Positions 1-64,000 of a stretch of DNA of 64,000 nucleotides are shown here, one piece after another. Below the pieces are notes generated by a model. That model did no database searches. It saw only the letters and a list, made by a program, of their open reading frames with translations, and was not told where the DNA came from. How positions within the stretch are numbered: the stretch's first letter is position 1; each line of letters begins with the position of its first letter. Position numbers and translations under genes: made by a program. This DNA comes from Aquaticitalea lipolytica (lineage in GTDB: Bacteria; Bacteroidota; Bacteroidia; Flavobacteriales; Flavobacteriaceae), in assembly GCF_014641635.1 (NCBI RefSeq), contig NZ_BMIC01000005.1:1-64000 (forward strand), in the 5' to 3' direction.

Positions 1-3000
1 TCTTTACACTTAAATCTATACTCGTAAATCCATCTGGTACATTGTCATCACAAACACCTAATAACGTTGGAACTACTATAACTGGTAAAGGGTGGACTAT
101 TAAATTAAATGTTGTTATACTTATGCAACCCGTAACAGTATTCTCTAAACCAACATAAATGATTTGTGGATTACTAATATTCTGATAAGGACTGATTAAT
201 GCATTTGTTCCTGCTAATGCATCAGCTTGTGTTTCATAATAATTTACTATCACATTAGCTTCACCACTTAAAGCCTCAGTATCTTTTATACTTAAATCAA
301 AAAACTCTTGGTCGTCATTTGGGTTATTATAATCACATAATTCATAATCGCTAATAGATGAAATAACTGGTAACGAATTAACTGTTAACAAAAGTTGAAC
401 TGTATCATAACAACCAGAAGTAGTATTCTCAAGTCTTACATAAACTGTTTGATTAAACGGAACTATATTGTTATAAGGGCTTGTTAGATTATTAACATCA
501 TTATCTGCATCAGACTGAGTTTCATGATAAGTAACAACCATACCTGTTTGACCATTTAAAACTTCTGCATCCTTTGAAGTTAAGTCAAAAATTGAAAACC
601 CATCTGTATCATCATCACAAGCTTCTAAAGGCGTTGGCGCATTAGGAACTGGTAATGGGTTAACAATTAAATTTAATGTTGTTGTATTGTAGCAGTTAGT
701 ATTATTGTCTTCTAATCTTACATAAATTGTTTGTGCATTTATTATGATATTTGTATAAGGATCAAATAAAGGGTTAGTCGCTGAATTAGCATCTGCTAAA
801 GTTTCATAATATGCTACTGAAACTCCTGATTGGCCATTCAAAATTTCTACATTTTTATCTGTAAGATTGAATATCGCAAAACCATCATTATTATCATCAC
901 ATACTTCTAAGGGTGTTGGTATAATCGTATTAGGTAGCGGATTAACATTCAAAGTGAAGGTCGTATAACCATAACAATTTGGAGTGGCGTTTTCTGAAAC
1001 TCTAACATGAATTGTTTGAGGGTTACTAGTATTATTATATGTCGTTGGATTTAAAATAGGATTAACTCCCATCTCAGCATCTGTTTGTGTTTCATAATAA
1101 GTCACTGTGTAATCTGCAGGCAACTGACTTCCTAAAATTGTAGTTGTTTGAGATAATAAATTAAACTGACCTACTCCATCATTACTTGCATCATCACAAA
1201 CAAACATATCTGCAGGTTGGCTAGCTAATGCTCTATCATTAACTACCAAGCTAAAAACAGCATTAGGAGAAGCATTATAGCAATTAGCATCTAGCGAACT
1301 TTCTATTCTAACATAAACTGGTTGAGGATTATTTATATTAGTATAAAGACTAACTAATGCTCCAGTACCAGCATCAGCATCAGCAAAAGATGTGTGATAT
1401 GTAACGATAAAATCTGTTGCGGCTTGAGCTCCTAAAATCCCTGGTGTTTGAAGTTCTAAATCGAATTGCTCAAAACCATCATTAGAGACATCATCACATA
1501 CTTCCATATCAGCAACAGGATTAATTGTTGGCTGTGGTGTAATAATTAAAGTAAAAGTGTCTGTAGCATAGCACCCAGAATTCAGAAATTCTACTCTAGT
1601 GTAAATAATTTGTCCGTCTGTGCCTGAATAAGATGCTGGAGTAGTAATTGGATTTGTATCAGCATCTGCATCTGCTTGAGTTTCATGATAAGTAACCACA
1701 AAATCTAAAGGATCTAATGCTCCTAAAGCCAAAGCATCATTAGGGGTTAAATCAAAGTTATAAGGAGCAGAACCAGGATCGCAAAGCGTAACATCTTGAA
1801 CTGAACCCATTACAATATCTGGGTAAAATTCAATGACTACAGAATCACTCGATTGACAAGCTCCTGAAAATATAACATCTACACTGTAAGTTCCAGATTG
1901 AGTAACAGTAATTGTTGAGGAGGTTTCTCCAGGGATAACCACTCCCTCATAATACCAAATATGTGTAGCGGTAGGTACTTGAGTGTCTAATGTAATTGAT
2001 CCTCCTGTACATACTGTGTTTCCTGCTGCGATAGTAATATCATCTCCTAATTCCCCTCCTAAGTTAAAACTGCCTGCTCTTAAAAATACTCCAGAATCTA
2101 ATAGTGTGTCTGTAGCATCTGCTACAACTAATTTTATATGATAAGTATCTCCGGGTATCACAGCAGATTGAGCTGTAAATACAGCAGTTCGTCCATCAAA
2201 AGATATTGGAGGTTGATTATTAGGAGTATATGCTCCAAAATATTGTTCATTTATTGCTGGACATGACCCATTAAATGGGTGAATATTTGTAACTAATATA
2301 GGTGTATTTGTGCCTGGTAAAACTGCTAAATTTGTTGTATTCCCTGAAGCATCTGTCAGTAAAAAAGCAAAGGCATCAGAATAAGTACATTCAAAACCTC
2401 CCATATCATACTCTTCAGAAGCCATTAAAAAATCAAAACTAATAGTGCTCGCAAGAGGAACAAAATCGAATTCAATTATTGATGCATTATTTGAAGTAAT
2501 CCCAACTGTTGCATTTAGTGCTGCATCACCTGGCCATGCTCCACCTCCTGCACTCATTGCATTATTGTTTGGCCCTCTAGCTTCCGCAGCATTTCCTGAA
2601 GATAAAATAATACCATCTTGGAAAGGAAAATCTACTCCATTACCATAAAAATATCCTATACCATTTACTGACCCAAAATTTGTTCCTGTCGAATAAGTTA
2701 TGTTTGATACTTGAGCACATGGACTATTAATAAGCACATCTTCAATAAGTTCTTCAACTGTATATGTCGTTTGATCAATTACCACATTAGGCCCAAGCAC
2801 AAAAACAATAATTGTATCAGTACCTGAACAACCTTGTGGGTTTGTATCTGTAACCGTAAAAGTTACAGTATATGTCCCAGGTGTATTATAAATATGGGAA
2901 ACCGATTGGCCTGCTAATGTATTTCCGTCTCCAAAATTCCAGTTATAGGTTGCACCAGTTCCATCATTTGAAAATGTTGCACTTCCTGTAAAATCTACAT

Positions 3001-3517
3001 TGTCTCCAGGTAATATCTGTATAACTCCCGAACCATTTGCAACTGGATTAGTACTATCTATAGATGCTGTTATTGTTTGACAAGGAACGGCACAAAATAT
3101 ATCTGCAGCCCATCCTGTAGTTGTCCCTGATGCATTACTAACAAACTTTACTGTTATACAACCGCTAGTATTTGCTCCTGAAGCTTGAATATTACCAGGA
3201 TTATTTCCAGCACCTCCTCCAGAATATGTTCCAATGACTGGAGCTGTAGTATCTGGACCATCATAAATGGTTAAAATATCTTGATTTAATTGTGTACTAA
3301 AACTTGTGAAGTTTAGAATAATAAATTCCCCAGCATTTTGTGGACAAATAGTCGCTACAAAATTTTCATTACTGCTATAGTTACCTGACGCTCCTCCTGA
3401 ATCATAAAATTTATCTGGAGCACATCTGTCAAAGGTTCCATTCTGCATAAAAACATCTTGGGATAAAGCATTGAATGAAATTAATAATGTTAATAGTAAG
3501 TATAATTTTTTCATCAT
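1..3517 (-). CDS. Giant secreted adhesin-like repeat protein, N-terminal part (C-terminus outside window)
   Basis: Open reading frame on the minus strand from ATG at 3517 (a second ATG follows at once) to the window edge, about 1172 codons seen. It begins with a signal peptide (MMKKLYLLLTLLISFNALSQ). A CUB-like domain follows at about residues 30-140, then a PKD-like domain, then a choice-of-anchor L type domain (roughly residues 250-480), an Ig-like segment, and at least six tandem modules of about 95 residues. Each module carries variants of CDDNNDGF-x-FDLT, YYETQADADA and PQTIYVRLEN. This architecture is typical of very large Bacteroidota proteins exported by the type IX secretion system with a type B C-terminal signal. 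That signal would lie outside the window, so export by SprA and friends is inferred. The likely role is cell-surface adhesion, but no ligand can be read from the sequence. A clear promoter was not found upstream. Confidence 0.85.
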   Translation of the reverse strand, partial: MMKKLYLLLTLLISFNALSQDVFMQNGTFDRCAPDKFYDSGGASGNYSSNENFVATICPQNAGEFIILNFTSFSTQLNQDILTIYDGPDTTAPVIGTYSGGGAGNNPGNIQASGANTSGCITVKFVSNASGTTTGWAADIFCAVPCQTITASIDSTNPVANGSGVIQILPGDNVDFTGSATFSNDGTGATYNWNFGDGNTLAGQSVSHIYNTPGTYTVTFTVTDTNPQGCSGTDTIIVFVLGPNVVIDQTTYTVEELIEDVLINSPCAQVSNITYSTGTNFGSVNGIGYFYGNGVDFPFQDGIILSSGNAAEARGPNNNAMSAGGGAWPGDAALNATVGITSNNASIIEFDFVPLASTISFDFLMASEEYDMGGFECTYSDAFAFLLTDASGNTTNLAVLPGTNTPILVTNIHPFNGSCPAINEQYFGAYTPNNQPPISFDGRTAVFTAQSAVIPGDTYHIKLVVADATDTLLDSGVFLRAGSFNLGGELGDDITIAAGNTVCTGGSITLDTQVPTATHIWYYEGVVIPGETSSTITVTQSGTYSVDVIFSGACQSSDSVVIEFYPDIVMGSVQDVTLCDPGSAPYNFDLTPNDALALGALDPLDFVVTYHETQADADADTNPITTPASYSGTDGQIIYTRVEFLNSGCYATDTFTLIITPQPTINPVADMEVCDDVSNDGFEQFDLELQTPGILGAQAATDFIVTYHTSFADADAGTGALVSLYTNINNPQPVYVRIESSLDANCYNASPNAVFSLVVNDRALASQPADMFVCDDASNDGVGQFNLLSQTTTILGSQLPADYTVTYYETQTDAEMGVNPILNPTTYNNTSNPQTIHVRVSENATPNCYGYTTFTLNVNPLPNTIIPTPLEVCDDNNDGFAIFNLTDKNVEILNGQSGVSVAYYETLADANSATNPLFDPYTNIIINAQTIYVRLEDNNTNCYNTTTLNLIVNPLPVPNAPTPLEACDDDTDGFSIFDLTSKDAEVLNGQTGMVVTYHETQSDADNDVNNLTSPYNNIVPFNQTVYVRLENTTSGCYDTVQLLLTVNSLPVISSISDYELCDYNNPNDDQEFFDLSIKDTEALSGEANVIVNYYETQADALAGTNALISPYQNISNPQIIYVGLENTVTGCISITTFNLIVHPLPVIVVPTLLGVCDDNVPDGFTSIDLSVK

Positions 3518-3848
3518 TGAATGTGAAATAGTTTTATTAAAAATCAATAAAAATATCTAATCTAAACAACTAAATACCAGGATTTTAATCAATTAAAGGG
3601 ATTAAAAATCATTATTGTCAAATCAAAAAAAACTTTAATCCAAATTGTAATATGCTTTTAAAAAGCTAGAAATTTAATAAAATTAAGTAATAACGTCATC
3701 AAATTAGCTATAAAAAACCCAATTTAACAGTTAATGTGTTATGTTATATTACTAAACAATTAAATTACACCTGTTTATATTTAATTAGTTTAAATACTTT
3801 TTAACTTAATCAATTAAGAAATAATCAATATTTCAATATGGTATTTAG
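3518..3848. other. AT-rich intergenic region between divergent genes
   Basis: About 330 very AT-rich bases separate the minus-strand adhesin from the plus-strand Nfu gene. I see no ORF, RNA gene or convincing hairpin. Only one promoter-like element could be picked out, the TATTTTTG at its right end. Confidence 0.6.
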
Positions 3849-3856
3849 TATTTTTG
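3849..3856 (+). promoter_or_regulatory. Probable -7 element of the nfu gene
   Basis: TATTTTTG matches the Bacteroidota -7 consensus TAnnTTTG and lies 15 bases before ATG 3872. No TTG is seen at the usual -33 distance. The element overlaps a possible TTG start at 3854, which argues for the ATG at 3872 as the real start. Confidence 0.45.
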
Positions 3857-3871
3857 CAAAAAATACTTGAG

Positions 3872-4774
3872 ATGGAAAATGTAAAGATTAATATAAAAGA
3901 AACAAATAACCCAGCTATAATAAAATTTGAAGCAAATTCTTTTTTGACCAATCATCAAAGCTTTGAATTCAATAACATTGATGAAGCCAAAAATTCGCCT
4001 TTAGCTCAACAACTTTTTTACTTACCTTTTGTTAAAAAGGTTTACATTTCAGGAAATTTTATTGCAATTGAACGCTACAATATTGTTGAATGGAAAGACG
4101 TTCAAGATGATGTTGCTGAACAAATAGAATCATATATTAATAATGATGGAATTATTATAACTCCAGATGCAAAAAGCAAAAAAGTACCTGTTACTGTTTA
4201 TGCTGAAAGTACACCTAATCCATCAGCAATGAAATTTGTTGCTAATAAAAAGTTAGTCACTAATTCATTTGAGTTCACTTCAATAGACGATGCTAAATTT
4301 TCTCCATTAGCAACTCAGCTTTTTCATCTTCCTTTTGTGAAAGCAGTTTTTATGGATGAGAATTATATTTCTATAACTAAATATGAGGTGGCTGAATGGA
4401 ATGATATAACTCTAGAATTAAGAGAATTTATAAGAAGTTATATTGAAAATGGTAAAGACATACTCCAACCAAACGCTGCACAAAGCTTACAAAAAACAAC
4501 TCAACAATTAGATGATACTTTTGAAGCATTAGATGACACATCAAAAGAAATTATAAACATTTTAGAAGAATATGTAAAACCTGCCGTTGCTAGTGATGGC
4601 GGCAATATCCAATTTCAGTCATATAATTCAGAAAGTAAAACGGTTAAAGTAATATTACAAGGCGCATGTAGTGGTTGTCCTTCATCAACTTTTACTTTAA
4701 AAAATGGTATTGAGAATATGCTTAAAGAAATGCTTAAAGGTAAAGTTGAGACAGTTGAAGCCATAAATGGATAA
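3872..4774 (+). CDS. NifU/Nfu-type iron-sulfur scaffold with two Nfu N-terminal domains
   Basis: A 300-residue protein that probably carries or delivers Fe-S clusters to apoproteins. The N-terminal half holds two tandem copies of the Nfu N-terminal domain (roughly residues 5-90 and 110-200). They share the patterns 'NPxxxKFxAN', 'SPLAxQLFxLPFVKxV' and a closing 'EWxD'. The C-terminal NifU-like domain (about 220-300) contains CSGC within ILQGACSGCPSSTF, the cluster-binding CxxC. Most Nfu proteins have a single N domain, so the duplication is notable, although it is seen in Bacteroidota. ATG 3872 is preferred over an upstream TTG that falls inside a promoter-like element. Dodecin follows 61 bases later. 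Confidence 0.9.
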   Translation: MENVKINIKETNNPAIIKFEANSFLTNHQSFEFNNIDEAKNSPLAQQLFYLPFVKKVYISGNFIAIERYNIVEWKDVQDDVAEQIESYINNDGIIITPDAKSKKVPVTVYAESTPNPSAMKFVANKKLVTNSFEFTSIDDAKFSPLATQLFHLPFVKAVFMDENYISITKYEVAEWNDITLELREFIRSYIENGKDILQPNAAQSLQKTTQQLDDTFEALDDTSKEIINILEEYVKPAVASDGGNIQFQSYNSESKTVKVILQGACSGCPSSTFTLKNGIENMLKEMLKGKVETVEAING

Positions 4775-4835
4775 TTAATTTTTTTATTATTATCTTTATA
4801 AAACACTTATTATTAATTTTAAAATTGTTTTAAAG

Positions 4836-5036
4836 ATGGCAGTATTAAAGGTTATTGAAATATTATCTAATTCCGATAAAAGTTGGGAAGATGCTACAAT
4901 AAAAGCTGTAAAGCATGCAGCAAAATCAGTAAAAAATATTAAATCGGTTTACGTACAAGACCAAAGCGCAATTGTAAAAAACGATGAAGTGACTGAATTT
5001 AGAGTAAATTTAAAAATTACTTTCGAAGTGAACTAG
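4836..5036 (+). CDS. Dodecin family flavin-binding protein
   Basis: A 66-residue protein matching dodecins over its whole length: MAVLKVIEI at the N-terminus, a central 'SWEDATIKAVKHA' helix, then 'VYVQDQSA' and 'FRVNLKITFEV' strands. Dodecins form dodecameric hollow shells that store or buffer riboflavin and FMN in the cytoplasm. The length is normal for the family. The gene stands alone between nfu and a DUF1304 gene and is followed by an intrinsic terminator. The exact flavin ligand cannot be deduced. Confidence 0.92.
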   Translation: MAVLKVIEILSNSDKSWEDATIKAVKHAAKSVKNIKSVYVQDQSAIVKNDEVTEFRVNLKITFEVN

Positions 5037-5058
5037 TAATACATATACAAAAAAAATT

Positions 5059-5083
5059 AGCACTCTAAATGAGTGCTTTTTTT
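5059..5083 (+). terminator. Intrinsic terminator after dodecin
   Basis: A perfect 7-bp stem AGCACTC / GAGTGCT with a 5-base loop (5059-5077) is preceded by an A-run and followed by seven T. Confidence 0.85.
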
Positions 5084-5125
5084 ATACTCTTTAATTTCAT
5101 TATTTTTGATTAAATAAACTTCATT

Positions 5126-5476
5126 ATGAAAATAATATCATCAATACTAGTCATCATAGTTGCAATTGAACATTTTTACTTTTTAATATTAGAAATGTTT
5201 CTGTGGGCAACTCCTAAGGGTATTAAAGCATTTGGTTTAAAATCCAAAGCATTTGCTGAAGAAACTAGTGTATTAGCAGCTAATCAAGGATTGTATAATG
5301 GTTTTTTGGCAGCAGGACTAATCTATTCGTTAGTAGTTGAAAATAATAATTTTAAACAATACTTTTTAATCTGTATAATAATAGCTGGTGTTTATGGAGC
5401 TTACTCAACAAAAAAAACTAAACTGTTTTATATTCAATCTCTTCCAGCAATAATTACATTAATCTTAACGTTTTAA
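5126..5476 (+). CDS. DUF1304 family small membrane protein
   Basis: A 116-residue protein with about four hydrophobic segments (residues 2-28, 58-72, 77-93, 104-115). The pattern 'EHFYFLILEMFLW' near the N-terminus and 'ANQGLYNGFLAAGL' in the middle are hallmarks of the DUF1304 family. No biochemical function is established for this family. It is an inner-membrane protein by its hydrophobicity. It starts 90 bases after dodecin, beyond a terminator, so it probably has its own promoter, which I could not identify. Confidence 0.85.
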   Translation: MKIISSILVIIVAIEHFYFLILEMFLWATPKGIKAFGLKSKAFAEETSVLAANQGLYNGFLAAGLIYSLVVENNNFKQYFLICIIIAGVYGAYSTKKTKLFYIQSLPAIITLILTF

Positions 5477-5528
5477 ATTTTTCTAATCGTCATTTTTTTC
5501 TTTTTTTTGCCAAAAAAATATATCATTT

Positions 5529-6227
5529 ATGAAGAAGTTATTATTAATTTTCACTTTATCTCTATTTACTTTTAGCTCTGGAGCTCAAGAACTTATTTCT
5601 GGTCAACTTAGTGGTGGCTCAGCATCAGGTGGCTTAATATCTACTACTCCTGTTGTTGAAAACAGTCAAATTGAAGGATCTCCTTATGTTAACGAAGAAT
5701 TTTTACCTGCAAAAATTTCAGCGTCAGAAGACAATATTTTTTATGTAAGGTATAATGCTTTAAAAGATGAATTTGAAGTTAAAGGAGCTAACAATGTGGC
5801 ATATGCTTTAAATAAATATAGAAGAGATATTGTTGTAGAGCTAATTTCTAATAATAAAACTTATCAAGTTTATGGATATCTTGATAAAAATGAAAACGAG
5901 AATTTTGGATACTTTGTTAATTTAAGTAATCCAAATTCAAATATTAAACTTCTTAAAAAGGAAAACATAACTTTCGTAAAAGAAAAAGTTGCAGTTACTA
6001 GTTATGATTCTTCTCAACCAGCAAGATATAAAAGAGGTAGTGATGCTTATTATGTTAAAATAAATGATAATAATGCTGTTTTATTATCAACAAACAAAAA
6101 AGATGTTTCAAAACTTTTTCCTGGTAATGAGAAAAAAGTGTTAGACTTTATTAAAAAAGAAAAACTTAAACTAAAAAAGGAAGACGACATGAATAAACTA
6201 ATTCAATTTACTAATACATTGATTTAA
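5529..6227 (+). CDS. Secreted hypothetical protein
   Basis: A 232-residue protein with a clear signal peptide (MKKLLLIFTLSLFTFSSGAQ), so it is exported across the inner membrane. The mature part starts with a Gly/Ser-rich stretch (residues 24-36). A region with alternating beta-strand character follows, containing 'YVRYNALKDEFEVKG' and 'YYVKINDNNAVLLS', and the lysine-rich C-terminus (about 195-220) looks helical. I do not recognise a domain. Bacteroidota encode many such periplasmic or surface proteins. It is followed by its own terminator and has no operon partner that would hint at a role. Confidence 0.75.
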   Translation: MKKLLLIFTLSLFTFSSGAQELISGQLSGGSASGGLISTTPVVENSQIEGSPYVNEEFLPAKISASEDNIFYVRYNALKDEFEVKGANNVAYALNKYRRDIVVELISNNKTYQVYGYLDKNENENFGYFVNLSNPNSNIKLLKKENITFVKEKVAVTSYDSSQPARYKRGSDAYYVKINDNNAVLLSTNKKDVSKLFPGNEKKVLDFIKKEKLKLKKEDDMNKLIQFTNTLI

Positions 6228-6252
6228 TTTATTTCTTATTCTTATATTAAAT

Positions 6253-6280
6253 AAACCCTTTCAATTTGGAAGGGTTTTTT
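6253..6280 (+). terminator. Intrinsic terminator
   Basis: AAACCCTT (6253-6260) pairs with AAGGGTTT (6270-6277) and is followed by a T-run. It lies just after the secreted hypothetical gene. Confidence 0.8.
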
Positions 6281-6326
6281 ATTATATCTATTTATTATTA
6301 ACTTGTAAAAAATCAAAATACAGAAT

Positions 6327-7139
6327 ATGGATTTACAAAACTGGATTGACAAAGGCTACGATTTAATTATCAATTTTGCACCTAAAGTAATTGGAGCAAT
6401 TTTAATATGGGTTATTGGCTCTTGGGTTATTAAACTTATAATTAAAGGCATTAAAAAAGCTCTAGAAAAAGGCGACTATGATATAAGCTTAAAAAAGTTT
6501 TTATTAAACCTAACCTCTTGGACTTTTAAAATTTTATTAATTGTAATTGTATTAGGTACAGTTGGTGTAGAAACTACTTCTTTTGCTGCAATTTTAGCCG
6601 CTGCTGGTTTAGCGGTAGGATTAGCATTACAGGGTTCGTTAGCTAATTTTGCAGGTGGTGTTTTAATTATGCTTTTTAAACCTTTTAAAGTTGGAGATTT
6701 AATTGAATGTCAAGGAGAAGTAGGAACAGTAAAACTAATTGAGATTTTTACCACAAAACTAACTGGTCTTTCAAATAAAGAAATAATTATCCCAAATGGA
6801 GTACTATCTAATGGCAATATTGTAAATTATAGTACAGAAGGAACTAGAAGAGTAGATTTAATTTTTGGTGTTGGTTATGATTCAGACATAAAAAAAACAA
6901 AAGAAGTGTTAATGAATGTATTAACATCTAATCCTAAAATTTTAAAAGATCCTGCGCCTACTGTAAATGTATTAGAGTTAGCAGATAGCTCTATTAATTT
7001 TGCGGTAAGGCCTTGGTGTGAAACTGCTGATTATTGGTCTGTTTATTTTGAAACTACTGAAAATACAAAAGAAGCACTTGATGCAGCCGGAATAGATATT
7101 CCTTATCCTCATCAAGTAGAAATACAAAAGAAAGGTTAA
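6327..7139 (+). CDS. Small-conductance mechanosensitive channel, MscS family
   Basis: A 270-residue inner-membrane channel that opens under membrane tension and releases solutes on osmotic downshock. It has an N-terminal hydrophobic helix (about 15-40), a second near 65-90 and the pore-lining TM3 at about 90-125. TM3 is rich in Ala and Gly ('AAILAAAGLAVGLALQGSLANFAGG'-type pattern, split here by description), the classic MscS signature. The beta domain follows ('FKVGDLIECQGEVGTVKLIEIFTT', 'IIIPNGVLSNGNIVNYS'). Length is normal for the short MscS class. Its stop overlaps the end of tsaB on the other strand by 4 bp, a convergent overlap. Confidence 0.93.
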   Translation: MDLQNWIDKGYDLIINFAPKVIGAILIWVIGSWVIKLIIKGIKKALEKGDYDISLKKFLLNLTSWTFKILLIVIVLGTVGVETTSFAAILAAAGLAVGLALQGSLANFAGGVLIMLFKPFKVGDLIECQGEVGTVKLIEIFTTKLTGLSNKEIIIPNGVLSNGNIVNYSTEGTRRVDLIFGVGYDSDIKKTKEVLMNVLTSNPKILKDPAPTVNVLELADSSINFAVRPWCETADYWSVYFETTENTKEALDAAGIDIPYPHQVEIQKKG

Positions 7140-7807
7140 GATTTTTGTTTTAAACCTATAAAGTCTTTTAAATAATAAGGCTCAAAATAAGCGACATCTT
7201 CGATGTCGTTTTTTTTGTACTTATCATACGATAATTTGCTCATCTCTTTTGCTGATGGAAGCTTATCTTCAATATAAATTGCATTAGAATGCTTGATTAG
7301 TGTTTTAGTTTTTTCAACACCATCACCAATAAAGTAAACTTTGCCCTTTTCTAAATAATCTTTAAAAGAGTTTTCATCTAAAATTTGAGCCTTTGTTTCT
7401 CTTATTTTATTATGATTTTTATCAAAAATTGCTGAATATACTTCTAATCGTCTTGCATCTAGCATTGCTACAATAATACCATCATTTATAGTTACCTGAT
7501 TGGCTAATGATTGTAATGTAGCAACCGAAATTAAAGGCTTATTTAAAGCATAACAAAGTCCTTTTGCTGCAGAAACACCAATTCTTAAGCCTGTATAAGA
7601 ACCAGGTCCTTTGCTTACTGCAATAGCATCTATTTGAGAAGGTTTAATTTTTGAAGCAATTATAACTTCTTCTATAAACATATGCAATGACTCTGCATGA
7701 GAATAATTAGTATTATAATCTTCTTTTAAAACCAAAATCTCTCCTTCTTTAGAAAGAGAGACTGAACAATTGGTTGTTGCTGTTTCTATATTTAAAATAT
7801 ATGACAT
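7136..7807 (-). CDS. tsaB: tRNA threonylcarbamoyladenosine biosynthesis protein TsaB
   Basis: A 223-residue protein of the ASKHA fold with the typical opening 'ILNIETATTNCSVSL' and the motif 'SKGPGSYTGLRIGVSAAKGLCYAL' region at about residues 65-90. TsaB partners TsaD and TsaE to add the t6A37 modification to ANN-decoding tRNAs. It is a degenerate paralogue of TsaD without catalysis of its own. It lies 12 bases after the TlpA-like gene in a minus-strand run with the efflux genes. Confidence 0.93.
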   Translation of the reverse strand: MSYILNIETATTNCSVSLSKEGEILVLKEDYNTNYSHAESLHMFIEEVIIASKIKPSQIDAIAVSKGPGSYTGLRIGVSAAKGLCYALNKPLISVATLQSLANQVTINDGIIVAMLDARRLEVYSAIFDKNHNKIRETKAQILDENSFKDYLEKGKVYFIGDGVEKTKTLIKHSNAIYIEDKLPSAKEMSKLSYDKYKKNDIEDVAYFEPYYLKDFIGLKQKS

Positions 7808-7819
7808 ACCATATCTGGT

Positions 7820-8317
7820 TTACTTATATTTAGCTATTATATCTTCAATAGTTTTAGATGTAAGCTCATAACCTGCTAAAAAAGGAAACCCTTCCCATCT
7901 AACAATTCCTTTAGGATCAATTAAAACTACATGTGGAATCCCTTCTATTTCATAAGTATCATTTAAGGCTCCGTTTACATCAATACCACTAAAATATTCC
8001 ATTTTAGCTTTTTTAAAACCTTTTACTTTTTCAAAAGATTCTTTACTAACTCCTATAATAACAAGTTGATCTTTAAATGTTTCTTGATATTCATTTAACT
8101 CTGGTATTGCCTTTATACAAGGTCCACACCAAGTTCCCCAAAAATCAATAAGAATAAATTTCCCTTCAGTATTTGGTTTTTCACTAACCCACTGTTGAAT
8201 ATTGAGTTCTGGTGCTTTTTTATTTAAAAAAGACTTAGCCCAAAGTTGCTTCTTTTGCCCAAAAGAAATTGTACTTATGGTAATGAATAAAACACTTAAA
8301 AATGTCTTACTATTCAT
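7820..8317 (-). CDS. TlpA/ResA-type thioredoxin-like protein
   Basis: A 165-residue exported thioredoxin-fold protein: signal peptide at residues 1-20 (ending SFGQ), active site WCGPC in 'FWGTWCGPCIKAIPELN' near residue 60, and the cis-proline segment 'IEGIPHVVLID' near 130. Such proteins act in the periplasm as thiol-disulfide reductants, for example in cytochrome c or CuA maturation. The specific partner here is not known. The start overlaps the end of the efflux adaptor by 8 bases, implying co-translation in the TolC-adaptor-TlpA-tsaB run. Confidence 0.88.
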   Translation of the reverse strand: MNSKTFLSVLFITISTISFGQKKQLWAKSFLNKKAPELNIQQWVSEKPNTEGKFILIDFWGTWCGPCIKAIPELNEYQETFKDQLVIIGVSKESFEKVKGFKKAKMEYFSGIDVNGALNDTYEIEGIPHVVLIDPKGIVRWEGFPFLAGYELTSKTIEDIIAKYK

Positions 8318-9620
8318 TTTCTTCTTCTTTTTTAGCTTCTACTTTTTTCTGTTGAACTTTATCTCCACTCTTAAGTGTTTTTGAAACAACATTATATGGT
8401 CCTGTAATAATTTCATCGCCTTCTTTAAGTCCTGAAACAATTTCGATATTACTATCGTCTTGTATTCCTGTTTTCACAACTCTTAATTTAGCTTCACCTT
8501 TATTAACTACAAAAACACATTCAAATTTCTCTTCGCTTTCTACTTTAGCATTTGGAGATTTATCATCAGTTTTAGCTTTAGAAGCATATGGCTTTTTTAC
8601 AGATGATGTATCTGTTTTAATAACAATAGCGCTAATTGGCACAGAAACTGCTTTAGGGCGTTTGTTAGTAATAATATCAACTGTTGCAGTCATTCCTGGT
8701 CTAAAAGGTGAGTAAGTTTCTGGCTTCCCCTCTAATAAATCTTTATACGATTCTTCAACAATACGCACTTTTACTTTAAAGTTTGTTACTTGATCTGCAG
8801 TTAATGCTCCTGCGGCAGAATTTGCAATCTCTGTAACAACACCTTTAAACTCTTTTTTAAGATATGCATCAACTTCAACAATTGTAGAATCGCCTATTTG
8901 TACTTTAACAATATCGTTTTCATTAACATCTATCTCAACTTCCATATTATTAAGGTTGGCAACTCTTAAAATTTCGGTTCCAGCCATTTGCTGTGTTCCA
9001 ACTACTCGCTCACCCAACTCAACATCTAATTTAGAAATTGTTCCACTCATTGGAGCATATATAGTTGTTCTATTTAGGTTATCCATAGCTTCGTTAACAG
9101 TAGCTCCAGCGCTCTGCACACTATAGTAAGCCGATTGACGATTTGCTTGAGCAATCTCGTAAGACGACACCGCTTTATCCCAATCTGCTTTAGAGATAAT
9201 TCCTTTTTCAAACAACTGCTTATTTCTGTTATAACTTGCTTTTGCTTCTCTTAAAGAGGCTTCTGCTTGCTCTAAACCTGATTTTACGTTTTGATAGCTT
9301 GCTTGAGATCTATTTACTGCAGATTGAATTAAATCTGGGTTTACTCTAACTAATAAGTCTCCTTTGTTAACCTGCTGACCTTCTTTAAAAGGCAACTCAA
9401 TAATCTCTCCTGAAACTTCACTAGAAATTTTAACTTCTACTTCTGGTTGAATTTTTCCTGTTGCAGATACTTTTTCAACAATATCTTTAAGCGTTACTTT
9501 TTCAATTTCAACTTCTTTAAAATTCCCTTTATTACCAAACAAACCTGCGCTTTTACCTACTAATAATAAAATTACTAGTGCTGCAAGTGATATTAAAATA
9601 ATTTTTACTGTCTTACTCAT
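8310..9620 (-). CDS. Efflux periplasmic adaptor protein (HlyD/MacA-like membrane fusion protein)
   Basis: A 436-residue membrane-fusion protein with an N-terminal membrane anchor (residues 5-25). The split lipoyl domain follows ('VSATGKIQPEVEVKISSEVSGEI' onwards and 'TIYAPMSGTISKLDVELGERV'). Between the two halves lies a long coiled coil (about 95-170). Beta-barrel and membrane-proximal domains complete it, and the C-terminus is highly charged. It would bridge an inner-membrane transporter and a TolC-like channel. It starts 5 bases after the TolC-family gene. No ABC ATPase/permease or RND pump gene lies beside it, so its transporter must be elsewhere or is missing. MacA-like rather than RND-type is a guess from sequence feel. 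Confidence 0.9.
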   Translation of the reverse strand: MSKTVKIILISLAALVILLLVGKSAGLFGNKGNFKEVEIEKVTLKDIVEKVSATGKIQPEVEVKISSEVSGEIIELPFKEGQQVNKGDLLVRVNPDLIQSAVNRSQASYQNVKSGLEQAEASLREAKASYNRNKQLFEKGIISKADWDKAVSSYEIAQANRQSAYYSVQSAGATVNEAMDNLNRTTIYAPMSGTISKLDVELGERVVGTQQMAGTEILRVANLNNMEVEIDVNENDIVKVQIGDSTIVEVDAYLKKEFKGVVTEIANSAAGALTADQVTNFKVKVRIVEESYKDLLEGKPETYSPFRPGMTATVDIITNKRPKAVSVPISAIVIKTDTSSVKKPYASKAKTDDKSPNAKVESEEKFECVFVVNKGEAKLRVVKTGIQDDSNIEIVSGLKEGDEIITGPYNVVSKTLKSGDKVQQKKVEAKKEEENE

Positions 9621-9625
9621 AGTGG

Positions 9626-10954
9626 TTAATTTAATTCTGTAATTGGAATTCCGAAATAGAATTCTAAAACTTTTAGTTTAAAAATATAATCGTATTTGGT
9701 TCTTATAACTTCGCTTTGTGCTGCTTCAAATCTGTTTTGCGATTGGCTAAAATCGAAAGCATTTAATAATCCAACATTATATCGCTCTTTAGAATAATTG
9801 TAAGCTTCTTGTCTTGCAGCTAAAGTTTTTAATGCAGCTTCATAAGCTTTCAAAGCTCCTTTTGTGTCATTATAAGCTTGGTAAACTGTAGTTTCCATAT
9901 CTAAATTAGCTTGCTCTAATAAATTTTTAGAACGCTCAAAATTCACTTTACTTCTGCTTACATTGTTTTTTGCTGCAAACCCATTAAATATTGGAATACT
10001 TAATTGAAGTCCAAAATTGTGATTTTTATTATCAGAGATTTGAGACTCAAAATCTGGTGTATCAAACAATCCTGAAGTAAAATAATTTGAAGAAAAACTA
10101 TACGATCCTCTTAATGTTGGTTGCATTGCTCCTTTAGCAATTTTTAAATCGTATTCTGCCATTTTAGAATTAGTTTCAGCAATTTTGATATCATAACGTG
10201 TCTCTTTTGCTTTTTCTACTATTGCTTCAGGCGACTCATTTAAAATATTAGTTGGTGGTACTTCATAATCAACATCAGCTGTATCGAAATTTTTATAGTC
10301 TTCTATTAATAATATTTGAGCTAGTTGAATTTTAGAAATTAAAATAGCATTTTCAGCATTTACTATTTGTTGTTCTTGAGTTGCTATAGTAGCTTGTATT
10401 TCTAATAAATCTCCTCTAGGCAAAACACCAGCTTCAACAAGCTCATTAGTTCTGCTTAATTCTTGCTTGCTTACTTCGTGTTGTGCTTGCAAAACTTTTA
10501 ATTGCTCTTTATTAAAAAGAATTTGTAAAAATGAATTCGCAACAAAAAGCGAAATATCATCTTTCATTTTATCTAATTGATATTGACTTGCTAAAATTCC
10601 TAAATTAGAGCGATGTAATTGATTTATGTTTCTTAAACCTGCATATATATCGATACCAGAACTTATTCCTCCTGAAAGATTTCTTGTAGTAGAATTAACA
10701 GCATCGAATGTTACAGGGTCTTGCCCTAAACCAATACTCCATGAATGAGATACACTTGCATTTAAAGATGGTAAGAAATTACCAAATGCATCTTTTTTAT
10801 TAATCTCTGAAGTTTTTACGTCTAATTCGGATTGTTTAATAGAGATATTATTTTCTAAAGCATAATCGACACATTCACGAAGTGTCCATTTTTTTACTTG
10901 CGCTTGAGACGCCATTCCTATTAAAACAAAAAGTATAAAGATTGATTTTTTCAT
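9626..10954 (-). CDS. TolC family outer-membrane efflux channel
   Basis: A 442-residue outer-membrane channel protein. The start chosen is ATG 10954, which gives a proper signal peptide (MKKSIFILFVLIGMASQAQ). A longer frame begins upstream at 11011 but adds 19 residues with no function. The mature protein opens with 'WTLRECVDYALENNISI', characteristic of the OEP/TolC family, and contains two long helical repeats separated by strands. 'VPLFNGF'-like 'LSIPIFNGFAAKNNV' marks the second repeat. It pairs with the adaptor gene 5 bases downstream to export an unknown substrate. Confidence 0.92.
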   Translation of the reverse strand: MKKSIFILFVLIGMASQAQVKKWTLRECVDYALENNISIKQSELDVKTSEINKKDAFGNFLPSLNASVSHSWSIGLGQDPVTFDAVNSTTRNLSGGISSGIDIYAGLRNINQLHRSNLGILASQYQLDKMKDDISLFVANSFLQILFNKEQLKVLQAQHEVSKQELSRTNELVEAGVLPRGDLLEIQATIATQEQQIVNAENAILISKIQLAQILLIEDYKNFDTADVDYEVPPTNILNESPEAIVEKAKETRYDIKIAETNSKMAEYDLKIAKGAMQPTLRGSYSFSSNYFTSGLFDTPDFESQISDNKNHNFGLQLSIPIFNGFAAKNNVSRSKVNFERSKNLLEQANLDMETTVYQAYNDTKGALKAYEAALKTLAARQEAYNYSKERYNVGLLNAFDFSQSQNRFEAAQSEVIRTKYDYIFKLKVLEFYFGIPITELN

Positions 10955-11100
10955 ATAAACATATGTCTTTGCAATGGTAAAATTGTTACATGTAATTGTA
11001 AAAATAAACAATAAAATAGCAATCTTACACTTGTAGTCTTTTTGATTGTTGCTAATTAGACTTATAAAAGCAGAAAATGTTACTGATTAATTAAAGAAAT

Positions 11101-11331
11101 TTAATCTTTTTTGGTTTTGTAAAACTTCCAATATATTAAAAAGCCAATGCTAGCAACTAATATATAAGGAATTGCCATTAAATAAATAATGCCATCATTT
11201 ACTCCTTCTGCAGTTGTTTGACCTTCTTCACTTTCTAAAACTGCTCTACACATTGCGCATTGAGCGCTTCCTTTTAGAAAAAAGAATAAAGAGAATAGAA
11301 AAAAGATAACTCTGCTTTTCAATTTATACAT
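11101..11331 (-). CDS. Small membrane protein with a CxxC motif in the oxidase assembly operon
   Basis: A 76-residue protein: signal or anchor helix (residues 7-22), then 'SAQCAMCRA' with two cysteines (CAMC) just outside the membrane, then a second transmembrane helix (about 49-67) and a short basic tail. No named family comes to mind. The gene overlaps the DUF420 gene by 8 bases and closes an operon of cytochrome oxidase subunits and the SCO copper chaperone. A role in copper or thiol handling during oxidase assembly is therefore plausible, but it is only inferred from position and the CxxC. Confidence 0.7.
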   Translation of the reverse strand: MYKLKSRVIFFLFSLFFFLKGSAQCAMCRAVLESEEGQTTAEGVNDGIIYLMAIPYILVASIGFLIYWKFYKTKKD

Positions 11332-11869
11332 AATATGGTGAAATCATCAAGTAAACTATAACTCCAGTTATGGCAACATATAACCACATTGGAAATGTGA
11401 TTTTAGCAATTTTTTTATGTCTTTCTATATTATTTGTTATTGCTCTTACATATGTAATTAACACAAATGGAATAATTACTATAGACAATAAAATGTGTGT
11501 AATTAATATAAAATAATAAGCATATTTAATAGCGCCTTCACCACCAAATTTTGTAGAATCGCTTGTCATGTGGTAAGCTACATACATTACTAAAAAAGCT
11601 ACAGATAAAGCAATTGCTGTTTTCATTAATCTTTCATGTAGCTTTATGTTTTTGTTTTTTATAGCTATAAAGGCAGCTATTAAAACCACTGCAGTAACTC
11701 CGTTTACAGTTGCATAAATTGGTGGTAAAAATGAAAGTGGTTCGACATCAAAACCAAGCTTGCGTAAGTTAACACCAAATAATGCAGCAACAGCTAATGG
11801 AATAATTACTGATAGTGCAACAATCCATTTGTTATATTTTTTTTCCGCTTGTAAGTTTTCTTTAGTCAT
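11324..11869 (-). CDS. DUF420 family membrane protein
   Basis: A 181-residue integral membrane protein with about five hydrophobic helices and the conserved 'LHERLMKTAIALSV', 'YHMT', 'HILLSIVIIPFVLIT' and 'RHKKIAKITFPMWLYVAITGVIVYLM' segments of the DUF420 family (related to CtaM-type assembly proteins). Histidines in these helices are conserved in the family and might bind heme or copper. Homologues sit beside cytochrome oxidase genes in many bacteria. Start and stop overlap the SCO gene as TAATG, indicating translational coupling. Confidence 0.85.
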   Translation of the reverse strand: MTKENLQAEKKYNKWIVALSVIIPLAVAALFGVNLRKLGFDVEPLSFLPPIYATVNGVTAVVLIAAFIAIKNKNIKLHERLMKTAIALSVAFLVMYVAYHMTSDSTKFGGEGAIKYAYYFILITHILLSIVIIPFVLITYVRAITNNIERHKKIAKITFPMWLYVAITGVIVYLMISPYYV

Positions 11870-12612
11870 TATTCTTTTAAAAGTTTAGCAATATCCTCTT
11901 TTAGTATACTTATTTCTTCACTCATCCCTTCATCATCAATCTTTTCTGCTTCAGAAATCATTCCGTTATAATAGATTATCGGATTTCCATTTACAATTCT
12001 AGAGCGAATAAATCCGTTTTTATCAATTAGTGCAAAATTTCCTGAATGTTCAAAGCCTCCTTCTGCCTCATCATCTTTTGCTGTATATAAATTAAACCCT
12101 TCGTTTGCTAGTTTATATATTTGTTCTTCATTACCTGTCATTAAATGCCAGTTAGGGTTGGTTATTTTATAGCTTTCGGCATATGCTTTTAAAACTTCAA
12201 CAGTGTCATGCTCAGGATTTATAGTAAAAGATGCCACACCAAAATTATCAAAGCCTTTAAACTCTTCCTGAATTTGCACCAAGTTTCTATTCATACGAGG
12301 GCAAATAGTTGGGCATGTTGTAAAAAAGAATTCTAAAACATATACTTTGCCTTCGTAATCTTTATTGGTAACTGTGTTTCCGTTTTGATCTGTAAAGCTA
12401 AATGATGGTACTTTTTTGGGTTGGTTATTAATTTCTAGAAAAGCTAAATCTGAAACATACTTGTTTTTATCTTTTGCCTGATCGCTTCTACTTTCATTTC
12501 TTACAACATCACCATTTTTTATTCTATCGACTATTCTTGGTATAAAAATGATACCAAATAATAGAATAATAAACGCAATGCCTATGTATGAATAATTAGT
12601 TTTATTGCTCAT
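11869..12612 (-). CDS. SCO1/SenC family copper chaperone for cytochrome oxidase
   Basis: A 247-residue protein with one N-terminal anchor (residues 8-26) and a periplasmic thioredoxin-fold domain. The copper-binding motif is in 'FFTTCPTICPRMNRNL' (CxxxC), with the partner histidine in 'GGFEHSGNFALIDKNG'. SCO proteins load copper into the CuA centre of oxidase subunit II, here probably the CoxB encoded at 37.5 kb. The start overlaps the preceding gene by 11 bases and the stop overlaps DUF420 by one base, so the four downstream genes are tightly coupled. Confidence 0.92.
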   Translation of the reverse strand: MSNKTNYSYIGIAFIILLFGIIFIPRIVDRIKNGDVVRNESRSDQAKDKNKYVSDLAFLEINNQPKKVPSFSFTDQNGNTVTNKDYEGKVYVLEFFFTTCPTICPRMNRNLVQIQEEFKGFDNFGVASFTINPEHDTVEVLKAYAESYKITNPNWHLMTGNEEQIYKLANEGFNLYTAKDDEAEGGFEHSGNFALIDKNGFIRSRIVNGNPIIYYNGMISEAEKIDDEGMSEEISILKEDIAKLLKE

Positions 12613-13321
12613 TATTTCCTTTTAAATCGTTAGCTCTTCTTGATGAAGAATCGAAATTACCCTTACGTTTTTCTCTGTATTCTGTAAATAAAACTCGCAT
12701 GTCTTCACTCATTTTATTTTTTATAATTGCAACTTCTATACAATCATAAGAGTTTAAACTATAAGCTGGTTTGTTTTTTGCCAACTCATTATCTGATCTG
12801 TCGTCAGTTCTTCCTCTTTGATTTAAATCTTTATCAATAATAAAAACACTATTGGTTGATAAATTTTGATTAAGCTGTGAATCTGATTTGAGGTTACTAT
12901 ACAAAGTATTTATAGTGTTCTCATCGCTATAAACAAAATGCCAAAACTTTAAATCTTCGTAAGATTGTATTTCTTTTTTAAGTTGTTCGACTTCATCTTG
13001 TGTTCCGTTAGATACAACAACTACTATTTGAAATTTTTTAAATCCTTTAAATTTATCATACACCAACTCTTTTAGGTTTGATGCTGCTATAGCGTTTTCC
13101 ATTGGTTTTTTTCCTAGAAATGCTAAAACAGTAATATGATCTTTAAGAATGATTTTTTCGTTAGAGTCTGAAGTAAATCCTACTAACTCTGATACGTTTT
13201 CATTTACAACTTCTAAAGGGTTGTAGTTGTGCTTTGCAGGTAATAATAGTAATAAAAAAGTGACTGGAAGTAAGAATAAAATTCCGAGTACAATATTGCG
13301 CTTAACCTGTTTTTTTATCAT
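12602..13321 (-). CDS. Membrane-anchored SCO-like thioredoxin-fold protein without cysteines
   Basis: A 239-residue protein with one N-terminal helix (about 9-28) and a soluble domain facing the periplasm. Segments such as 'HITVLAFLGKKPMENA' and 'NSVFIIDKDLNQRGRTDD' look like the equivalent parts of a SCO domain ('FALIDKNGFIRSR' in the next gene). The CxxxC copper site is absent: the corresponding stretch reads GKKPMENA. The only cysteine is near the C-terminal third. It overlaps the true SCO gene by 11 bases. I infer a degenerate SCO-like helper in oxidase assembly. No activity can be assigned. Confidence 0.7.
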   Translation of the reverse strand: MIKKQVKRNIVLGILFLLPVTFLLLLLPAKHNYNPLEVVNENVSELVGFTSDSNEKIILKDHITVLAFLGKKPMENAIAASNLKELVYDKFKGFKKFQIVVVVSNGTQDEVEQLKKEIQSYEDLKFWHFVYSDENTINTLYSNLKSDSQLNQNLSTNSVFIIDKDLNQRGRTDDRSDNELAKNKPAYSLNSYDCIEVAIIKNKMSEDMRVLFTEYREKRKGNFDSSSRRANDLKGNNEQ

Positions 13322-13325
13322 AGTG

Positions 13326-13333
13326 CAAAAATA
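13326..13333 (-). promoter_or_regulatory. Possible -7 element for the SCO-like/SCO/DUF420 genes
   Basis: Reading the minus strand, TATTTTTG (complement of 13326-13333) lies 4 bases before the ATG of the SCO-like gene and directly after the terminator of the upstream genes. No TTG is seen at -33. Use of this promoter would give an essentially leaderless mRNA. Confidence 0.35.
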
Positions 13334-13335
13334 AA

Positions 13336-13362
13336 AAAGACGGTTTAAATAACCGTCTTTTT
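13336..13362 (-). terminator. Terminator after oxidase subunit IV gene
   Basis: GACGGTT (13339-13345) and AACCGTC (13351-13357) form a perfect stem with a 5-base loop, flanked by A and T runs on both sides so it could work in both directions. It separates ctaB-cox3-cox3-cox4 from the SCO-like cluster. Confidence 0.75.
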
Positions 13363-13389
13363 ATATAGTTTTAACTCAATATTTTTTAA

Positions 13390-13770
13390 CTAAAAATCTT
13401 TTTTCACAAAACCAGAAGAGTAAACACTTTCTATGTAATCTCCTTCTTGTAAAAGAATAAACAGTAAATAAGCAATTAAGAAAATAGCTGTCCAAACAAC
13501 CATTCTTCTTAAACTTGCTTTTTCATCACGCATGTGCATAAAATCCCAAGTAATGTAGTATGCTTTTACAATAGTTAATATAATAAATATCCAGTTTAAG
13601 GCTTTCATTCCTAAAACATGAGCCATTAATGACTCTGGTTTATATATCCCCAACACAACCTCAACAGCTGTAATAATAGATAATAGGATTAAAACTCCCC
13701 AAATTTTTTGTGTGTTTGATTTAAACTTAATTAAACCTCTTAATATTTCTAATTTATGTGCGTGTGCCAT
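13390..13770 (-). CDS. Cytochrome c oxidase subunit IV (CtaF/CoxD-like)
   Basis: A 126-residue membrane protein with three hydrophobic helices (about 22-42, 55-72, 88-108) and 'KAYYITWDFMHMRDEKASLRRMVV', a pattern seen in the prokaryotic cytochrome C oxidase subunit IV family. It is a small structural subunit of the heme-copper oxidase. It lies 21 bases after the long subunit III gene in the same operon, which supports the assignment. Confidence 0.87.
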   Translation of the reverse strand: MAHAHKLEILRGLIKFKSNTQKIWGVLILLSIITAVEVVLGIYKPESLMAHVLGMKALNWIFIILTIVKAYYITWDFMHMRDEKASLRRMVVWTAIFLIAYLLFILLQEGDYIESVYSSGFVKKDF

Positions 13771-13791
13771 TTTTAAAATAAATTATCTAAA

Positions 13792-14769
13792 TTATACTAA
13801 GTAGAAGAATGTGAATACGAATACCCAAACTAAATCGACAAAATGCCAATACAATCCTACTTTTTCTACCATTTCATAACTTCCTCTTCTTTCATAAGTT
13901 CCTAATATTACATTAAAGAAAATAATAATATTAATTACAACTCCTGAGAATACGTGGAATCCGTGAAATCCAGTTATAAAGAAAAAGAAATCAGCAAATA
14001 ATGGTGTTCCATACTCGTTATGTCTTAAGTTAGCTCCTTCAACAATACCAATTCCATTAGCTTTAAGTTGTTTTATAGATTCTTCTCTCGAAAGAACTGT
14101 CTTATGACCTTGCTCATTAATTGTTTGAGTTCTTATTGCTAAGTCTGGATGAGATTCAAAACCAGTTATAACTTCTTGCATAGTGTAAGTTGGAAGTGTT
14201 CCTTCATCAACAAACCATAATCCATTTTTACTCTCATGTTCAACTCTTTCATGCTCGCCTGCTACCACAAAATCACTTAACGCAACTCTTTTCCCTTCAG
14301 CATCGACAAATTGGAGAATGTTTCCTCCTCTTGTTTCAACAGCACCAAAATCGCCTTTTATAAATGTTGCCCATTCCCAAGCTTGTGAGCCAACGAATAT
14401 TAAACCACCAATGATGGTTAAAAACATATATAGTGTCACTTTTGCTTTATTCATGTGGTGTCCAGCATCTACAGCAAGTACCATAGTAACTGATGACATA
14501 ATTAGAATAAAGGTCATAAATGCAACATAGATCATTGGATAATTACCGTGTACAAATGGTACGTGAGTAAATACCTCATCTGCAATTGGCCAATAATCAA
14601 TAAATTTAAATCTTGAGAATCCGTAGGCTGCTAAAAAACCTGAAAAAGTTAAGGCATCAGAAACGATAAAAAACCACATCATCATTTTACCATAACTTGC
14701 GTTTAAAGGCTTATTACCTCCACCCCAAGTTTTTTCTTCTGCACCAGTATTTACAACTGTAGTATCCAT
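13792..14769 (-). CDS. Heme-copper oxidase subunit III, long form with soluble insert
   Basis: A 325-residue subunit III of the caa3-type cytochrome oxidase, an inner-membrane protein. Helices at about 30-50, 75-100, 110-130, then 258-285 and 300-323 carry typical motifs ('MMMWFFIVSDALTFSGF', 'FFITGFHGFHVFSGV', 'VGLYWHFVDLVWVFVFTFFYLV'). Residues about 138-255 form a charged, soluble insert between helices that ordinary subunit III lacks. It also occurs in related Bacteroidota as far as I know. The gene is followed by subunit IV and preceded by a short subunit III gene. Confidence 0.92.
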   Translation of the reverse strand: MDTTVVNTGAEEKTWGGGNKPLNASYGKMMMWFFIVSDALTFSGFLAAYGFSRFKFIDYWPIADEVFTHVPFVHGNYPMIYVAFMTFILIMSSVTMVLAVDAGHHMNKAKVTLYMFLTIIGGLIFVGSQAWEWATFIKGDFGAVETRGGNILQFVDAEGKRVALSDFVVAGEHERVEHESKNGLWFVDEGTLPTYTMQEVITGFESHPDLAIRTQTINEQGHKTVLSREESIKQLKANGIGIVEGANLRHNEYGTPLFADFFFFITGFHGFHVFSGVVINIIIFFNVILGTYERRGSYEMVEKVGLYWHFVDLVWVFVFTFFYLV

Positions 14770-14825
14770 ATTTAGCGATTAGTATTTAAAAAATGTTAAA
14801 AGTTGCACAAAAATAATCATTTTAT

Positions 14826-15407
14826 TTATCTAATAAAATATAAAAAGAAAAAGAGATATATCCATAATACATCAATAAAATGCCAAAATGTTGCTGCGAG
14901 TTCAAAACCAAGCATTTTACTAGGATTGTACTTTTGTTTAAAATGATTATAAATTACCACTAAAAGACAAATTATACCAACAACCACGTGCAAAATATGC
15001 ACCATAGCAATCAAATAAACGTATGACATGGTTACATTACTTGTTGGCCCTGTAAAGTTATAGCCTAAATCAATGATTTGCTGAAAGCCTGTAAACTGAT
15101 TTACTATGAACACTACACCTAATGCTAGGGTAACCAAAAGCCAAATTGTTGTTAGCTGTCTGTTATTGTTTTTTAATGCTCTTTTTGCAAGAATAAAAGT
15201 GATACTGCTAATTAAAATAACTACAGTACTTATTATAAAAGCATTTGGTAACTGAAAATCTCTTAACCAATCTTCTCGTTTACTACTTACTATAAATGCA
15301 CTTGTCCATCCTGCAAATGACATTATTAATGATAAAATACCAAACCAAAGCATCATTTTTTTTGCTCTGATATTTTTTTCTTCAATGGTTCCTTCTGTTA
15401 AATCCAT
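14826..15407 (-). CDS. Heme-copper oxidase subunit III, short form
   Basis: A 193-residue polytopic membrane protein with five helices and the subunit III patterns 'KKMMLWFGILSLIMSFAGWTSAFIV', 'YLIAMVHILHVVVGI' and 'ATFWHFIDVLWIYLFFFLYFI'. It is a paralogue of the next, longer gene. A tandem pair of subunit III genes is common in Flavobacteriia oxidase operons. It starts one base after ctaB ends and lies 56 bases upstream of the long form. Which of the two subunits sits in the mature enzyme cannot be told. Confidence 0.92.
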   Translation of the reverse strand: MDLTEGTIEEKNIRAKKMMLWFGILSLIMSFAGWTSAFIVSSKREDWLRDFQLPNAFIISTVVILISSITFILAKRALKNNNRQLTTIWLLVTLALGVVFIVNQFTGFQQIIDLGYNFTGPTSNVTMSYVYLIAMVHILHVVVGIICLLVVIYNHFKQKYNPSKMLGFELAATFWHFIDVLWIYLFFFLYFIR

Positions 15408-15408
15408 A

Positions 15409-16302
15409 TTATCTAATAAATTTATCTACAACGTAAACTATTTGCAATAATGTTATATATGATACACTTGCTAGCATTAATTGTTTTGCTGCTTGTGCTG
15501 TTCTTTTTTTAAATAGCTGAATTGCGTAATACAACATCACTAGTCCCAGCCCAAAAACTACAATTGCCGCAACTATAGATAGTTTTAGTTCTCCTGTAAA
15601 ACCAAATACAGGGATTATAGAGGCTAAAACCGTCCAAATAGTATACATGATAGTTTGTACTGCTGTTCCTTTATCTCTCTCTCTAGTAGGCAACATAAAA
15701 AAGCCTCCCTTTTTATAATCATCAAATAAAAACCATCCTATAGCCCAAAAATGTGGGAATTGCCAAAAAAACTGAATAGCAAATAAAGTGCCTGGCTCTA
15801 TACCAAAATCGTTACGTGCCGCAACCCATCCTAACATAAAAGGAATTGCTCCTGGTATGGCTCCAACAAATACTGCTAAAGGTGTTTTTGTTTTTAATGG
15901 TGTATAAACACAAGTGTATAAAAAGATAGAAATCGCTCCATACATTGCTGTACGAGGATTGATAACATATAATGTTGCTATTCCTAAAATTGTAAAAATA
16001 ACCGCAATAGTAAATGCAGTATTAACAGACATGCGTCCTGCAGGAATTGGCCTGTTTTTAGTGCGATCCATTAACGCATCTAAATCTTTTTCAATAATCT
16101 GATTGTAAGCATTAGATGCTCCAACCATAAAATAACCTCCAAAAGCTAATAATATGAGCGTGTAAACCTCTACTTGTTGTGTTCCTAAAAGATATCCTGC
16201 AATAGAAGAAAATACAACGCTTAATGACAATCGCATTTTAGTAATTTCCTTAAAATCAGAAATAATTGAAGTTACTGTAATTGAAGAATTTTTTGTGCTC
16301 AA
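15409..16302 (-). CDS. ctaB: Protoheme IX farnesyltransferase (heme O synthase)
   Basis: A 297-residue UbiA-family prenyltransferase with about nine membrane helices. It converts heme B to heme O using farnesyl diphosphate, the first step towards heme A for the oxidase. The aspartate-rich motif is visible as 'NAYNQIIEKDLDALMDRTKNRP' (NxxxDxxxD) near residue 65, and the second conserved loop as 'DDYKKGGFFMLPTRERDK'. It is the first gene of the oxidase assembly operon and has a consensus promoter 35 bases upstream. Confidence 0.95.
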   Translation of the reverse strand: MSTKNSSITVTSIISDFKEITKMRLSLSVVFSSIAGYLLGTQQVEVYTLILLAFGGYFMVGASNAYNQIIEKDLDALMDRTKNRPIPAGRMSVNTAFTIAVIFTILGIATLYVINPRTAMYGAISIFLYTCVYTPLKTKTPLAVFVGAIPGAIPFMLGWVAARNDFGIEPGTLFAIQFFWQFPHFWAIGWFLFDDYKKGGFFMLPTRERDKGTAVQTIMYTIWTVLASIIPVFGFTGELKLSIVAAIVVFGLGLVMLYYAIQLFKKRTAQAAKQLMLASVSYITLLQIVYVVDKFIR

Positions 16303-16336
16303 TACTTATACTATTTGTTGCTACATATTGCGAGTG

Positions 16337-16367
16337 CAAAGATACTTTGAAAATTGGTTTTGAGCAA
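16337..16367 (-). promoter_or_regulatory. Consensus promoter of the ctaB-cox operon
   Basis: On the minus strand, TTG (16367-16365), a 20-base spacer and TATCTTTG (16344-16337) match the Bacteroidota promoter TTG-N19..21-TAnnTTTG exactly. The ATG of ctaB lies 34 bases downstream. Confidence 0.8.
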
Positions 16368-16452
16368 CGCTTAATAAAAGTAAATTAGTAATTTATGTAT
16401 ACTTGTAAGTTTTAGTATCTTTAAAGAACTTTTACTAAAAATCGATTTACTC

Positions 16453-17313
16453 ATGAAATATCTTAAATTCTTATTGGTTACAATTGCATTTAGTGTTGTA
16501 AGTTTTACTAGAGCTCAAAATTTTGACAATGTAACTATCACTACTACTAAACTGTCTGACAATGTATATATGCTTGTTGGTGCTGGAGGAAATATTGGTG
16601 TTTCAGTTGGTGATGATGGTGTTTTTGTAATTGATGATCAATTTGCGCCTTTAACTACAAAAATTGAAGCTGCAATTAAAACTTTAAGTGATAAACAAAT
16701 ACAATTTTTAGTAAATACTCATTATCATGGCGACCATACTGGTGGAAATGAAAATATGAAAAAATTAGGCACAACAATAATAGCTCATGATAATGTTCGA
16801 AAACGTTTAGAAGATAAGCCAAAAGATGCCTTGCCTGTAATTACTTTTAATGACGAATTGAGTCTACATATTAATGGAGAGAAAATTAGTGTTTTTCATG
16901 TTGAACATGCTCATACTGATGGTGATGCTTTATTATATTTTACTAAAAGTAATGTATTGCATACAGGCGATGTGTATTTTAACAAGCGTTATCCTTACAT
17001 CGATTTGAATTCTGGCGGAAGTGTTAATGGATACATTGAAGCAGTTAAAAAAGGATTAAGTGCTATTAATGATGATACTAAAATTATTCCTGGCCATGGT
17101 GAATTATCTACTAAAGCTGAATACCAATTCTTTTTAGAAATGCTTGAAACGTTAAAAGACAATGTACTTTCAGAAATTAAAAAAGGCAAAACTGAAGACG
17201 AAGTTGCAGCAAATTCTGAAATTACTAAAGTGTATGACGATTTAGGATATAGCTGGAATTTTATTTCTTCTGAAAAAATTAGAAGAACATTTTATTTAAG
17301 CTTGAAAGAATAG
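16453..17313 (+). CDS. Exported MBL-fold metallo-hydrolase
   Basis: A 286-residue metallo-beta-lactamase-fold hydrolase with a signal peptide (residues 1-21), so it probably acts in the periplasm. The zinc-binding motif HYHGDH is at residues 90-95 (H90, H92, D94, H95). Further ligands are visible in 'HVEHAHTDGDAL' , 'HTGDVYFNK' and 'IPGHGELS'. The substrate is unknown. The layout resembles the wide group of metallo-hydrolases that includes glyoxalase II-like and subclass B enzymes, and the sequence does not allow a claim of antibiotic hydrolysis. Its stop lies 3 bases from the end of the convergent remB-like gene. Confidence 0.9.
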   Translation: MKYLKFLLVTIAFSVVSFTRAQNFDNVTITTTKLSDNVYMLVGAGGNIGVSVGDDGVFVIDDQFAPLTTKIEAAIKTLSDKQIQFLVNTHYHGDHTGGNENMKKLGTTIIAHDNVRKRLEDKPKDALPVITFNDELSLHINGEKISVFHVEHAHTDGDALLYFTKSNVLHTGDVYFNKRYPYIDLNSGGSVNGYIEAVKKGLSAINDDTKIIPGHGELSTKAEYQFFLEMLETLKDNVLSEIKKGKTEDEVAANSEITKVYDDLGYSWNFISSEKIRRTFYLSLKE

Positions 17314-17316
17314 GTT

Positions 17317-19425
17317 TTAGTTATCTATATACCAATTAAACAAATCTGTTCGCACACCTACACTTAACCAAACTGTATTTCTTTTAAAAGTGGTTAATGT
17401 AGTAGCATCTGGATTAAAATTTCTGTAGCTAATATTAGTAAACAGTTTTAAGTTACTTACTGGGTTTATGATATAACCTGCTTGTAATTCTGCATTAATG
17501 GTTTTTGTTTTTATCCCTTGTCCTATTTCAACACCACTATCAAATGGTCTGTCGTTATAATCTCTATACAAGTCTCCTCCATAACTAAAATCATCAGTTC
17601 CATCATTAAAATCGAAACCTCTTAATCCTACTATAAATTTTGCATCAGCAAACCAACGTTGGTAATTATAACGACCAATAAGTATTGCTTCTTTAAAATT
17701 GGCTCCCCAAAGATGCGCCATTGGTTGGTTGTTATGCGCATAATTAAGTACAATTGTATTGTGTGAATATGTATATGGTCGTACTTGGTTGTATTCAAAC
17801 TGAAGCAATAAATTATCGACTTTAAATGCATTGTAGTATTTGACGCCTAATTGATACCCAAATTTATTCTTCCAACTTTTGTTTCCTGCTTTAACATCAT
17901 TTAATGAAAACTCGTCTAAAATAAATTGTCCATAAAGATTTACTTTATTATTCCATTTGTATTTTGCTGAAGCTCCAACTACAGCATTACCTGCACCTTG
18001 CCCAGTTTCAAACTCAATGGCTCTAAAGAAAATTAAAGGATTTAAATAATTAATATCAAATCCTCTGTCATTTGTATTATTCCAAATTACAGATTCAAAC
18101 AATCCAATATTTAAGCGTTTAGAAACATTCCAACTCAAATAATGGTTAGCCATATATTTGGTTAAAAAAGCTTTATCAACTACAACCTCTGGACGTACAT
18201 CTTTTAACCACATCCAGGTATTAGTGTATTTAATTTTCCAGAATTTAGTGTTTAATTTTAAAAAAGGATAAGGACTAGTTACATCACTTTGAAATAATGA
18301 ACGATATCCATCTCCTATAAAGTTTTTACCATGACCAAACTGAACATTTATAAATTCTGCTGGCGAATACGATATGTATGCTTCAGCAACAGGATAGTCA
18401 TAACTATCTTCTTTAAATCTTTTAGCGATGCCTCTTCCAGGAATTATTGCTGGATCTGGACCAAAAGCTTTTAAGCTTTCTGCATAATCATTAAAATACT
18501 GCGCAAAACGTCCTTGGCTTTCAAAAACAGATGCTGAAAAATTAAACTTCTTGCCTAATCCTCCTTGCACATAAAACCCTCTAGTATTATTATATGTAGT
18601 ATTAAAATCTGCTTCGGTGTCTTTACCAACTTGTAAATCGAAAACTGGGTCTATTGTAAACCAATAATCTTTACCTTGCACTTGCACCAAATGTTCATCC
18701 CATAATTTCTTGCTCCACCAACTATCGCTACCTTTTATTAAAGCTTTTTTTTCAGCTTCAAAATCGTAATACTTTGCTACTTCATCATAAATAAATGGTT
18801 TTGAAGCTGTATGACTGTTTGTACCTAAACCATTCATATTAGCATCAAATCTCGCATAATATGTGTGTGTAAATGGAATATTAAGTTGACTACTATATTC
18901 CAAATTTTGATACTTTACAATATTCTTGTTTATACTATCAAACTCAGTAGACACTATTTCATCAAGGTCAGTAACTTTTTTTATGGTTTCTGTCTTCTCT
19001 ATTTCGCTCTGCACAGTTTCTGGGTTTACTAAAGGAATTTTTACTGTTAGTGAGTATTGAAAACTAATTGGACGACTATTATAAGTTCCTGGTGTAACTT
19101 TTGGTAAGCTATCGAAAACACGCTTAGTTTCTTCTTTTAATTCATCATATACCGAATCGATATAAAGCACAGAAACACCTCCTTCATTATCAACTTCAAA
19201 AAGTATTTTAATATCTCCTTTATAGTTCTCGTCAAAAACTATTTGAGGTACTTTAAAATTTGAGTAAATATGCTGATTTAATTTATTATTAAAACACGCT
19301 TTAAGATTATCTATAGACTGTGATTCACAATCTGGAAAAACAGGAGGTTTTTCATAGTTATTAATGCTTTGCGAAAAACTATTAAAAGTGATTATCGTAA
19401 AAATGAATAAGAAGAGTTTCTTCAT
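17317..19425 (-). CDS. remB: RemB-like gliding/outer-membrane protein with N-terminal TonB-type module
   Basis: A 702-residue exported protein (signal peptide 1-19, ending NSFSQ). Residues about 27-135 resemble the C-terminal domain of the two TonB proteins encoded next to it, including 'PPVFPDCES' with a second cysteine 10 residues on and 'PKVTPGTYNSRPISFQYSL'. Residues about 175-702 are a beta-rich outer-membrane-type domain ('YYARFDANMNGLG', 'FNFSASVFESQGRF', 'FGHGKNFIGDGYRSLF'), like capsule-assembly Wzi-type barrels. The position near sprA-gcvH-vanZ-tonB matches remB of Flavobacterium johnsoniae as I remember it, where it affects gliding. The name rests on that context and architecture, not on a search. 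Confidence 0.7.
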   Translation of the reverse strand: MKKLFLFIFTIITFNSFSQSINNYEKPPVFPDCESQSIDNLKACFNNKLNQHIYSNFKVPQIVFDENYKGDIKILFEVDNEGGVSVLYIDSVYDELKEETKRVFDSLPKVTPGTYNSRPISFQYSLTVKIPLVNPETVQSEIEKTETIKKVTDLDEIVSTEFDSINKNIVKYQNLEYSSQLNIPFTHTYYARFDANMNGLGTNSHTASKPFIYDEVAKYYDFEAEKKALIKGSDSWWSKKLWDEHLVQVQGKDYWFTIDPVFDLQVGKDTEADFNTTYNNTRGFYVQGGLGKKFNFSASVFESQGRFAQYFNDYAESLKAFGPDPAIIPGRGIAKRFKEDSYDYPVAEAYISYSPAEFINVQFGHGKNFIGDGYRSLFQSDVTSPYPFLKLNTKFWKIKYTNTWMWLKDVRPEVVVDKAFLTKYMANHYLSWNVSKRLNIGLFESVIWNNTNDRGFDINYLNPLIFFRAIEFETGQGAGNAVVGASAKYKWNNKVNLYGQFILDEFSLNDVKAGNKSWKNKFGYQLGVKYYNAFKVDNLLLQFEYNQVRPYTYSHNTIVLNYAHNNQPMAHLWGANFKEAILIGRYNYQRWFADAKFIVGLRGFDFNDGTDDFSYGGDLYRDYNDRPFDSGVEIGQGIKTKTINAELQAGYIINPVSNLKLFTNISYRNFNPDATTLTTFKRNTVWLSVGVRTDLFNWYIDN

Positions 19426-19490
19426 AAGATGGCTACAACCTTTTTATAGGCGTAAGATACTATTTTTTTAAAAATAAACAGCTTACAAAA

Positions 19491-19520
19491 AAACCGCTAT
19501 CTGTTAAAGATAACGGTTTA
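19491..19520 (-). terminator. Terminator after second tonB-like gene
   Basis: AAACCG-C-TATCT and AGATA-A-CGGTTT form an imperfect stem (one mismatch). On the minus strand a run of seven T follows it, just past the end of the 19542-20339 gene. Confidence 0.7.
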
Positions 19521-19541
19521 AATATTTAAAATTGTATAGTT

Positions 19542-20339
19542 TTATTGCACTTGAAATACTATTGGTAAATTATATAAAACATCTACTGGTATGTTTCGTT
19601 GTTTTCCAGGAGTCATTTTAGGTATTTTTGTTGTAAGTCTCAATGCTTCCTTTTCTAATTGGTTATGAGGAGCTCTTGCTCTAACATCTGTAACCATTCC
19701 GTTTTTATCTATCTTAAATGCAACATATATTTTTTGAGTACCACTTAATCCTAAGTCGTGAGCTAACTCTGTATTAAATTTTTTCTGAATAAGTTTAGTT
19801 AGCTTATCAGACATACATTGTAAACGCTCTTCATTTGTTGTTGCAGATTCGCATCCAGGATAAACAGGCACTTTCTCAACACCAATTATACTGAACGGAG
19901 GTTGAATATCCTCAGGAGTTTCAATAGTTGGTTTTAAATCTCCAACATCAGTTGGTTTATCTGTAGTAATATCATCTGGAGTTAAAATATCAGTAATTAA
20001 CTCATCGTTATAATCATTATCAACTGGCTTTAAATTGTTATCAGCTAATTTAACTGCTTTAGGTTTTACTTCTCTTTTTTGAGGCACAGCTTCAAACACT
20101 TTAAATTTATCTGCAAAGTATTCTGAATTTTCATCAATTGGTGCAACTTGTGCTAACTTTGCTAGCTGGGTTTCAAACTTCATTTCAAAAAGCCCATAAG
20201 TTGCCAAAAGACAAAGAATTAAACCCACTTGAAAATAAAGCGTGGAGTTTTTTTGTAAATTTACATCGTGCTTTTGCGATTTCACAATGTTTTTGTTGCT
20301 CTGGCCAGCAACATTCGTTGTGTTTTTTAAATTTTTCAT
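19542..20339 (-). CDS. TonB-like energy transducer, paralogue without proline-rich linker
   Basis: A 265-residue protein with one membrane helix (about 35-51) after a 34-residue cytoplasmic N-terminus, a charged linker and a C-terminal TonB domain (about 157-265). The domain contains 'PVYPGCES', a second cysteine 11 residues on, 'KIYVAFKIDKNGMVTDVRARAP' and 'PKMTPGKQRN'. It closely matches the TonB domain of the next upstream gene. Classical TonB proteins cross the periplasm with a Pro-rich linker; here the linker is acidic and only modestly rich in proline. It probably couples the proton motive force to outer-membrane receptors or to RemB, which is inference. Confidence 0.83.
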   Translation of the reverse strand: MKNLKNTTNVAGQSNKNIVKSQKHDVNLQKNSTLYFQVGLILCLLATYGLFEMKFETQLAKLAQVAPIDENSEYFADKFKVFEAVPQKREVKPKAVKLADNNLKPVDNDYNDELITDILTPDDITTDKPTDVGDLKPTIETPEDIQPPFSIIGVEKVPVYPGCESATTNEERLQCMSDKLTKLIQKKFNTELAHDLGLSGTQKIYVAFKIDKNGMVTDVRARAPHNQLEKEALRLTTKIPKMTPGKQRNIPVDVLYNLPIVFQVQ

Positions 20340-20400
20340 AATACTTATTATTTAGAATGTTAATATTATGATAAAATCGCAATAAGCATACCAAAGTAAA

Positions 20401-20430
20401 AATCCCGTCTAATTAATTTTAGACGGGATT
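20401..20430. terminator. Strong terminator between the two tonB genes
   Basis: A perfect 12-bp stem AATCCCGTCTAA / TTAGACGGGATT with a 6-base loop. A and T runs on the flanks make it potentially bidirectional. It ends the upstream tonB transcript, so the second tonB gene probably has its own promoter. Confidence 0.88.
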
Positions 20431-20456
20431 TTGAATATAATATAAAATGGTATTTT

Positions 20457-21182
20457 TTAGTCTTGTACTTGGAAAAGAATTGGTAATGAATAAGGTACAG
20501 TTACTGCTTTACCTCTTTGCTTACCTGGTTGCATTTTTGGAAGTAATCCAATAACACGTTTTGCTTCTTTTTCTAATCCAGGATGTGGAGCTCTTGCTTG
20601 TACATTAGTAATTTCTCCGTTTTTGTCTATTTTAAAAATAACACTAATACGTTGTTTACCTGATAAACCTAAATCTCCAGCTAATTCTGTATTAAATTTC
20701 TTATTTACAAATTCAGCAATTTTATCAGACATACATTGCTTTTTAGCATTGTTTCCGCTTTCTTTTTCACATCCAGGAAAAATAGGCACATTTTCAATAA
20801 CAGCAAAAGGAACCTCAATGTCTTCCTCTACTTCAACAACTTTTACGTCTTTTACTTTAACGATTTTTTCTTCTTGATTTGTTTCAGTAGACTTTATAAT
20901 AGTTTCTTCTACCTCTTTTTCATCTTCAACAACCTTAATTTCTTCTGGAACTGGTGGTGGTGGAGGTGGTGGTGGTGGTGGTGTTATTTCTTGCTGAGTG
21001 ATTGGCACTTCTTCTTCATCTAACATATCCAGATTAACCATTCCTGTATCAATCTCTTTTTTATCATATGATTTATAGTTTATTGCCAAATTAGTAAGCA
21101 ATAATACTAAAGCCAGACCAACAGCAAAATATAGCGAACTGTTTCTGCTTACATCTGATTTTGGATTTTTTTTCGGTTCCAT
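20457..21182 (-). CDS. tonB: Energy transducer TonB
   Basis: A 241-residue TonB-family protein: cytoplasmic tail, one membrane helix (about 17-36), a run of ten prolines at about 68-77, an acidic/basic repeat linker rich in EVE and KVK, and a C-terminal domain (about 135-241) with 'PIFPGCEKES', 'ISVIFKIDKNGEITNVQARAP' and 'PKMQPGKQRGKAV'. It transmits proton-motive force from ExbB/ExbD to outer-membrane receptors. ExbB and ExbD are not in this window. A near-consensus promoter lies 22 bases upstream. Confidence 0.9.
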   Translation of the reverse strand: MEPKKNPKSDVSRNSSLYFAVGLALVLLLTNLAINYKSYDKKEIDTGMVNLDMLDEEEVPITQQEITPPPPPPPPPPVPEEIKVVEDEKEVEETIIKSTETNQEEKIVKVKDVKVVEVEEDIEVPFAVIENVPIFPGCEKESGNNAKKQCMSDKIAEFVNKKFNTELAGDLGLSGKQRISVIFKIDKNGEITNVQARAPHPGLEKEAKRVIGLLPKMQPGKQRGKAVTVPYSLPILFQVQD

Positions 21183-21204
21183 ATCTTAAACTTGTTTAGG
21201 AATG

Positions 21205-21236
21205 CTAAAATAACCAATAAATTGTTAAAAAAGCAA
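21205..21236 (-). promoter_or_regulatory. Probable promoter of tonB
   Basis: On the minus strand, TTG (21236-21234), a 21-base spacer and TATTTTAG (21212-21205), one mismatch from TAnnTTTG. It lies just upstream of the tonB start at 21182. Confidence 0.55.
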
Positions 21237-21245
21237 ACGATTAAT

Positions 21246-21611
21246 TTATTTTAACTTTAACTTTCTATAGAAAGTAATAATTAGTGCAGCAAAAATAACG
21301 CCAAAAGTGTTTGCTGCTAGATCATTTAAATCAAAAACTCTGGTTTCGGTAATTTTATTTTGTAATATTTCTATTATTAACCCAAACCCAATAGCTATTG
21401 AAGCTGAGATTAAAATTGTATTTGAAATGGTTTTTCTTCTAAAGTAATTATACCATAATAGCATTAATACAAAATAGGCTAAAAAATGATAAATTTTATC
21501 ATCAAACGACGAACCTAAACTTGGAACTTTATTAAGTCTTATAAGACTAGCAACGGTTAAAACGATTGAATAAGTTACTACAAGTAAAAGTTCAAAGTAC
21601 TTATGCACCAA
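21246..21611 (-). CDS. VanZ family membrane protein
   Basis: A 121-residue membrane protein with four hydrophobic helices and the VanZ-like signatures '[17 protein letters not shown]' and '[28 protein letters not shown]'. VanZ-like proteins are widespread and mostly of unknown function; teicoplanin resistance applies only to the Gram-positive founding member. The gene overlaps gcvH by 11 bases and belongs to the conserved sprA-gcvH-vanZ-tonB neighbourhood of flavobacteria. Confidence 0.88.
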
Positions 21612-21981
21612 TTAATGCTTTATAATCGTCAGCAGATAATAAGCTATCAAACTGAGACACATCAGAACATTTTACTTTAATCATCCAACCATCTCCATAA
21701 GGGTCTGAGTTTACTTTTTCTGGTTCATCTTCAAGTGAAGAGTTAAATTCAATTATTTCGCCAGATACTGGTAAAAACAAATCAGATACAGTTTTTACTG
21801 CTTCAACTGTTCCAAAAATTTCTTCAGCCTCTAAAGTTTCGTCAACTGTTTCAACTTCTACGTAAACAATATCTCCTAATTCGCCTTGAGCAAAATCAGT
21901 AATTCCTACAGTAATAATGTCGCCTTCTATTTTTACCCACTCGTGGTCTTTGGTATACTTTAATTGTGATGGTATGTTCAT
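21601..21981 (-). CDS. gcvH: Glycine cleavage system H protein
   Basis: A 126-residue lipoyl carrier protein that shuttles the aminomethyl group between the P, T and L proteins during glycine decarboxylation. The lipoylated lysine is K63 in '[12 protein letters not shown]', and the N-terminal '[13 protein letters not shown]' is typical. The other glycine cleavage genes are not in this window. A perfect promoter sits 28 bases upstream, so gcvH-vanZ are expressed separately from sprA even though they follow it. Confidence 0.96.
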
Positions 21982-22008
21982 CTTAATTGATTATAAAATT
22001 TATGGTAA

Positions 22009-22039
22009 CAAATGTACTTTTTAAAACGATTTAATTCAA
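22009..22039 (-). promoter_or_regulatory. Consensus promoter of gcvH
   Basis: On the minus strand, TTG (22039-22037), a 20-base spacer and TACATTTG (22016-22009). The -33 element starts just 2 bases after the sprA stop codon. Confidence 0.8.
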
Positions 22040-22041
22040 AA

Positions 22042-25000
22042 TTAATTTCCAAAATTATATCGTAAGGTAATTCCAGATCTAATAGTTGTTTGTGGAAAGG
22101 CTGTTGAAATAGCATATTCTGAGAACGAATAATCAAAATAGAATATTCCTGTTAGATTTTTACTAAAAGCATAATCTGCAGAGTATTTTATTCCCCAAAT
22201 GGTTTGACCAGAAGTCACCTGATTGTTTTCTAAATCTAAATATCTAATAATCGTTTTGTTATCTCTTAATGATATATCTGCCTTCATGTTCAAATCACTT
22301 TTTATGATTTGACCTGGCCCAGCCATTTTAGAACGTATTCTTACATCTTTAAATCTATATCCAAGACCTATAATATATTCTTTTCCTTGTATTTCCGTTA
22401 ATAAGTTATTATCGAAACTTAAAGATAAGACTCTATCTTTTCTTATTTCAGTAACTATTTTAACTGAATTCTTCATTTCGAAATCCAATCTAATTAATGG
22501 GCTAAATTGTTCTTCTAAATTTATATTACTATAAAGGTTTTGGCTTTTATAATTACCTGATTGGTCTAAAACATTTGGATTTTGACTTGCATAATCTAAA
22601 GTAGGATCTGCAGGATTAAAATCTAAATTAGTTCGGAATTGGTTAATTGTATAACCTGCTCTATAACCATGAGTTACAGAGAAACGCTTAAAGTTCTTTT
22701 TAAACCAAGCAAACTGCATAAAGCCTGTGTATTTCAACGTCCAGTTAGGAATAGGCACATCTCTAAATGCACTTAATTTAACTTTGTCTGGGTTTGCTCC
22801 TTGGTAAGCAGATAAAAAAGAAGGCAATAATACTGCTTGGCTGTTTTTTCCAAAACCTAAAGGATAGCCTTCGGCATCAACCGCATAGTTACTGTTTCCA
22901 TAAAACTCTCTTGCTAATCGGTTTGCTACTACCAAACGGTTTGCTCTAAAATCTTCAAACGCTGCAGAACGGACTTCATCACTTTTGCTAAATGCTGTTT
23001 TTATTAATGATGTTGAAATATTAAAGTTACCAAAAGTATTTTGGATTAAACTATTATAAGTATCACTTAAGCCATCATTATTTGTATCAGTAGCATTAAA
23101 GTTTTCGGTAAAATTTGATGCATAAGTTCTACTACCTGTAAAATCAATTTTTAAATCTTTAACTAACTCAACATTTGCAGAAAAATCTAGTGTTTTACTA
23201 CTTACTTCTGTGTATTGCTCATTAAAATTAGGATATACTGTTAACCAACCGTTTCTAGCAACTAAATCTCTTATATCACTTTGATCACCAAAAGTATAGC
23301 CAAATGTTGGTTTAAGTGTACCTATAAACCCTGGCGTTCTTAAGTAACCTGGTAAATAATTACCATTATTCTCTCTATAGTTAATTTGAACTCTCTTAAC
23401 CATAGTTAGTATATCTATTGCAGTATTAAATACTTTTGTGCCTGCACTATTTGATGATGAATTAGCAGCTACATTACCTTTCTGCTTTGGTTCTACTTGT
23501 TTTTCATTATTAGAAGGAAGTCCTTTTGGGGCACTACTTCTTGCGTTGTTTCTTTTAGGTTGTTTTTTTGTTAATCCAACATATTTATACAAAGTCTCCA
23601 TATTAAAACTTGAATTAATATTATGAGTCCCTGAACTTTGTATTGAATTCCCTAAATTGTAAGTGTTTGTAACATTGGTATCTGGATCTGTAATTGGTAA
23701 ATTATTATTAAGGTCGGATCCTTTTTGCCAACTAAAATCGCCTGTATATGAATATGTCGCTCTAATAAAATTAAATGTTGGTATTTTATATAAAGGGATT
23801 TCATAATTTAATTGTAATTGCTGACTTTGAATATTTGGATCACCAAAATCGAAGAAACCATCCCAAACATTCAGTGTTGGGTCTTGCCTGCCATTGATTA
23901 CATCATCTACAAAATAATTACGAACAATATTGCTATTAGATGCAGTAAAGTTTAAGCTTAATGCTTTTGTTAGATTATAATTTATTGCATATTGAAAATC
24001 AAATCTATAATTTCTTCTGAATAATTCTTCTAAGCCAATATTCCCTCCTGTTAAATCTACTTCTCTAAATTTTTGTTTATTAAACTGACGTAAAATGTCA
24101 GTGTTTACAGAAAAACTAGTTGGTATAGGATTAAAATTAAAGTCTTTAAGTATTTTCCAATATTTGTTTCTGAAAATAGAATCGTTTTCTTTAAATGGCT
24201 CAATTACCATTGGATTGAAACTGTAGTTATAATTAACTCCTGTTCTAATTTTTTGGTCTAATGAATTTTCAATTTCAAAATCTCTATGCTCAATTTTATT
24301 ATATGAATAGTTAAAAGTTAAATTTTCAACATCATAAAAACGAGGTTTAGCATCTCCTGTTCTTTGCTTTCTAACTCCAATAAAATTAATACTTTGTCGT
24401 TTAGTGTAATCTTCAGATTGTGTTTTAATGGTTTCACTTTCCTGATCTGAAGTAGCGGCATCTAAACGAGATTGTAATTTAATATCTCTATAAAATTGAT
24501 CGTATTCAGGCGTAATAAGTTCTTCACTTTGACCATAATTGAAAGGGATTTGTACTCCCCATTTTTTTGGTAAAAGTTGTCCTAAATTTATATTAGTCAC
24601 AACATCGTACTGTTTTACATCTTCTCGACTTCTCTCGTTTGGTCTTTGCTCAATTCCACCAAATCCTATTGTGCTTCTTCGACCTGTTGCACTTATATCG
24701 GCAAAGTCTGCAATATTAGTATCCATGCTTAAAACTGCTGCCCAACCTCCTTGATTATCTAAATCGGCCAATCTAAGTTCATTAAACCAGATTTCTCCAC
24801 AAGCATCCATACCTCCTTGTCCAGGGTTTTTAACCCCAACCATTAAAACTCTTATATCTCCAAAATTTGGATTTCCTTTAATTGCCACACGTTGAACACC
24901 CATTGTATGTGGATCAAATTCGCCAACTTCAGTCAATCCTGAATCGGTAACATCATAAAATGTAGGATCAATGTTTGCTAAAGTTCCATTAGAAATACCT

Positions 25001-28000
25001 AATGATTTTATTTGTTCTAAAACTTCTAGTTTTAAGTTAATCTCATTAGCTTCTGGCCAAACATCAGTTGGTGACAATGTTCCTGTAGACACTTGCAATG
25101 GCACTTCAATTTGATAAAAATTTTGAGTAAAATCATTACCCATTCTAATAAAACCAACCAACTCACCATCAGACAAATTAATTCCTTCTTGAGGCTCAGC
25201 GTGAATAAACATTCTTAGCTTGTTATACTGACGCATGTCTATGTTTATATTTTTAAAGACTCCTCTAGAGTCTTCAGGCTCAAGGTCACATACTTCGACT
25301 ACTAATGATTGTTCGTTTTGTCTTATGATATTATTGTTATTGTTCAGTTGCTCTAAAACAACTCCAGGAGGTAACACATAATTTCCTTCGTTTTGTTGTA
25401 ACCCAATAATCCCAACATTTAATTCAGTATTATCGTTGTCATTATTTGGTTCGTCATCTAAAGTTAATCTGTAACGTCTCCAATCGCTTCTTACTAAATC
25501 TAGGGTTGCAAACCTTAATACTGTTGATTGAGAAAACTCTTTTAAATATAATCTGGCAAATCTAACTGAACGAATATCGGTAATCCCTCCTATTGCTCTA
25601 GTTGGGCTAGCAATTGGAATTCTAAATTGGTACCATTTGACCTCACGTGTTTGGCCATTAGGCAGAGTTACGTTTTTAACTTTTATATCGTTTATTTGAG
25701 TGTTATTTGGATCAGAAAGTGTAGCAGGCGTAATATTAATTTCATACTCAAAATAACTATCTATAGTATTCATTGTATTATCTCTATTAATATCTTCTAC
25801 ATCAGGTTGAGGAGTAGAACCTCTATTGGTATCTGTAAATGTATCTGGAGAGTTACCCTCTAATCCATTATACAGTTTATAACGCTCAAAAATATCACCA
25901 TCTGCTTGTAAAAAATACTTGTAATTGTCTTTAGATGGATCTTCTAATCCTGCAAAAGGAGTATATCTTGGATCTCCAGGTACAGCTTCTTCTGAATCAT
26001 CATAACCATCATAACCAACATCTTGATTTCTTCGTTGTTGACCTGTAGTTGAAAACGCATAAATTAAAGATTGATTTCTTGGTACAATACTTCCATAAAC
26101 AGTTGGAGCTAAAAAACTAATATCTCCATCTTCAGGCAACCCGTTCTCGAATTGTTTTTTTCCGTCTTTTAAAATATCTTCTGAAATATTACCAAGATTA
26201 ACTGTAAGTTTTCCTCCTGGGTTTGTAGTATTATCTAAAAATGGGTCTTGTACCCAAAACTCTATATACTCAACATTAGCTTGCTCAAAATCTGTAGACG
26301 TTATTTGTCTGGTAATACCAGCCCAACTATTGTTAGGTGCAGTTAAAGTACCTGTTGCTATATCAATGTTATTTGTTTGAAAATTATAAGGACCTCTTTC
26401 GGTTGGATAATATGCTAAATCTAATGTTGGAATTACAGTGCTTTGTCCTTGCACTACATCTATTTGAGGAAAAACTTCATCAATAAAAACTCTCCTTGTA
26501 TATAAATTAGAAACATCATCATCACTTATACCACTAGGTCTTTGATTACTATAAAAAATAGGATCTACTGTGTACCAGTTAAGCATAGCTCTGTTAAATC
26601 CGTTTTCAATACCATTATCATCTTCATTTGCTGTTATACCAAGCTGTTTTGGTCTACTAGATAAAAACCAAGATTGAGGTGATAATAAATCTATAGAGCC
26701 TTGTGTGCCTTCAAAATCATCAACATAAGCAGTTGCTTCTCCTTCAAAATCTGTGCCCTTTGGTGCTCCTGGCGCCAAGTATGCAAACTCTCCTCTTACA
26801 GATAAGTTTGATGGCACATCAGTATCAATATTTGGTAATTTATTAGCTAATCGAGTTAAAAAAGGAACTTCGGTTGAATAATTTCCGTTAAGTCCAAATA
26901 TGGTATTGTTTATAGATTCTGTATTGTAATTTGCTTTCTGGGTAATTGGTCGCTCATTCAAATTTAAAAACGTTGCTCCTAATACAAATTTTTCATTAAA
27001 CTGATGCTCTACATTAATCCCTGTAAAACGACGTGTTTGTTGTCCAAATACTGCATTGTTTTCTACTGAAACATTTATTGGAGTATTAGATGCTTTTAGG
27101 GCTTCATCTAAAATTTGTACACGTCCTAATTGATAATTTACTGTATAATCAATACCTTCAACTAATACTCTTCCTCCTGCTGTTACTTTAACAGAGCCTC
27201 TTGGCACATTAAAAGCTCCAATAGGAATACCATCTCCTCCTGATGATTTATAACGCCCTTTTAATTGAAATTTATTTTTTTCACTTTCATCTAAAGCTGC
27301 TGTTTTAGTGGCTTTATAAAGAATGTCATATACATATTTTTCTTGATTAGGATTGGTATAAACATCTTGCTCGTAGTCTGCTGCATTGTTATTTGGGTTA
27401 CCATCATCATCTAAAATATCAAATAAATATCGTCCAAAAGGTTCAACTTTTGTAAAGATTATTTTTCCATTTTGAATTAAAACTGTTTGTCCAGGAACAA
27501 AATCGAAAAAACCGTCACCACCTGTTTGAGGATCATTATTAAAGTTTAACCTATCTAAATGAAATAATCTTATTAAAGGTGTATCAACTATTTCGGAATC
27601 ATCTGTCGGGTCTATTGGTGTGTTACTGTTAAATGTTGGAAATGTAGTTCCATCAACAGGTTTTATATAGTTTAGAGGAGAGGCTTCAGTATAAAATATA
27701 TTTAATTTAAAATCGTCTTGACTTAATTGATAAGCTCCAGTGTCATAAATATTTTTCATCATCAAATCCCAAATAGGCTGATCTACACTAGTTATGGCAC
27801 TTTTAAGCATTTTCAACACTAAGCTATTGTTATTTATTATAGTATTCCCAGTGTTAGTATCTGTAGAAGTATCTGTAGCATTCACACCATCATTAGCAAA
27901 TTCACCAACTTGATAAACTGTACCACCAACTGTATACTGAAAGGCAACTGCTAAAACTTCGTCGTTTAACAATCGTTGATTTAATGATATATATCCCAAT

Positions 28001-29307
28001 TGTGAATGTAGAGTATAATCTGAACCTTGATTAAGTTTTCTAGCATTTTCAAGTTTACCAAAATCAAATCCTTCGTTGGCAGGAATTAAAATACCTTGCT
28101 CAACTGTAGTTATATCTCTAACTGCTGCAGTTAATTGAGAACCTGGTCCACCAATGTTTGTTGGGTCAAATGCGTTGTTTGGATTGTTTGGTAAGGCTCC
28201 TGGTTGCAAAATGTTTACAGTGGAACCAACTATTGAAGACTCTCCTAAATCTTGAAAAGCTGTAATATTTCTAACATTATTTGTTTGATTAGTTCTATTA
28301 GTTACCCAAACTTCAATACGTGTTATTTGAACATTAGTTTCTAAAAAAGGATAACGCAACATTGCTGCATCATATTTATTTCTAAAATATTGTGCTAAGA
28401 AGAAGTGTCTATTTTCGTCATAGTCTCTTGCAAAAAAAGAAAATTCTTCTAATGTCCCTCCTCCTTGTGCAACCACAGATCGTGATTGTGACTTTTGTTC
28501 AGAAAATACAGCTGTCACTCTTGTTTTACCAAATTGCAGCTCTGTTTTCACACCAAATAAACTTTGTGCTCCAGTAATTAACGAACTATTAAGTGGCATA
28601 CTAACATTACCAACTTCTATCTTCCTGATAATATCATCTTCAGTTGGTGTGTATTCTAATTTAATTAGATTCTGAAAATCGAATGTTGATTGTGTATCAT
28701 AGTTAGCTGTAACCTGAAGTCTTGTTCCAACTTTACCTAATAAACTTAAACTTATACGTTGATTAAAATCAAATGTGAAATTGCTTCTGTTACGCGGAGA
28801 AAATGTTGGGTTGTCTTGTTTTGTGAACAAAACCCCTAAATCCATTTCAACAGAACCTTGTGGTATCACTTCAATAGTATTACCTCCAAAAACAGATTCA
28901 AAAAATCCTGAATTAACATAAAACTCTGGAAGAAGATTTTTTTGTTCTTCTTCAGTTCCGTCCTTTTTTCCTGAAGCAGCATCAACTTTTTGTTTGTAAT
29001 ACAAACGCATATTTTCTTGCAAAACCAACTTTTGATATTCGGCAGGTGTAAGTATAATTGGATAATTAATATTAAACTTCCCAACTGTTTCAGTGTAAAT
29101 ATATCTGTCTGTTATTGGGTCGTATGTGTATTTTGAAACAATACTATTAGGATTTGGCATATTTATATTACCAAATGCAAAACTTGTAATAGTAGTATCT
29201 TGAGGTGTTGTTGGATCTTGAGAAAAAACTAAACTACTAAAAAGTGTAGTACTTATTAGCAGTATATATTGAATTGATTTTGAAAAAGTATAGTTAGTTG
29301 TACTCAA
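22042..29307 (-). CDS. sprA: Type IX secretion translocon / gliding protein SprA (Sov)
   Basis: A 2421-residue outer-membrane protein, the normal size for SprA. It forms the very large beta-barrel through which type IX substrates leave the cell and is needed for gliding in flavobacteria. The signal peptide is at about residues 1-29 (ending LVFSQ). Typical segments are 'NPTFSPRNRSNFTFDFNQ', 'VTANYDTQSTFDFQNLIKLEY' and 'YLAPGAPKGTDFEGEATAYVDDFEG', followed by long barrel strands ending 'TIRSGITLRYNFGN'. It starts 4 bases after ruvA and has no promoter of its own that I can see. Partner T9SS genes (gldKLMN, porV) are not in this window. Confidence 0.97.
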   Translation of the reverse strand: MSTTNYTFSKSIQYILLISTTLFSSLVFSQDPTTPQDTTITSFAFGNINMPNPNSIVSKYTYDPITDRYIYTETVGKFNINYPIILTPAEYQKLVLQENMRLYYKQKVDAASGKKDGTEEEQKNLLPEFYVNSGFFESVFGGNTIEVIPQGSVEMDLGVLFTKQDNPTFSPRNRSNFTFDFNQRISLSLLGKVGTRLQVTANYDTQSTFDFQNLIKLEYTPTEDDIIRKIEVGNVSMPLNSSLITGAQSLFGVKTELQFGKTRVTAVFSEQKSQSRSVVAQGGGTLEEFSFFARDYDENRHFFLAQYFRNKYDAAMLRYPFLETNVQITRIEVWVTNRTNQTNNVRNITAFQDLGESSIVGSTVNILQPGALPNNPNNAFDPTNIGGPGSQLTAAVRDITTVEQGILIPANEGFDFGKLENARKLNQGSDYTLHSQLGYISLNQRLLNDEVLAVAFQYTVGGTVYQVGEFANDGVNATDTSTDTNTGNTIINNNSLVLKMLKSAITSVDQPIWDLMMKNIYDTGAYQLSQDDFKLNIFYTEASPLNYIKPVDGTTFPTFNSNTPIDPTDDSEIVDTPLIRLFHLDRLNFNNDPQTGGDGFFDFVPGQTVLIQNGKIIFTKVEPFGRYLFDILDDDGNPNNNAADYEQDVYTNPNQEKYVYDILYKATKTAALDESEKNKFQLKGRYKSSGGDGIPIGAFNVPRGSVKVTAGGRVLVEGIDYTVNYQLGRVQILDEALKASNTPINVSVENNAVFGQQTRRFTGINVEHQFNEKFVLGATFLNLNERPITQKANYNTESINNTIFGLNGNYSTEVPFLTRLANKLPNIDTDVPSNLSVRGEFAYLAPGAPKGTDFEGEATAYVDDFEGTQGSIDLLSPQSWFLSSRPKQLGITANEDDNGIENGFNRAMLNWYTVDPIFYSNQRPSGISDDDVSNLYTRRVFIDEVFPQIDVVQGQSTVIPTLDLAYYPTERGPYNFQTNNIDIATGTLTAPNNSWAGITRQITSTDFEQANVEYIEFWVQDPFLDNTTNPGGKLTVNLGNISEDILKDGKKQFENGLPEDGDISFLAPTVYGSIVPRNQSLIYAFSTTGQQRRNQDVGYDGYDDSEEAVPGDPRYTPFAGLEDPSKDNYKYFLQADGDIFERYKLYNGLEGNSPDTFTDTNRGSTPQPDVEDINRDNTMNTIDSYFEYEINITPATLSDPNNTQINDIKVKNVTLPNGQTREVKWYQFRIPIASPTRAIGGITDIRSVRFARLYLKEFSQSTVLRFATLDLVRSDWRRYRLTLDDEPNNDNDNTELNVGIIGLQQNEGNYVLPPGVVLEQLNNNNNIIRQNEQSLVVEVCDLEPEDSRGVFKNINIDMRQYNKLRMFIHAEPQEGINLSDGELVGFIRMGNDFTQNFYQIEVPLQVSTGTLSPTDVWPEANEINLKLEVLEQIKSLGISNGTLANIDPTFYDVTDSGLTEVGEFDPHTMGVQRVAIKGNPNFGDIRVLMVGVKNPGQGGMDACGEIWFNELRLADLDNQGGWAAVLSMDTNIADFADISATGRRSTIGFGGIEQRPNERSREDVKQYDVVTNINLGQLLPKKWGVQIPFNYGQSEELITPEYDQFYRDIKLQSRLDAATSDQESETIKTQSEDYTKRQSINFIGVRKQRTGDAKPRFYDVENLTFNYSYNKIEHRDFEIENSLDQKIRTGVNYNYSFNPMVIEPFKENDSIFRNKYWKILKDFNFNPIPTSFSVNTDILRQFNKQKFREVDLTGGNIGLEELFRRNYRFDFQYAINYNLTKALSLNFTASNSNIVRNYFVDDVINGRQDPTLNVWDGFFDFGDPNIQSQQLQLNYEIPLYKIPTFNFIRATYSYTGDFSWQKGSDLNNNLPITDPDTNVTNTYNLGNSIQSSGTHNINSSFNMETLYKYVGLTKKQPKRNNARSSAPKGLPSNNEKQVEPKQKGNVAANSSSNSAGTKVFNTAIDILTMVKRVQINYRENNGNYLPGYLRTPGFIGTLKPTFGYTFGDQSDIRDLVARNGWLTVYPNFNEQYTEVSSKTLDFSANVELVKDLKIDFTGSRTYASNFTENFNATDTNNDGLSDTYNSLIQNTFGNFNISTSLIKTAFSKSDEVRSAAFEDFRANRLVVANRLAREFYGNSNYAVDAEGYPLGFGKNSQAVLLPSFLSAYQGANPDKVKLSAFRDVPIPNWTLKYTGFMQFAWFKKNFKRFSVTHGYRAGYTINQFRTNLDFNPADPTLDYASQNPNVLDQSGNYKSQNLYSNINLEEQFSPLIRLDFEMKNSVKIVTEIRKDRVLSLSFDNNLLTEIQGKEYIIGLGYRFKDVRIRSKMAGPGQIIKSDLNMKADISLRDNKTIIRYLDLENNQVTSGQTIWGIKYSADYAFSKNLTGIFYFDYSFSEYAISTAFPQTTIRSGITLRYNFGN

Positions 29308-29311
29308 ATCG

Positions 29312-29893
29312 TTATAAGTTTTTTAATGCTTCTTTTATAATGGTTTCAACATTGGCATCTGGTTGATTAGACACTATCTTATCTACAACACGTTCTGATT
29401 GTTTTCTTACAAATCCAAGAACTTCTAAAGCAGATAACGCTTCATCTTTGCTTGTATTGTTTTTAACCGTAGAAAGTTCGTCAATATCATACACTTTTAA
29501 AACTTTATCTTTAAGGTCTAAAATTACACGAGCTGCAGTTTTTGCACCAATCCCTTTAATAGATTGAATTAAAGCCACATCACCATGTGCAATTCCTTCT
29601 CTTACCTGTTTGGGTGTTAAAGACGACAACATAGTTCTTGCTGTGCTTGCTCCTACACCACTTACAGAAATTAATAACTTGAAAATCTCTCGTTCGGCAA
29701 TAGACGAAAAACCATACAAAGTATGAGAATCTTCTTTTACAATTAAATATGAGTAAAGCTTTAAATTCTCATTATCTGGAATTTGAGAATATGTATGTAA
29801 TGATATATTGAGTAAATAGCCTACACCATTACAGTCGATGACAACATCTGTCGGATTTTTTTCTACAAGTTTTCCTTGAATGTGTGTAATCAT
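29312..29893 (-). CDS. ruvA: Holliday junction branch migration protein RuvA
   Basis: A 193-residue protein with the RuvA N-terminal OB domain ('MITHIQGKLVEKNPTDVVIDCNGVGYLL'), two helix-hairpin-helix motifs ('LLISVSGVGASTARTML', 'LIQSIKGIGAKTAARVIL') and the C-terminal RuvB-contacting domain. It binds four-way junctions as a tetramer and loads RuvB, which is encoded 4.7 kb upstream on the same strand. A TACATTTG element lies 22 bases before its start (29916-29923), without a clear -33 TTG. Confidence 0.96.
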   Translation of the reverse strand: MITHIQGKLVEKNPTDVVIDCNGVGYLLNISLHTYSQIPDNENLKLYSYLIVKEDSHTLYGFSSIAEREIFKLLISVSGVGASTARTMLSSLTPKQVREGIAHGDVALIQSIKGIGAKTAARVILDLKDKVLKVYDIDELSTVKNNTSKDEALSALEVLGFVRKQSERVVDKIVSNQPDANVETIIKEALKNL

Positions 29894-29915
29894 GTAATAG
29901 CTTTAGTTAAAAACT

Positions 29916-29923
29916 CAAATGTA
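29916..29923 (-). promoter_or_regulatory. Possible -7 element for ruvA-sprA
   Basis: The minus strand reads TACATTTG at this position, matching TAnnTTTG. No TTG is found 19-21 bases further upstream, so this is a weak call. Confidence 0.4.
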
Positions 29924-29938
29924 ATAAAATTATTTACA

Positions 29939-32254
29939 TTATGAAGCTGATACGTTTTCTAATGATGCTTTAAGTTCTAGCTCTTTTCTTTCCTTTTGTT
30001 GTGCATCAATAACAGCGATTGCTGTCATGTTAACTATTTCGTCAACACTTGCATCTAATTGAAGAATATGTACTGGTTTTCGCATTCCCATCATAATAGG
30101 TCCAATCGATTCAGATTTATTGAGTTCTTTAAGAAGCTTGTAGGTTATATTAGCTGAGTCTAAGCTAGGAAAAATTAATGTATTTACTTTTTTGCCAACA
30201 AGTTTAGAAAATGGAAACATCTCTTCAAGCATTTCACTGTTTAAAGCAAAATCAGTTTGCAGTTCGCCATCAACAATTAAATCTGGATTAGATTCATGTA
30301 ACAGTTTTACAGCATCTCTAACCTTGGTTGTTCTAGGGCTTGGTGAAGAACCAAAATTACTAAATGAAATCATTGCCATAACTGGCTCCAAACCAAACAT
30401 TCTTACTGTTCTGGCAGTCATTTGAGCTATTTTCGCTAAATCTTCAGCAGTAGGATCAATATTAATGGATGTGTCACTCAAAAACATTGGTCCACGTTGC
30501 GTCATCATTAAATTAGTTGTTGCAATTCTTGTTGCATTTTTTGCCAATCCAATAAGCTCTAACATTGGTTTTACAACCGAAGGGTAGCTTCTTGAAAAAC
30601 CAGAAATAAGCGCATCAGCATCTCCTTCGTTTACCATCATTGCAGCGAAATAATTGCGCTCTCGCATTATTTTTTGAGCCGAATAAAGTGTTACTCCTTT
30701 ACGTTTACGTTGCTCCCAATATACTTTTGCGTACTTATTTTTACGTGCTTCCTCTTCATCAGATTTTGGATCAATAATTTGAACATTAGCTTCAAATTCA
30801 ATTTCCTCCATTAATTGAAGAATTGTTTCTCGTCTTCCTAATAAAATAGGAATAGCAATGCCTTCATCATGTGCAATTTGAGCTGCTTTTAACACATCTA
30901 AATGATCTGCTTCTGCATAAACAACTCGCTTAGGGTTCATTTTTGCTCTGTTAGTTAACAGTCTAACAATCTTATTATCAGACCCTAATCGTTCTAAAAG
31001 AGTTTCTTTGTATTTTTCCCAATCTTCAATTGGTTCTTTTGCCACGCCACTTTCCATAGCAGCTTTTGCAACAGCTGGTGGTACTTCGGCAATTAAACGA
31101 GGATCAAAAGGTTTAGGTATAATATAGTCTTTACCATACGTTAAACGTGTTTCTCCATAGGCAATGTTTACTTGTTCTGGAACTGGTTCTTTAGCAAGAT
31201 TTGCCAAAGCCTTAACAGCAGCCATTTTCATTTCTTCGTTAATCTTTGTTGCTCTAACATCTAAAGCTCCTCTGAAAATAAATGGAAATCCTAGCACATT
31301 ATTAACTTGATTAGGATGATCACTACGACCTGTAGCCATTATAATATCTTTTCTTGTATCGATTGCTAATTGATATTCAATTTCTGGATCTGGATTAGCC
31401 ATTGCAAATACAATAGGGTTTTTAGCCATCGACTTTAACATCTCTGGAGTCACTATATTAGCTGTTGACAACCCAATAAAAACGTCGGCATTATTCATTG
31501 CTTCTTCTAGTGTGTCTATTTTACGATGCGTTGCAAATTCTGTCTTCTCAGGTGTAAGCCCTTCTCTATCATCTCTAATAACACCTTTACTATCAGTCAT
31601 TACAATATTATCGCGTTTAGCACCAAAAGCTTGGTACAAACGCGTACAAGAGATTGCTGCAGCGCCTGCTCCACTAATAACAATTTTAACGTCTTCTATT
31701 TTTTTATTTGAAATTTCTAAAGCATTTAATAATGCTGCAGCCGAAATAATAGCAGTACCATGTTGATCGTCATGCATTACAGGAATATCTAATTCTGCTT
31801 TTAAACGACGTTCAATTTCAAACGCTTCTGGTGCTTTAATATCTTCTAGATTTATACCACCAAAAGTTGGCGCAATCATTTTTACAGTTTGTACAAATTC
31901 TTCAACATTTTCTGTGTTAACTTCAATATCAAACACATCAATATCAGCAAATATTTTAAATAACAATCCTTTTCCTTCCATGACAGGCTTAGAGGCTTCT
32001 GGACCAATATTACCAAGACCTAAAACTGCAGTACCATTAGATATTACTGCTACAAGGTTACCTTTAGCTGTATATTTATACACATTGTTTTTATCTTTCT
32101 CTATTTCTAAACAAGGCTCTGCTACTCCAGGAGAATATGCTAAAGATAAGTCTCTTTGTGTTGCATACTTTTTAGTAGGTACAACCTGAATTTTTCCTGG
32201 TGTTGGTTTTGCGTGATATACTAATGCTTCTCTTCGTTTACTCTGCTTACTCAT
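29939..32254 (-). CDS. maeB: NADP-dependent malic enzyme with phosphotransacetylase-like domain
   Basis: A 771-residue MaeB-type enzyme that oxidatively decarboxylates malate to pyruvate and yields NADPH. The N-terminal malic domain (about 1-430) shows 'SLAYSPGVAEPC', 'HDDQHGTAIISAAAL' and the nucleotide-binding 'IVISGAGAAAISC'. The C-terminal half (about 430-771) is the phosphate acetyl/butyryltransferase-like domain ('AISFSNFGSSPSPRTTKVRDAV'), which in this family is usually regulatory and without transferase activity. Length is normal. It lies between ruvA and queG and has a TACATTTG element 55 bases upstream. Confidence 0.95.
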   Translation of the reverse strand: MSKQSKRREALVYHAKPTPGKIQVVPTKKYATQRDLSLAYSPGVAEPCLEIEKDKNNVYKYTAKGNLVAVISNGTAVLGLGNIGPEASKPVMEGKGLLFKIFADIDVFDIEVNTENVEEFVQTVKMIAPTFGGINLEDIKAPEAFEIERRLKAELDIPVMHDDQHGTAIISAAALLNALEISNKKIEDVKIVISGAGAAAISCTRLYQAFGAKRDNIVMTDSKGVIRDDREGLTPEKTEFATHRKIDTLEEAMNNADVFIGLSTANIVTPEMLKSMAKNPIVFAMANPDPEIEYQLAIDTRKDIIMATGRSDHPNQVNNVLGFPFIFRGALDVRATKINEEMKMAAVKALANLAKEPVPEQVNIAYGETRLTYGKDYIIPKPFDPRLIAEVPPAVAKAAMESGVAKEPIEDWEKYKETLLERLGSDNKIVRLLTNRAKMNPKRVVYAEADHLDVLKAAQIAHDEGIAIPILLGRRETILQLMEEIEFEANVQIIDPKSDEEEARKNKYAKVYWEQRKRKGVTLYSAQKIMRERNYFAAMMVNEGDADALISGFSRSYPSVVKPMLELIGLAKNATRIATTNLMMTQRGPMFLSDTSINIDPTAEDLAKIAQMTARTVRMFGLEPVMAMISFSNFGSSPSPRTTKVRDAVKLLHESNPDLIVDGELQTDFALNSEMLEEMFPFSKLVGKKVNTLIFPSLDSANITYKLLKELNKSESIGPIMMGMRKPVHILQLDASVDEIVNMTAIAVIDAQQKERKELELKASLENVSAS

Positions 32255-32309
32255 ATAATCTGGATTAAATCACTTCGAAATTCGTTTTATTGAATTCGTT
32301 TTACAATAA

Positions 32310-32317
32310 CAAATGTA
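32310..32317 (-). promoter_or_regulatory. Possible -7 element for maeB
   Basis: The minus strand reads TACATTTG here; a TAG instead of TTG sits about 20 bases upstream. It is a plausible promoter for maeB, starting after the end of queG. Confidence 0.4.
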
Positions 32318-32337
32318 ATAATACTAAGGATTAAAGT

Positions 32338-33264
32338 CTAATCTTTTAAGAATTGAATATTTCTTTTTAATCCAGAAAATTTTGTGCGTTTAACAGCTGA
32401 ATCTTTAAATATTTTTTTAAAAACATCTTCTGTTATCTCTTCCCAATCTTTTTTGGTCATTGATAATAATTCAGGATTAGGATTAAATAGTGGCTCGTTA
32501 TGTGATTTTGAAAATCGATTCCAAGGACATACATCTTGGCAAACATCACAACCAAACATCCAATCATCAAATTGTCCTTTAAATTCTGTTGGAATATTTT
32601 CTTTTAACTCTATTGTAAAATAAGAAATGCACTTACTACCATCAACAACATAAGGCTCTGTTATAGCTTGAGTTGGACAAGCATCGATACATGCTGTACA
32701 GGTACCACAATGGTCTGTTGTTGGTAAATCGTATTCTAAATCTAAATCAATAATTAACTCGGCAATAAAATAAAATGAACCCACTTGCTGTGTTAATAAA
32801 TTACTGTGTTTCCCAATCCAACCTAATCCGCTTTTTGCTGCCCAAGCTTTATCTAAAACTGGAGCAGAATCTACAAAAGCTCTACCACTCACATCTCCTA
32901 TTTCATCTTGAATAAAATTTAATAGTGATTTAAGCTTGTCTTTAATAACAAAGTGATAGTCTGTACCAAAAGCATATTTTGACAACTTATAACTTTCTGA
33001 ATTTTGGACTTCTGATGGATAATAATTCAACAATAAAGAAATGACACTTTTAGAATCTTCAACCAATTTTGTTGGGTCTAAACGTTTATCAAAATGATTT
33101 TCCATGTATTGCATTTCGCCATGCATGTTGTTTTTTAACCACTTTTCTAGTCTTGGTGCTTCAGCTTCTAAAAACTGTGCCTTACTAATACCACAAGACA
33201 AAAAGCCAAGACGTTTAGCTTCAGCTTTAATTAAACTTGTATTATGATTCTTAGAGTTAATCAT
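32338..33264 (-). CDS. queG: Epoxyqueuosine reductase QueG
   Basis: A 308-residue cobalamin- and Fe-S-dependent enzyme that makes the last step of queuosine formation in tRNA. Two 4Fe-4S ligating clusters are visible: '[16 protein letters not shown]' (near residue 190) and '[14 protein letters not shown]' (near 240). The N-terminal part ('[14 protein letters not shown]', '[17 protein letters not shown]') binds cobalamin in the family. Length is a little short of the 350-380 of the E. coli protein, which has extra C-terminal HEAT repeats; this form is normal for Bacteroidota. The gene starts 2 bases after the P450 gene ends. Confidence 0.95.
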
Positions 33265-33266
33265 TT

Positions 33267-34601
33267 TTATTTTGAAGTAAATTTCATTTCTACATCTAGA
33301 GGTTTTAATGTAATTAACGGATTTAATTTTACTTCTGCTTTATTGGTTTCTATATTAAATTTATTAATAATTGTATTTACTACGAGCATCATTTCATACA
33401 TAGCAAAATTATTACCAATACATAATCTTGGGCCAGCTCCAAATGGCATATAATATGCTGCTGTTTTTTTCTTGTTTTTATCAGAAAAACGCTCTGGTTG
33501 AAATTTATCTGCATCTTCCCAATAATTAATGTTCCTATGCATTTCATAAATAGAAATTCCTATTAGAGTTCCTTTTTTAATATGATAATTCCCTAAAACA
33601 TCATCTTCGAGAGCAACACGATCTGTTATCCAAGCCGAAGGATATAACCGCATGCTTTCTTCAACGCACATTTTTATAAAATTGAGCTTTGGTAATGTTT
33701 CAAAAGCTAAAGTATTGTTATCTAAATTGACACTCTCACTTTTAGCTTTATTCAATTCTTCTTTATTGTTTGCAAGTAAAAATAACGTAAAGGTTAAGGC
33801 ATTTGCAGTTGTTTCGTGACCTGCTACAAAGAGTATTAAAATCTCATCAATAAGCTGAGTGTTTGTCATTGATGTTCCATCTTCATATTTTGCTTTTAAA
33901 AGCATATCTAATAAATCGTCATGCTCTTCTGTAGAGGCTCTTCGAGTTTCTATAATGTTATTAATAATAGCTCTACTTTCTTTAACTAACTTCATATTAT
34001 GCTTTATATCGCCTTTGAGTATAAACCATAATCTTTTATGAGGTTGCCTAATATCTTTTACAATAAATTTTTGAAGTGTTTCAATAATTACTTGCAGTCT
34101 TTTAAGTGTATGTTTTTCTGCGGAATAATTAAATAGTGATTTTGCTACCACCTGAAAAGCTAGCTCATTCATTAAAGGATATAGCTGCACAAAATCATCA
34201 GATTTTAAGTTTTTAATCTGCTCATTTACTGTTTGATTAATTATTGCAACAAGATTATTAATCTTTTCTTTATGAAATGCTGGTTGAATAAGTCTTCTTT
34301 GTTGCAGCCAATAATCTCCTGTTGAAGTTAATAAACCATAACCAATATACTTTGATAAAAATTTAGTCTGTAACTTCGATTTTTCGTAAACCTTATGGTG
34401 CTTTTGTAAAATATGCTTTGCTAGCTCTGCATCTTTAGTAAGTATGATTTGTTTACTAAAAAATGGTTTAATAGAAAAAGACCCTTCATTACTTTCATTA
34501 AAATATCTTTTATGAAAAGGGATTGGGTTTTTGGTGATTTCAGAAGAATTAAATAAAAATTTAAAGAATGATACTTTATATGGATACTTGTAGTTTGGCA
34601 T
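33267..34601 (-). CDS. Cytochrome P450
   Basis: A 444-residue soluble P450 monooxygenase. The I-helix motif '[12 protein letters not shown]' (acid/alcohol pair ETT), the K-helix 'EESMRLYP' (ExxR), the 'FQPERF' segment and the heme-binding loop '[10 protein letters not shown]' with the cysteine ligand at residue 394 are all present, so the enzyme looks intact. The substrate cannot be told; the general form resembles bacterial relatives of the CYP102/CYP4-like clans. No ferredoxin or reductase lies nearby. Its ATG shares one base with the ruvB stop (TAATG), which implies translational coupling with ruvB and queG. Confidence 0.93.
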
Positions 34602-35623
34602 TAAAACAAACCTCCCTGTATATTATTTTTAATTTTTCCTAAATGTTTATATGCTAATTCTGTTACTTCGCGCCCACGAGGTGTTCTCATAATAAATCCT
34701 TGTTGGATTAAAAAAGGTTCGTAAACTTCTTCAATAGTTTCAGCGCTTTCACTCACAGCTGTAGCTAAAGTAGTAATGCCAACTGGTCCGCCTTTAAACT
34801 TATCAATTATAGTAGTAAGAATTTTATTGTCCATCTCATCCAATCCGTGAGCATCAACATTTAAAGCTTCTAAAGCAAATTTAGCAATCTTAATATCAAT
34901 ACTTCCATTCCCTTTAATTTGAGCAAAATCTCTAACTCTACGTAATAATGCATTTGCAATACGTGGTGTTCCTCTACTACGACCAGCAATTTCTACAGCA
35001 GCTTCCATAGAAATAGGTACATTTAAAATAGAGGCGCTACGTTGAGTTATAGTTGTTAATAGCTCTGTATTATAATATTGTAATCTACTTTGAATACCAA
35101 AACGAGCACGCATTGGAGAGGTTAATAATCCTGAACGTGTTGTTGCTCCAATAAGTGTAAATGGATTAAGATTAATTTGAACTGTTCTTGCATTTGGTCC
35201 AGACTCAATCATTATATCAATTTTGTAATCTTCCATTGCAGAGTATAAATACTCTTCAACAATTGGGCTTAATCGATGTATTTCATCAATAAACAAAACA
35301 TCTCGTTCTTCAAGATTTGTAAGTAATCCAGCAAGGTCACCTGGTTTATCTAAAACTGGCCCTGAAGTAACTTTAATACCAACATTCAATTCGCTAGCAA
35401 GAATATGAGCCAAAGTGGTTTTTCCAAGTCCTGGAGGCCCATGAAAAAGTGTATGGTCTAATGCTTCATTACGACCATTTGCAGCTTGGACAAAAATTTG
35501 AAGGTTTTCTAATACCTGATCCTGACCTGTAAAATCATCAAATGATAATGGTCTTAATTTTTTTTCAACATCAAGTTCTTCAGAAGAAAAGTTTTCGTTA
35601 GATGGGTTTAGATTCTCGTTCAT
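34601..35623 (-). CDS. ruvB: Holliday junction helicase motor RuvB
   Basis: A 340-residue AAA+ ATPase that drives branch migration with RuvA. Walker A '[12 protein letters not shown]', Walker B 'LFIDEIHRL', sensor 'GATTRSGLL' and the C-terminal winged helix '[19 protein letters not shown]' are all visible. ATG 35623 is preferred over a TTG three codons upstream because that TTG lies inside the -7 promoter element. The mRNA leader would then be only a few bases. Confidence 0.96.
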
Positions 35624-35629
35624 ACAACA

Positions 35630-35637
35630 CAAATATA
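35630..35637 (-). promoter_or_regulatory. -7 element for ruvB
   Basis: The minus strand reads TATATTTG, ending 6 bases before the ruvB ATG. It lies just past the oxidase terminator. No clear -33 TTG. Confidence 0.5.
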
Positions 35638-35644
35638 AACAAAA

Positions 35645-35667
35645 AGCCTTTCTTAATTAGAAAGGCT
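35645..35667 (-). terminator. Terminator of the act-cox operon
   Basis: A perfect 8-bp stem AGCCTTTC / GAAAGGCT with a 7-base loop; the minus strand continues with TTTTTG. It lies 26 bases after the coxA stop. Confidence 0.88.
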
Positions 35668-35692
35668 GATGTTGTATTATAAATATATTTTT

Positions 35693-37486
35693 CTAGTGCT
35701 GAAGTTCTTCTTCACCTTCTCTTAAAGGCACATTTTGTGGCACAAAATCTTCTTCATATCCTGGTTTACTATAATCGTAAGACCAACGGTATACGTGAGG
35801 AATTTCACCTTCCCAGTTACCATGAATATGTTTCACTGGTGCAGTCCACTCTAATGTTGTAGATTTCCAAGGGTTTTGTACTGTTTTCTTACCAAAGAAC
35901 ATACTGCTAAAGAAATTGTATAGGTATACTAATTGGAAAACTCCACCAACCAACGCAAAGATTGTAATGATAACGTTCACATTTGCTAGGTCATCAAATA
36001 ATGGGAAGTTAGAGTTTGTATAATAACGTCTTGGTAAACCAGCCATTCCTATAAAATGCATTGGAAAGAATACACCATAAGCACAAACCGCAGTTACCCA
36101 GAAATGTAAGTAACCTAAATTTTTATTAAGCATACGACCAAACATTTTTGGATACCAATGGTATATACCTGCAAACATTCCGTAAAGAGCAGAAATACCC
36201 ATTACTAAGTGGAAGTGAGCAATAACGAAATATGTATCGTGTACATTTATATCTAAGGCACTATCTCCAAGAATAATACCTGTTAATCCTCCTGTAATGA
36301 ATGTTGAAACAAACCCGATGGAGAATAACATAGCAGGATTCAATTGTAAATTACCTTTCCAAATGGTTGTAATCCAGTTAAAGGCTTTTACAGCTGAAGG
36401 TATTGCAATTAATAATGTTGTAAATGTAAATACAGAACCAAGGAATGGATTCATACCAGAGATAAACATATGGTGTCCCCAAACGATAGTTGATAAGAAA
36501 GCAATAGCCAAAATAGAAGCAATCATCGCACGATATCCAAAGATAGGTTTACGTGAGTTCGATGCCATAATTTCAGAAACTAATCCCATAGCAGGAAGGA
36601 TAACGATATATACTTCAGGATGTCCTAAGAACCAAAATAAGTGTTCGAATAATACTGGAGAACCTCCTTGATAATGTAATACTTCACCTTGAATAAATAT
36701 ATCAGATAAGAAGAATGATGTTCCAAAACTTCTATCCATTATTAATAATAATGCTGCTGAAAGTAATACAGGGAATGAAATAACACCAATTACTGCTGTA
36801 ATGAAAAATGCCCAAATTGTTAAAGGCAATCTTGTCATTGACATTCCTTTTGTACGTAAATTAATTACAGTAACAATATAGTTTAATGATCCTAATAAAG
36901 ATGATGCAATAAAGATAGCCATAGATACCAACCACAATGTCATACCCATTCCTGAACCTCCTTGAGCCATTGGTAATGCACTTAATGGTGGATAGATTGT
37001 CCATCCTGCAGCAGCTGGTCCAGCTTCAACAAATAACGAGATTACCATGATTACACTTGATAAGAAGAATAACCAATAAGACACCATGTTTAAGAACCCA
37101 GAAGCCATATCTCGTGCTCCAATTTGCAACGGAATTAATAAGTTACTAAACGTACCACTTAATCCTGCTGTCAATACAAAGAATACCATAATTGTACCAT
37201 GTATTGTAACTAATGCTAAATATATATCTGCATCCATAACTCCATCTGGAGCCCATTTACCTAATAAAGCTTCAAAGATAACATTAGGTTCTTCTGGCCA
37301 TGCAATTTGCATACGAAACATAAGAGACATTATAACTCCTATAACACCCATTATTGTACCTGTAATTAAGTACTGTTTAGCAATCATTTTATGATCTTGA
37401 CTAAAGATGTACTTTGTTACAAATGTTTCTTTGTGATGATGTCCGTGATCGTCGTCGTGTGCGTGAGTATCTGCGTGTGTTGACAT
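35693..37486 (-). CDS. Cytochrome c oxidase subunit I
   Basis: A 597-residue catalytic subunit of the heme-copper oxidase, which reduces O2 to water and pumps protons. Twelve membrane helices are expected. Key segments are 'TIHGTIMVFFVLTAGLSG' (low-spin heme ligand), 'FWFLGHPEVYIVILPAMG' (CuB ligand His and cross-linked Tyr), 'WGHHMFISGMNP' (CuB histidines) and 'HDTYFVIAHFHLVMG' (heme a3 and heme a ligands). The N-terminus is His/Asp rich (residues 5-20). The GHPEVY Tyr and 'HHM' pair classify it as an A-type oxidase. It is the last gene of the act-cox operon. Confidence 0.96.
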   Translation of the reverse strand: MSTHADTHAHDDDHGHHHKETFVTKYIFSQDHKMIAKQYLITGTIMGVIGVIMSLMFRMQIAWPEEPNVIFEALLGKWAPDGVMDADIYLALVTIHGTIMVFFVLTAGLSGTFSNLLIPLQIGARDMASGFLNMVSYWLFFLSSVIMVISLFVEAGPAAAGWTIYPPLSALPMAQGGSGMGMTLWLVSMAIFIASSLLGSLNYIVTVINLRTKGMSMTRLPLTIWAFFITAVIGVISFPVLLSAALLLIMDRSFGTSFFLSDIFIQGEVLHYQGGSPVLFEHLFWFLGHPEVYIVILPAMGLVSEIMASNSRKPIFGYRAMIASILAIAFLSTIVWGHHMFISGMNPFLGSVFTFTTLLIAIPSAVKAFNWITTIWKGNLQLNPAMLFSIGFVSTFITGGLTGIILGDSALDINVHDTYFVIAHFHLVMGISALYGMFAGIYHWYPKMFGRMLNKNLGYLHFWVTAVCAYGVFFPMHFIGMAGLPRRYYTNSNFPLFDDLANVNVIITIFALVGGVFQLVYLYNFFSSMFFGKKTVQNPWKSTTLEWTAPVKHIHGNWEGEIPHVYRWSYDYSKPGYEEDFVPQNVPLREGEEELQH

Positions 37487-37523
37487 AATCTATATATACT
37501 TTTTTAAAACGATTTTTATTAGT

Positions 37524-38594
37524 TTAGTTTAAAGAATTTTTAAATTCTTTTTGTTCTTTCATCCAAGCGTCAAACTCTTCTTGAGTTTCAACGATGATCT
37601 TCATTTGCATATTGTAGTGAGACTTACCACAAATTTTATTACATAATAATAAGTAATCAAATGTGTAAGTGTCTAAAGCACTTTCTCCTTTAGCAACTAA
37701 AGCTTCACTCTTTTCGACTCTTATTTTATTAATACGTTGAACTTTCTCAACCATTTCTGGTGTAGCTCTCATTTGCTCAGTAGTTACTGTAGGTGTAAAA
37801 CCAAATTCAGTTACCATACCAGGAACACAGTTCATTTGTGCTCTAAAGTGAGGCATATAAGCAGAGTGTAATACATCTTGAGAGCGCATTTTAAAATGCA
37901 CAGGTCTACCAACAACTAAATGAAGCTCTGTAGTTATAACATCATCTTGAGCATTTGGATCGGCTTCATCTAGCCCTAAAATGTTAGCTCTGTCTAAATC
38001 TATTAATCTAACATTAGCCATACCTAAAACATTATCTTGACCAGAATAACGAGCCTTCCAGTTAAATTGTTGAGCGTATAACTCTATAACCATTGGGTCA
38101 TCATCTTCATTAATATTCATAATGCTAGTCCAAGTAAACAATCCATAAATAATTAAACCTGCCAATACAATTACAGGAATAATTGTCCATATTGCTTCTA
38201 AAGTATTGTTGTCTGCATAAAACAATGCTTTTTTTCCTTTTTCTCCTCTATATTTAAAAGCAAAGTAGTGAAGTAAAAATTGAGTGATTGTTTGCACAAT
38301 AAATATGATAACCATAGATATGATCATCAAATTATCTATTTCTGGACCATGTGCTGATGCTGAGTTTGACATTAAAGGTAAATCTCCCCATTTTACAAAA
38401 CACACAATGGTAATGACATAAATAAAAATTAAGAAACCTATCATTAAATAAGCATTAATTTTATTGTCATAATCAGTTGCAACTCCAGTATTTGATTCGT
38501 CAGTATTAACTTGAGCTAAATCAAATATTTTCACCATTTGCCAAATTGCAACAGCTACAAAAAGTACTATTATAATTGTTAAAAAAGCAGTCAT
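37524..38594 (-). CDS. Cytochrome c oxidase subunit II with CuA site
   Basis: A 356-residue subunit that receives electrons at the binuclear CuA centre. Helices at about 2-20, 47-68, 85-112 and 137-155 anchor the periplasmic cupredoxin domain. The CuA ligands are in 'LLCNKICGKSHYNMQMKI' (CxxxCxxxHxxM) and 'HSAYMPHFRAQMNCVPGM'. There is no fused cytochrome c domain, so a separate cytochrome such as ActE or ActA must deliver electrons. It starts 28 bases after actF. Confidence 0.95.
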   Translation of the reverse strand: MTAFLTIIIVLFVAVAIWQMVKIFDLAQVNTDESNTGVATDYDNKINAYLMIGFLIFIYVITIVCFVKWGDLPLMSNSASAHGPEIDNLMIISMVIIFIVQTITQFLLHYFAFKYRGEKGKKALFYADNNTLEAIWTIIPVIVLAGLIIYGLFTWTSIMNINEDDDPMVIELYAQQFNWKARYSGQDNVLGMANVRLIDLDRANILGLDEADPNAQDDVITTELHLVVGRPVHFKMRSQDVLHSAYMPHFRAQMNCVPGMVTEFGFTPTVTTEQMRATPEMVEKVQRINKIRVEKSEALVAKGESALDTYTFDYLLLCNKICGKSHYNMQMKIIVETQEEFDAWMKEQKEFKNSLN

Positions 38595-38622
38595 TGTCGT
38601 ATCTCTTCTTTATTTAATGTTA

Positions 38623-39993
38623 TTAATAATGGAAATGTTCACTTTCTTTAATAAAAGGATTCCCTTTAGGTAGTAATGGTGCTTTTGTTAAAGCTGTAAA
38701 TACTACAAGTATAAATAATCCTGCAAATAGCATTATTGAACTAATTTCCGGAATTCCAATAAACCATCTGTCTCCAACTGTTGCAGGCATTATCATATTA
38801 AATATATCTATATAATGTCCACATAAAATAACTATACCAGCCATAATTACAAACCAAGGAATACGTTTGTAATCACTATTCATTAACAATAATAATGGGA
38901 ATACAAAGTTCATAACTACCATGCCTAAAAATGGTAATTGGTAATCTTGGAATCTAGTAACAAAGTATGTTACCTCTTCTGGAATGTTTGAATACCAAAT
39001 TAACATAAACTGTGAAAACCATAAGTAAGTCCAGAAAATACTAATACCAAACATGAATTTTGCTAAATCGTGTAAATGGCTATCATTTACATGAGGTAAA
39101 AGTCCTTTAGATTTTAAATAGATTGTTACTAGTGCAATAACAGTAATACCACTTACAAACATACTTGCAAACACATACCATCCAAATAATGTAGAAAACC
39201 AGTGTGGGTCTACACTCATAATCCAATCCCAAGACATCATAGACTCTGTATAAATATAGAATACTAAGAATGCCGCTGAAATACGGAATAATTTTTTGAA
39301 ATTTCTATTATCATTAACATCAGCATTATCTTGTGCGATAGAAAATTTACGTGCAAAATATCTGTAAGTACACCATCCTGCTATAAATATTAATCCACGA
39401 ATGATAAAGCCAGTCATATTTAAGAATCCTGATTTACCTTGAATTAATTTATCGTGAGCAACTACTTCAGGATCCATCCAAACAAATAAATTGTAATGAC
39501 CTCCTAACCAAGAAGTACCAGATGCCACAGCAATTCCTAAAACAATTAGAGCTCCAGGAAGCAAATATGCAGTAATTCCTTCCATAACTCTAAATAGTAC
39601 TGGAGACCATCCTGCTTGAGCAGCAAATTGAATTGCATAAAACGCTAATACACCAAGAGCAATCATCATAAAAAAGAATGCTGCAACATATAATGCAGAC
39701 CAAGGTCTATTAGCTATTTGATGTTGTACATGCTTTGCATGTTCGTCTCCATGGTGTTCTGAAACTTCTGCTCCTTTGTTTTCTGAATGTGTATCGTTAT
39801 CATGTCCAGCAACAACTTCATGCGCAGTTACTTCACCATGACCTCCTCCATGAGCAGATGATTCTTCTGCCAACATTGTTTTTACATCATCTAAAGATTT
39901 ATGAGATGTCATAAAACCATATCCAACACCTATTAATCCTAAAATGATTAAGGCAATTGAAAATGTCTTTAATTTATTTGAAAATGTATACAT
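38623..39993 (-). CDS. Alternative complex III subunit ActF
   Basis: A 456-residue polytopic membrane subunit with about ten helices, homologous to ActC-type NrfD proteins in fold. A His- and Glu-rich soluble loop follows the first helix (about residues 38-92, many H, E and D). 'ALYVAAFFFMMIALGV' and 'YTESMMSWDWIMSVDPHWFSTLFGWYVFASMFVSG' are typical of ActF. It is part of quinol:cytochrome c/oxidase electron transfer in alternative complex III. It follows actE by 2 bases. Confidence 0.92.
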   Translation of the reverse strand: MYTFSNKLKTFSIALIILGLIGVGYGFMTSHKSLDDVKTMLAEESSAHGGGHGEVTAHEVVAGHDNDTHSENKGAEVSEHHGDEHAKHVQHQIANRPWSALYVAAFFFMMIALGVLAFYAIQFAAQAGWSPVLFRVMEGITAYLLPGALIVLGIAVASGTSWLGGHYNLFVWMDPEVVAHDKLIQGKSGFLNMTGFIIRGLIFIAGWCTYRYFARKFSIAQDNADVNDNRNFKKLFRISAAFLVFYIYTESMMSWDWIMSVDPHWFSTLFGWYVFASMFVSGITVIALVTIYLKSKGLLPHVNDSHLHDLAKFMFGISIFWTYLWFSQFMLIWYSNIPEEVTYFVTRFQDYQLPFLGMVVMNFVFPLLLLMNSDYKRIPWFVIMAGIVILCGHYIDIFNMIMPATVGDRWFIGIPEISSIMLFAGLFILVVFTALTKAPLLPKGNPFIKESEHFHY

Positions 39994-39995
39994 AT

Positions 39996-40577
39996 CTATA
40001 TTGAATCTTTAACAGTCTTATTTCCTCCTAATTCTGATTTTAATTTTAGCACATAGTCAACTACTTGCCAACGCTCTTCTTCATTAAGCTGATTAGCGTA
40101 AGAACCCATTGCATTTTTACCATAGTAAATTGTATGATAAATACTTCCAACAGTTAACATTCTTCCTGCATCATCGTAACTTGGTACACCTAATATTTTT
40201 TCTCTTTTAACCAAGTTCCCTTGTCCATCACCTTTATTTCCATGGCAAATCCCACAGTATATGTCATATAAAATTTTACCTCTTTCTGTATCAACTTGTG
40301 TAGAATCTAATGGACTAGTAAGTGTAGATTTAGCCAATTCATAACCCTCATTAGTGCTATCAAAATCAAAAGGTTTAAATCCTCTTGGTATAGAACCTTC
40401 TGCAGGTAATTGTGCCTCATACCCATTTTTGAAAGCATTTGATTCGCTATAAGTTTCATAACCTACAGGTTCGTACATATTTGGCATAAATTGGTAGTTT
40501 GGTCTAGTATCTTTTTTACAAGATACAACCGATACTAATACTACAATCAATACTGTTATTTTAAATAAGCTTTTCAT
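39996..40577 (-). CDS. Alternative complex III monoheme cytochrome c subunit ActE
   Basis: A 193-residue lipoprotein: signal peptide ending at 'VVSCKKD', so the cysteine is the predicted lipid attachment. One c-type heme site CGICHG is near residue 110, and a methionine ligand is likely in 'YGKNAMGSYANQL'. It carries electrons from the ActA/B module towards subunit II of the oxidase. Gene order matches actABCDEF. Confidence 0.93.
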   Translation of the reverse strand: MKSLFKITVLIVVLVSVVSCKKDTRPNYQFMPNMYEPVGYETYSESNAFKNGYEAQLPAEGSIPRGFKPFDFDSTNEGYELAKSTLTSPLDSTQVDTERGKILYDIYCGICHGNKGDGQGNLVKREKILGVPSYDDAGRMLTVGSIYHTIYYGKNAMGSYANQLNEEERWQVVDYVLKLKSELGGNKTVKDSI

Positions 40578-40582
40578 CTGTA

Positions 40583-41116
40583 TTAATGCGCTTTATCAAT
40601 TATGTTAATTTCTACTGCTCCAGTTTCCTTTAATAAATCAGCTAATTCTTTTTCGTTATTATGAATTGCAATTTCCATTAAAAAATGGTCATCAGTAGTT
40701 CTAGTATCTGGGTTTTCAGCCTCTTTAAACGGCCACATTCTACTACGTAAATAAAATGTAATTACCATTAAGTGAGCTGCAAAAAACACTGTAAGCTCAA
40801 ACATAATTGGTACGAATGCAGGCATATTTTCTATATAGCTAAAACTTGGTTTACCACCAATGTTTTGAGGCCAATCTTCAATCATAATGAAATTCATCAT
40901 TACAATTGCAACTGTTAATCCAACACAACCATACATAAATGCAGCAATAGCAATTCTGGTTGGAGCTAATCCCATAGCCTTATCTAGTCCATGAACTGGA
41001 AAAGGTGTATATATCTCTTCAATATGATGTTTTTCAGCTTTAACTTTCTTAACAGCTGACATTAATACATCATCATCAGTATAAATAGCGTGAATTACTT
41101 TCGAAGATTCTTCCAT
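40583..41116 (-). CDS. Alternative complex III subunit ActD (DUF3341)
   Basis: A 177-residue protein with a short soluble N-terminal domain ('VIHAIYTDDDVLMSAVKKVK', 'IEEIYTPFPVHGLDKAMGL') and two membrane helices (about 55-80 and 100-125). This is the DUF3341 family, the ActD subunit of alternative complex III, with a structural role. It begins 4 bases after actC. Confidence 0.92.
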   Translation of the reverse strand: MEESSKVIHAIYTDDDVLMSAVKKVKAEKHHIEEIYTPFPVHGLDKAMGLAPTRIAIAAFMYGCVGLTVAIVMMNFIMIEDWPQNIGGKPSFSYIENMPAFVPIMFELTVFFAAHLMVITFYLRSRMWPFKEAENPDTRTTDDHFLMEIAIHNNEKELADLLKETGAVEINIIDKAH

Positions 41117-41120
41117 ACTA

Positions 41121-42851
41121 TTATTTGTTTATTAAATTTTTAGCTTGTCCTGACCAATCATCACGCTCAGCTCTTCCTGGGAAAGTGCCTGTGATTTCGT
41201 CTAACAAATCATATTCTTTTTTCGTCATTTTGCTCACTTGTAAGAAAGTATAAATACCTATGCTATTTAATACTTCTTCCATCTTAGGACCAATACCATT
41301 TATTAGTTTAAGGTCGTCAGCTTTTTGAGTGTTAGCATCAAACTTTCCGATACTTTCAAACAAACTATTAACCTTATCTGAGTTATCAACTTTAGGCTTT
41401 TCATTTGCTTTAATAGCTACTTTTTTTCCCGAAGTTCTTTCATCAGCTCCTGTTCCAACTAAACTATCTCCTCTCTCTCTGATGTTTTTATAACGCTCAC
41501 CTGATGATTTTAAAATTGTTTTTACCTCTGCTTGTGCAATTACCGGGAATGTACGTGCATATAGTAAGAACAATACAAAGAAGAATCCAATAGTTCCAAT
41601 AAAGATTCCAATATCAACAAATGTTGGTTGGAACATTGTCCATGAAGATGGTAAGTAATCTCTATGTAATGATGTTACGATAATTACAAAACGCTCAAAC
41701 CACATTCCAACGTTTACCACAATAGAGATAAAGAATGAGAACATAATACTAGTTCTTAATTTCTTGAACCACATAAATTGAGGTGAGAACACGTTACAAG
41801 ACATCATCATCCAATATGCCCAAGCATAAGGACCAGTTGCTCTGTTTAAGAATGCATACTGCTCGTATTCTACTCCAGAATACCATGCAATAAACAACTC
41901 TGTGATATAAGCTACACCTACGATAGAACCAGTAATCATAATTACAATGTTCATTAATTCGATGTGCTGTACTGTTATATAATCTTCTAGGCTACACACT
42001 TTTCTCATGATAATAAGAAGTGTATTTACCATTGCGAATCCTGAGAAAATTGCTCCTGCAACGAAATAAGGTGGGAAAATTGTAGTATGCCAACCTGGTA
42101 TTACAGATGTTGCGAAGTCAAAAGATACAATTGTATGTACCGAAAGTACAAGTGGTGTTGCTAAACCTGCAAGCACTAAAGATACTTCTTCAAAACGTTG
42201 CCAATCTTTTGCTCTACCTGACCATCCGAAACTTAGTAAAGAGTATATTTTCTTTTGGAAAGGTCTTACTGCCCTATCTCTAATCATTGCAAAATCTGGC
42301 AATAAACCTGTCCACCAAAATACAAGTGAAACTGATAAATAAGTAGAAATCGCAAATACATCCCAAAGTAATGGTGAGTTAAAGTTTACCCAAAGTGATC
42401 CAAATTGATTTGGAATTGGTAATACCCAATACCCTAACCATGGACGACCCATGTGAATAATAGGGAATAATCCTGCTTGAACTACCGAGAAAATTGTCAT
42501 TGCTTCAGCAGACCGGTTAATTGCCATTCTCCATTTTTGACGGAATAGTAAAAGTACTGCAGAAATCAGAGTTCCTGCGTGACCAATACCAACCCACCAA
42601 ACGAAGTTAGTAATATCCCAAGCCCAACCAACAGTTTTGTTTAGACCCCAAACACCAATTCCTGTTGAAATGGTATAAATTATACATCCAATTCCCCAAA
42701 GAAAAGCTACTAATGAAATAGAAAAAACTATCCACCAAGCTTTATTGGCTTTACCTTCAACAGGTCGTGCAACATCCACAGATACATCGTGGTATGATTT
42801 TTCACCTGTAACTAAAGGTCTTCTAATAGGTGCTTCGTAATGAGACGCCAT
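41121..42851 (-). CDS. Alternative complex III subunit ActC (NrfD-like) with C-terminal helix-hairpin-helix tail
   Basis: A 576-residue inner-membrane subunit of the NrfD/PsrC family with about ten helices; it takes part in menaquinol oxidation. Typical segments are 'AWDITNFVWWVGIGHAGTLISAVLLLF' (split by description), 'PIIHMGRPWLGYW' and 'ISTYLSVSLVFWWTGLLPD'. After the last helix (near 445) comes a soluble tail of about 130 residues, whose end (about 513-576) reads 'LKLINGIGPKMEEVLNSIGI', a helix-hairpin-helix type module. Canonical ActC ends soon after its membrane part, so this tail is an addition. Confidence 0.92.
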   Translation of the reverse strand: MASHYEAPIRRPLVTGEKSYHDVSVDVARPVEGKANKAWWIVFSISLVAFLWGIGCIIYTISTGIGVWGLNKTVGWAWDITNFVWWVGIGHAGTLISAVLLLFRQKWRMAINRSAEAMTIFSVVQAGLFPIIHMGRPWLGYWVLPIPNQFGSLWVNFNSPLLWDVFAISTYLSVSLVFWWTGLLPDFAMIRDRAVRPFQKKIYSLLSFGWSGRAKDWQRFEEVSLVLAGLATPLVLSVHTIVSFDFATSVIPGWHTTIFPPYFVAGAIFSGFAMVNTLLIIMRKVCSLEDYITVQHIELMNIVIMITGSIVGVAYITELFIAWYSGVEYEQYAFLNRATGPYAWAYWMMMSCNVFSPQFMWFKKLRTSIMFSFFISIVVNVGMWFERFVIIVTSLHRDYLPSSWTMFQPTFVDIGIFIGTIGFFFVLFLLYARTFPVIAQAEVKTILKSSGERYKNIRERGDSLVGTGADERTSGKKVAIKANEKPKVDNSDKVNSLFESIGKFDANTQKADDLKLINGIGPKMEEVLNSIGIYTFLQVSKMTKKEYDLLDEITGTFPGRAERDDWSGQAKNLINK

Positions 42852-42881
42852 AATCCTTTTATAATTATTACTTAATTAATA

Positions 42882-45800
42882 TTATGCTTCAGTTGTATTT
42901 CTCACTTTAGTTTGATACATCACGTTTGGTTTTGTTCCAACGCTTTCTAACAAGTGATACATACGGTTATCTTCTTTAAGTTTTGCAACTTTACTTTCTT
43001 TATCATTGATGTCACCAAAAGTCATTGCTCCATTACTACATGCAGAAGAACAAGCTGTTTGGAATTCTCCATCTTTAATTTCGCGTCCATCACGTTTAGC
43101 ATCAAGAATAGTTTTTTGTGTTTTTTGAATACACATAGAACATTTTTCCATAACACCACGAGAACGAACAACAACATCTGGGTTTAATACCATACGTCCT
43201 AAATCATCGTTCATATGATAATCAAACTCGTCATTTTCGCTGTATAAGAACCAGTTGAAACGACGAACTTTATAAGGACAGTTGTTTGCACAATAACGTG
43301 TACCTACACAACGGTTATAAGCCATGTGGTTTTGGCCTTGACGACCATGAGACGTTGCAGCAACTGGACAAACAGTTTCGCAAGGTGCATGATTACAATG
43401 CTGACACATTACTGGCTGGAATGCTACTTGTGGATTATCCGCAGGTGTTTCCATTTCATTAAATCCACCAAGTGAACCATTATCTCCAAATAAACCAGAG
43501 AAGTTTTCTTTTTTAGTATCATCTCCTTCAAACGTATCTTCAGAAGAATAATATCTATCAATACGCAACCAGTGCATATCTCGACTACGACGTATTTCTG
43601 ATTTACCAACTACAGGAACGTTATTTTCAGCATGACATGCAATAACACATGCTCCACATCCAGTACAAGCGTTCAAATCGATAGATAAATTAAAATGATG
43701 ACCAATTGAACGGTCAAATTCGTCCCATAAATCTACATCAGGAGAAGTAACAGGAGTTTCAACGTGATTTAAAGACACCACCGGAATTGCATTCCAATAA
43801 TCTTTATCTTTTGTGTTGAAAATTTCTAGTGTTGTTTCTTTAATGATATCTCCACGACCCATTAAAGTGTTTTGTAATTGTACACAAGCAAACTCATGTT
43901 CTCCTGAAGCTGCTGTTACACTTACATTTTGAGCTGTATTGAAGTTTTGGTATAACGCATAAGCATTAACACCAGTTTTCATTTCGTCTTTTAATCCAGC
44001 TGTTCTTCCATAACCTAATGATAATCCTACAGACCCATTAGCTTGTCCTGGTTGAATAATTACTGGCACATTTTTTATAGTAACACCGTTAACAGTAACA
44101 TCTGCATAGTTACCATTTAAACCTCCATTAGCAACATGCCAATTTTTAAGATTTAATTGCTTTGCATCTGCTGTAGATACAGTTAAATAGTTATCCCAAG
44201 ATACTCTTGTTAATGGATCTGGAAACTCTTGTAACCATGGGTTATTGGCTTGCTGACCATCTCCCATTCCTACTTTAGTGTATAATGTTAGCTCTAATCC
44301 TTCTGCTTTAGATGATGATGCTAAGGCTCTTGCTGCATCTCCAGATGAAGCTACAGTTTCTAAAGTATTAGCTTCGGTTGTTTCAGGTGCGTTTTCTAAT
44401 GCAGGCATAGCTCCAACAAATAATCCATCATGCAATGCTTGGTTGAAAGAACTTCCGCCTAGAATACCTGTATTCCAATTATCTTTAATAAAATCGTGAT
44501 AAGACACATCATTACCAGTCCATTTTAATAAAGCATCTTGAAACTGACGTGTATCAAACAAAGGACGAATAGTTGGTTGTGTTAAACCGTAATGTCCTTT
44601 TTTAAGTTCAACATCTCCCCAAGACTCTAAATAATGAGGTGCAGCAGCTATATATTGAGTAACTGAAGCTGTTTCATCAGCTTTCATAGAGAAAGCAATA
44701 GATAATTCTGTTTTCTTTAACCCTTCAGCAAAATCATTTGCGTTTGGTAATGTATATAATGGATTAACTCCACTCATAATGATAGCACCAACTTTTCCAG
44801 CTTTCATATCAGCCACTAAAGTTGCAACATCTGCATCATTACCTTGTCTTGTTTTTATTGGAGCAGATTTATCAAATACTTTACTACTTAAATAAGCATT
44901 GATTTCTAACGCTACAGTTTGTGCGTTAACATCTTGAATTCCTGTTACAACAACACCATTACTTCCAGCTTCTTTTAATTGTGAAGCTGCCTTACGAACT
45001 GCATCATCAATTTGTTTTGGAAGGTCTCCAGAAACTGAACCACCAATAACATAACTATATAATTTAGCTAAAGCTAATTTTTGTTGGCTTGGTGTTGCAG
45101 GCACTCGCTTATCTGCATTTGCACCAGATAACGACATATTAGCTTCAATCTGAATATGCCTAGACATTTTACCTTCTTGAGGCACACGTCCTTGAGCATA
45201 ACCTGAATCGAAACCACCACCTTGCCAATCTCCTAAAAAGTCAGCACCTACAGAAACTATAGTTGAAGCTTTTGAGAAATCGTAATTAGCTAAAGCGCGT
45301 TCTCCATATTTAGCTTGGTATGCATCTAATGCAGCAGATTCTGAAACAGCATCATAAACTACATGGCGTACATTACCATATTTTTCTTTGAAGTTTGATA
45401 TCAATTTACTTGTTGAAGGACTTGCAAAAGTTTGTGTTAATAACACAATCTCCTTACCAGCATTCATTAAGTCGGTTAACTTTTGATTAGTTTCTAAATC
45501 AAAAGCACTCCAAGAAATTGATTTACCGTCTTTCTTTGGCCCTTGAACTCTTAAACTATCATATAACCCTAAAACTGAAGCATTAACTCTGGCATTAGCA
45601 CCACCATTAGCAGTAGCCATTGTGTTGTTTTCAATTTTAATTGGACGCCCTTCACGAGTTTTTACTAAAACACTTGCAAAGTCAAAACCATCTGCAATTG
45701 TAGTTGCATAGTAATTTGCAACACCAGGAATAATTTCTTCAGGTTGCACTACATAAGGAATCGACTTAATCACTGGTCCTTCACAAGCCGCTAGTGAAGC

Positions 45801-45995
45801 TGCAGCTGTACTAAAACCAACATATTTTAAGAAATCACGACGTGTTGTAGAAGAAGCTTCTAATGTGCTTTTATCTCCTAAAAACTCATCAGTAGGAATT
45901 TCTTCAACAAATTCGTTTTGTTTAAGCGCCTCAACAATAGAGCTGTTTTCGTTTAGCTCCTCAACACTTTTCCAGTATTTCTTGTTTGATGACAT
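42882..45995 (-). CDS. Alternative complex III subunit ActB (molybdopterin-like plus Fe-S domains)
   Basis: A 1037-residue periplasmic subunit. A twin-arginine motif 'STTRRDFLKYVG' near residue 50, followed by a hydrophobic stretch and a cysteine ('SLAACEG'), suggests Tat export and possibly lipid attachment. The first two thirds resemble molybdopterin oxidoreductases, but ActB does not carry the cofactor. The C-terminal third (about 750-1000) binds Fe-S clusters: 'CTGCGACVIACHAENNVP', 'CQHCNHAPCETVCPVA', 'CVGTRYCANNCPYKV' and 'CSMCIQK...CSSACSNGA'. It passes electrons to ActA and ActE. Confidence 0.95.
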   Translation of the reverse strand: MSSNKKYWKSVEELNENSSIVEALKQNEFVEEIPTDEFLGDKSTLEASSTTRRDFLKYVGFSTAAASLAACEGPVIKSIPYVVQPEEIIPGVANYYATTIADGFDFASVLVKTREGRPIKIENNTMATANGGANARVNASVLGLYDSLRVQGPKKDGKSISWSAFDLETNQKLTDLMNAGKEIVLLTQTFASPSTSKLISNFKEKYGNVRHVVYDAVSESAALDAYQAKYGERALANYDFSKASTIVSVGADFLGDWQGGGFDSGYAQGRVPQEGKMSRHIQIEANMSLSGANADKRVPATPSQQKLALAKLYSYVIGGSVSGDLPKQIDDAVRKAASQLKEAGSNGVVVTGIQDVNAQTVALEINAYLSSKVFDKSAPIKTRQGNDADVATLVADMKAGKVGAIIMSGVNPLYTLPNANDFAEGLKKTELSIAFSMKADETASVTQYIAAAPHYLESWGDVELKKGHYGLTQPTIRPLFDTRQFQDALLKWTGNDVSYHDFIKDNWNTGILGGSSFNQALHDGLFVGAMPALENAPETTEANTLETVASSGDAARALASSSKAEGLELTLYTKVGMGDGQQANNPWLQEFPDPLTRVSWDNYLTVSTADAKQLNLKNWHVANGGLNGNYADVTVNGVTIKNVPVIIQPGQANGSVGLSLGYGRTAGLKDEMKTGVNAYALYQNFNTAQNVSVTAASGEHEFACVQLQNTLMGRGDIIKETTLEIFNTKDKDYWNAIPVVSLNHVETPVTSPDVDLWDEFDRSIGHHFNLSIDLNACTGCGACVIACHAENNVPVVGKSEIRRSRDMHWLRIDRYYSSEDTFEGDDTKKENFSGLFGDNGSLGGFNEMETPADNPQVAFQPVMCQHCNHAPCETVCPVAATSHGRQGQNHMAYNRCVGTRYCANNCPYKVRRFNWFLYSENDEFDYHMNDDLGRMVLNPDVVVRSRGVMEKCSMCIQKTQKTILDAKRDGREIKDGEFQTACSSACSNGAMTFGDINDKESKVAKLKEDNRMYHLLESVGTKPNVMYQTKVRNTTEA

Positions 45996-46024
45996 ATTAT
46001 ATAATTGAATTACTTCTTAATAAA

Positions 46025-47323
46025 TTAATAATGACACTTACCACATTCTAAACCTCCCATTTGTGCAACAGTAAGTTTGTCTACTCCATACTTTTTAGAT
46101 AACTGTTCGTGTATCTTTGTATAGTAGGCATTGTCTTCAACTTTTACATTTGTTTCTCTGTGACAGTTAATACACCATCCCATTGTCAATGAAGAGAATT
46201 GATACATTACTTCCATTTCTTCAACAGGACCATGACATGTTTGACACTCAATACCTCCAACAGTAACGTGTTGTGAGTGATTAAAATATGCAAAATCTGG
46301 AAGGTTATGTATTCTTACCCATTTAACCGGATTACTTTCTCCTGTATATTTTTGTTCTGTATCGCTCCATCCTGCTGCTGCATATAGCTTTTGAATTTCA
46401 GCGTTATAATCTACTCCTATTTTATTTCCTTCAGCTAATGTTTCTGGAGCAACTTCAGAAATAGTTTTATGACAGTTCATACACACATTTAATGATGGTA
46501 TACCTGATGTTTTACTTACTCTTGCAGAAGAGTGACAGTATTTACAATCTATACCATTATCGCCAGCATGTATTTTGTGCGAATAATGAATTGGCTGTAC
46601 TGGCATATACCCTTGATCAACTCCAATTTGAGACAAATAACCAAATATAAAGTAAGCACTTGCTAACAAGAATAAAATTGCAGTTACTATTACTAAAAAT
46701 TGATTTTTAACAAATGCCTTCCAAAGTGGCAATCCTTTTTCTTTAGTTGCTATATCAACTCCTTTAGCTTCAGCAAAACGATTTAAAGTACGTCTCACTA
46801 TAACTAAAGCCATTGCTAATAAACCAAACAATAAAGCTAAAGCACCTAATATAAGTTTGCTTGAAGAATTATCTGTAGTTGAATTTGGATTTACTCCTAC
46901 ATCAGTTCCTGTGCCTGGAGCTGGAGTTTCAACAACCTCAGCAGTATAAGCTAAAATATCACTAATGTCTTGGTCTTCTAATGTTGGAAAAGCAGTCATT
47001 GCTGTTCCGTTATGCTCATTAAAAATTTTGTTTGCATAAGCATCACCAGACTTAATAACAGCAGCACTATTACGTATCCATGCAGAAATCCACGCCCTGT
47101 CTAAACCTTGCTCATCTGCTAGCTTTTGCTCAATATTTCTAAGAGCAGGACCAGTCATTGGCTTATCTAGTTTATGACAAGCAGCACAGTTAGTGTTAAA
47201 TAAAGCTTTTCCTTTTGCAGGATCACCATCTTGAGCTTGTAGTGACGTTGAAAGCGTAAGTAATATAACAAACCCTAAATATAGAATCTTTGAGGTTAAT
47301 TTACGGTGTATCACCTGTTTCAT
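46025..47323 (-). CDS. Alternative complex III multiheme cytochrome c subunit ActA, fused to a monoheme cytochrome
   Basis: A 432-residue protein from ATG 47323. The chosen start gives a signal peptide (MKQVIHRKLTSKILYLGFV and on). Six CxxCH sites are seen: CAACH near the N-terminus in a monoheme cytochrome c domain, then CKYCH, CMNCH, CQTCH, CINCH and CGKCH in the ActA pentaheme domain. A membrane helix near 155-175 and another near 205-230 link the two domains. Longer starts at 47368 and 47404 are possible; the latter overlaps the promoter -7 element. It begins the act-cox operon. Confidence 0.9.
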   Translation of the reverse strand: MKQVIHRKLTSKILYLGFVILLTLSTSLQAQDGDPAKGKALFNTNCAACHKLDKPMTGPALRNIEQKLADEQGLDRAWISAWIRNSAAVIKSGDAYANKIFNEHNGTAMTAFPTLEDQDISDILAYTAEVVETPAPGTGTDVGVNPNSTTDNSSSKLILGALALLFGLLAMALVIVRRTLNRFAEAKGVDIATKEKGLPLWKAFVKNQFLVIVTAILFLLASAYFIFGYLSQIGVDQGYMPVQPIHYSHKIHAGDNGIDCKYCHSSARVSKTSGIPSLNVCMNCHKTISEVAPETLAEGNKIGVDYNAEIQKLYAAAGWSDTEQKYTGESNPVKWVRIHNLPDFAYFNHSQHVTVGGIECQTCHGPVEEMEVMYQFSSLTMGWCINCHRETNVKVEDNAYYTKIHEQLSKKYGVDKLTVAQMGGLECGKCHY

Positions 47324-47401
47324 ATTGTTAGTTGAATTATCTTCTAAACTTTGGTATGATTTTTTCATTAATAAGAAAAAAATACAGTTAAAAATCTCAC
47401 G

Positions 47402-47409
47402 CAAAAGTA
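47402..47409 (-). promoter_or_regulatory. -7 element of the act-cox operon promoter
   Basis: The minus strand reads TACTTTTG (TAnnTTTG). It overlaps the longest possible actA reading-frame start at 47404, which therefore cannot be used from this promoter. No clear -33 TTG was found. Confidence 0.5.
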
Positions 47410-47507
47410 ATACTTAAAGTCGATTTTAGAAATGTTAGAGAACTGTTAATTGATAATTTATAAACATTCTAAATAATAAATTGAGTGATATTTAAGTTTA
47501 ATAAATT

Positions 47508-47515
47508 TACATTTG
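47508..47515 (+). promoter_or_regulatory. Possible -7 element of the SPOR gene
   Basis: TACATTTG lies 19 bases before ATG 47535. A TTG at 47481 is 24 bases upstream, longer than the usual 19-21 spacer. Confidence 0.4.
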
Positions 47516-47534
47516 TATAAAATTTAAAAAAGTT

Positions 47535-47918
47535 ATGATAAAATCGTGTATTAAAGGCGCATTTATTTGCTTGATATTCATTGGGTTTTCTTTAAAAGCT
47601 CAAGCACAAGAAGGAAACGTTGTAATTGACCAAGATAAAGACATTGAAAAATTATTAGAATTTAAAAAAGATATAAAAACTGTTGATTTATATAAAATTC
47701 AGGTGTATTCTGGTGAAAGAGGTGGAGCTGAATCTACCAAAAGTCAATTTAGTTCTTTATATAAAGATTGGCCAATATCTATGGAATACGAAACTCCAAA
47801 CTACAAAGTATGGGTAGGGAATTTTAGAAGCAGACTAGAAGCTGATAGAGCTTTAGTGAAAGTTAAAAAGAACTTTGCAAATGCATTTATTTTTTATTCT
47901 AAAAAAGAAAAAAACTAG
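47535..47918 (+). CDS. SPOR domain-containing exported protein
   Basis: A 127-residue protein with a signal peptide (residues 1-24, ending KAQAQ) and a C-terminal domain from about 50 to 120. 'YKIQVYSGERGGAESTKSQF' and 'YKVWVGNFRSRLEADRALVKVKKNFANAFIF' match the SPOR fold, which binds denuded peptidoglycan glycan strands at division sites or elsewhere. Its function here is probably periplasmic peptidoglycan binding. It is a single-gene unit. Confidence 0.85.
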   Translation: MIKSCIKGAFICLIFIGFSLKAQAQEGNVVIDQDKDIEKLLEFKKDIKTVDLYKIQVYSGERGGAESTKSQFSSLYKDWPISMEYETPNYKVWVGNFRSRLEADRALVKVKKNFANAFIFYSKKEKN

Positions 47919-47948
47919 CTAAAATATTAATTTATAGATAATAAAAAA

Positions 47949-47970
47949 GCGACCAAATGGTCGCTTTTTT
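47949..47970. terminator. Bidirectional terminator between the SPOR gene and infB
   Basis: A perfect stem GCGACC / GGTCGC with a 4-base loop, preceded by six A and followed by six T. It lies between convergent genes and probably serves both. Confidence 0.88.
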
Positions 47971-47991
47971 ATTAAAGTATATTCTCTTTAA

Positions 47992-50745
47992 TTATTTTAA
48001 TTTCTTTTTTACTTCTACTTCATGGAATGCTTCAATTACATCTCCAATATTAATATCGTTGTAGTTTTTAATTTGCATACCACAATCGTATCCTTTAGCA
48101 ACTTCTTTTGCATCGTCTTTAAATCGTTTAAGTGAGGCTAATTCGCCTGTGTATATTACAACTCCATCTCTAATTAATCTTACATTAGAGTTTCTGAATA
48201 TTTTACCGCTAGTTACCATACATCCTGCAATTGTTCCAATTTTAGAGACTTTAAAGACTTCTCTAATTTCAGCAGTACCAGTAATTTCTTCTTTAAGCTC
48301 TGGAGATAACATACCTTCCATAGCATCTTTTAAGTCATTAATAGCATCATAGATAATTGAGTACATTCTGATATCTATTTCTTCTTTATCAGCTATTGTT
48401 CTTGCATTACCCATTGGGCGTACATTAAATCCAATTATAATTGCATCTGATGCAGTAGCTAATAACACATCACTTTCAGTAATAGCTCCAACACCTTTAT
48501 GTATAATATTAACCTGAATTTCTTCAGTCGATAATTTTTGGAACGAATCGGTTAATGCTTCAACAGAACCATCAACATCTCCTTTAAGGATTATGTTTAA
48601 TTCTTGGAAGTCACCTAATGCAATACGTCTACCAATTTCATCAAGTGTAATATGACGTTGTGTTCTTACAGATTGCTCACGTTGTAATTGTGTGCGTTTA
48701 GCAGCAATTTGCTTAGCTTCACGTTCATCTTCAAATACGCTAAACTTATCACCTGCTTGAGGCGCTCCATCTAAACCTAATATAGATACTGGTGTTGAAG
48801 GACCTGCAGATTTAACATCATTTCCACGCTCATCATGCATAGCACGAACTTTACCACTGTTTTTCCCAGCAAGTACATAATCACCAACTTTTAAAGTTCC
48901 TGCTTGTACCAAAATTGTTGAAACGTATCCACGTCCTTTATCTAAAAACGCTTCCACAACTGTTCCGCTAGCCATTTTATTAGGATTTGCTTTAAGCTCT
49001 AACAATTCGGCTTCTAACAATACTTTTTCTAATAGTTCTTTAACACCTTGACCTGTTTTTGCAGATATATCGTGAGATTGAATTTTTCCTCCCCAATCTT
49101 CAACCAATAAATTCATGTTAGCTAATCCTTCTTTTACTTTTTCTGGATTTGCTCCTGGTTTATCAATTTTATTAATGGCAAATATTATAGGAACTCCTGC
49201 AGCTTGGGCATGAGCTATTGCTTCTTTGGTTTGTGGCATTATGGCATCATCTGCAGCAATAACAATAATTGCTAAATCGGTAACCTGAGCACCACGAGCA
49301 CGCATTGCGGTAAAGGCCTCGTGACCTGGAGTATCTAAGAAAGCTATTTTTTGGCCTCCTTCTAATTGTACTCCGTAAGCTCCAATATGTTGTGTAATAC
49401 CTCCTGACTCTCCTGCAATTACATTTTCTTGACGAATATAATCTAGAAGTGATGTTTTACCATGGTCAACGTGTCCCATTACTGTTACAATTGGTGCACG
49501 TGGTTTTAAATCTTCTGGTTTATCTTCAACTTCTTCAATGTTATCTTCTAAATCTGAAGTTACAAACTCTACCTCATATCCAAACTCATCTGCAACAACA
49601 GATAATGTTTCAGCATCTAAACGCTGATTCATTGTTACCATCATTCCTAGTGACATACATGCAGAAATAATTTGAGTTACTGGAACATCCATCATTGTAG
49701 CAACTTCACTAGCAGTAACAAATTCAGTTACTTTTAAAATTTTGCTGTCTGCTTCTTGTTGCTCTAAATCTTTTTCAGATTGTTGACGATGCTGATCTCT
49801 TTTATCTCTTCTGTATTTTGCTCCTTTTCCTTTTGAAGATTTACCTTGAAGCTTTTCAAGAGTCTCTCTAACTTGCTTTTGTACTTCTGCTTCGCTAGGT
49901 TCTTCTTTTACTGTACTTGTGCGTTTTCCTCCTTGAGGTTTACCTTTAAAGTTTCCTCTTTGGTTATTATTATTTCCTCTATTTTGGTTAGAGTTTGTAT
50001 CACCTCCTGGAGTTGGACCTTTGCTTATACGACGTCTTTTTTTCTTATTAGCTGCGTCTTTATTTGCATCTGGCTTTTTCTCTTCTTTCTTCTTTTTAGG
50101 CTTATTAAATTGTGATAAGTCTATCTTTTCACCTGCAATTTTTGGTCCTGATAATTTTTGATATTTTGTTTTTAAAGTTTCCTCTTCCTCTTCAGCAACT
50201 TCTTTCTTTTCTTCTTTTACAACTTCTTTAGGTTTTTCAACTTTAGGCTGTTCAATTTTAGGTTGCTCAACTGCTTTTGGAGTTTCTTTTATTTCTTCTT
50301 TAGGTGCCTCTTGCTTTATTGGCTCAGGTTTTACTGGTTCAACTTTTTTAGGCTCTTCAATTTTTGCTTCTTCCTTTTTTGGCTCAGGTTTAGTTGGATT
50401 TAAATCAATTTTTCCAACTTGTTTTGGACCACTTAATTCGGCTTTGGCTTTTACAACTTGCTTGCTTGCTTCCTCTTTTTTATGTTTCTCTTCAAGCTCA
50501 CGTTCACGCTGTTCGCGCAATTCTTCTTTTTCTTTAAGCTTTGCTTCACTTACTTCTTGAGATGCAACTTTTTTATTTGCATCTGTTTGAAATTCGTTAG
50601 AAAGAATTGTGTGAACTTCTTCTGATATTTTTGTATTCGGACTTTTTTCCACGCTCACGCCCTTTGATTCTAAAAAATCAACAGCACGATCAATGGAAAT
50701 ATTGAGTTCGCGTAATACTTTATTTAATCTAATTGTATCAGCCAT
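47992..50745 (-). CDS. infB: Translation initiation factor IF-2
   Basis: A 917-residue GTPase that brings initiator tRNA to the 30S subunit. The N-terminal 330 residues are of low complexity: a small IF2_N motif at the start, then a long Lys/Glu/Pro-rich linker and an Asn/Arg/Gly patch (about 245-275). The second IF2_N domain lies at about 335-390. The G domain follows, with G1 GHVDHGKT at 424-431, 'DTPGHEAF' and 'NKID', then domains II-IV. The long charged linker is usual in Bacteroidota. It is the last gene of rimP-nusA-infB, 30 bases after nusA. Confidence 0.97.
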
Positions 50746-50775
50746 AAATTGCTTGTAATATACTTTAAATATGTG

Positions 50776-52008
50776 TTATTCTTCAAATTCCTCTTTAAGA
50801 ATTCTAATAACTTCTAAAATTGTTTCTTCTTCTAAATCGGTTCTTTTAACCAAATCTTGAACGTCTTGTTCTAAAATACTTTTCGCTGTATCTAAACCTG
50901 CTTTACTAAACTCTTCAATAATCCAAGATTCTATTTCATCAGTAAATTCAGATAATTCTACATCTTCTTCAGCTCCTTCTCTAAATACGTCTATTTCGTA
51001 TCCTGTTAATTGCCCAGCTAAACGAATATTGTGTCCACCTCTACCAATTGCTTTTGATACTTCTTCAGGTTTTAATAAAACCTCAGCACGTTTAGTTTCT
51101 TCATTAATTTTTACAGAAGTTACTCTTGCTGGACTTAAAGCTCTTGTTATGAATAGTTGTAAGTTGTTTGTGTAATTAATTACATCAATATTTTCATTAC
51201 CAAGTTCACGAACAATACCATGAATTCTAGATCCTTTCATACCAACACATGCTCCAACTGGGTCAATTCTGTCATCATAAGAATCTACAGCTACTTTTGC
51301 TTTTTCCCCTGGAATTCTAACCACATTTTTAATTGTAATTAAACCGTCGAAAACTTCTGGTATTTCTTGTTCAAATAATTTTTCTAAAAATACAGGAGCT
51401 GTTCTAGACATGATAATTGTTGGCTTGTTTCCTTTTAGCTCAACACTTTCTATTATACCTCTTACATTTTCTCCTTTTCTAAAGAAATCTGATGGGATTT
51501 GCTTTTCTTTTGGTAAAATTATTTCATTGCCTTCGTCGTCTAACAATATTATTGCTCTGTGACGAATATGATGTACTTCAGCAGTGTATATTTCTCCTAC
51601 TAAATCTTTAAATTGCTTATAGATATTAGTATTGTCATGCTCATGTATTTTAGAAATTAAATTTTGGCGTAATGCTAAAATAGAACGTCTTCCTAAATCA
51701 ATTAATTTAACTGCTTCTGCAACATCTTCACCTACTTCAAAATCTGGCTCTATTTTACGAGCTTCAGATAATGCAATTTCTTGATTTGGTTCTTGCACAT
51801 TATCATCAGCAACAACAATTCTATTTCTCCAAATCTCTAAATCTCCTTTATCTGGATTGATAATAATATCGAAGTTATCATCATCACCATATTTCTTTTT
51901 AAGTGCATTTCTTAATACATCTTCTAAAATCGCCATCAACGTTACACGATCGATTAATTTGTCATCTTTAAACTCTGAAAAAGAATCAATTAATGCAATA
52001 TTTTCCAT
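50776..52008 (-). CDS. nusA: Transcription termination/antitermination protein NusA
   Basis: A 410-residue RNA polymerase-binding factor. The N-terminal domain ('LMAILEDVLRNALKKKYG'), an S1 domain (about 135-200), and two KH domains ('VGACVGMKGSRIHGIVREL' and 'AIGRGGHNIRLAGQLTGYEI') are visible. The acidic repeat domains at the C-terminus of E. coli NusA are absent, which is common outside gammaproteobacteria. It starts 12 bases after rimP. Confidence 0.96.
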   Translation of the reverse strand: MENIALIDSFSEFKDDKLIDRVTLMAILEDVLRNALKKKYGDDDNFDIIINPDKGDLEIWRNRIVVADDNVQEPNQEIALSEARKIEPDFEVGEDVAEAVKLIDLGRRSILALRQNLISKIHEHDNTNIYKQFKDLVGEIYTAEVHHIRHRAIILLDDEGNEIILPKEKQIPSDFFRKGENVRGIIESVELKGNKPTIIMSRTAPVFLEKLFEQEIPEVFDGLITIKNVVRIPGEKAKVAVDSYDDRIDPVGACVGMKGSRIHGIVRELGNENIDVINYTNNLQLFITRALSPARVTSVKINEETKRAEVLLKPEEVSKAIGRGGHNIRLAGQLTGYEIDVFREGAEEDVELSEFTDEIESWIIEEFSKAGLDTAKSILEQDVQDLVKRTDLEEETILEVIRILKEEFEE

Positions 52009-52020
52009 ACCTACTATGAA

Positions 52021-52488
52021 TTAAAATTTTATAATCACTTTTGCTTCTAAAATGTCGTCGAACGCAATTTTAGCTTGCTTATTTACTGTTATTTTTCCTT
52101 TGCCAATTGGTTTAGGTTCTTTTGTTTTCCACTCTAAGGAAATTGCAGTTTCATCAACCTCTGTCAACTTTGCTTCAATTTTAATATCCTCTTTAGCTTT
52201 AACTTTTATAACTCTACCAATATTTTTCTTGTACTGTCTTTTATTTATCAATGGAGACGTAGCTCCAGCAGAAGTAACTTCTAATGAGAAATCTTCATCT
52301 TCTCTATCTAAATTGTGCTCAACAGCTCTGCTAATAAAAATACAATCTTCAACACTCACGCCATTATCTCCATCGATAACGACATAAATTTTATTATCTG
52401 TTGATATGGTAAAATCAATTAGAAAAAGATCTGGTCTTTCTTCTAATCCATTCTCTATCAATGATTGAACTGTAGTTTGATTCAGCAT
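52021..52488 (-). CDS. rimP: Ribosome maturation factor RimP
   Basis: A 155-residue protein needed for 30S subunit assembly. 'VSVEDCIFISRAVEHNLDREDEDFSLEVTSAGA' shows the family core. ATG 52488 is chosen: the reading frame extends to a GTG at 52527, but that part runs through a strong hairpin and is not conserved in the family. First gene of rimP-nusA-infB, with a consensus promoter at 52553-52584. Confidence 0.93.
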   Translation of the reverse strand: MLNQTTVQSLIENGLEERPDLFLIDFTISTDNKIYVVIDGDNGVSVEDCIFISRAVEHNLDREDEDFSLEVTSAGATSPLINKRQYKKNIGRVIKVKAKEDIKIEAKLTEVDETAISLEWKTKEPKPIGKGKITVNKQAKIAFDDILEAKVIIKF

Positions 52489-52504
52489 TTTTTTAGTATA
52501 AAAA

Positions 52505-52525
52505 GAGGGGACTTTTTGTCCCCTC
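52505..52525 (-). promoter_or_regulatory. Terminator-like leader hairpin upstream of rimP-nusA-infB
   Basis: GAGGGGAC / GTCCCCTC is a perfect 8-bp, GC-rich stem with a 5-base loop. On the minus strand it is followed by TTTTTAT, the form of an intrinsic terminator, and it sits about 25 bases after the predicted transcription start and 16 before the rimP ATG. An attenuator or stabilising hairpin is the likely role. That it responds to NusA is speculation, suggested by the autoregulation of the same operon in E. coli. Confidence 0.65.
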
Positions 52526-52552
52526 ACGTTATCTTTTTTTCATACAACGCTG

Positions 52553-52584
52553 CAAATATACAACATTTAAATTGATTTCTGCAA
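52553..52584 (-). promoter_or_regulatory. Consensus promoter of rimP-nusA-infB
   Basis: On the minus strand, TTG (52584-52582), a 21-base spacer and TATATTTG (52560-52553). Confidence 0.8.
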
Positions 52585-52642
52585 CTGTAATAAAGTCGAT
52601 TTTTATTATTATTTTTAAAACAAATAACTAACCTTAAACGCA

Positions 52643-53467
52643 ATGAAAAAAATATTAGTTCCAACTGACTTTTCAAAAGAAGCAGAGAATGCTCTTAAAG
52701 TTGCTGCACAATTAGCTAAAAAACATGACTGCGAAATATATTTGCTGCATATGTTAGAATTACCTCTGCAAGAAGTTGATGCATTAAGTACTCATAGTGC
52801 ATTGCCTGAAGCTATGTTTTTTATGAAACTAGCTCATCAAAGATTTGAAGAAGTTATGGCTAGCGAGTTTTTAGATGGCATAATAGTGCACGAAACTGTT
52901 AAGGCTAATAATACTTTTTCATCTGTTATAGATACTTGCCATGAAAACAATGTTGATATGATAGTAATGGGTTCTCATGGAGCTAGTGGGTTTAAAGAAA
53001 TGTTTATTGGATCTAATGCTGAAAAAGTTGTAAGAACTTCAGACATTCCTGTGTTAGTGATTAAAAACGAACATGCAAATTTTACTGTTGATAATTTTGT
53101 TTTTGCTTCAGACTTTAAAAAGGACAATAAAGAAACGTATAAACAAGCTGTAGATTTTGCCAAATCATTTAATGCGAAAATACACTTACTAATGGTTAAT
53201 ACCGCAAATAGCTTTAGCACAACTGAAGAATCTAATAAACGTATAAAAGCATTTATAAAAGATTACACTTTTGATAATTATACTATTAATATTTATAATG
53301 ATGAAACTGTTGAAAAGGGCATTTTAAATTTTTCTAAAATGATTGATGCAGATTTAATTGGGATAAGTACACATGGAAGACAAGGTATTGCCCATTTCTT
53401 TAATGGTAGTATAAGTGAAGATTTAGTAAATCATGCAAAAAGACCTGTTATTACTTTTAAAATATAA
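52643..53467 (+). CDS. Universal stress protein with two Usp domains
   Basis: A 274-residue cytoplasmic protein of two tandem UspA-like domains (about 1-140 and 148-274). The first opens 'MKKILVPTDFSKEAENALK' and closes 'MIVMGSHGASGFKEMFIGSNAEKVVRTSDIPVLVI', carrying the G-x2-G-x9-G(S/T) type ATP-binding loop. The second ends 'GISTHGRQGIAHFFNGSISEDLVNH'. Stress role is from the family, the ligand is unknown. It is divergent from rimP and shares a terminator with tRNA-Gln. Confidence 0.9.
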   Translation: MKKILVPTDFSKEAENALKVAAQLAKKHDCEIYLLHMLELPLQEVDALSTHSALPEAMFFMKLAHQRFEEVMASEFLDGIIVHETVKANNTFSSVIDTCHENNVDMIVMGSHGASGFKEMFIGSNAEKVVRTSDIPVLVIKNEHANFTVDNFVFASDFKKDNKETYKQAVDFAKSFNAKIHLLMVNTANSFSTTEESNKRIKAFIKDYTFDNYTINIYNDETVEKGILNFSKMIDADLIGISTHGRQGIAHFFNGSISEDLVNHAKRPVITFKI

Positions 53468-53485
53468 TGAGACATATATAAAAGC

Positions 53486-53516
53486 AAAAAGTCTTCCCGA
53501 AAAGGAAGACTTTTTT
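53486..53516. terminator. Bidirectional terminator shared by the universal stress gene and tRNA-Gln
   Basis: GTCTTCC / GGAAGAC stem (53491-53497 and 53504-53510), with A5 before and T6 after, so that it terminates both converging transcripts. It abuts the tRNA 3' end. Confidence 0.88.
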
Positions 53517-53517
53517 G

Positions 53518-53590
53518 TTGGCCTACTAGGGCTCGAACCTAGACTCTTCTGGACCAAAACCAGACGTGTTGCCAGTTACACCATAGGCCA
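53518..53590 (-). tRNA. tRNA-Gln (anticodon TTG)
   Basis: On the minus strand a 73-base cloverleaf folds with acceptor TGGCCTA / TAGGCCA, anticodon stem TCTGG / CCAGA around the loop TTTTGGT (anticodon TTG), T arm CTAGG-TTCGAGC-CCTAG, and discriminator A. No CCA is encoded. It has a consensus promoter upstream and a terminator directly downstream. Confidence 0.95.
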
Positions 53591-53607
53591 ATCTCTAAAT
53601 GAGGATG

Positions 53608-53637
53608 CAAATTTAGTACAAAGTTTGATTTGCACAA
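53608..53637 (-). promoter_or_regulatory. Consensus promoter of tRNA-Gln
   Basis: On the minus strand, TTG (53637-53635), a 19-base spacer and TAAATTTG (53615-53608), 17 bases before the tRNA 5' end. Confidence 0.75.
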
Positions 53638-53741
53638 ACATTTTTTAAAGAAAATAATCCTAAAATCTTAACGTTTGCATAAAAACCTTTAGACCTTGTT
53701 TTTTTATTCTTAAATTCGCACTTCTTTTCAAACATAGATTT

Positions 53742-56700
53742 ATGACACATTTCAGCTATAAAAAATGGAATACAATTTTAGGTTGGTTCGTTTTTTTAAT
53801 TTCATTAATCGTTTATGGGCTTACTATTGAACCTACTGTAAGTTTCTGGGATGCTGGTGAATACATTTTAACTTCATCAAAATTACAAGTTGGTCATCCA
53901 CCAGGAGCTCCATTATTTCAAATGTTAGGAGCCTTCTTCTCTATGTTTGCTTTAGAGCCTTCACAAATTGGTATGATGCTTAATATGATGAGTGCTGTTG
54001 CAAGTGCATTTACTATATTATTTATGTTTTGGACCATCACTCTTTTATTAAAAAAATTAGTAAAAGAAGCAGACGAAGATTTAACTAAAACTAAAAAAAC
54101 TGCCATTTTAGGAAGTGGTTTAGTAGGTAGTTTAGCCTTTACATTTACAGATTCGTTCTGGTTTAATGCTGTTGAAACCGAGGTTTATGCTATGGCAACT
54201 TTAATAATGGCTATTCTGTTTTGGTTAGCATTGCGTTGGGAGCAAGATATGGATAAACCTAGAGGAAACCGTTGGTTAGTTTTAATTGCTTTTGTTATTG
54301 GATTATCGTTTGGAGTTCACTTTATGGGCCTTTTAACTATTCCTGCTATTGGACTTATTTATTATTTTAAAAATTATAAAACTATAACAGTAAAAAACTT
54401 CATTATTGCCAATGTTGCTTCAGCTGCAATTTTGTTATTTATATTTAAATTACTGTTACCAAATGCATTAAAGATATTTAGTGCTTCGGAAATATTCTTC
54501 GTAAATACTTTTGGGCTTCCATTTAATTCTGGGACAATAATTGCTTTACTAGCAGTAATTGCTGCATTCTATTTTAGCTTAAAATATACTAAAGACAAAG
54601 GCAAACAAATTGGTAATACTCTAATTTTATGTCTAATGTTTATTTTTATTGGGTTCTCTTGTTGGCTAATGTTGCCAATTCGCGCCAATGCCAATGTTGT
54701 AATTAACGAGAATAACCCTTCAGATGCTCGAGAATTACTAGCTTATTACAACCTTGAACAATACCCAGAAACACATTTGTTTTACGGTCCATTATTTACT
54801 GAACAATATACAGGATTAGATGAAAATGAGCCTTATGTTGATGATAAGCCTAATTATGAAAAAGATTATAAAACAGGAAAATATGTTATTATAAACGACT
54901 GGAAGAATGCAAAACAAAATTATAATTCTGAGCATGCTTCTGTTTTACCTAGAATGTGGAGTACAGAAAATGCCGAAAATTATATGATGTTTACTGGTTT
55001 ATTAGAATTTAATATTAAGCCAGAATATCAAATGCAAAACGAATTGCGTTCAATTGTTTCAGATTTTAAAAAGAGCGTTTACGAAGGCAAAGTAGATTAT
55101 GAAGATTACCATAGTTTCTTAAAGAAATTTGGTCAATACCTTGATGTTGAAAAACCATCTCTTATCCAAAATATTGGTTATATGTTCGAATATCAACTTG
55201 GCTATATGTATTGGAGATATTTTATGTGGAATTTTGTTGGAAGACAAGATGATATTCAAGGAAAATATGATGATTTACATGGCAACTGGATTAGTGGAAT
55301 AAACCCTATAGATTCTTGGCATCTTAATATGTCTCAAGACAATTTACCAAGTGATGTAAAAAACAATAAGGCAAGAAACACCTACTATTTTTTACCACTT
55401 ATCTTAGGGCTAATTGGTTTTCTATTCCTTTTTAGTAAAGACAAAAAAACCTTCTGGACTATGTTGGTTTTCTTTCTTATGACAGGATTAGCAATTCAGT
55501 TTTATACCAACGTAAGACCATTTGAACCTAGAGAGCGTGACTATTCTGTAATTGGTTCTTTTTATGTGTTTGCTATTTGGATAGGTTTTGGAGTGTATGC
55601 AATTTTTGAAGCACTCAAAAAATATACCTCATCAAAGTTTTTAGCTCCAGGAATAACTGTTGTTTGCCTAGCGTTAGTGCCAGGTATTTTAGCAGCAAAT
55701 AATTGGGATGATCACGACAGATCAAATAAAGAAACTGCACATGCTATGGCTATAAAGTATTTAGAATCTTGTGCACCAAATGCGATATTATTTACCATTG
55801 GTGATAACGATAGTTTCCCATTGTGGTATGCTCAAGAAATAGAAGGTATTCGCCGTGATGTAAGAGTTGTAAATACTAGCTTATTTCAAACCGATTGGTA
55901 TATAGACCAAATGAAACGTAAAGCTTACGAAAGTGACCCTATACCATCACAGCTAACCCATGAACAGTATAGATATGGAACTCGTGACTATATAATGAGA
56001 CAAGAAGTTATAAAAGACACTCTTTTAATTAAAGACTTTTTAAATTTTGTAACTAGCGACAATCCAAGAACTAAACTAAGATATATTTTACAACAAACTG
56101 GCGAAGACACAAGTGTATATCCTAATCAAATGCTTAACTCTAATTTCTTCCCAACGCGTTTTGTAAGAATTCCTGTTGACAAAAATGCAGTATTAAAAAA
56201 CGGAATTGTTAAAGCAAAAGATGCAGATGAAATTGTTCCTTATATTGATATTGAAATTAAAGGAAGTGCTTTATATAAAAACCGATTATTAATGTTAGAC
56301 ATTATAGCCAATAATAATTGGGAGCGTCCTATTTATTTTACTGGTGGAAGTTTTGGTGATGATGACTATATCTGGATGAAAGACTACTTACAGTTAGATG
56401 GTTTATGCTACAAATTAGTCCCAATAAAAACTCCCGTTGATAGAGCTAACCCTTTTGATATGGGTCGCGTAGATAGTGATTTAATGTATGAAAAAGTTAT
56501 GTCTTGGAAATGGGGAAATAGTGGCACAGATATTTACCATGATATAGAAACCCGTAAAAACAGTATAACTTACAGAGGTAATTTAGCGCGACTTATTGAG
56601 CAGTTAATTAATGAAGATAAGTATGACAAAGCTGAAAAAGTTGCTGACTTAGCTATGAAAAAGATGCCTGTTGAAGACTTTGGGTATTACACTCTTCTAG

Positions 56701-57053
56701 AGCCTTATATAAGTGCTTACTACGAAATAGGTAGTAAAGAAAAAGCACGTAAACTATACAAAGATGTAACAAAAAAATATCAAGAGAATTTAACCTATTA
56801 CAGTGGTTTGTCTAAAGAGACACAAGAGAGATATCTGGAAGAAATTGTTACGGATATTGAACGCTATAGGAGTTTAGTAGATTTAGTTTTTGTATATAAT
56901 GACAAAGACTTGGCTTTAAAAGAAAAAGAAAAATTCAATAATTTCTTAAAACTCTTTAGTGCTTTTGAAGATGAAGAACCTGAACCGAAAAACATAAGAG
57001 AAGAAAGAGATATTCCTGTTGATACAATTGACAGCATTTTAAAATTAGAATAA
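53742..57053 (+). CDS. DUF2723 polytopic membrane protein (TMEM260-like family)
   Basis: A 1103-residue membrane protein. The N-terminal third has about ten helices beginning 'ILGWFVFLISLIVYGLTIEP'. 'SFWDAGEYILTSSKLQVGHPPGAPLFQMLG' (residues 30-60) is the hallmark of DUF2723. This family has a GT-C glycosyltransferase-like fold and includes vertebrate TMEM260, described as a protein O-mannosyltransferase. Two more helices lie near 550-600 and 620-660, and the C-terminal 450 residues are soluble, ending in helical repeats. A role in protein glycosylation, perhaps of exported proteins, is an inference from the family. It is followed 7 bases later by a polysaccharide deacetylase gene. Confidence 0.85.
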   Translation: MTHFSYKKWNTILGWFVFLISLIVYGLTIEPTVSFWDAGEYILTSSKLQVGHPPGAPLFQMLGAFFSMFALEPSQIGMMLNMMSAVASAFTILFMFWTITLLLKKLVKEADEDLTKTKKTAILGSGLVGSLAFTFTDSFWFNAVETEVYAMATLIMAILFWLALRWEQDMDKPRGNRWLVLIAFVIGLSFGVHFMGLLTIPAIGLIYYFKNYKTITVKNFIIANVASAAILLFIFKLLLPNALKIFSASEIFFVNTFGLPFNSGTIIALLAVIAAFYFSLKYTKDKGKQIGNTLILCLMFIFIGFSCWLMLPIRANANVVINENNPSDARELLAYYNLEQYPETHLFYGPLFTEQYTGLDENEPYVDDKPNYEKDYKTGKYVIINDWKNAKQNYNSEHASVLPRMWSTENAENYMMFTGLLEFNIKPEYQMQNELRSIVSDFKKSVYEGKVDYEDYHSFLKKFGQYLDVEKPSLIQNIGYMFEYQLGYMYWRYFMWNFVGRQDDIQGKYDDLHGNWISGINPIDSWHLNMSQDNLPSDVKNNKARNTYYFLPLILGLIGFLFLFSKDKKTFWTMLVFFLMTGLAIQFYTNVRPFEPRERDYSVIGSFYVFAIWIGFGVYAIFEALKKYTSSKFLAPGITVVCLALVPGILAANNWDDHDRSNKETAHAMAIKYLESCAPNAILFTIGDNDSFPLWYAQEIEGIRRDVRVVNTSLFQTDWYIDQMKRKAYESDPIPSQLTHEQYRYGTRDYIMRQEVIKDTLLIKDFLNFVTSDNPRTKLRYILQQTGEDTSVYPNQMLNSNFFPTRFVRIPVDKNAVLKNGIVKAKDADEIVPYIDIEIKGSALYKNRLLMLDIIANNNWERPIYFTGGSFGDDDYIWMKDYLQLDGLCYKLVPIKTPVDRANPFDMGRVDSDLMYEKVMSWKWGNSGTDIYHDIETRKNSITYRGNLARLIEQLINEDKYDKAEKVADLAMKKMPVEDFGYYTLLEPYISAYYEIGSKEKARKLYKDVTKKYQENLTYYSGLSKETQERYLEEIVTDIERYRSLVDLVFVYNDKDLALKEKEKFNNFLKLFSAFEDEEPEPKNIREERDIPVDTIDSILKLE

Positions 57054-57060
57054 ATTTCTT

Positions 57061-57690
57061 GTGAACCTAGTTCCATCAAAAACACCATTAGTAGTCAAAA
57101 AGATGTTCCCAAACTATGTTTGGGACATTGAGACTACAGATAAGGTTATTTACCTCACCTTTGATGATGGCCCTACGCCAGAAATAACAAGTTGGACGCT
57201 ACATCAACTTAAAAAACATAATGCAAAAGCTACCTTTTTTTGCATTGGAAATAACATAAAAAAATATCCTGAAATTTTTCAAAGTATAATAGAAGAAGGC
57301 CATGCTATTGGTAATCATACTCATAATCATGTAAAAGGTTGGACAACAAAAACTAAAGATTATATTGAGAATGTATTAGAAGCCCAAAACATTATTGAAG
57401 CTAAAACCAAGACAAATCTTTTTCGTCCTCCATATGGGCAAATAAGCCCTAAGCAAGGCAAAAAACTAATTGCTTTAGATTATAAAATAATAATGTGGGA
57501 TGTTTTGTCTTTTGACTGGGATAACACTATATCAAATGATGAATGTTATACTAATGTAATTTCTAAAGCTAAAAACGGTAGTATTATTGTGTTTCATGAT
57601 AGTGTTAAAGCATCCGAAAGAATGCAACATACATTACCAAAAATATTAGAGTATTTTAGTGCAAGAGGATATTCGTTTCAGTCTTTATAA
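57061..57690 (+). CDS. Polysaccharide deacetylase (NodB domain) family protein
   Basis: A 209-residue carbohydrate esterase family 4 enzyme from a GTG start 7 bases after the DUF2723 gene. The catalytic motifs are in order: TFDDGPTP (motif 1), GNHTHNH (metal histidines), FRPPYG (motif 3), 'MWDVLSFDWD' and 'IIVFHDS'. It removes N- or O-acetyl groups from peptidoglycan or another polysaccharide; which one is unclear. It has no signal peptide, unusual for a cell-wall enzyme. An alternative start is ATG about 14 codons downstream. Confidence 0.9.
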   Translation: MNLVPSKTPLVVKKMFPNYVWDIETTDKVIYLTFDDGPTPEITSWTLHQLKKHNAKATFFCIGNNIKKYPEIFQSIIEEGHAIGNHTHNHVKGWTTKTKDYIENVLEAQNIIEAKTKTNLFRPPYGQISPKQGKKLIALDYKIIMWDVLSFDWDNTISNDECYTNVISKAKNGSIIVFHDSVKASERMQHTLPKILEYFSARGYSFQSL

Positions 57691-57693
57691 AAA

Positions 57694-57990
57694 CTAAATA
57701 TATTCTTGAATAATTCCTATTAAAGTATTAGCATCTTGTTCACCACTATGACGCCATTTCATCTCTCCACTTTTATAAATAATAAGTGTAGGTAAACCTT
57801 TAACGCGTAAAGCTTCGGCTAGTTCTTTGTTTTTATCAACATCAATTTTTATAACCTTTGCTTTATCACCAAGAGCAGCTGCTACATCTCTAAGTACAGG
57901 ATGCATTGCTGTAGATTGTTCATTCCATTCTGTAAAAAAATCTAACAAAACTGGAATATCGACATCTATTAATTCCCCAAATTTTGACAT
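57694..57990 (-). CDS. Thioredoxin-fold protein lacking the CxxC active site
   Basis: A 98-residue protein with a full thioredoxin outline: 'PVLLDFFTEWNEQSTAMHPVLRDVAAAL', 'VIKIDVDKNKELAEALRVKGLPTLIIYKSGE'. Where thioredoxins have WCGPC it reads WNEQS, and it has no cysteine at all. It cannot be a dithiol reductase; a binding or chaperone role is possible. The cis-proline loop (GLPT) is kept. The convergent deacetylase gene ends 3 bases away, and a TATATTTG -7 element lies upstream at 58023-58030. Confidence 0.85.
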   Translation of the reverse strand: MSKFGELIDVDIPVLLDFFTEWNEQSTAMHPVLRDVAAALGDKAKVIKIDVDKNKELAEALRVKGLPTLIIYKSGEMKWRHSGEQDANTLIGIIQEYI

Positions 57991-58022
57991 ACCTTTAAAG
58001 TTTTAAGTCAAATGTTTATATA

Positions 58023-58030
58023 CAAATATA
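58023..58030 (-). promoter_or_regulatory. Possible -7 element of the thioredoxin-fold gene
   Basis: The minus strand reads TATATTTG, 32 bases before the start at 57990. No -33 TTG is seen. Confidence 0.4.
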
Positions 58031-58044
58031 AGATTTCCTAGTAA

Positions 58045-59280
58045 TTATGCATTACTTGTGCCTTTTTTAAGTTCAATAACTGTAATTTCTGGCCAAATTC
58101 CAACTCGACCAGGAAAAGCATGATAGCCAAATCCTCTATTTACGTTAATATATCTTCCAAATTCTTCATATAATCCAGCCCATTGTTTGTAAACATACTG
58201 AGACGGACTCCATCTAAAAAACCCAGGAATTTCAATTCCCATTTGTAATCCATGTGTATGACCACTTAATGTTAAATGGTAATGCAATTCGTCTTGTTTA
58301 ACTTTATATTCCCAATGTGAAGGATCGTGAGACATTAAAATTTTAAAATCTTCCTTATTAATTCCCTTAGATGCTTCTTCTAAATTTCCTGCCTGGTTAA
58401 ATCCTTTTCCCCAATTTTCAACACCAACTATAGCTATTTTCTGCCCATCTTTTTCTATAAATCTGTTTTCATTTAATAACAAATCAAAACCTATTTTAGG
58501 ATGTATCTCTTTTACGTCTTGAAAATTTTTCTTTTTGTCCTCTTTACTATTCCAATCTACGTAATCGCCATAGTCATGGTTTCCTAAAATTGAAAATTTA
58601 CCATAAGGGGCTTCAAAATTTTTAAAAACATCTATCCAATCATCCATTTCATTTGCTTTATTATTTACAATATCACCTGTAAACAAAATAATATCAGATT
58701 TTTGTTCATTTATTAAATCGACGCCATACTGTATTTTTTCTTTATTAGTAAAGCTTCCAGAATGAATATCAGAAATTTGAGTAATCTTAAAGCCATCAAA
58801 AGCATCAGGTAAATCATCAAAAGCAATTTCATACTTAAGTACTTTATAATTGTAACGTCCTTTTATAATTCCATAAAGAAAAGAAGTAAAAGGTATTGCT
58901 GCTAATCCTAAAGCTATTTTAGAAATAAAAGCACGTCTTCCTGCAAGTGGTTTTGTTTCACCTGGTCCAACCCAAGTTATTAGTTTTTGAATTACTCTAA
59001 CCACATCTTCTCCAAACATGATTATTAATAATACCAATTTCGGGATTAAAAAAGTAATTAAAAATCCTGCAGCAAACTGAAATGCTTTAGTTTGACCTGC
59101 ACTTCTAGGCGTTGTAAAAAGTGTGTAGAATAAATTTAAGTAAATAGCAATGGCTAAAATAATCCAAACCCATTTTATGATTTTACTTTTAGTAACAGTT
59201 TTAAGTGCCTGAAAAGCATAAAATTCAATCAAAAAAAAGATGGTAGAAAAGATTAAAAGAGGAATAATGAATCGAGCCAT
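58045..59280 (-). CDS. Membrane-bound metallophosphoesterase (YkuE/YaeI-like)
   Basis: A 411-residue protein: four or so membrane helices in the first 140 residues, with a twin-arginine-like 'GRRAFISKIALGLAAIPF' before the last one, then a calcineurin-type phosphoesterase domain. Metal-binding motifs are D171-x-H173 in 'ISDIHSGSF', 'FTGDIVNN', 'LGNHDYGDY' and 'SGHTHGLQMG'. It probably hydrolyses a phosphoester in a lipid or nucleotide at the membrane surface; the substrate is unknown. It diverges from the GH92 gene across a 114-base region with palindromes. Confidence 0.9.
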   Translation of the reverse strand: MARFIIPLLIFSTIFFLIEFYAFQALKTVTKSKIIKWVWIILAIAIYLNLFYTLFTTPRSAGQTKAFQFAAGFLITFLIPKLVLLIIMFGEDVVRVIQKLITWVGPGETKPLAGRRAFISKIALGLAAIPFTSFLYGIIKGRYNYKVLKYEIAFDDLPDAFDGFKITQISDIHSGSFTNKEKIQYGVDLINEQKSDIILFTGDIVNNKANEMDDWIDVFKNFEAPYGKFSILGNHDYGDYVDWNSKEDKKKNFQDVKEIHPKIGFDLLLNENRFIEKDGQKIAIVGVENWGKGFNQAGNLEEASKGINKEDFKILMSHDPSHWEYKVKQDELHYHLTLSGHTHGLQMGIEIPGFFRWSPSQYVYKQWAGLYEEFGRYINVNRGFGYHAFPGRVGIWPEITVIELKKGTSNA

Positions 59281-59294
59281 TTAGTGTTTTTTAT

Positions 59295-59302
59295 CAAATA
59301 TA
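59295..59302 (-). promoter_or_regulatory. -7 element of the metallophosphoesterase gene
   Basis: The minus strand reads TATATTTG, ending 14 bases before the ATG at 59280. No TTG at -33, but the first palindrome is at that distance. Confidence 0.45.
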
Positions 59303-59323
59303 ATTGAATTAAACTGTTATTAA

Positions 59324-59358
59324 AATCTTAAGATTAAATTTAACCATCTCTTAAGATT
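59324..59358. repeat. Pair of identical palindromic sites in the divergent promoter region
   Basis: TCTTAAGATT occurs twice, at 59326-59335 and 59349-59358, 23 bases apart start to start. The first is the core of a 12-bp palindrome (59324-59335). The sites lie between the metallophosphoesterase -7 element (59295-59302) and a -7-like TATATTTC (59362-59369) for the GH92 gene, a typical place for an operator. The binding protein is unknown. Confidence 0.6.
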
Positions 59359-59361
59359 TAG

Positions 59362-59369
59362 TATATTTC
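59362..59369 (+). promoter_or_regulatory. Possible -7 element of the GH92-transporter operon
   Basis: TATATTTC, one base from TAnnTTTG, 25 bases before ATG 59395 and immediately after the second palindrome. No -33 TTG; activation by a factor on the palindromes would fit. Confidence 0.4.
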
Positions 59370-59394
59370 CGAAAGATTACGAATAATAACGCAA

Positions 59395-62322
59395 ATGAAG
59401 TCATATTTATATTTAATAATTGTTTTTTTTCTAGCAATCAGTTGTAATAATAAACCAAAAACTGAATCTGCAAAAAAAGATAAATCATTAATTTCTTATG
59501 TAAATCCATTTATAGGAACAGGTGGACATGGACATACTTATCCTGGAGCAACAATGCCTTTTGGTATGATGCAACTAAGTCCTGATACTCGTTTGGATGG
59601 TTGGGATGGTTGCTCTGGTTATCATTACAGTGACAAATATATTTATGGTTTCTCTCATACTCATTTAAGTGGAACTGGAGTAAGTGATTATGGTGATATT
59701 TTGCTAATGCCAACTAATAAAGTGTTATTTAATAATGGTAGTGATGGCAAAAAAGGATACAGAGCTAAGTTTTCTCATAAAAGAGAATCTGCAGAACCTG
59801 GATATTATAAAGTTCATTTAGATGGAACGGAAATAGATGTAGAACTAACCGTTTCTCAAAGAAGTGGAGTTCACAAATACACATTCCCAACTGCACAAGA
59901 CCAAATTATTATAATCGATTTACTTCATAGAGATGAATTGTTAAGTGGTAGTATTAAAAGATTATCTGATACCGAATTATCTGGTCATCGTCACTCAAAA
60001 GCTTGGGCGAAAAATCAAAAATTATACTATTATATTAAATTTTCGCATCCAATAACTGTTGATTTAGGCTCATCAAAATCTCAATACAAAAACAAAAAAG
60101 CGGCTTTTCAATTTAACAACCCAAAAAATGAGCCTGTTTATGTAAAAATAGGTATTAGCGCTGTTGATGAAGAAGGTGCACGAAAAAATTTAGAAACTGA
60201 AATAGGTGAAAAAACTTTTGACCAAGTTAAAGAAAAAGCTCAGTCTACTTGGGAAAAACAACTTGAAAAAATTGTTGTTGAAAGCTCAAATATAGATTAT
60301 AAAACTAATTTTTATACTGCTTTATATCACACTATGATAGCTCCAAATTTATATCAAGATGTCGATGGAAGATATAGAGGAATGGATTTAAAAATTCATG
60401 AAACTAAGAATTTTGAATATTATACTGTGTTTTCGCTTTGGGATACTTACAGAGCAGCTCACCCACTTTATACCATTATAGAACAAAAACGAACAAATGA
60501 TTTTATAAACACATTTGTGGCTAAGTATGAAGAAGGTGGCATACTACCAATTTGGGATTTAAGTGGTAATTACACTGGTTGTATGATTGGGTATCATGCT
60601 GTTCCTGTTATTGCTGACGCTTATCTTAAAGGGATAAAAGATTACGATGTTGATAAAGCTTTTGAAGCGATGAAACATTCTGCTACTCGAGATCATTTAG
60701 GTTTAAAATCATATAAAAAATTCGGATATATTCCAGTTGAAGAAGAAAGTGAATCTGTTTCTAAAACATTAGAATATGCTTATGACGATTGGACAATTGC
60801 ACAAATGGCAAAAGAATTAAATGAAGATGATGATTATGAAACATATATAAAGCGTGCACAAAACTATAAAAACGTATACGATCCTGAAACGAAGTTTATG
60901 AGAGGCCGTTTTAGAAACACATGGTTCTCTCCTTTTGATCCTTACGAAGTAAATTTTAACTATACTGAAGCTAATGCGTGGCAGTACAGTAATTATGTGC
61001 CTCAAGATGTTTCAGGGTTAATAAAGCTTATGGGAGGAAAAGATTCATTAGAAATTCAACTAGATACTTTATTTACAGCAAAAACTAAAACATCAGGAAG
61101 AGATCAAGCAGATATCACTGGGCTAATTGGTCAATATGCGCATGGTAACGAACCTAGTCATCATATGGCTTACTTATATAATTTTGTAAATAAACCTTAT
61201 AAAACACAAGAGAAAGTTCATCAAATTCTTACTCAATTATATAAAAATGATCCTGACGGAATTTCTGGTAATGAAGATTGCGGACAAATGAGTGCTTGGT
61301 ATGTATTTAGCTCTATGGGATTTTATCCTGTTACTCCAGGCTCAAATCAATATATCATTGGAACACCATTGTTTGACAAAACAACTATAAACCTTGAAAA
61401 TGGTGAAAAATTTCATATTAAAGCCTACGATTTAAACCCTGAAAATAAGTATATAAAACGTGCTAAACTTAATGGCAGAACTCTAAATGAAACTTATATT
61501 TCTCATAAAGACATAATTGAAGGAGGCACTTTAGAATTGTTTATGACTAATGAACCATCAGATTGGGGAACCGCTGAAGGTGATGAGCCAAAAACCGAAA
61601 TTGAAGATTACAATATTGTACCTATTCCTTTTATTGCTAAAGGAGATGTTGCATTTAAAAATGAAACTGAAGTTGTTTTAGAAAACACTGATAAGGATGC
61701 AACAATATTTTATGCTTATAATAACTCAGAATTCATTAAATATGAAGCTCCAATAAAAATATCTGAGCCTACTTTATTAAAAGTCTATGCAGAAAAGGAT
61801 AATGAAAAAAGTGCTACTGTTTCTACGTCTTTTTATAAAATAGATCCAAATATGTCGCTAAAATTAAAAACCACTTATGCAAATCAATATAATGGAGGTG
61901 GTGAGAATGCACTTATAGATGGCATAAAAGGCACAAAAGATTTTAGAACAGGTTCTTGGCAAGGATATCAAGATAAAGATGTTGTGGCGATTGTGAATTT
62001 AGGAGAAGAGAAAACTATAAACATTATTAGTGTAAACTTCTTAGAAGATCAACGCTCATGGATTTTCTACCCAACCGTTGTAGAATGTTATGCCTCTAAT
62101 GATAATAATAATTATAAATTTATTGGAAATTATAATATAGACGCTTCTAAGTATTCTGATGGTTCTACAATTAAAACTATTGATTTCAAAATGCCTTCAA
62201 ATTCTTATCAGTACATAAAAATAGTTGCTAGAAAACTAGGCAAACTCCCTAAGTGGCATCTTGGCTATAAACATGATGGAAGAAGCTGGATTTTTATTGA
62301 TGAAATTAGCATAAAACAATAA
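59395..62322 (+). CDS. GH92 alpha-mannosidase lipoprotein with C-terminal accessory domains
   Basis: A 975-residue exported glycoside hydrolase of family 92, calcium-dependent exo-alpha-mannosidases. The lipoprotein signal ends 'FLAISCNNK', with Cys18 or so as lipid site. Family segments are '[24 protein letters not shown]', '[15 protein letters not shown]' and '[25 protein letters not shown]', which holds the catalytic acid glutamate. After about residue 745 come a chitobiase-C-like strand domain and a discoidin-type domain ('[20 protein letters not shown]'). It would trim mannose from glycans at the cell surface or in the periplasm; linkage preference cannot be read. The transporter gene follows 25 bases later. 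Confidence 0.94.
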
Positions 62323-62347
62323 CATACTAACTTATACAAAAACTAAC

Positions 62348-64000
62348 ATGACTAACCAAAACAACAAATCTGCATTAACTACTTTGGTTACTGTATTTTT
62401 TTTCTGGGGATTTATTGCTGCTTCAAATGGCGTTTTTATTCCTTTTTGTAAAACCTATTTTAATATCGACCAATTTCAATCGCAATTAGTCGATTTTGCT
62501 TTTTATGGAGCCTACTATATTGGAGCATTATTGTTATTCATCTTATCAAGTACAATAAAGCGAGATATATTAAACAGCTTGGGTTATAAATCAGGTATTG
62601 TTTATGGTTTAATTATTTCTGCAATTGGAGCTATCGTTATGTATTTTGTAGTTAATGGTGCTCAACAAGGTCAAACAGAAGTGTTTTATTTAGTCCTATT
62701 AGCTCTATTTATAGTTGGATTAGGTTTTTCATTACAGCAAACAGCAGCTAACCCTTTTGCAATAGCATTAGGAGAACCTTCAAAAGCTTCACATAGACTT
62801 AATCTTGCAGGTGGTATTAATTCTTTTGGTACTACTATTGGACCTATCGTAATTGCATTTATAATCTTTGGATCTACACCTTTATCTGGTGACGAGTTAA
62901 ATGCTATGATTACCAATAATGAGATAAAACTAACAACTGTTCAAGCCTTATATTTAGGTGTTGGTATTTCCTTTTTATTAGCTGCAGCATTGTTTCATTT
63001 TTCAAAAAAACTCCCACAAGCAAAGGCAGACTCAACATTCGAAACTGCTAATAAAGCTCGTAATACACTTATCATTTTAACATTAATAATTGCAACGTGT
63101 TTCACTCTTATTTTTATGACCTATACAGGTAATGAAATAACTACTGAAGCATTAGAGCATAAACGTTTAATATTGTTATTTATATCTTTATTATCAGTAA
63201 TAGCTTGCATCTGGGTTGCCTATTCAAACGCTTCAAAAAAACCTGATGGTTGGGGAGCAATGAAATATCCTCAATTAGTTTTAGGGATGCTAGCCATATT
63301 CACTTATGTTGGTGTTGAAGTGACAATTCAAAGTAATTTAGGAGAGTTACTAAAAGCAGTTTCAGATAAAGCAAATAACTTAAATGCTTTAAAACTCCCT
63401 GTAATGAATGATGCCGAAATTGCACCATTCATCTCATTATATTGGGGAGGATTGATGATTGGTCGTTGGGTAGGAGCAATTACAGTTTTTAATCCAAGTA
63501 AAGGATTAAAAAAATGGCTCCTTATTATAGTTCCTTATGTGGCTTTAGGAGTAATTTTATTGGTTAATTATGGCAAATATACTGGCACAGAAATTTTATT
63601 ATTTAGCATCTGTGTTGCAGTACAAATAGGTGGATTCTTTTTAGCTAAAGATAAACCTGTAGCAACTTTAAAAATATTTAGTGCCTTAGGTATTTTAGGA
63701 ATGTTAATAGGAGTTTTTGCATCTGGGCAACTAGCTTTATTTGCTTTGTTATCTGGTGGATTATTCTGTTCTATTATGTGGCCAGGTATTTTTGCATTAA
63801 GTATTGCTGGATTAGGAAAATACACATCACAAGGTTCTGCCTTTTTAATTATGATGATTTTAGGAGGTGCAATTATCCCTCCAGTACAAGGTAAACTTGC
63901 TGATGTATTTGGTATTCAGCCTTCATATTGGATTGCTGTATTGTGTTTTGTGTATTTATTGTTTTATGCATTTAGAACCAAAACTATATTAGACAAACAA
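62348..64000 (+). CDS. FucP/NagP-type sugar:H+ symporter (MFS), 3' end outside window
   Basis: At least 551 codons, still open at the window edge. The protein starts '[30 protein letters not shown]', the opening of the FHS family of MFS sugar transporters (fucose, galactose/glucose, N-acetylglucosamine). '[39 protein letters not shown]' (residues 135-170) is the family's central signature. About 12 helices are visible. Its position 25 bases behind a GH92 mannosidase suggests it imports mannose released by that enzyme; this is inference. Confidence 0.93.

Follow-up and report, generated by a model that had tools for sequence, protein, structure and literature searches.

The window, the whole 64,000-nucleotide stretch of Aquaticitalea lipolytica DNA analysed here, carries on its minus strand a remB-like gene that lies downstream of two tonB genes and, further upstream, of VanZ-like, gcvH and sprA-like genes. 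The features are:

17317..19425, minus strand: remB-like gene, 702 aa, with 80 orthologs kept from genome contigs (68-86% identical)
19372..19425, minus strand: signal peptide of RemB (residues 1-18), assigned by inspecting the sequence
19027..19356, minus strand: TonB_C module of RemB, residues ~24-133, from Pfam, genome search, predicted fold and profile-profile comparison
19327..19329, minus strand: Cys33 codon, Cys in 110/110 compared modules
19294..19296, minus strand: Cys44 codon, Cys in 110/110 compared modules
18892..19026, minus strand: RemB linker, residues 134-~178, from column identity
17320..18891, minus strand: predicted Wzi-like part of RemB, residues ~179-702, a helical stretch followed by a beta-barrel, from the model and VIA
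19491..19519, minus strand: terminator-like hairpin in the gap separating tonB2 and remB, with a 12-pair stem (4 G-C pairs) followed by a T run
19542..20339, minus strand: tonB2, encoding 265 aa that end in a TonB_C domain (about 19545-19892; PF03544, 8.2e-8)
20457..21182, minus strand: tonB1, encoding 241 aa with a Pro-rich linker ahead of a C-terminal TonB_C domain (about 20460-20810; PF03544, 1.7e-9)
21246..21981, minus strand: VanZ-like gene and gcvH, upstream of the tonB genes and conserved there, from family scan and locus comparison
22042..29307, minus strand: putative sprA-like gene, 2421 aa, matched across loci by similarity

Read by eye, the signal peptide region of RemB contains no lipobox cysteine, and neither the sequence nor the model has a hydrophobic helix between signal peptide and barrel, that is, no evident membrane anchor. 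Q19, directly behind the signal peptide, is an invariant column across 81 sequences. Terminator-like sites such as the hairpin above number 3 in 17000-22100, barely above the 1.9 expected in shuffles (sd 1.5), and a promoter scan of the DNA gave chance-level results (27 found, 24.6 expected).

The original prediction held that these three neighbouring genes share a TonB C-terminal module, which in RemB sits directly behind the signal peptide and ahead of a barrel-like part, and it was right on each of these points: all three genes lie where it placed them, each with its motifs, and the arrangement within RemB agrees with the sequence read by eye and, for the barrel, with the model. The motif reads P28-V-F-P-D-C33-E ... 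C44 ... PKVTPG (108-113) in RemB, PIFPGCE...C...PKMQPG in TonB1 and PVYPGCE...C...PKMTPG in TonB2, giving a common PxFPxCE-like entry and a closing PK-x-x-PG. From the first cysteine to the second is a step of 11 residues in RemB and of 12 in each TonB, leaving 10-11 residues between the two. Single BLASTP comparisons of the RemB module with TonB1 and TonB2 gave 1e-15 and 3e-15 at 29-30% identity. In a module search of the whole genome the two neighbours scored 6.7e-12 and 2.1e-11, and a third TonB, encoded elsewhere, 6.8e-19. Profile-profile comparison of the module with 12 TonBs (hhalign) reached a probability of 99.6 and E 3.3e-24, and Pfam TonB_C (PF03544) matched 80/81 ortholog modules at E<=0.1, the best at 7e-8.

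The structure prediction agrees with these comparisons. Modelled on its own, the RemB module (pLDDT 92.9) adopts a TonB/TolA fold rather than an unrelated one. TonB/TolA domains occupy VIA ranks 1-23 (Z 8.7 to 4.3), led by 6i97_D, the Pseudomonas aeruginosa TonB bound to FoxA (Z 8.7, the sole Z over 8; rmsd 2.3 over 87 residues), which the module resembles in predicted fold and core residues. They also fill Foldseek ranks 1-15, with the TonB paralogs FusB and HasB included and one match at E<=0.001. Some searches are less clear-cut, and could be read as a chance or convergent motif: PF03544 scores the window RemB below its curated cut-off both at full length (E 0.026) and as the module alone (E 0.0013), and the module profile searched against PDB sequences (hmmsearch) returned no TonB chain among 6 hits at E<=10. 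Those hits, a PPR protein and PUF60 chains at E 0.0012 to 0.13, are taken as chance. Among 7 further whole orthologs, 3 were at or over the PF03544 cut-off, 3 under it and 1 without a hit; full-length RemB matched nothing among PDB sequences at E<=1, and NCBIfam scans of the window RemB, of 4 orthologs and of 2 module-less relatives gave no match. Against a chance likeness stand the hhalign value, the TonB_C matches in nearly all ortholog modules and the predicted fold, which leave it practically no probability. Judged by sequence profiles and predicted structure, residues ~24-133 of RemB are a TonB C-terminal domain.

This domain nonetheless differs in placement and surface from that of TonB, the rod by which energy is normally passed on from the inner membrane. 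It is N-terminal (~24-133 of 702), with no Pro-rich spacer and no evident anchor, and it is acidic instead of basic: mean net charge is -3.5 in 110 RemB modules versus +7.7 in 166 TonB domains, a comparison set drawn from the remB loci themselves, with some TonB domains elsewhere likewise acidic. The PGKQRGK and SLPI signatures of the compared TonBs are absent from RemB modules, which have a conserved P-x-T-Y-N-G of their own; at position Y115 of RemB the modules have Tyr (0.99) versus Gln (0.99) in TonBs. Together, the loss of basic charge and signatures and the separate P-x-T-Y-N-G signature suggest, as indirect evidence, that the partner of the RemB domain is no longer the usual one of TonB. 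Both cysteines occur in 110/110 modules, in keeping with the predicted conserved pair, and Cys33 and Cys44 probably form a stabilising disulfide. Mean column identity across RemB orthologs is 0.70 in the module, 0.41 in the linker (residues 134-172) and 0.84 in the barrel.

The RemB barrel was modelled with intermediate confidence (mean pLDDT 66.6, pTM 0.59). Its best VIA match, over residues 180-693, is Wzi, an outer-membrane protein of capsule assembly (PF14052; 2ynk, Z 22.8, 355 residues, rmsd 4.0), followed by AlgE (Z 18.8); Wzi is not in the Foldseek top 50, which holds general porins and AlgE, and leads only after VIA re-alignment. In a search of 12 genomes, PF14052 was over its cut-off in 3, for the RemB ortholog of genome G148 (33.6 bits) and barrel relatives in G360 and G413, and found nothing in the window's genome. 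With hmmscan, PF14052 hit neither the window RemB, which differs from the Wzi family in this respect, nor 3 module-less relatives, nor the G148 protein that passed the other search. Sequence comparison and structure prediction together give RemB two predicted parts: an entire TonB C-terminal domain, which immediately follows the signal peptide, and a Wzi-like barrel of the outer-membrane type.

In accessible passages of the literature, RemB figures as an adhesin-like gene of gliding, with no mechanism attached: PMC4891872 gives remB (Fjoh_1657) as adhesin-like under T9SS secretion, and PMC6801697 calls RemB adhesion-like. Secretion of RemB through the type IX system, as an adhesin-like protein, is nevertheless highly improbable, since no T9SS C-terminal sorting domain was found in it by Pfam and NCBIfam scans at E<=1 and the model shows an outer-membrane barrel for its C-terminal part. 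The link of RemB to gliding and T9SS rests on the gene name and on synteny with SprA; in Flavobacterium johnsoniae, sprA is 1653 and remB 1657 (PMC4891872, accessible part), and the G148 order sprA-gcvH-vanZ-deoC-remB fits this numbering when compared by gene order. GldJ, tried as a gliding marker, did not discriminate, being present in 14/14 tested of the 15 genomes of the window's family (f1) that are without RemB (G167 not included).

Signal-transducing TonB-dependent receptors have an N-terminal STN domain and thus a layout that RemB would share: the signal peptide is followed by a small alpha/beta domain, which sits at the periplasmic face of the outer-membrane barrel. The RemB domain is TonB_C rather than STN, and its barrel is Wzi-like rather than a plugged 22-strand receptor; Wzi is not known to carry a TonB-type domain. 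TonB_C also occurs outside classical TonB in M56 (BlaR1-type) proteins, at the C terminus, and in short exported-looking proteins of the same and related genomes, but those examined are not joined to an outer-membrane barrel.

Among the RemB matches listed in the searched genomes, the module occurs only in f1. In all 20 module-less relatives read, the protein consists of the barrel only. No TonB match lies within the 7.9-18 kb read at these 20 loci; in one such genome, G008, there is a tonB some 9 kb upstream, immediately past the edge of the piece covered by that TonB scan. At the 4 of these 20 loci where neighbours were scanned (L114, L115, L127, L129), the module-less relatives adjoin polysaccharide-type genes, as would suit a Wzi-like protein: the 7 neighbours comprise Wzy_C, Polysacc_synt_2, three glycosyltransferases, an aminotransferase of the DegT type and a match to exosortase that falls narrowly below cut-off. 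Given the barrel-only relatives and their neighbours, a Wzi-like barrel most likely acquired the TonB domain once, in the window's family. In a module phylogeny, the RemB modules form their own clade (17/17 in the tree, support 99/99); its exact sister is not resolved because the tree has few columns, a bootstrap that has not settled and a stem branch of 1.75. The tree leaves out L146, L152, L161 and two rows of L175, as overlapping fetches of the same genes, and is thinned of the RemB modules of L003, L017, L078, L093 and L104 and the TonB rows of L009, L017, L042 and L056.

Two routes to the fusion were considered and set aside. The domain is not a recent copy of either neighbouring tonB, tonB1 or tonB2, as the RemB modules are one clade outside both. 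A plain deletion between the last tonB and remB does not fit because deoC persists ahead of the module-bearing remB, behind vanZ in G148 and behind tonB in G064, the two genomes of genus g2 read at length. The order in G008, read through, is sprA-gcvH-vanZ-tonB-deoC-[further genes]-remB without module-ctaB-cox3, the two intervening genes scanned being Wzy_C and a glycosyltransferase. In G014 it is sprA-vanZ-three tonBs-deoC-..., with remB-ctaB-cox3 some 50 kb on (about 38 kb lies between the pieces read).

The original prediction went on to propose that the module could swap with the TonB domains next door, which the evidence does not support. The idea that the RemB module binds the C-terminal domain of some TonB, neighbouring or other, and thereby passes proton-motive force to the barrel, as happens with TonB-dependent receptors, or acts as a TonB decoy, draws on the presence of at least one tonB beside remB in 76/80 named loci, on the opposite mean charges, on the cysteine-free TonBs present where Cys-type ones are missing and on the fact that TonB domains can dimerise in crystals. 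It is harder to reconcile with genus g2: in 17/22 g2 genomes the cysteine region is left uncovered by every other module-profile match (at E<=0.001 these begin at profile position >=27, the cysteines being at 14 and 25), with the proviso that incomplete genomes could hide some such domains, and there the RemB module is retained. In those genomes it is no less conserved, and it remains acidic (-2.3 versus -3.7 in 88 non-g2 modules). The module is likewise kept where relatives' neighbouring TonB genes are gone: L025, L026 and L044 have no tonB within the upstream flank of about 6 kb. The hairpin separating tonB2 from remB and the module's own clade, which is not derived from tonB1 or tonB2, also argue against a swap. 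Because g2 retains cysteine-free TonBs, as in the 6 domains of G148 and G211 read on sequence (entry motif cysteine-free, mostly FPGG-like), a TonB partner of some kind is still conceivable; we regard pairing with a TonB as rather unlikely.

The explanation that we favour, with a probability of roughly 0.56, is that the domain serves for docking in the periplasm and lacks a motor of its own, attached to a Wzi-like barrel. Barrels of this kind have both termini in the periplasm, so the TonB-type domain would hang below the barrel on that side. Without a transmembrane anchor it would not itself be drivable by ExbB/ExbD; it may instead serve as an adaptor, coupling the barrel to a putative periplasmic or inner-membrane partner through TonB-type strand pairing. 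The barrel would probably handle surface polysaccharide, and any gliding role of RemB would run through that polysaccharide.

The domain might alternatively be passive and have no protein partner, either as an anchor on peptidoglycan or as a plug in the periplasmic opening of the barrel. Its position directly in front of the helical stretch that leads into the barrel would suit this, and exported-looking, anchorless TonB_C proteins, single or tandem, in relatives fit a generic periplasmic binding domain. The weakly conserved linker, however, is better suited to a tethered domain than to a plug, and the RemB-specific Y115 suggests a specific surface; this reading is unlikely, with an appreciable residual chance. 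A broader and distinctly less probable view makes TonB_C a general exported adaptor in this flavobacterial family, found alone, in tandem, in M56 proteases, in a VIT/VWA protein and on the Wzi-like barrel, with RemB docking to, or being pulled by, the energised TonB network via TonB-TonB contact. If that were true, TonB-TonB docking would be a new way of powering an outer-membrane protein other than a plugged, TonB-box-bearing receptor.

A literature search by title and abstract start found no TonB or Wzi domain described in RemB, which does not prove its absence from print. On the docking-domain reading, a force-transducer domain would have moved onto an outer-membrane protein. The loss of Cys-type TonBs in one genus provides a natural experiment, and its outcome already counts against pairing in its simplest form. 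Seen as a Wzi-like barrel that carries a TonB domain in the periplasm, RemB would gain a concrete, testable picture, centred on surface polysaccharide rather than adhesion.

The RemB-like protein is encoded on contig C5 (genome size 3.14 Mb), in a minus-strand set of sprA-like, gcvH, VanZ-like, tonB1, tonB2 and RemB-like genes (sprA, and ctaB and cox3 below, are presumptive names):

20457–21182, minus, tonB1
19542–20339, minus, tonB2
17317–19425, minus, RemB-like gene (702 amino acids)
16453–17313, plus, metallo-beta-lactamase-fold gene located between remB and ctaB; its product has a signal-like start
beyond the metallo-beta-lactamase-fold gene, ctaB/cox3-like genes

The metallo-beta-lactamase-fold gene is present in part of the related loci and absent from others; the top NCBIfam match of its product, SoxH_rel_PQQ_2, is below cut-off.

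The TonB-type motif originally predicted for three neighbouring proteins is present in all three, with a cysteine spacing of 11 residues in RemB and 12 in the TonBs. PF03544 matches, profile comparison and predicted fold confirm that the RemB module (residues ~24–133) is a TonB domain. PF03544 is weak on the window's protein itself (E = 0.026; 15.4 bits versus a cut-off of 24.6); it picks up 80 of the 81 modules with E ≤ 0.1 (best 7e-8) and reaches its cut-off in three of seven further orthologs. Comparison of the module with 12 TonBs gave an hhalign probability of 99.6 (E = 3.3e-24). Across the window's whole genome, the module found a TonB on contig C3 (6.8e-19), the neighbouring TonBs (6.7e-12 and 2.1e-11), and also an M56 protein and some short proteins that look exported; among PDB sequences, its profile returned no TonB. 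When the module's structure was predicted alone (pLDDT 92.9), from the 81 RemB sequences with TonBs kept out of the alignment, the top 15 Foldseek matches were all TonB-family domains, one of them at E ≤ 0.001, and TonB/TolA domains took VIA ranks 1–23, led by 6i97_D (Z = 8.7), the sole match with Z over 8. TonB_C also occurs in other proteins:

L183:3033–3563 (genome G000, contig C7), short TonB_C protein, 176 amino acids, signal peptide by eye, no anchor
L182:2020–2487 (G000, contig C1), short TonB_C protein, 155 amino acids, near an M56-TonB_C protein
L220:1646–2737, L221:1848–2924, L224:1914–2345, exported-looking TonB_C proteins of relatives, with one TonB_C (143 amino acids) or two in tandem (358 and 363), membrane anchor not evident
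L173:1741–4980, VIT, VWA-like and TonB_C protein, 1,079 amino acids, with weak TPR matches

The full RemB model (mean pLDDT 66.6) comprises a helical stretch and a barrel. Its top 50 Foldseek matches are porins and AlgE, and VIA re-alignment of 998 Foldseek chains places Wzi (2ynk) first (Z = 22.8; AlgE, 18.8). PF14052 is above cut-off on three proteins, the RemB ortholog of genome G148 and barrel relatives from G360 and G413; hmmscan gave no PF14052 match on the window's protein, three module-less relatives or the G148 protein.

In an order-level survey of 296 genomes, RemB is present in 35 of the 50 from the window's own family (f1), and all 35 matches begin at residue 23 or before, whereas every barrel match listed outside f1 begins at residue 172 or later. 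The matches listed from 395 genomes of the phylum split the same way. The 80 named loci with the module have titles giving flavobacterial genera, Flavobacteriaceae or Flavobacteriales, or less precisely Bacteroidia/Bacteroidota. Module-less proteins from 20 loci, chosen among the better-scoring matches outside f1, are 526–555 amino acids long, and in them the signal peptide almost directly abuts the barrel part. The 7.9–18 kb read at each of these loci contained no TonB match. Of seven neighbours scanned from four of these loci (L114, L115, L127 and L129), three were glycosyltransferases; the others were Wzy_C, Polysacc_synt_2, a DegT aminotransferase and an exosortase match that falls slightly short of its cut-off. 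This distribution makes it likelier that the f1 lineage gained the domain, inserted between the signal peptide and the barrel, than that all other lineages lost it. Separately, four non-f1 genomes (L168–L171) retain the sprA-(gcvH)-vanZ-tonB order although their remB lacks the module or lies elsewhere; sprA–tonB synteny is therefore independent of the module.

Comparing 110 RemB modules, the window's included, with 166 TonB domains encoded at these loci reveals common core positions and two invariant cysteines, which probably form a disulfide. In RemB modules, K-Q-R of the TonB PGKQRGK becomes T-Y-N (0.94, 0.99 and 0.94), only 19 of 110 have the SLPI proline, which stands at 0.99 in TonBs, and net charge averages −3.5 versus +7.7; it is −2.3 in the modules of the 17 genomes of one genus (g2) described below. 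In a tree, all 17 RemB modules included form one clade (support 99/99) outside tonB1/tonB2.

The original prediction that the module might swap with the neighbouring TonBs is not supported. At least one tonB adjoins remB in 76 of 80 named loci (three in tandem, not two, in L042 and L056); the ~6 kb upstream holds no tonB in L025, L026 or L044, and L031 stops at a contig edge. Among 22 g2 loci, tonB is in place in two, and the short upstream flank read in the other 20 holds vanZ and no tonB. In 17 of the 22 g2 genomes, the module is kept although every other TonB_C match leaves the cysteine region uncovered; six such domains read in two genomes are cysteine-free there. At similar barrel identity, the 17 g2 modules are no less alike than 88 non-g2 modules, the pairs not being independent: module identity is 0.58 versus 0.55 at barrel identity 0.70–0.72, 0.66 versus 0.61 at 0.79, and 0.82 versus 0.72 at 0.88. 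A terminator-like hairpin separates tonB2 from remB (three such sites found, 1.9 expected). Taken together, these TonBs do not seem to be what constrains the module.

Because the RemB module has no anchor, a motor role is unlikely; it would lie on the periplasmic side of the barrel and dock by strand pairing. The barrel's role is probably in surface polysaccharide. PMC4891872 describes remB as adhesin-like and places it under T9SS secretion; Pfam and NCBIfam scans found no T9SS sorting domain in the window's RemB. The sections covered here of PMC12204202, a survey of force transducers, do not mention RemB. These comparisons establish the module's architecture, single clade, retention and altered surface, and TonB_C joined to a Wzi-like barrel is a real, conserved domain architecture built of known kinds.
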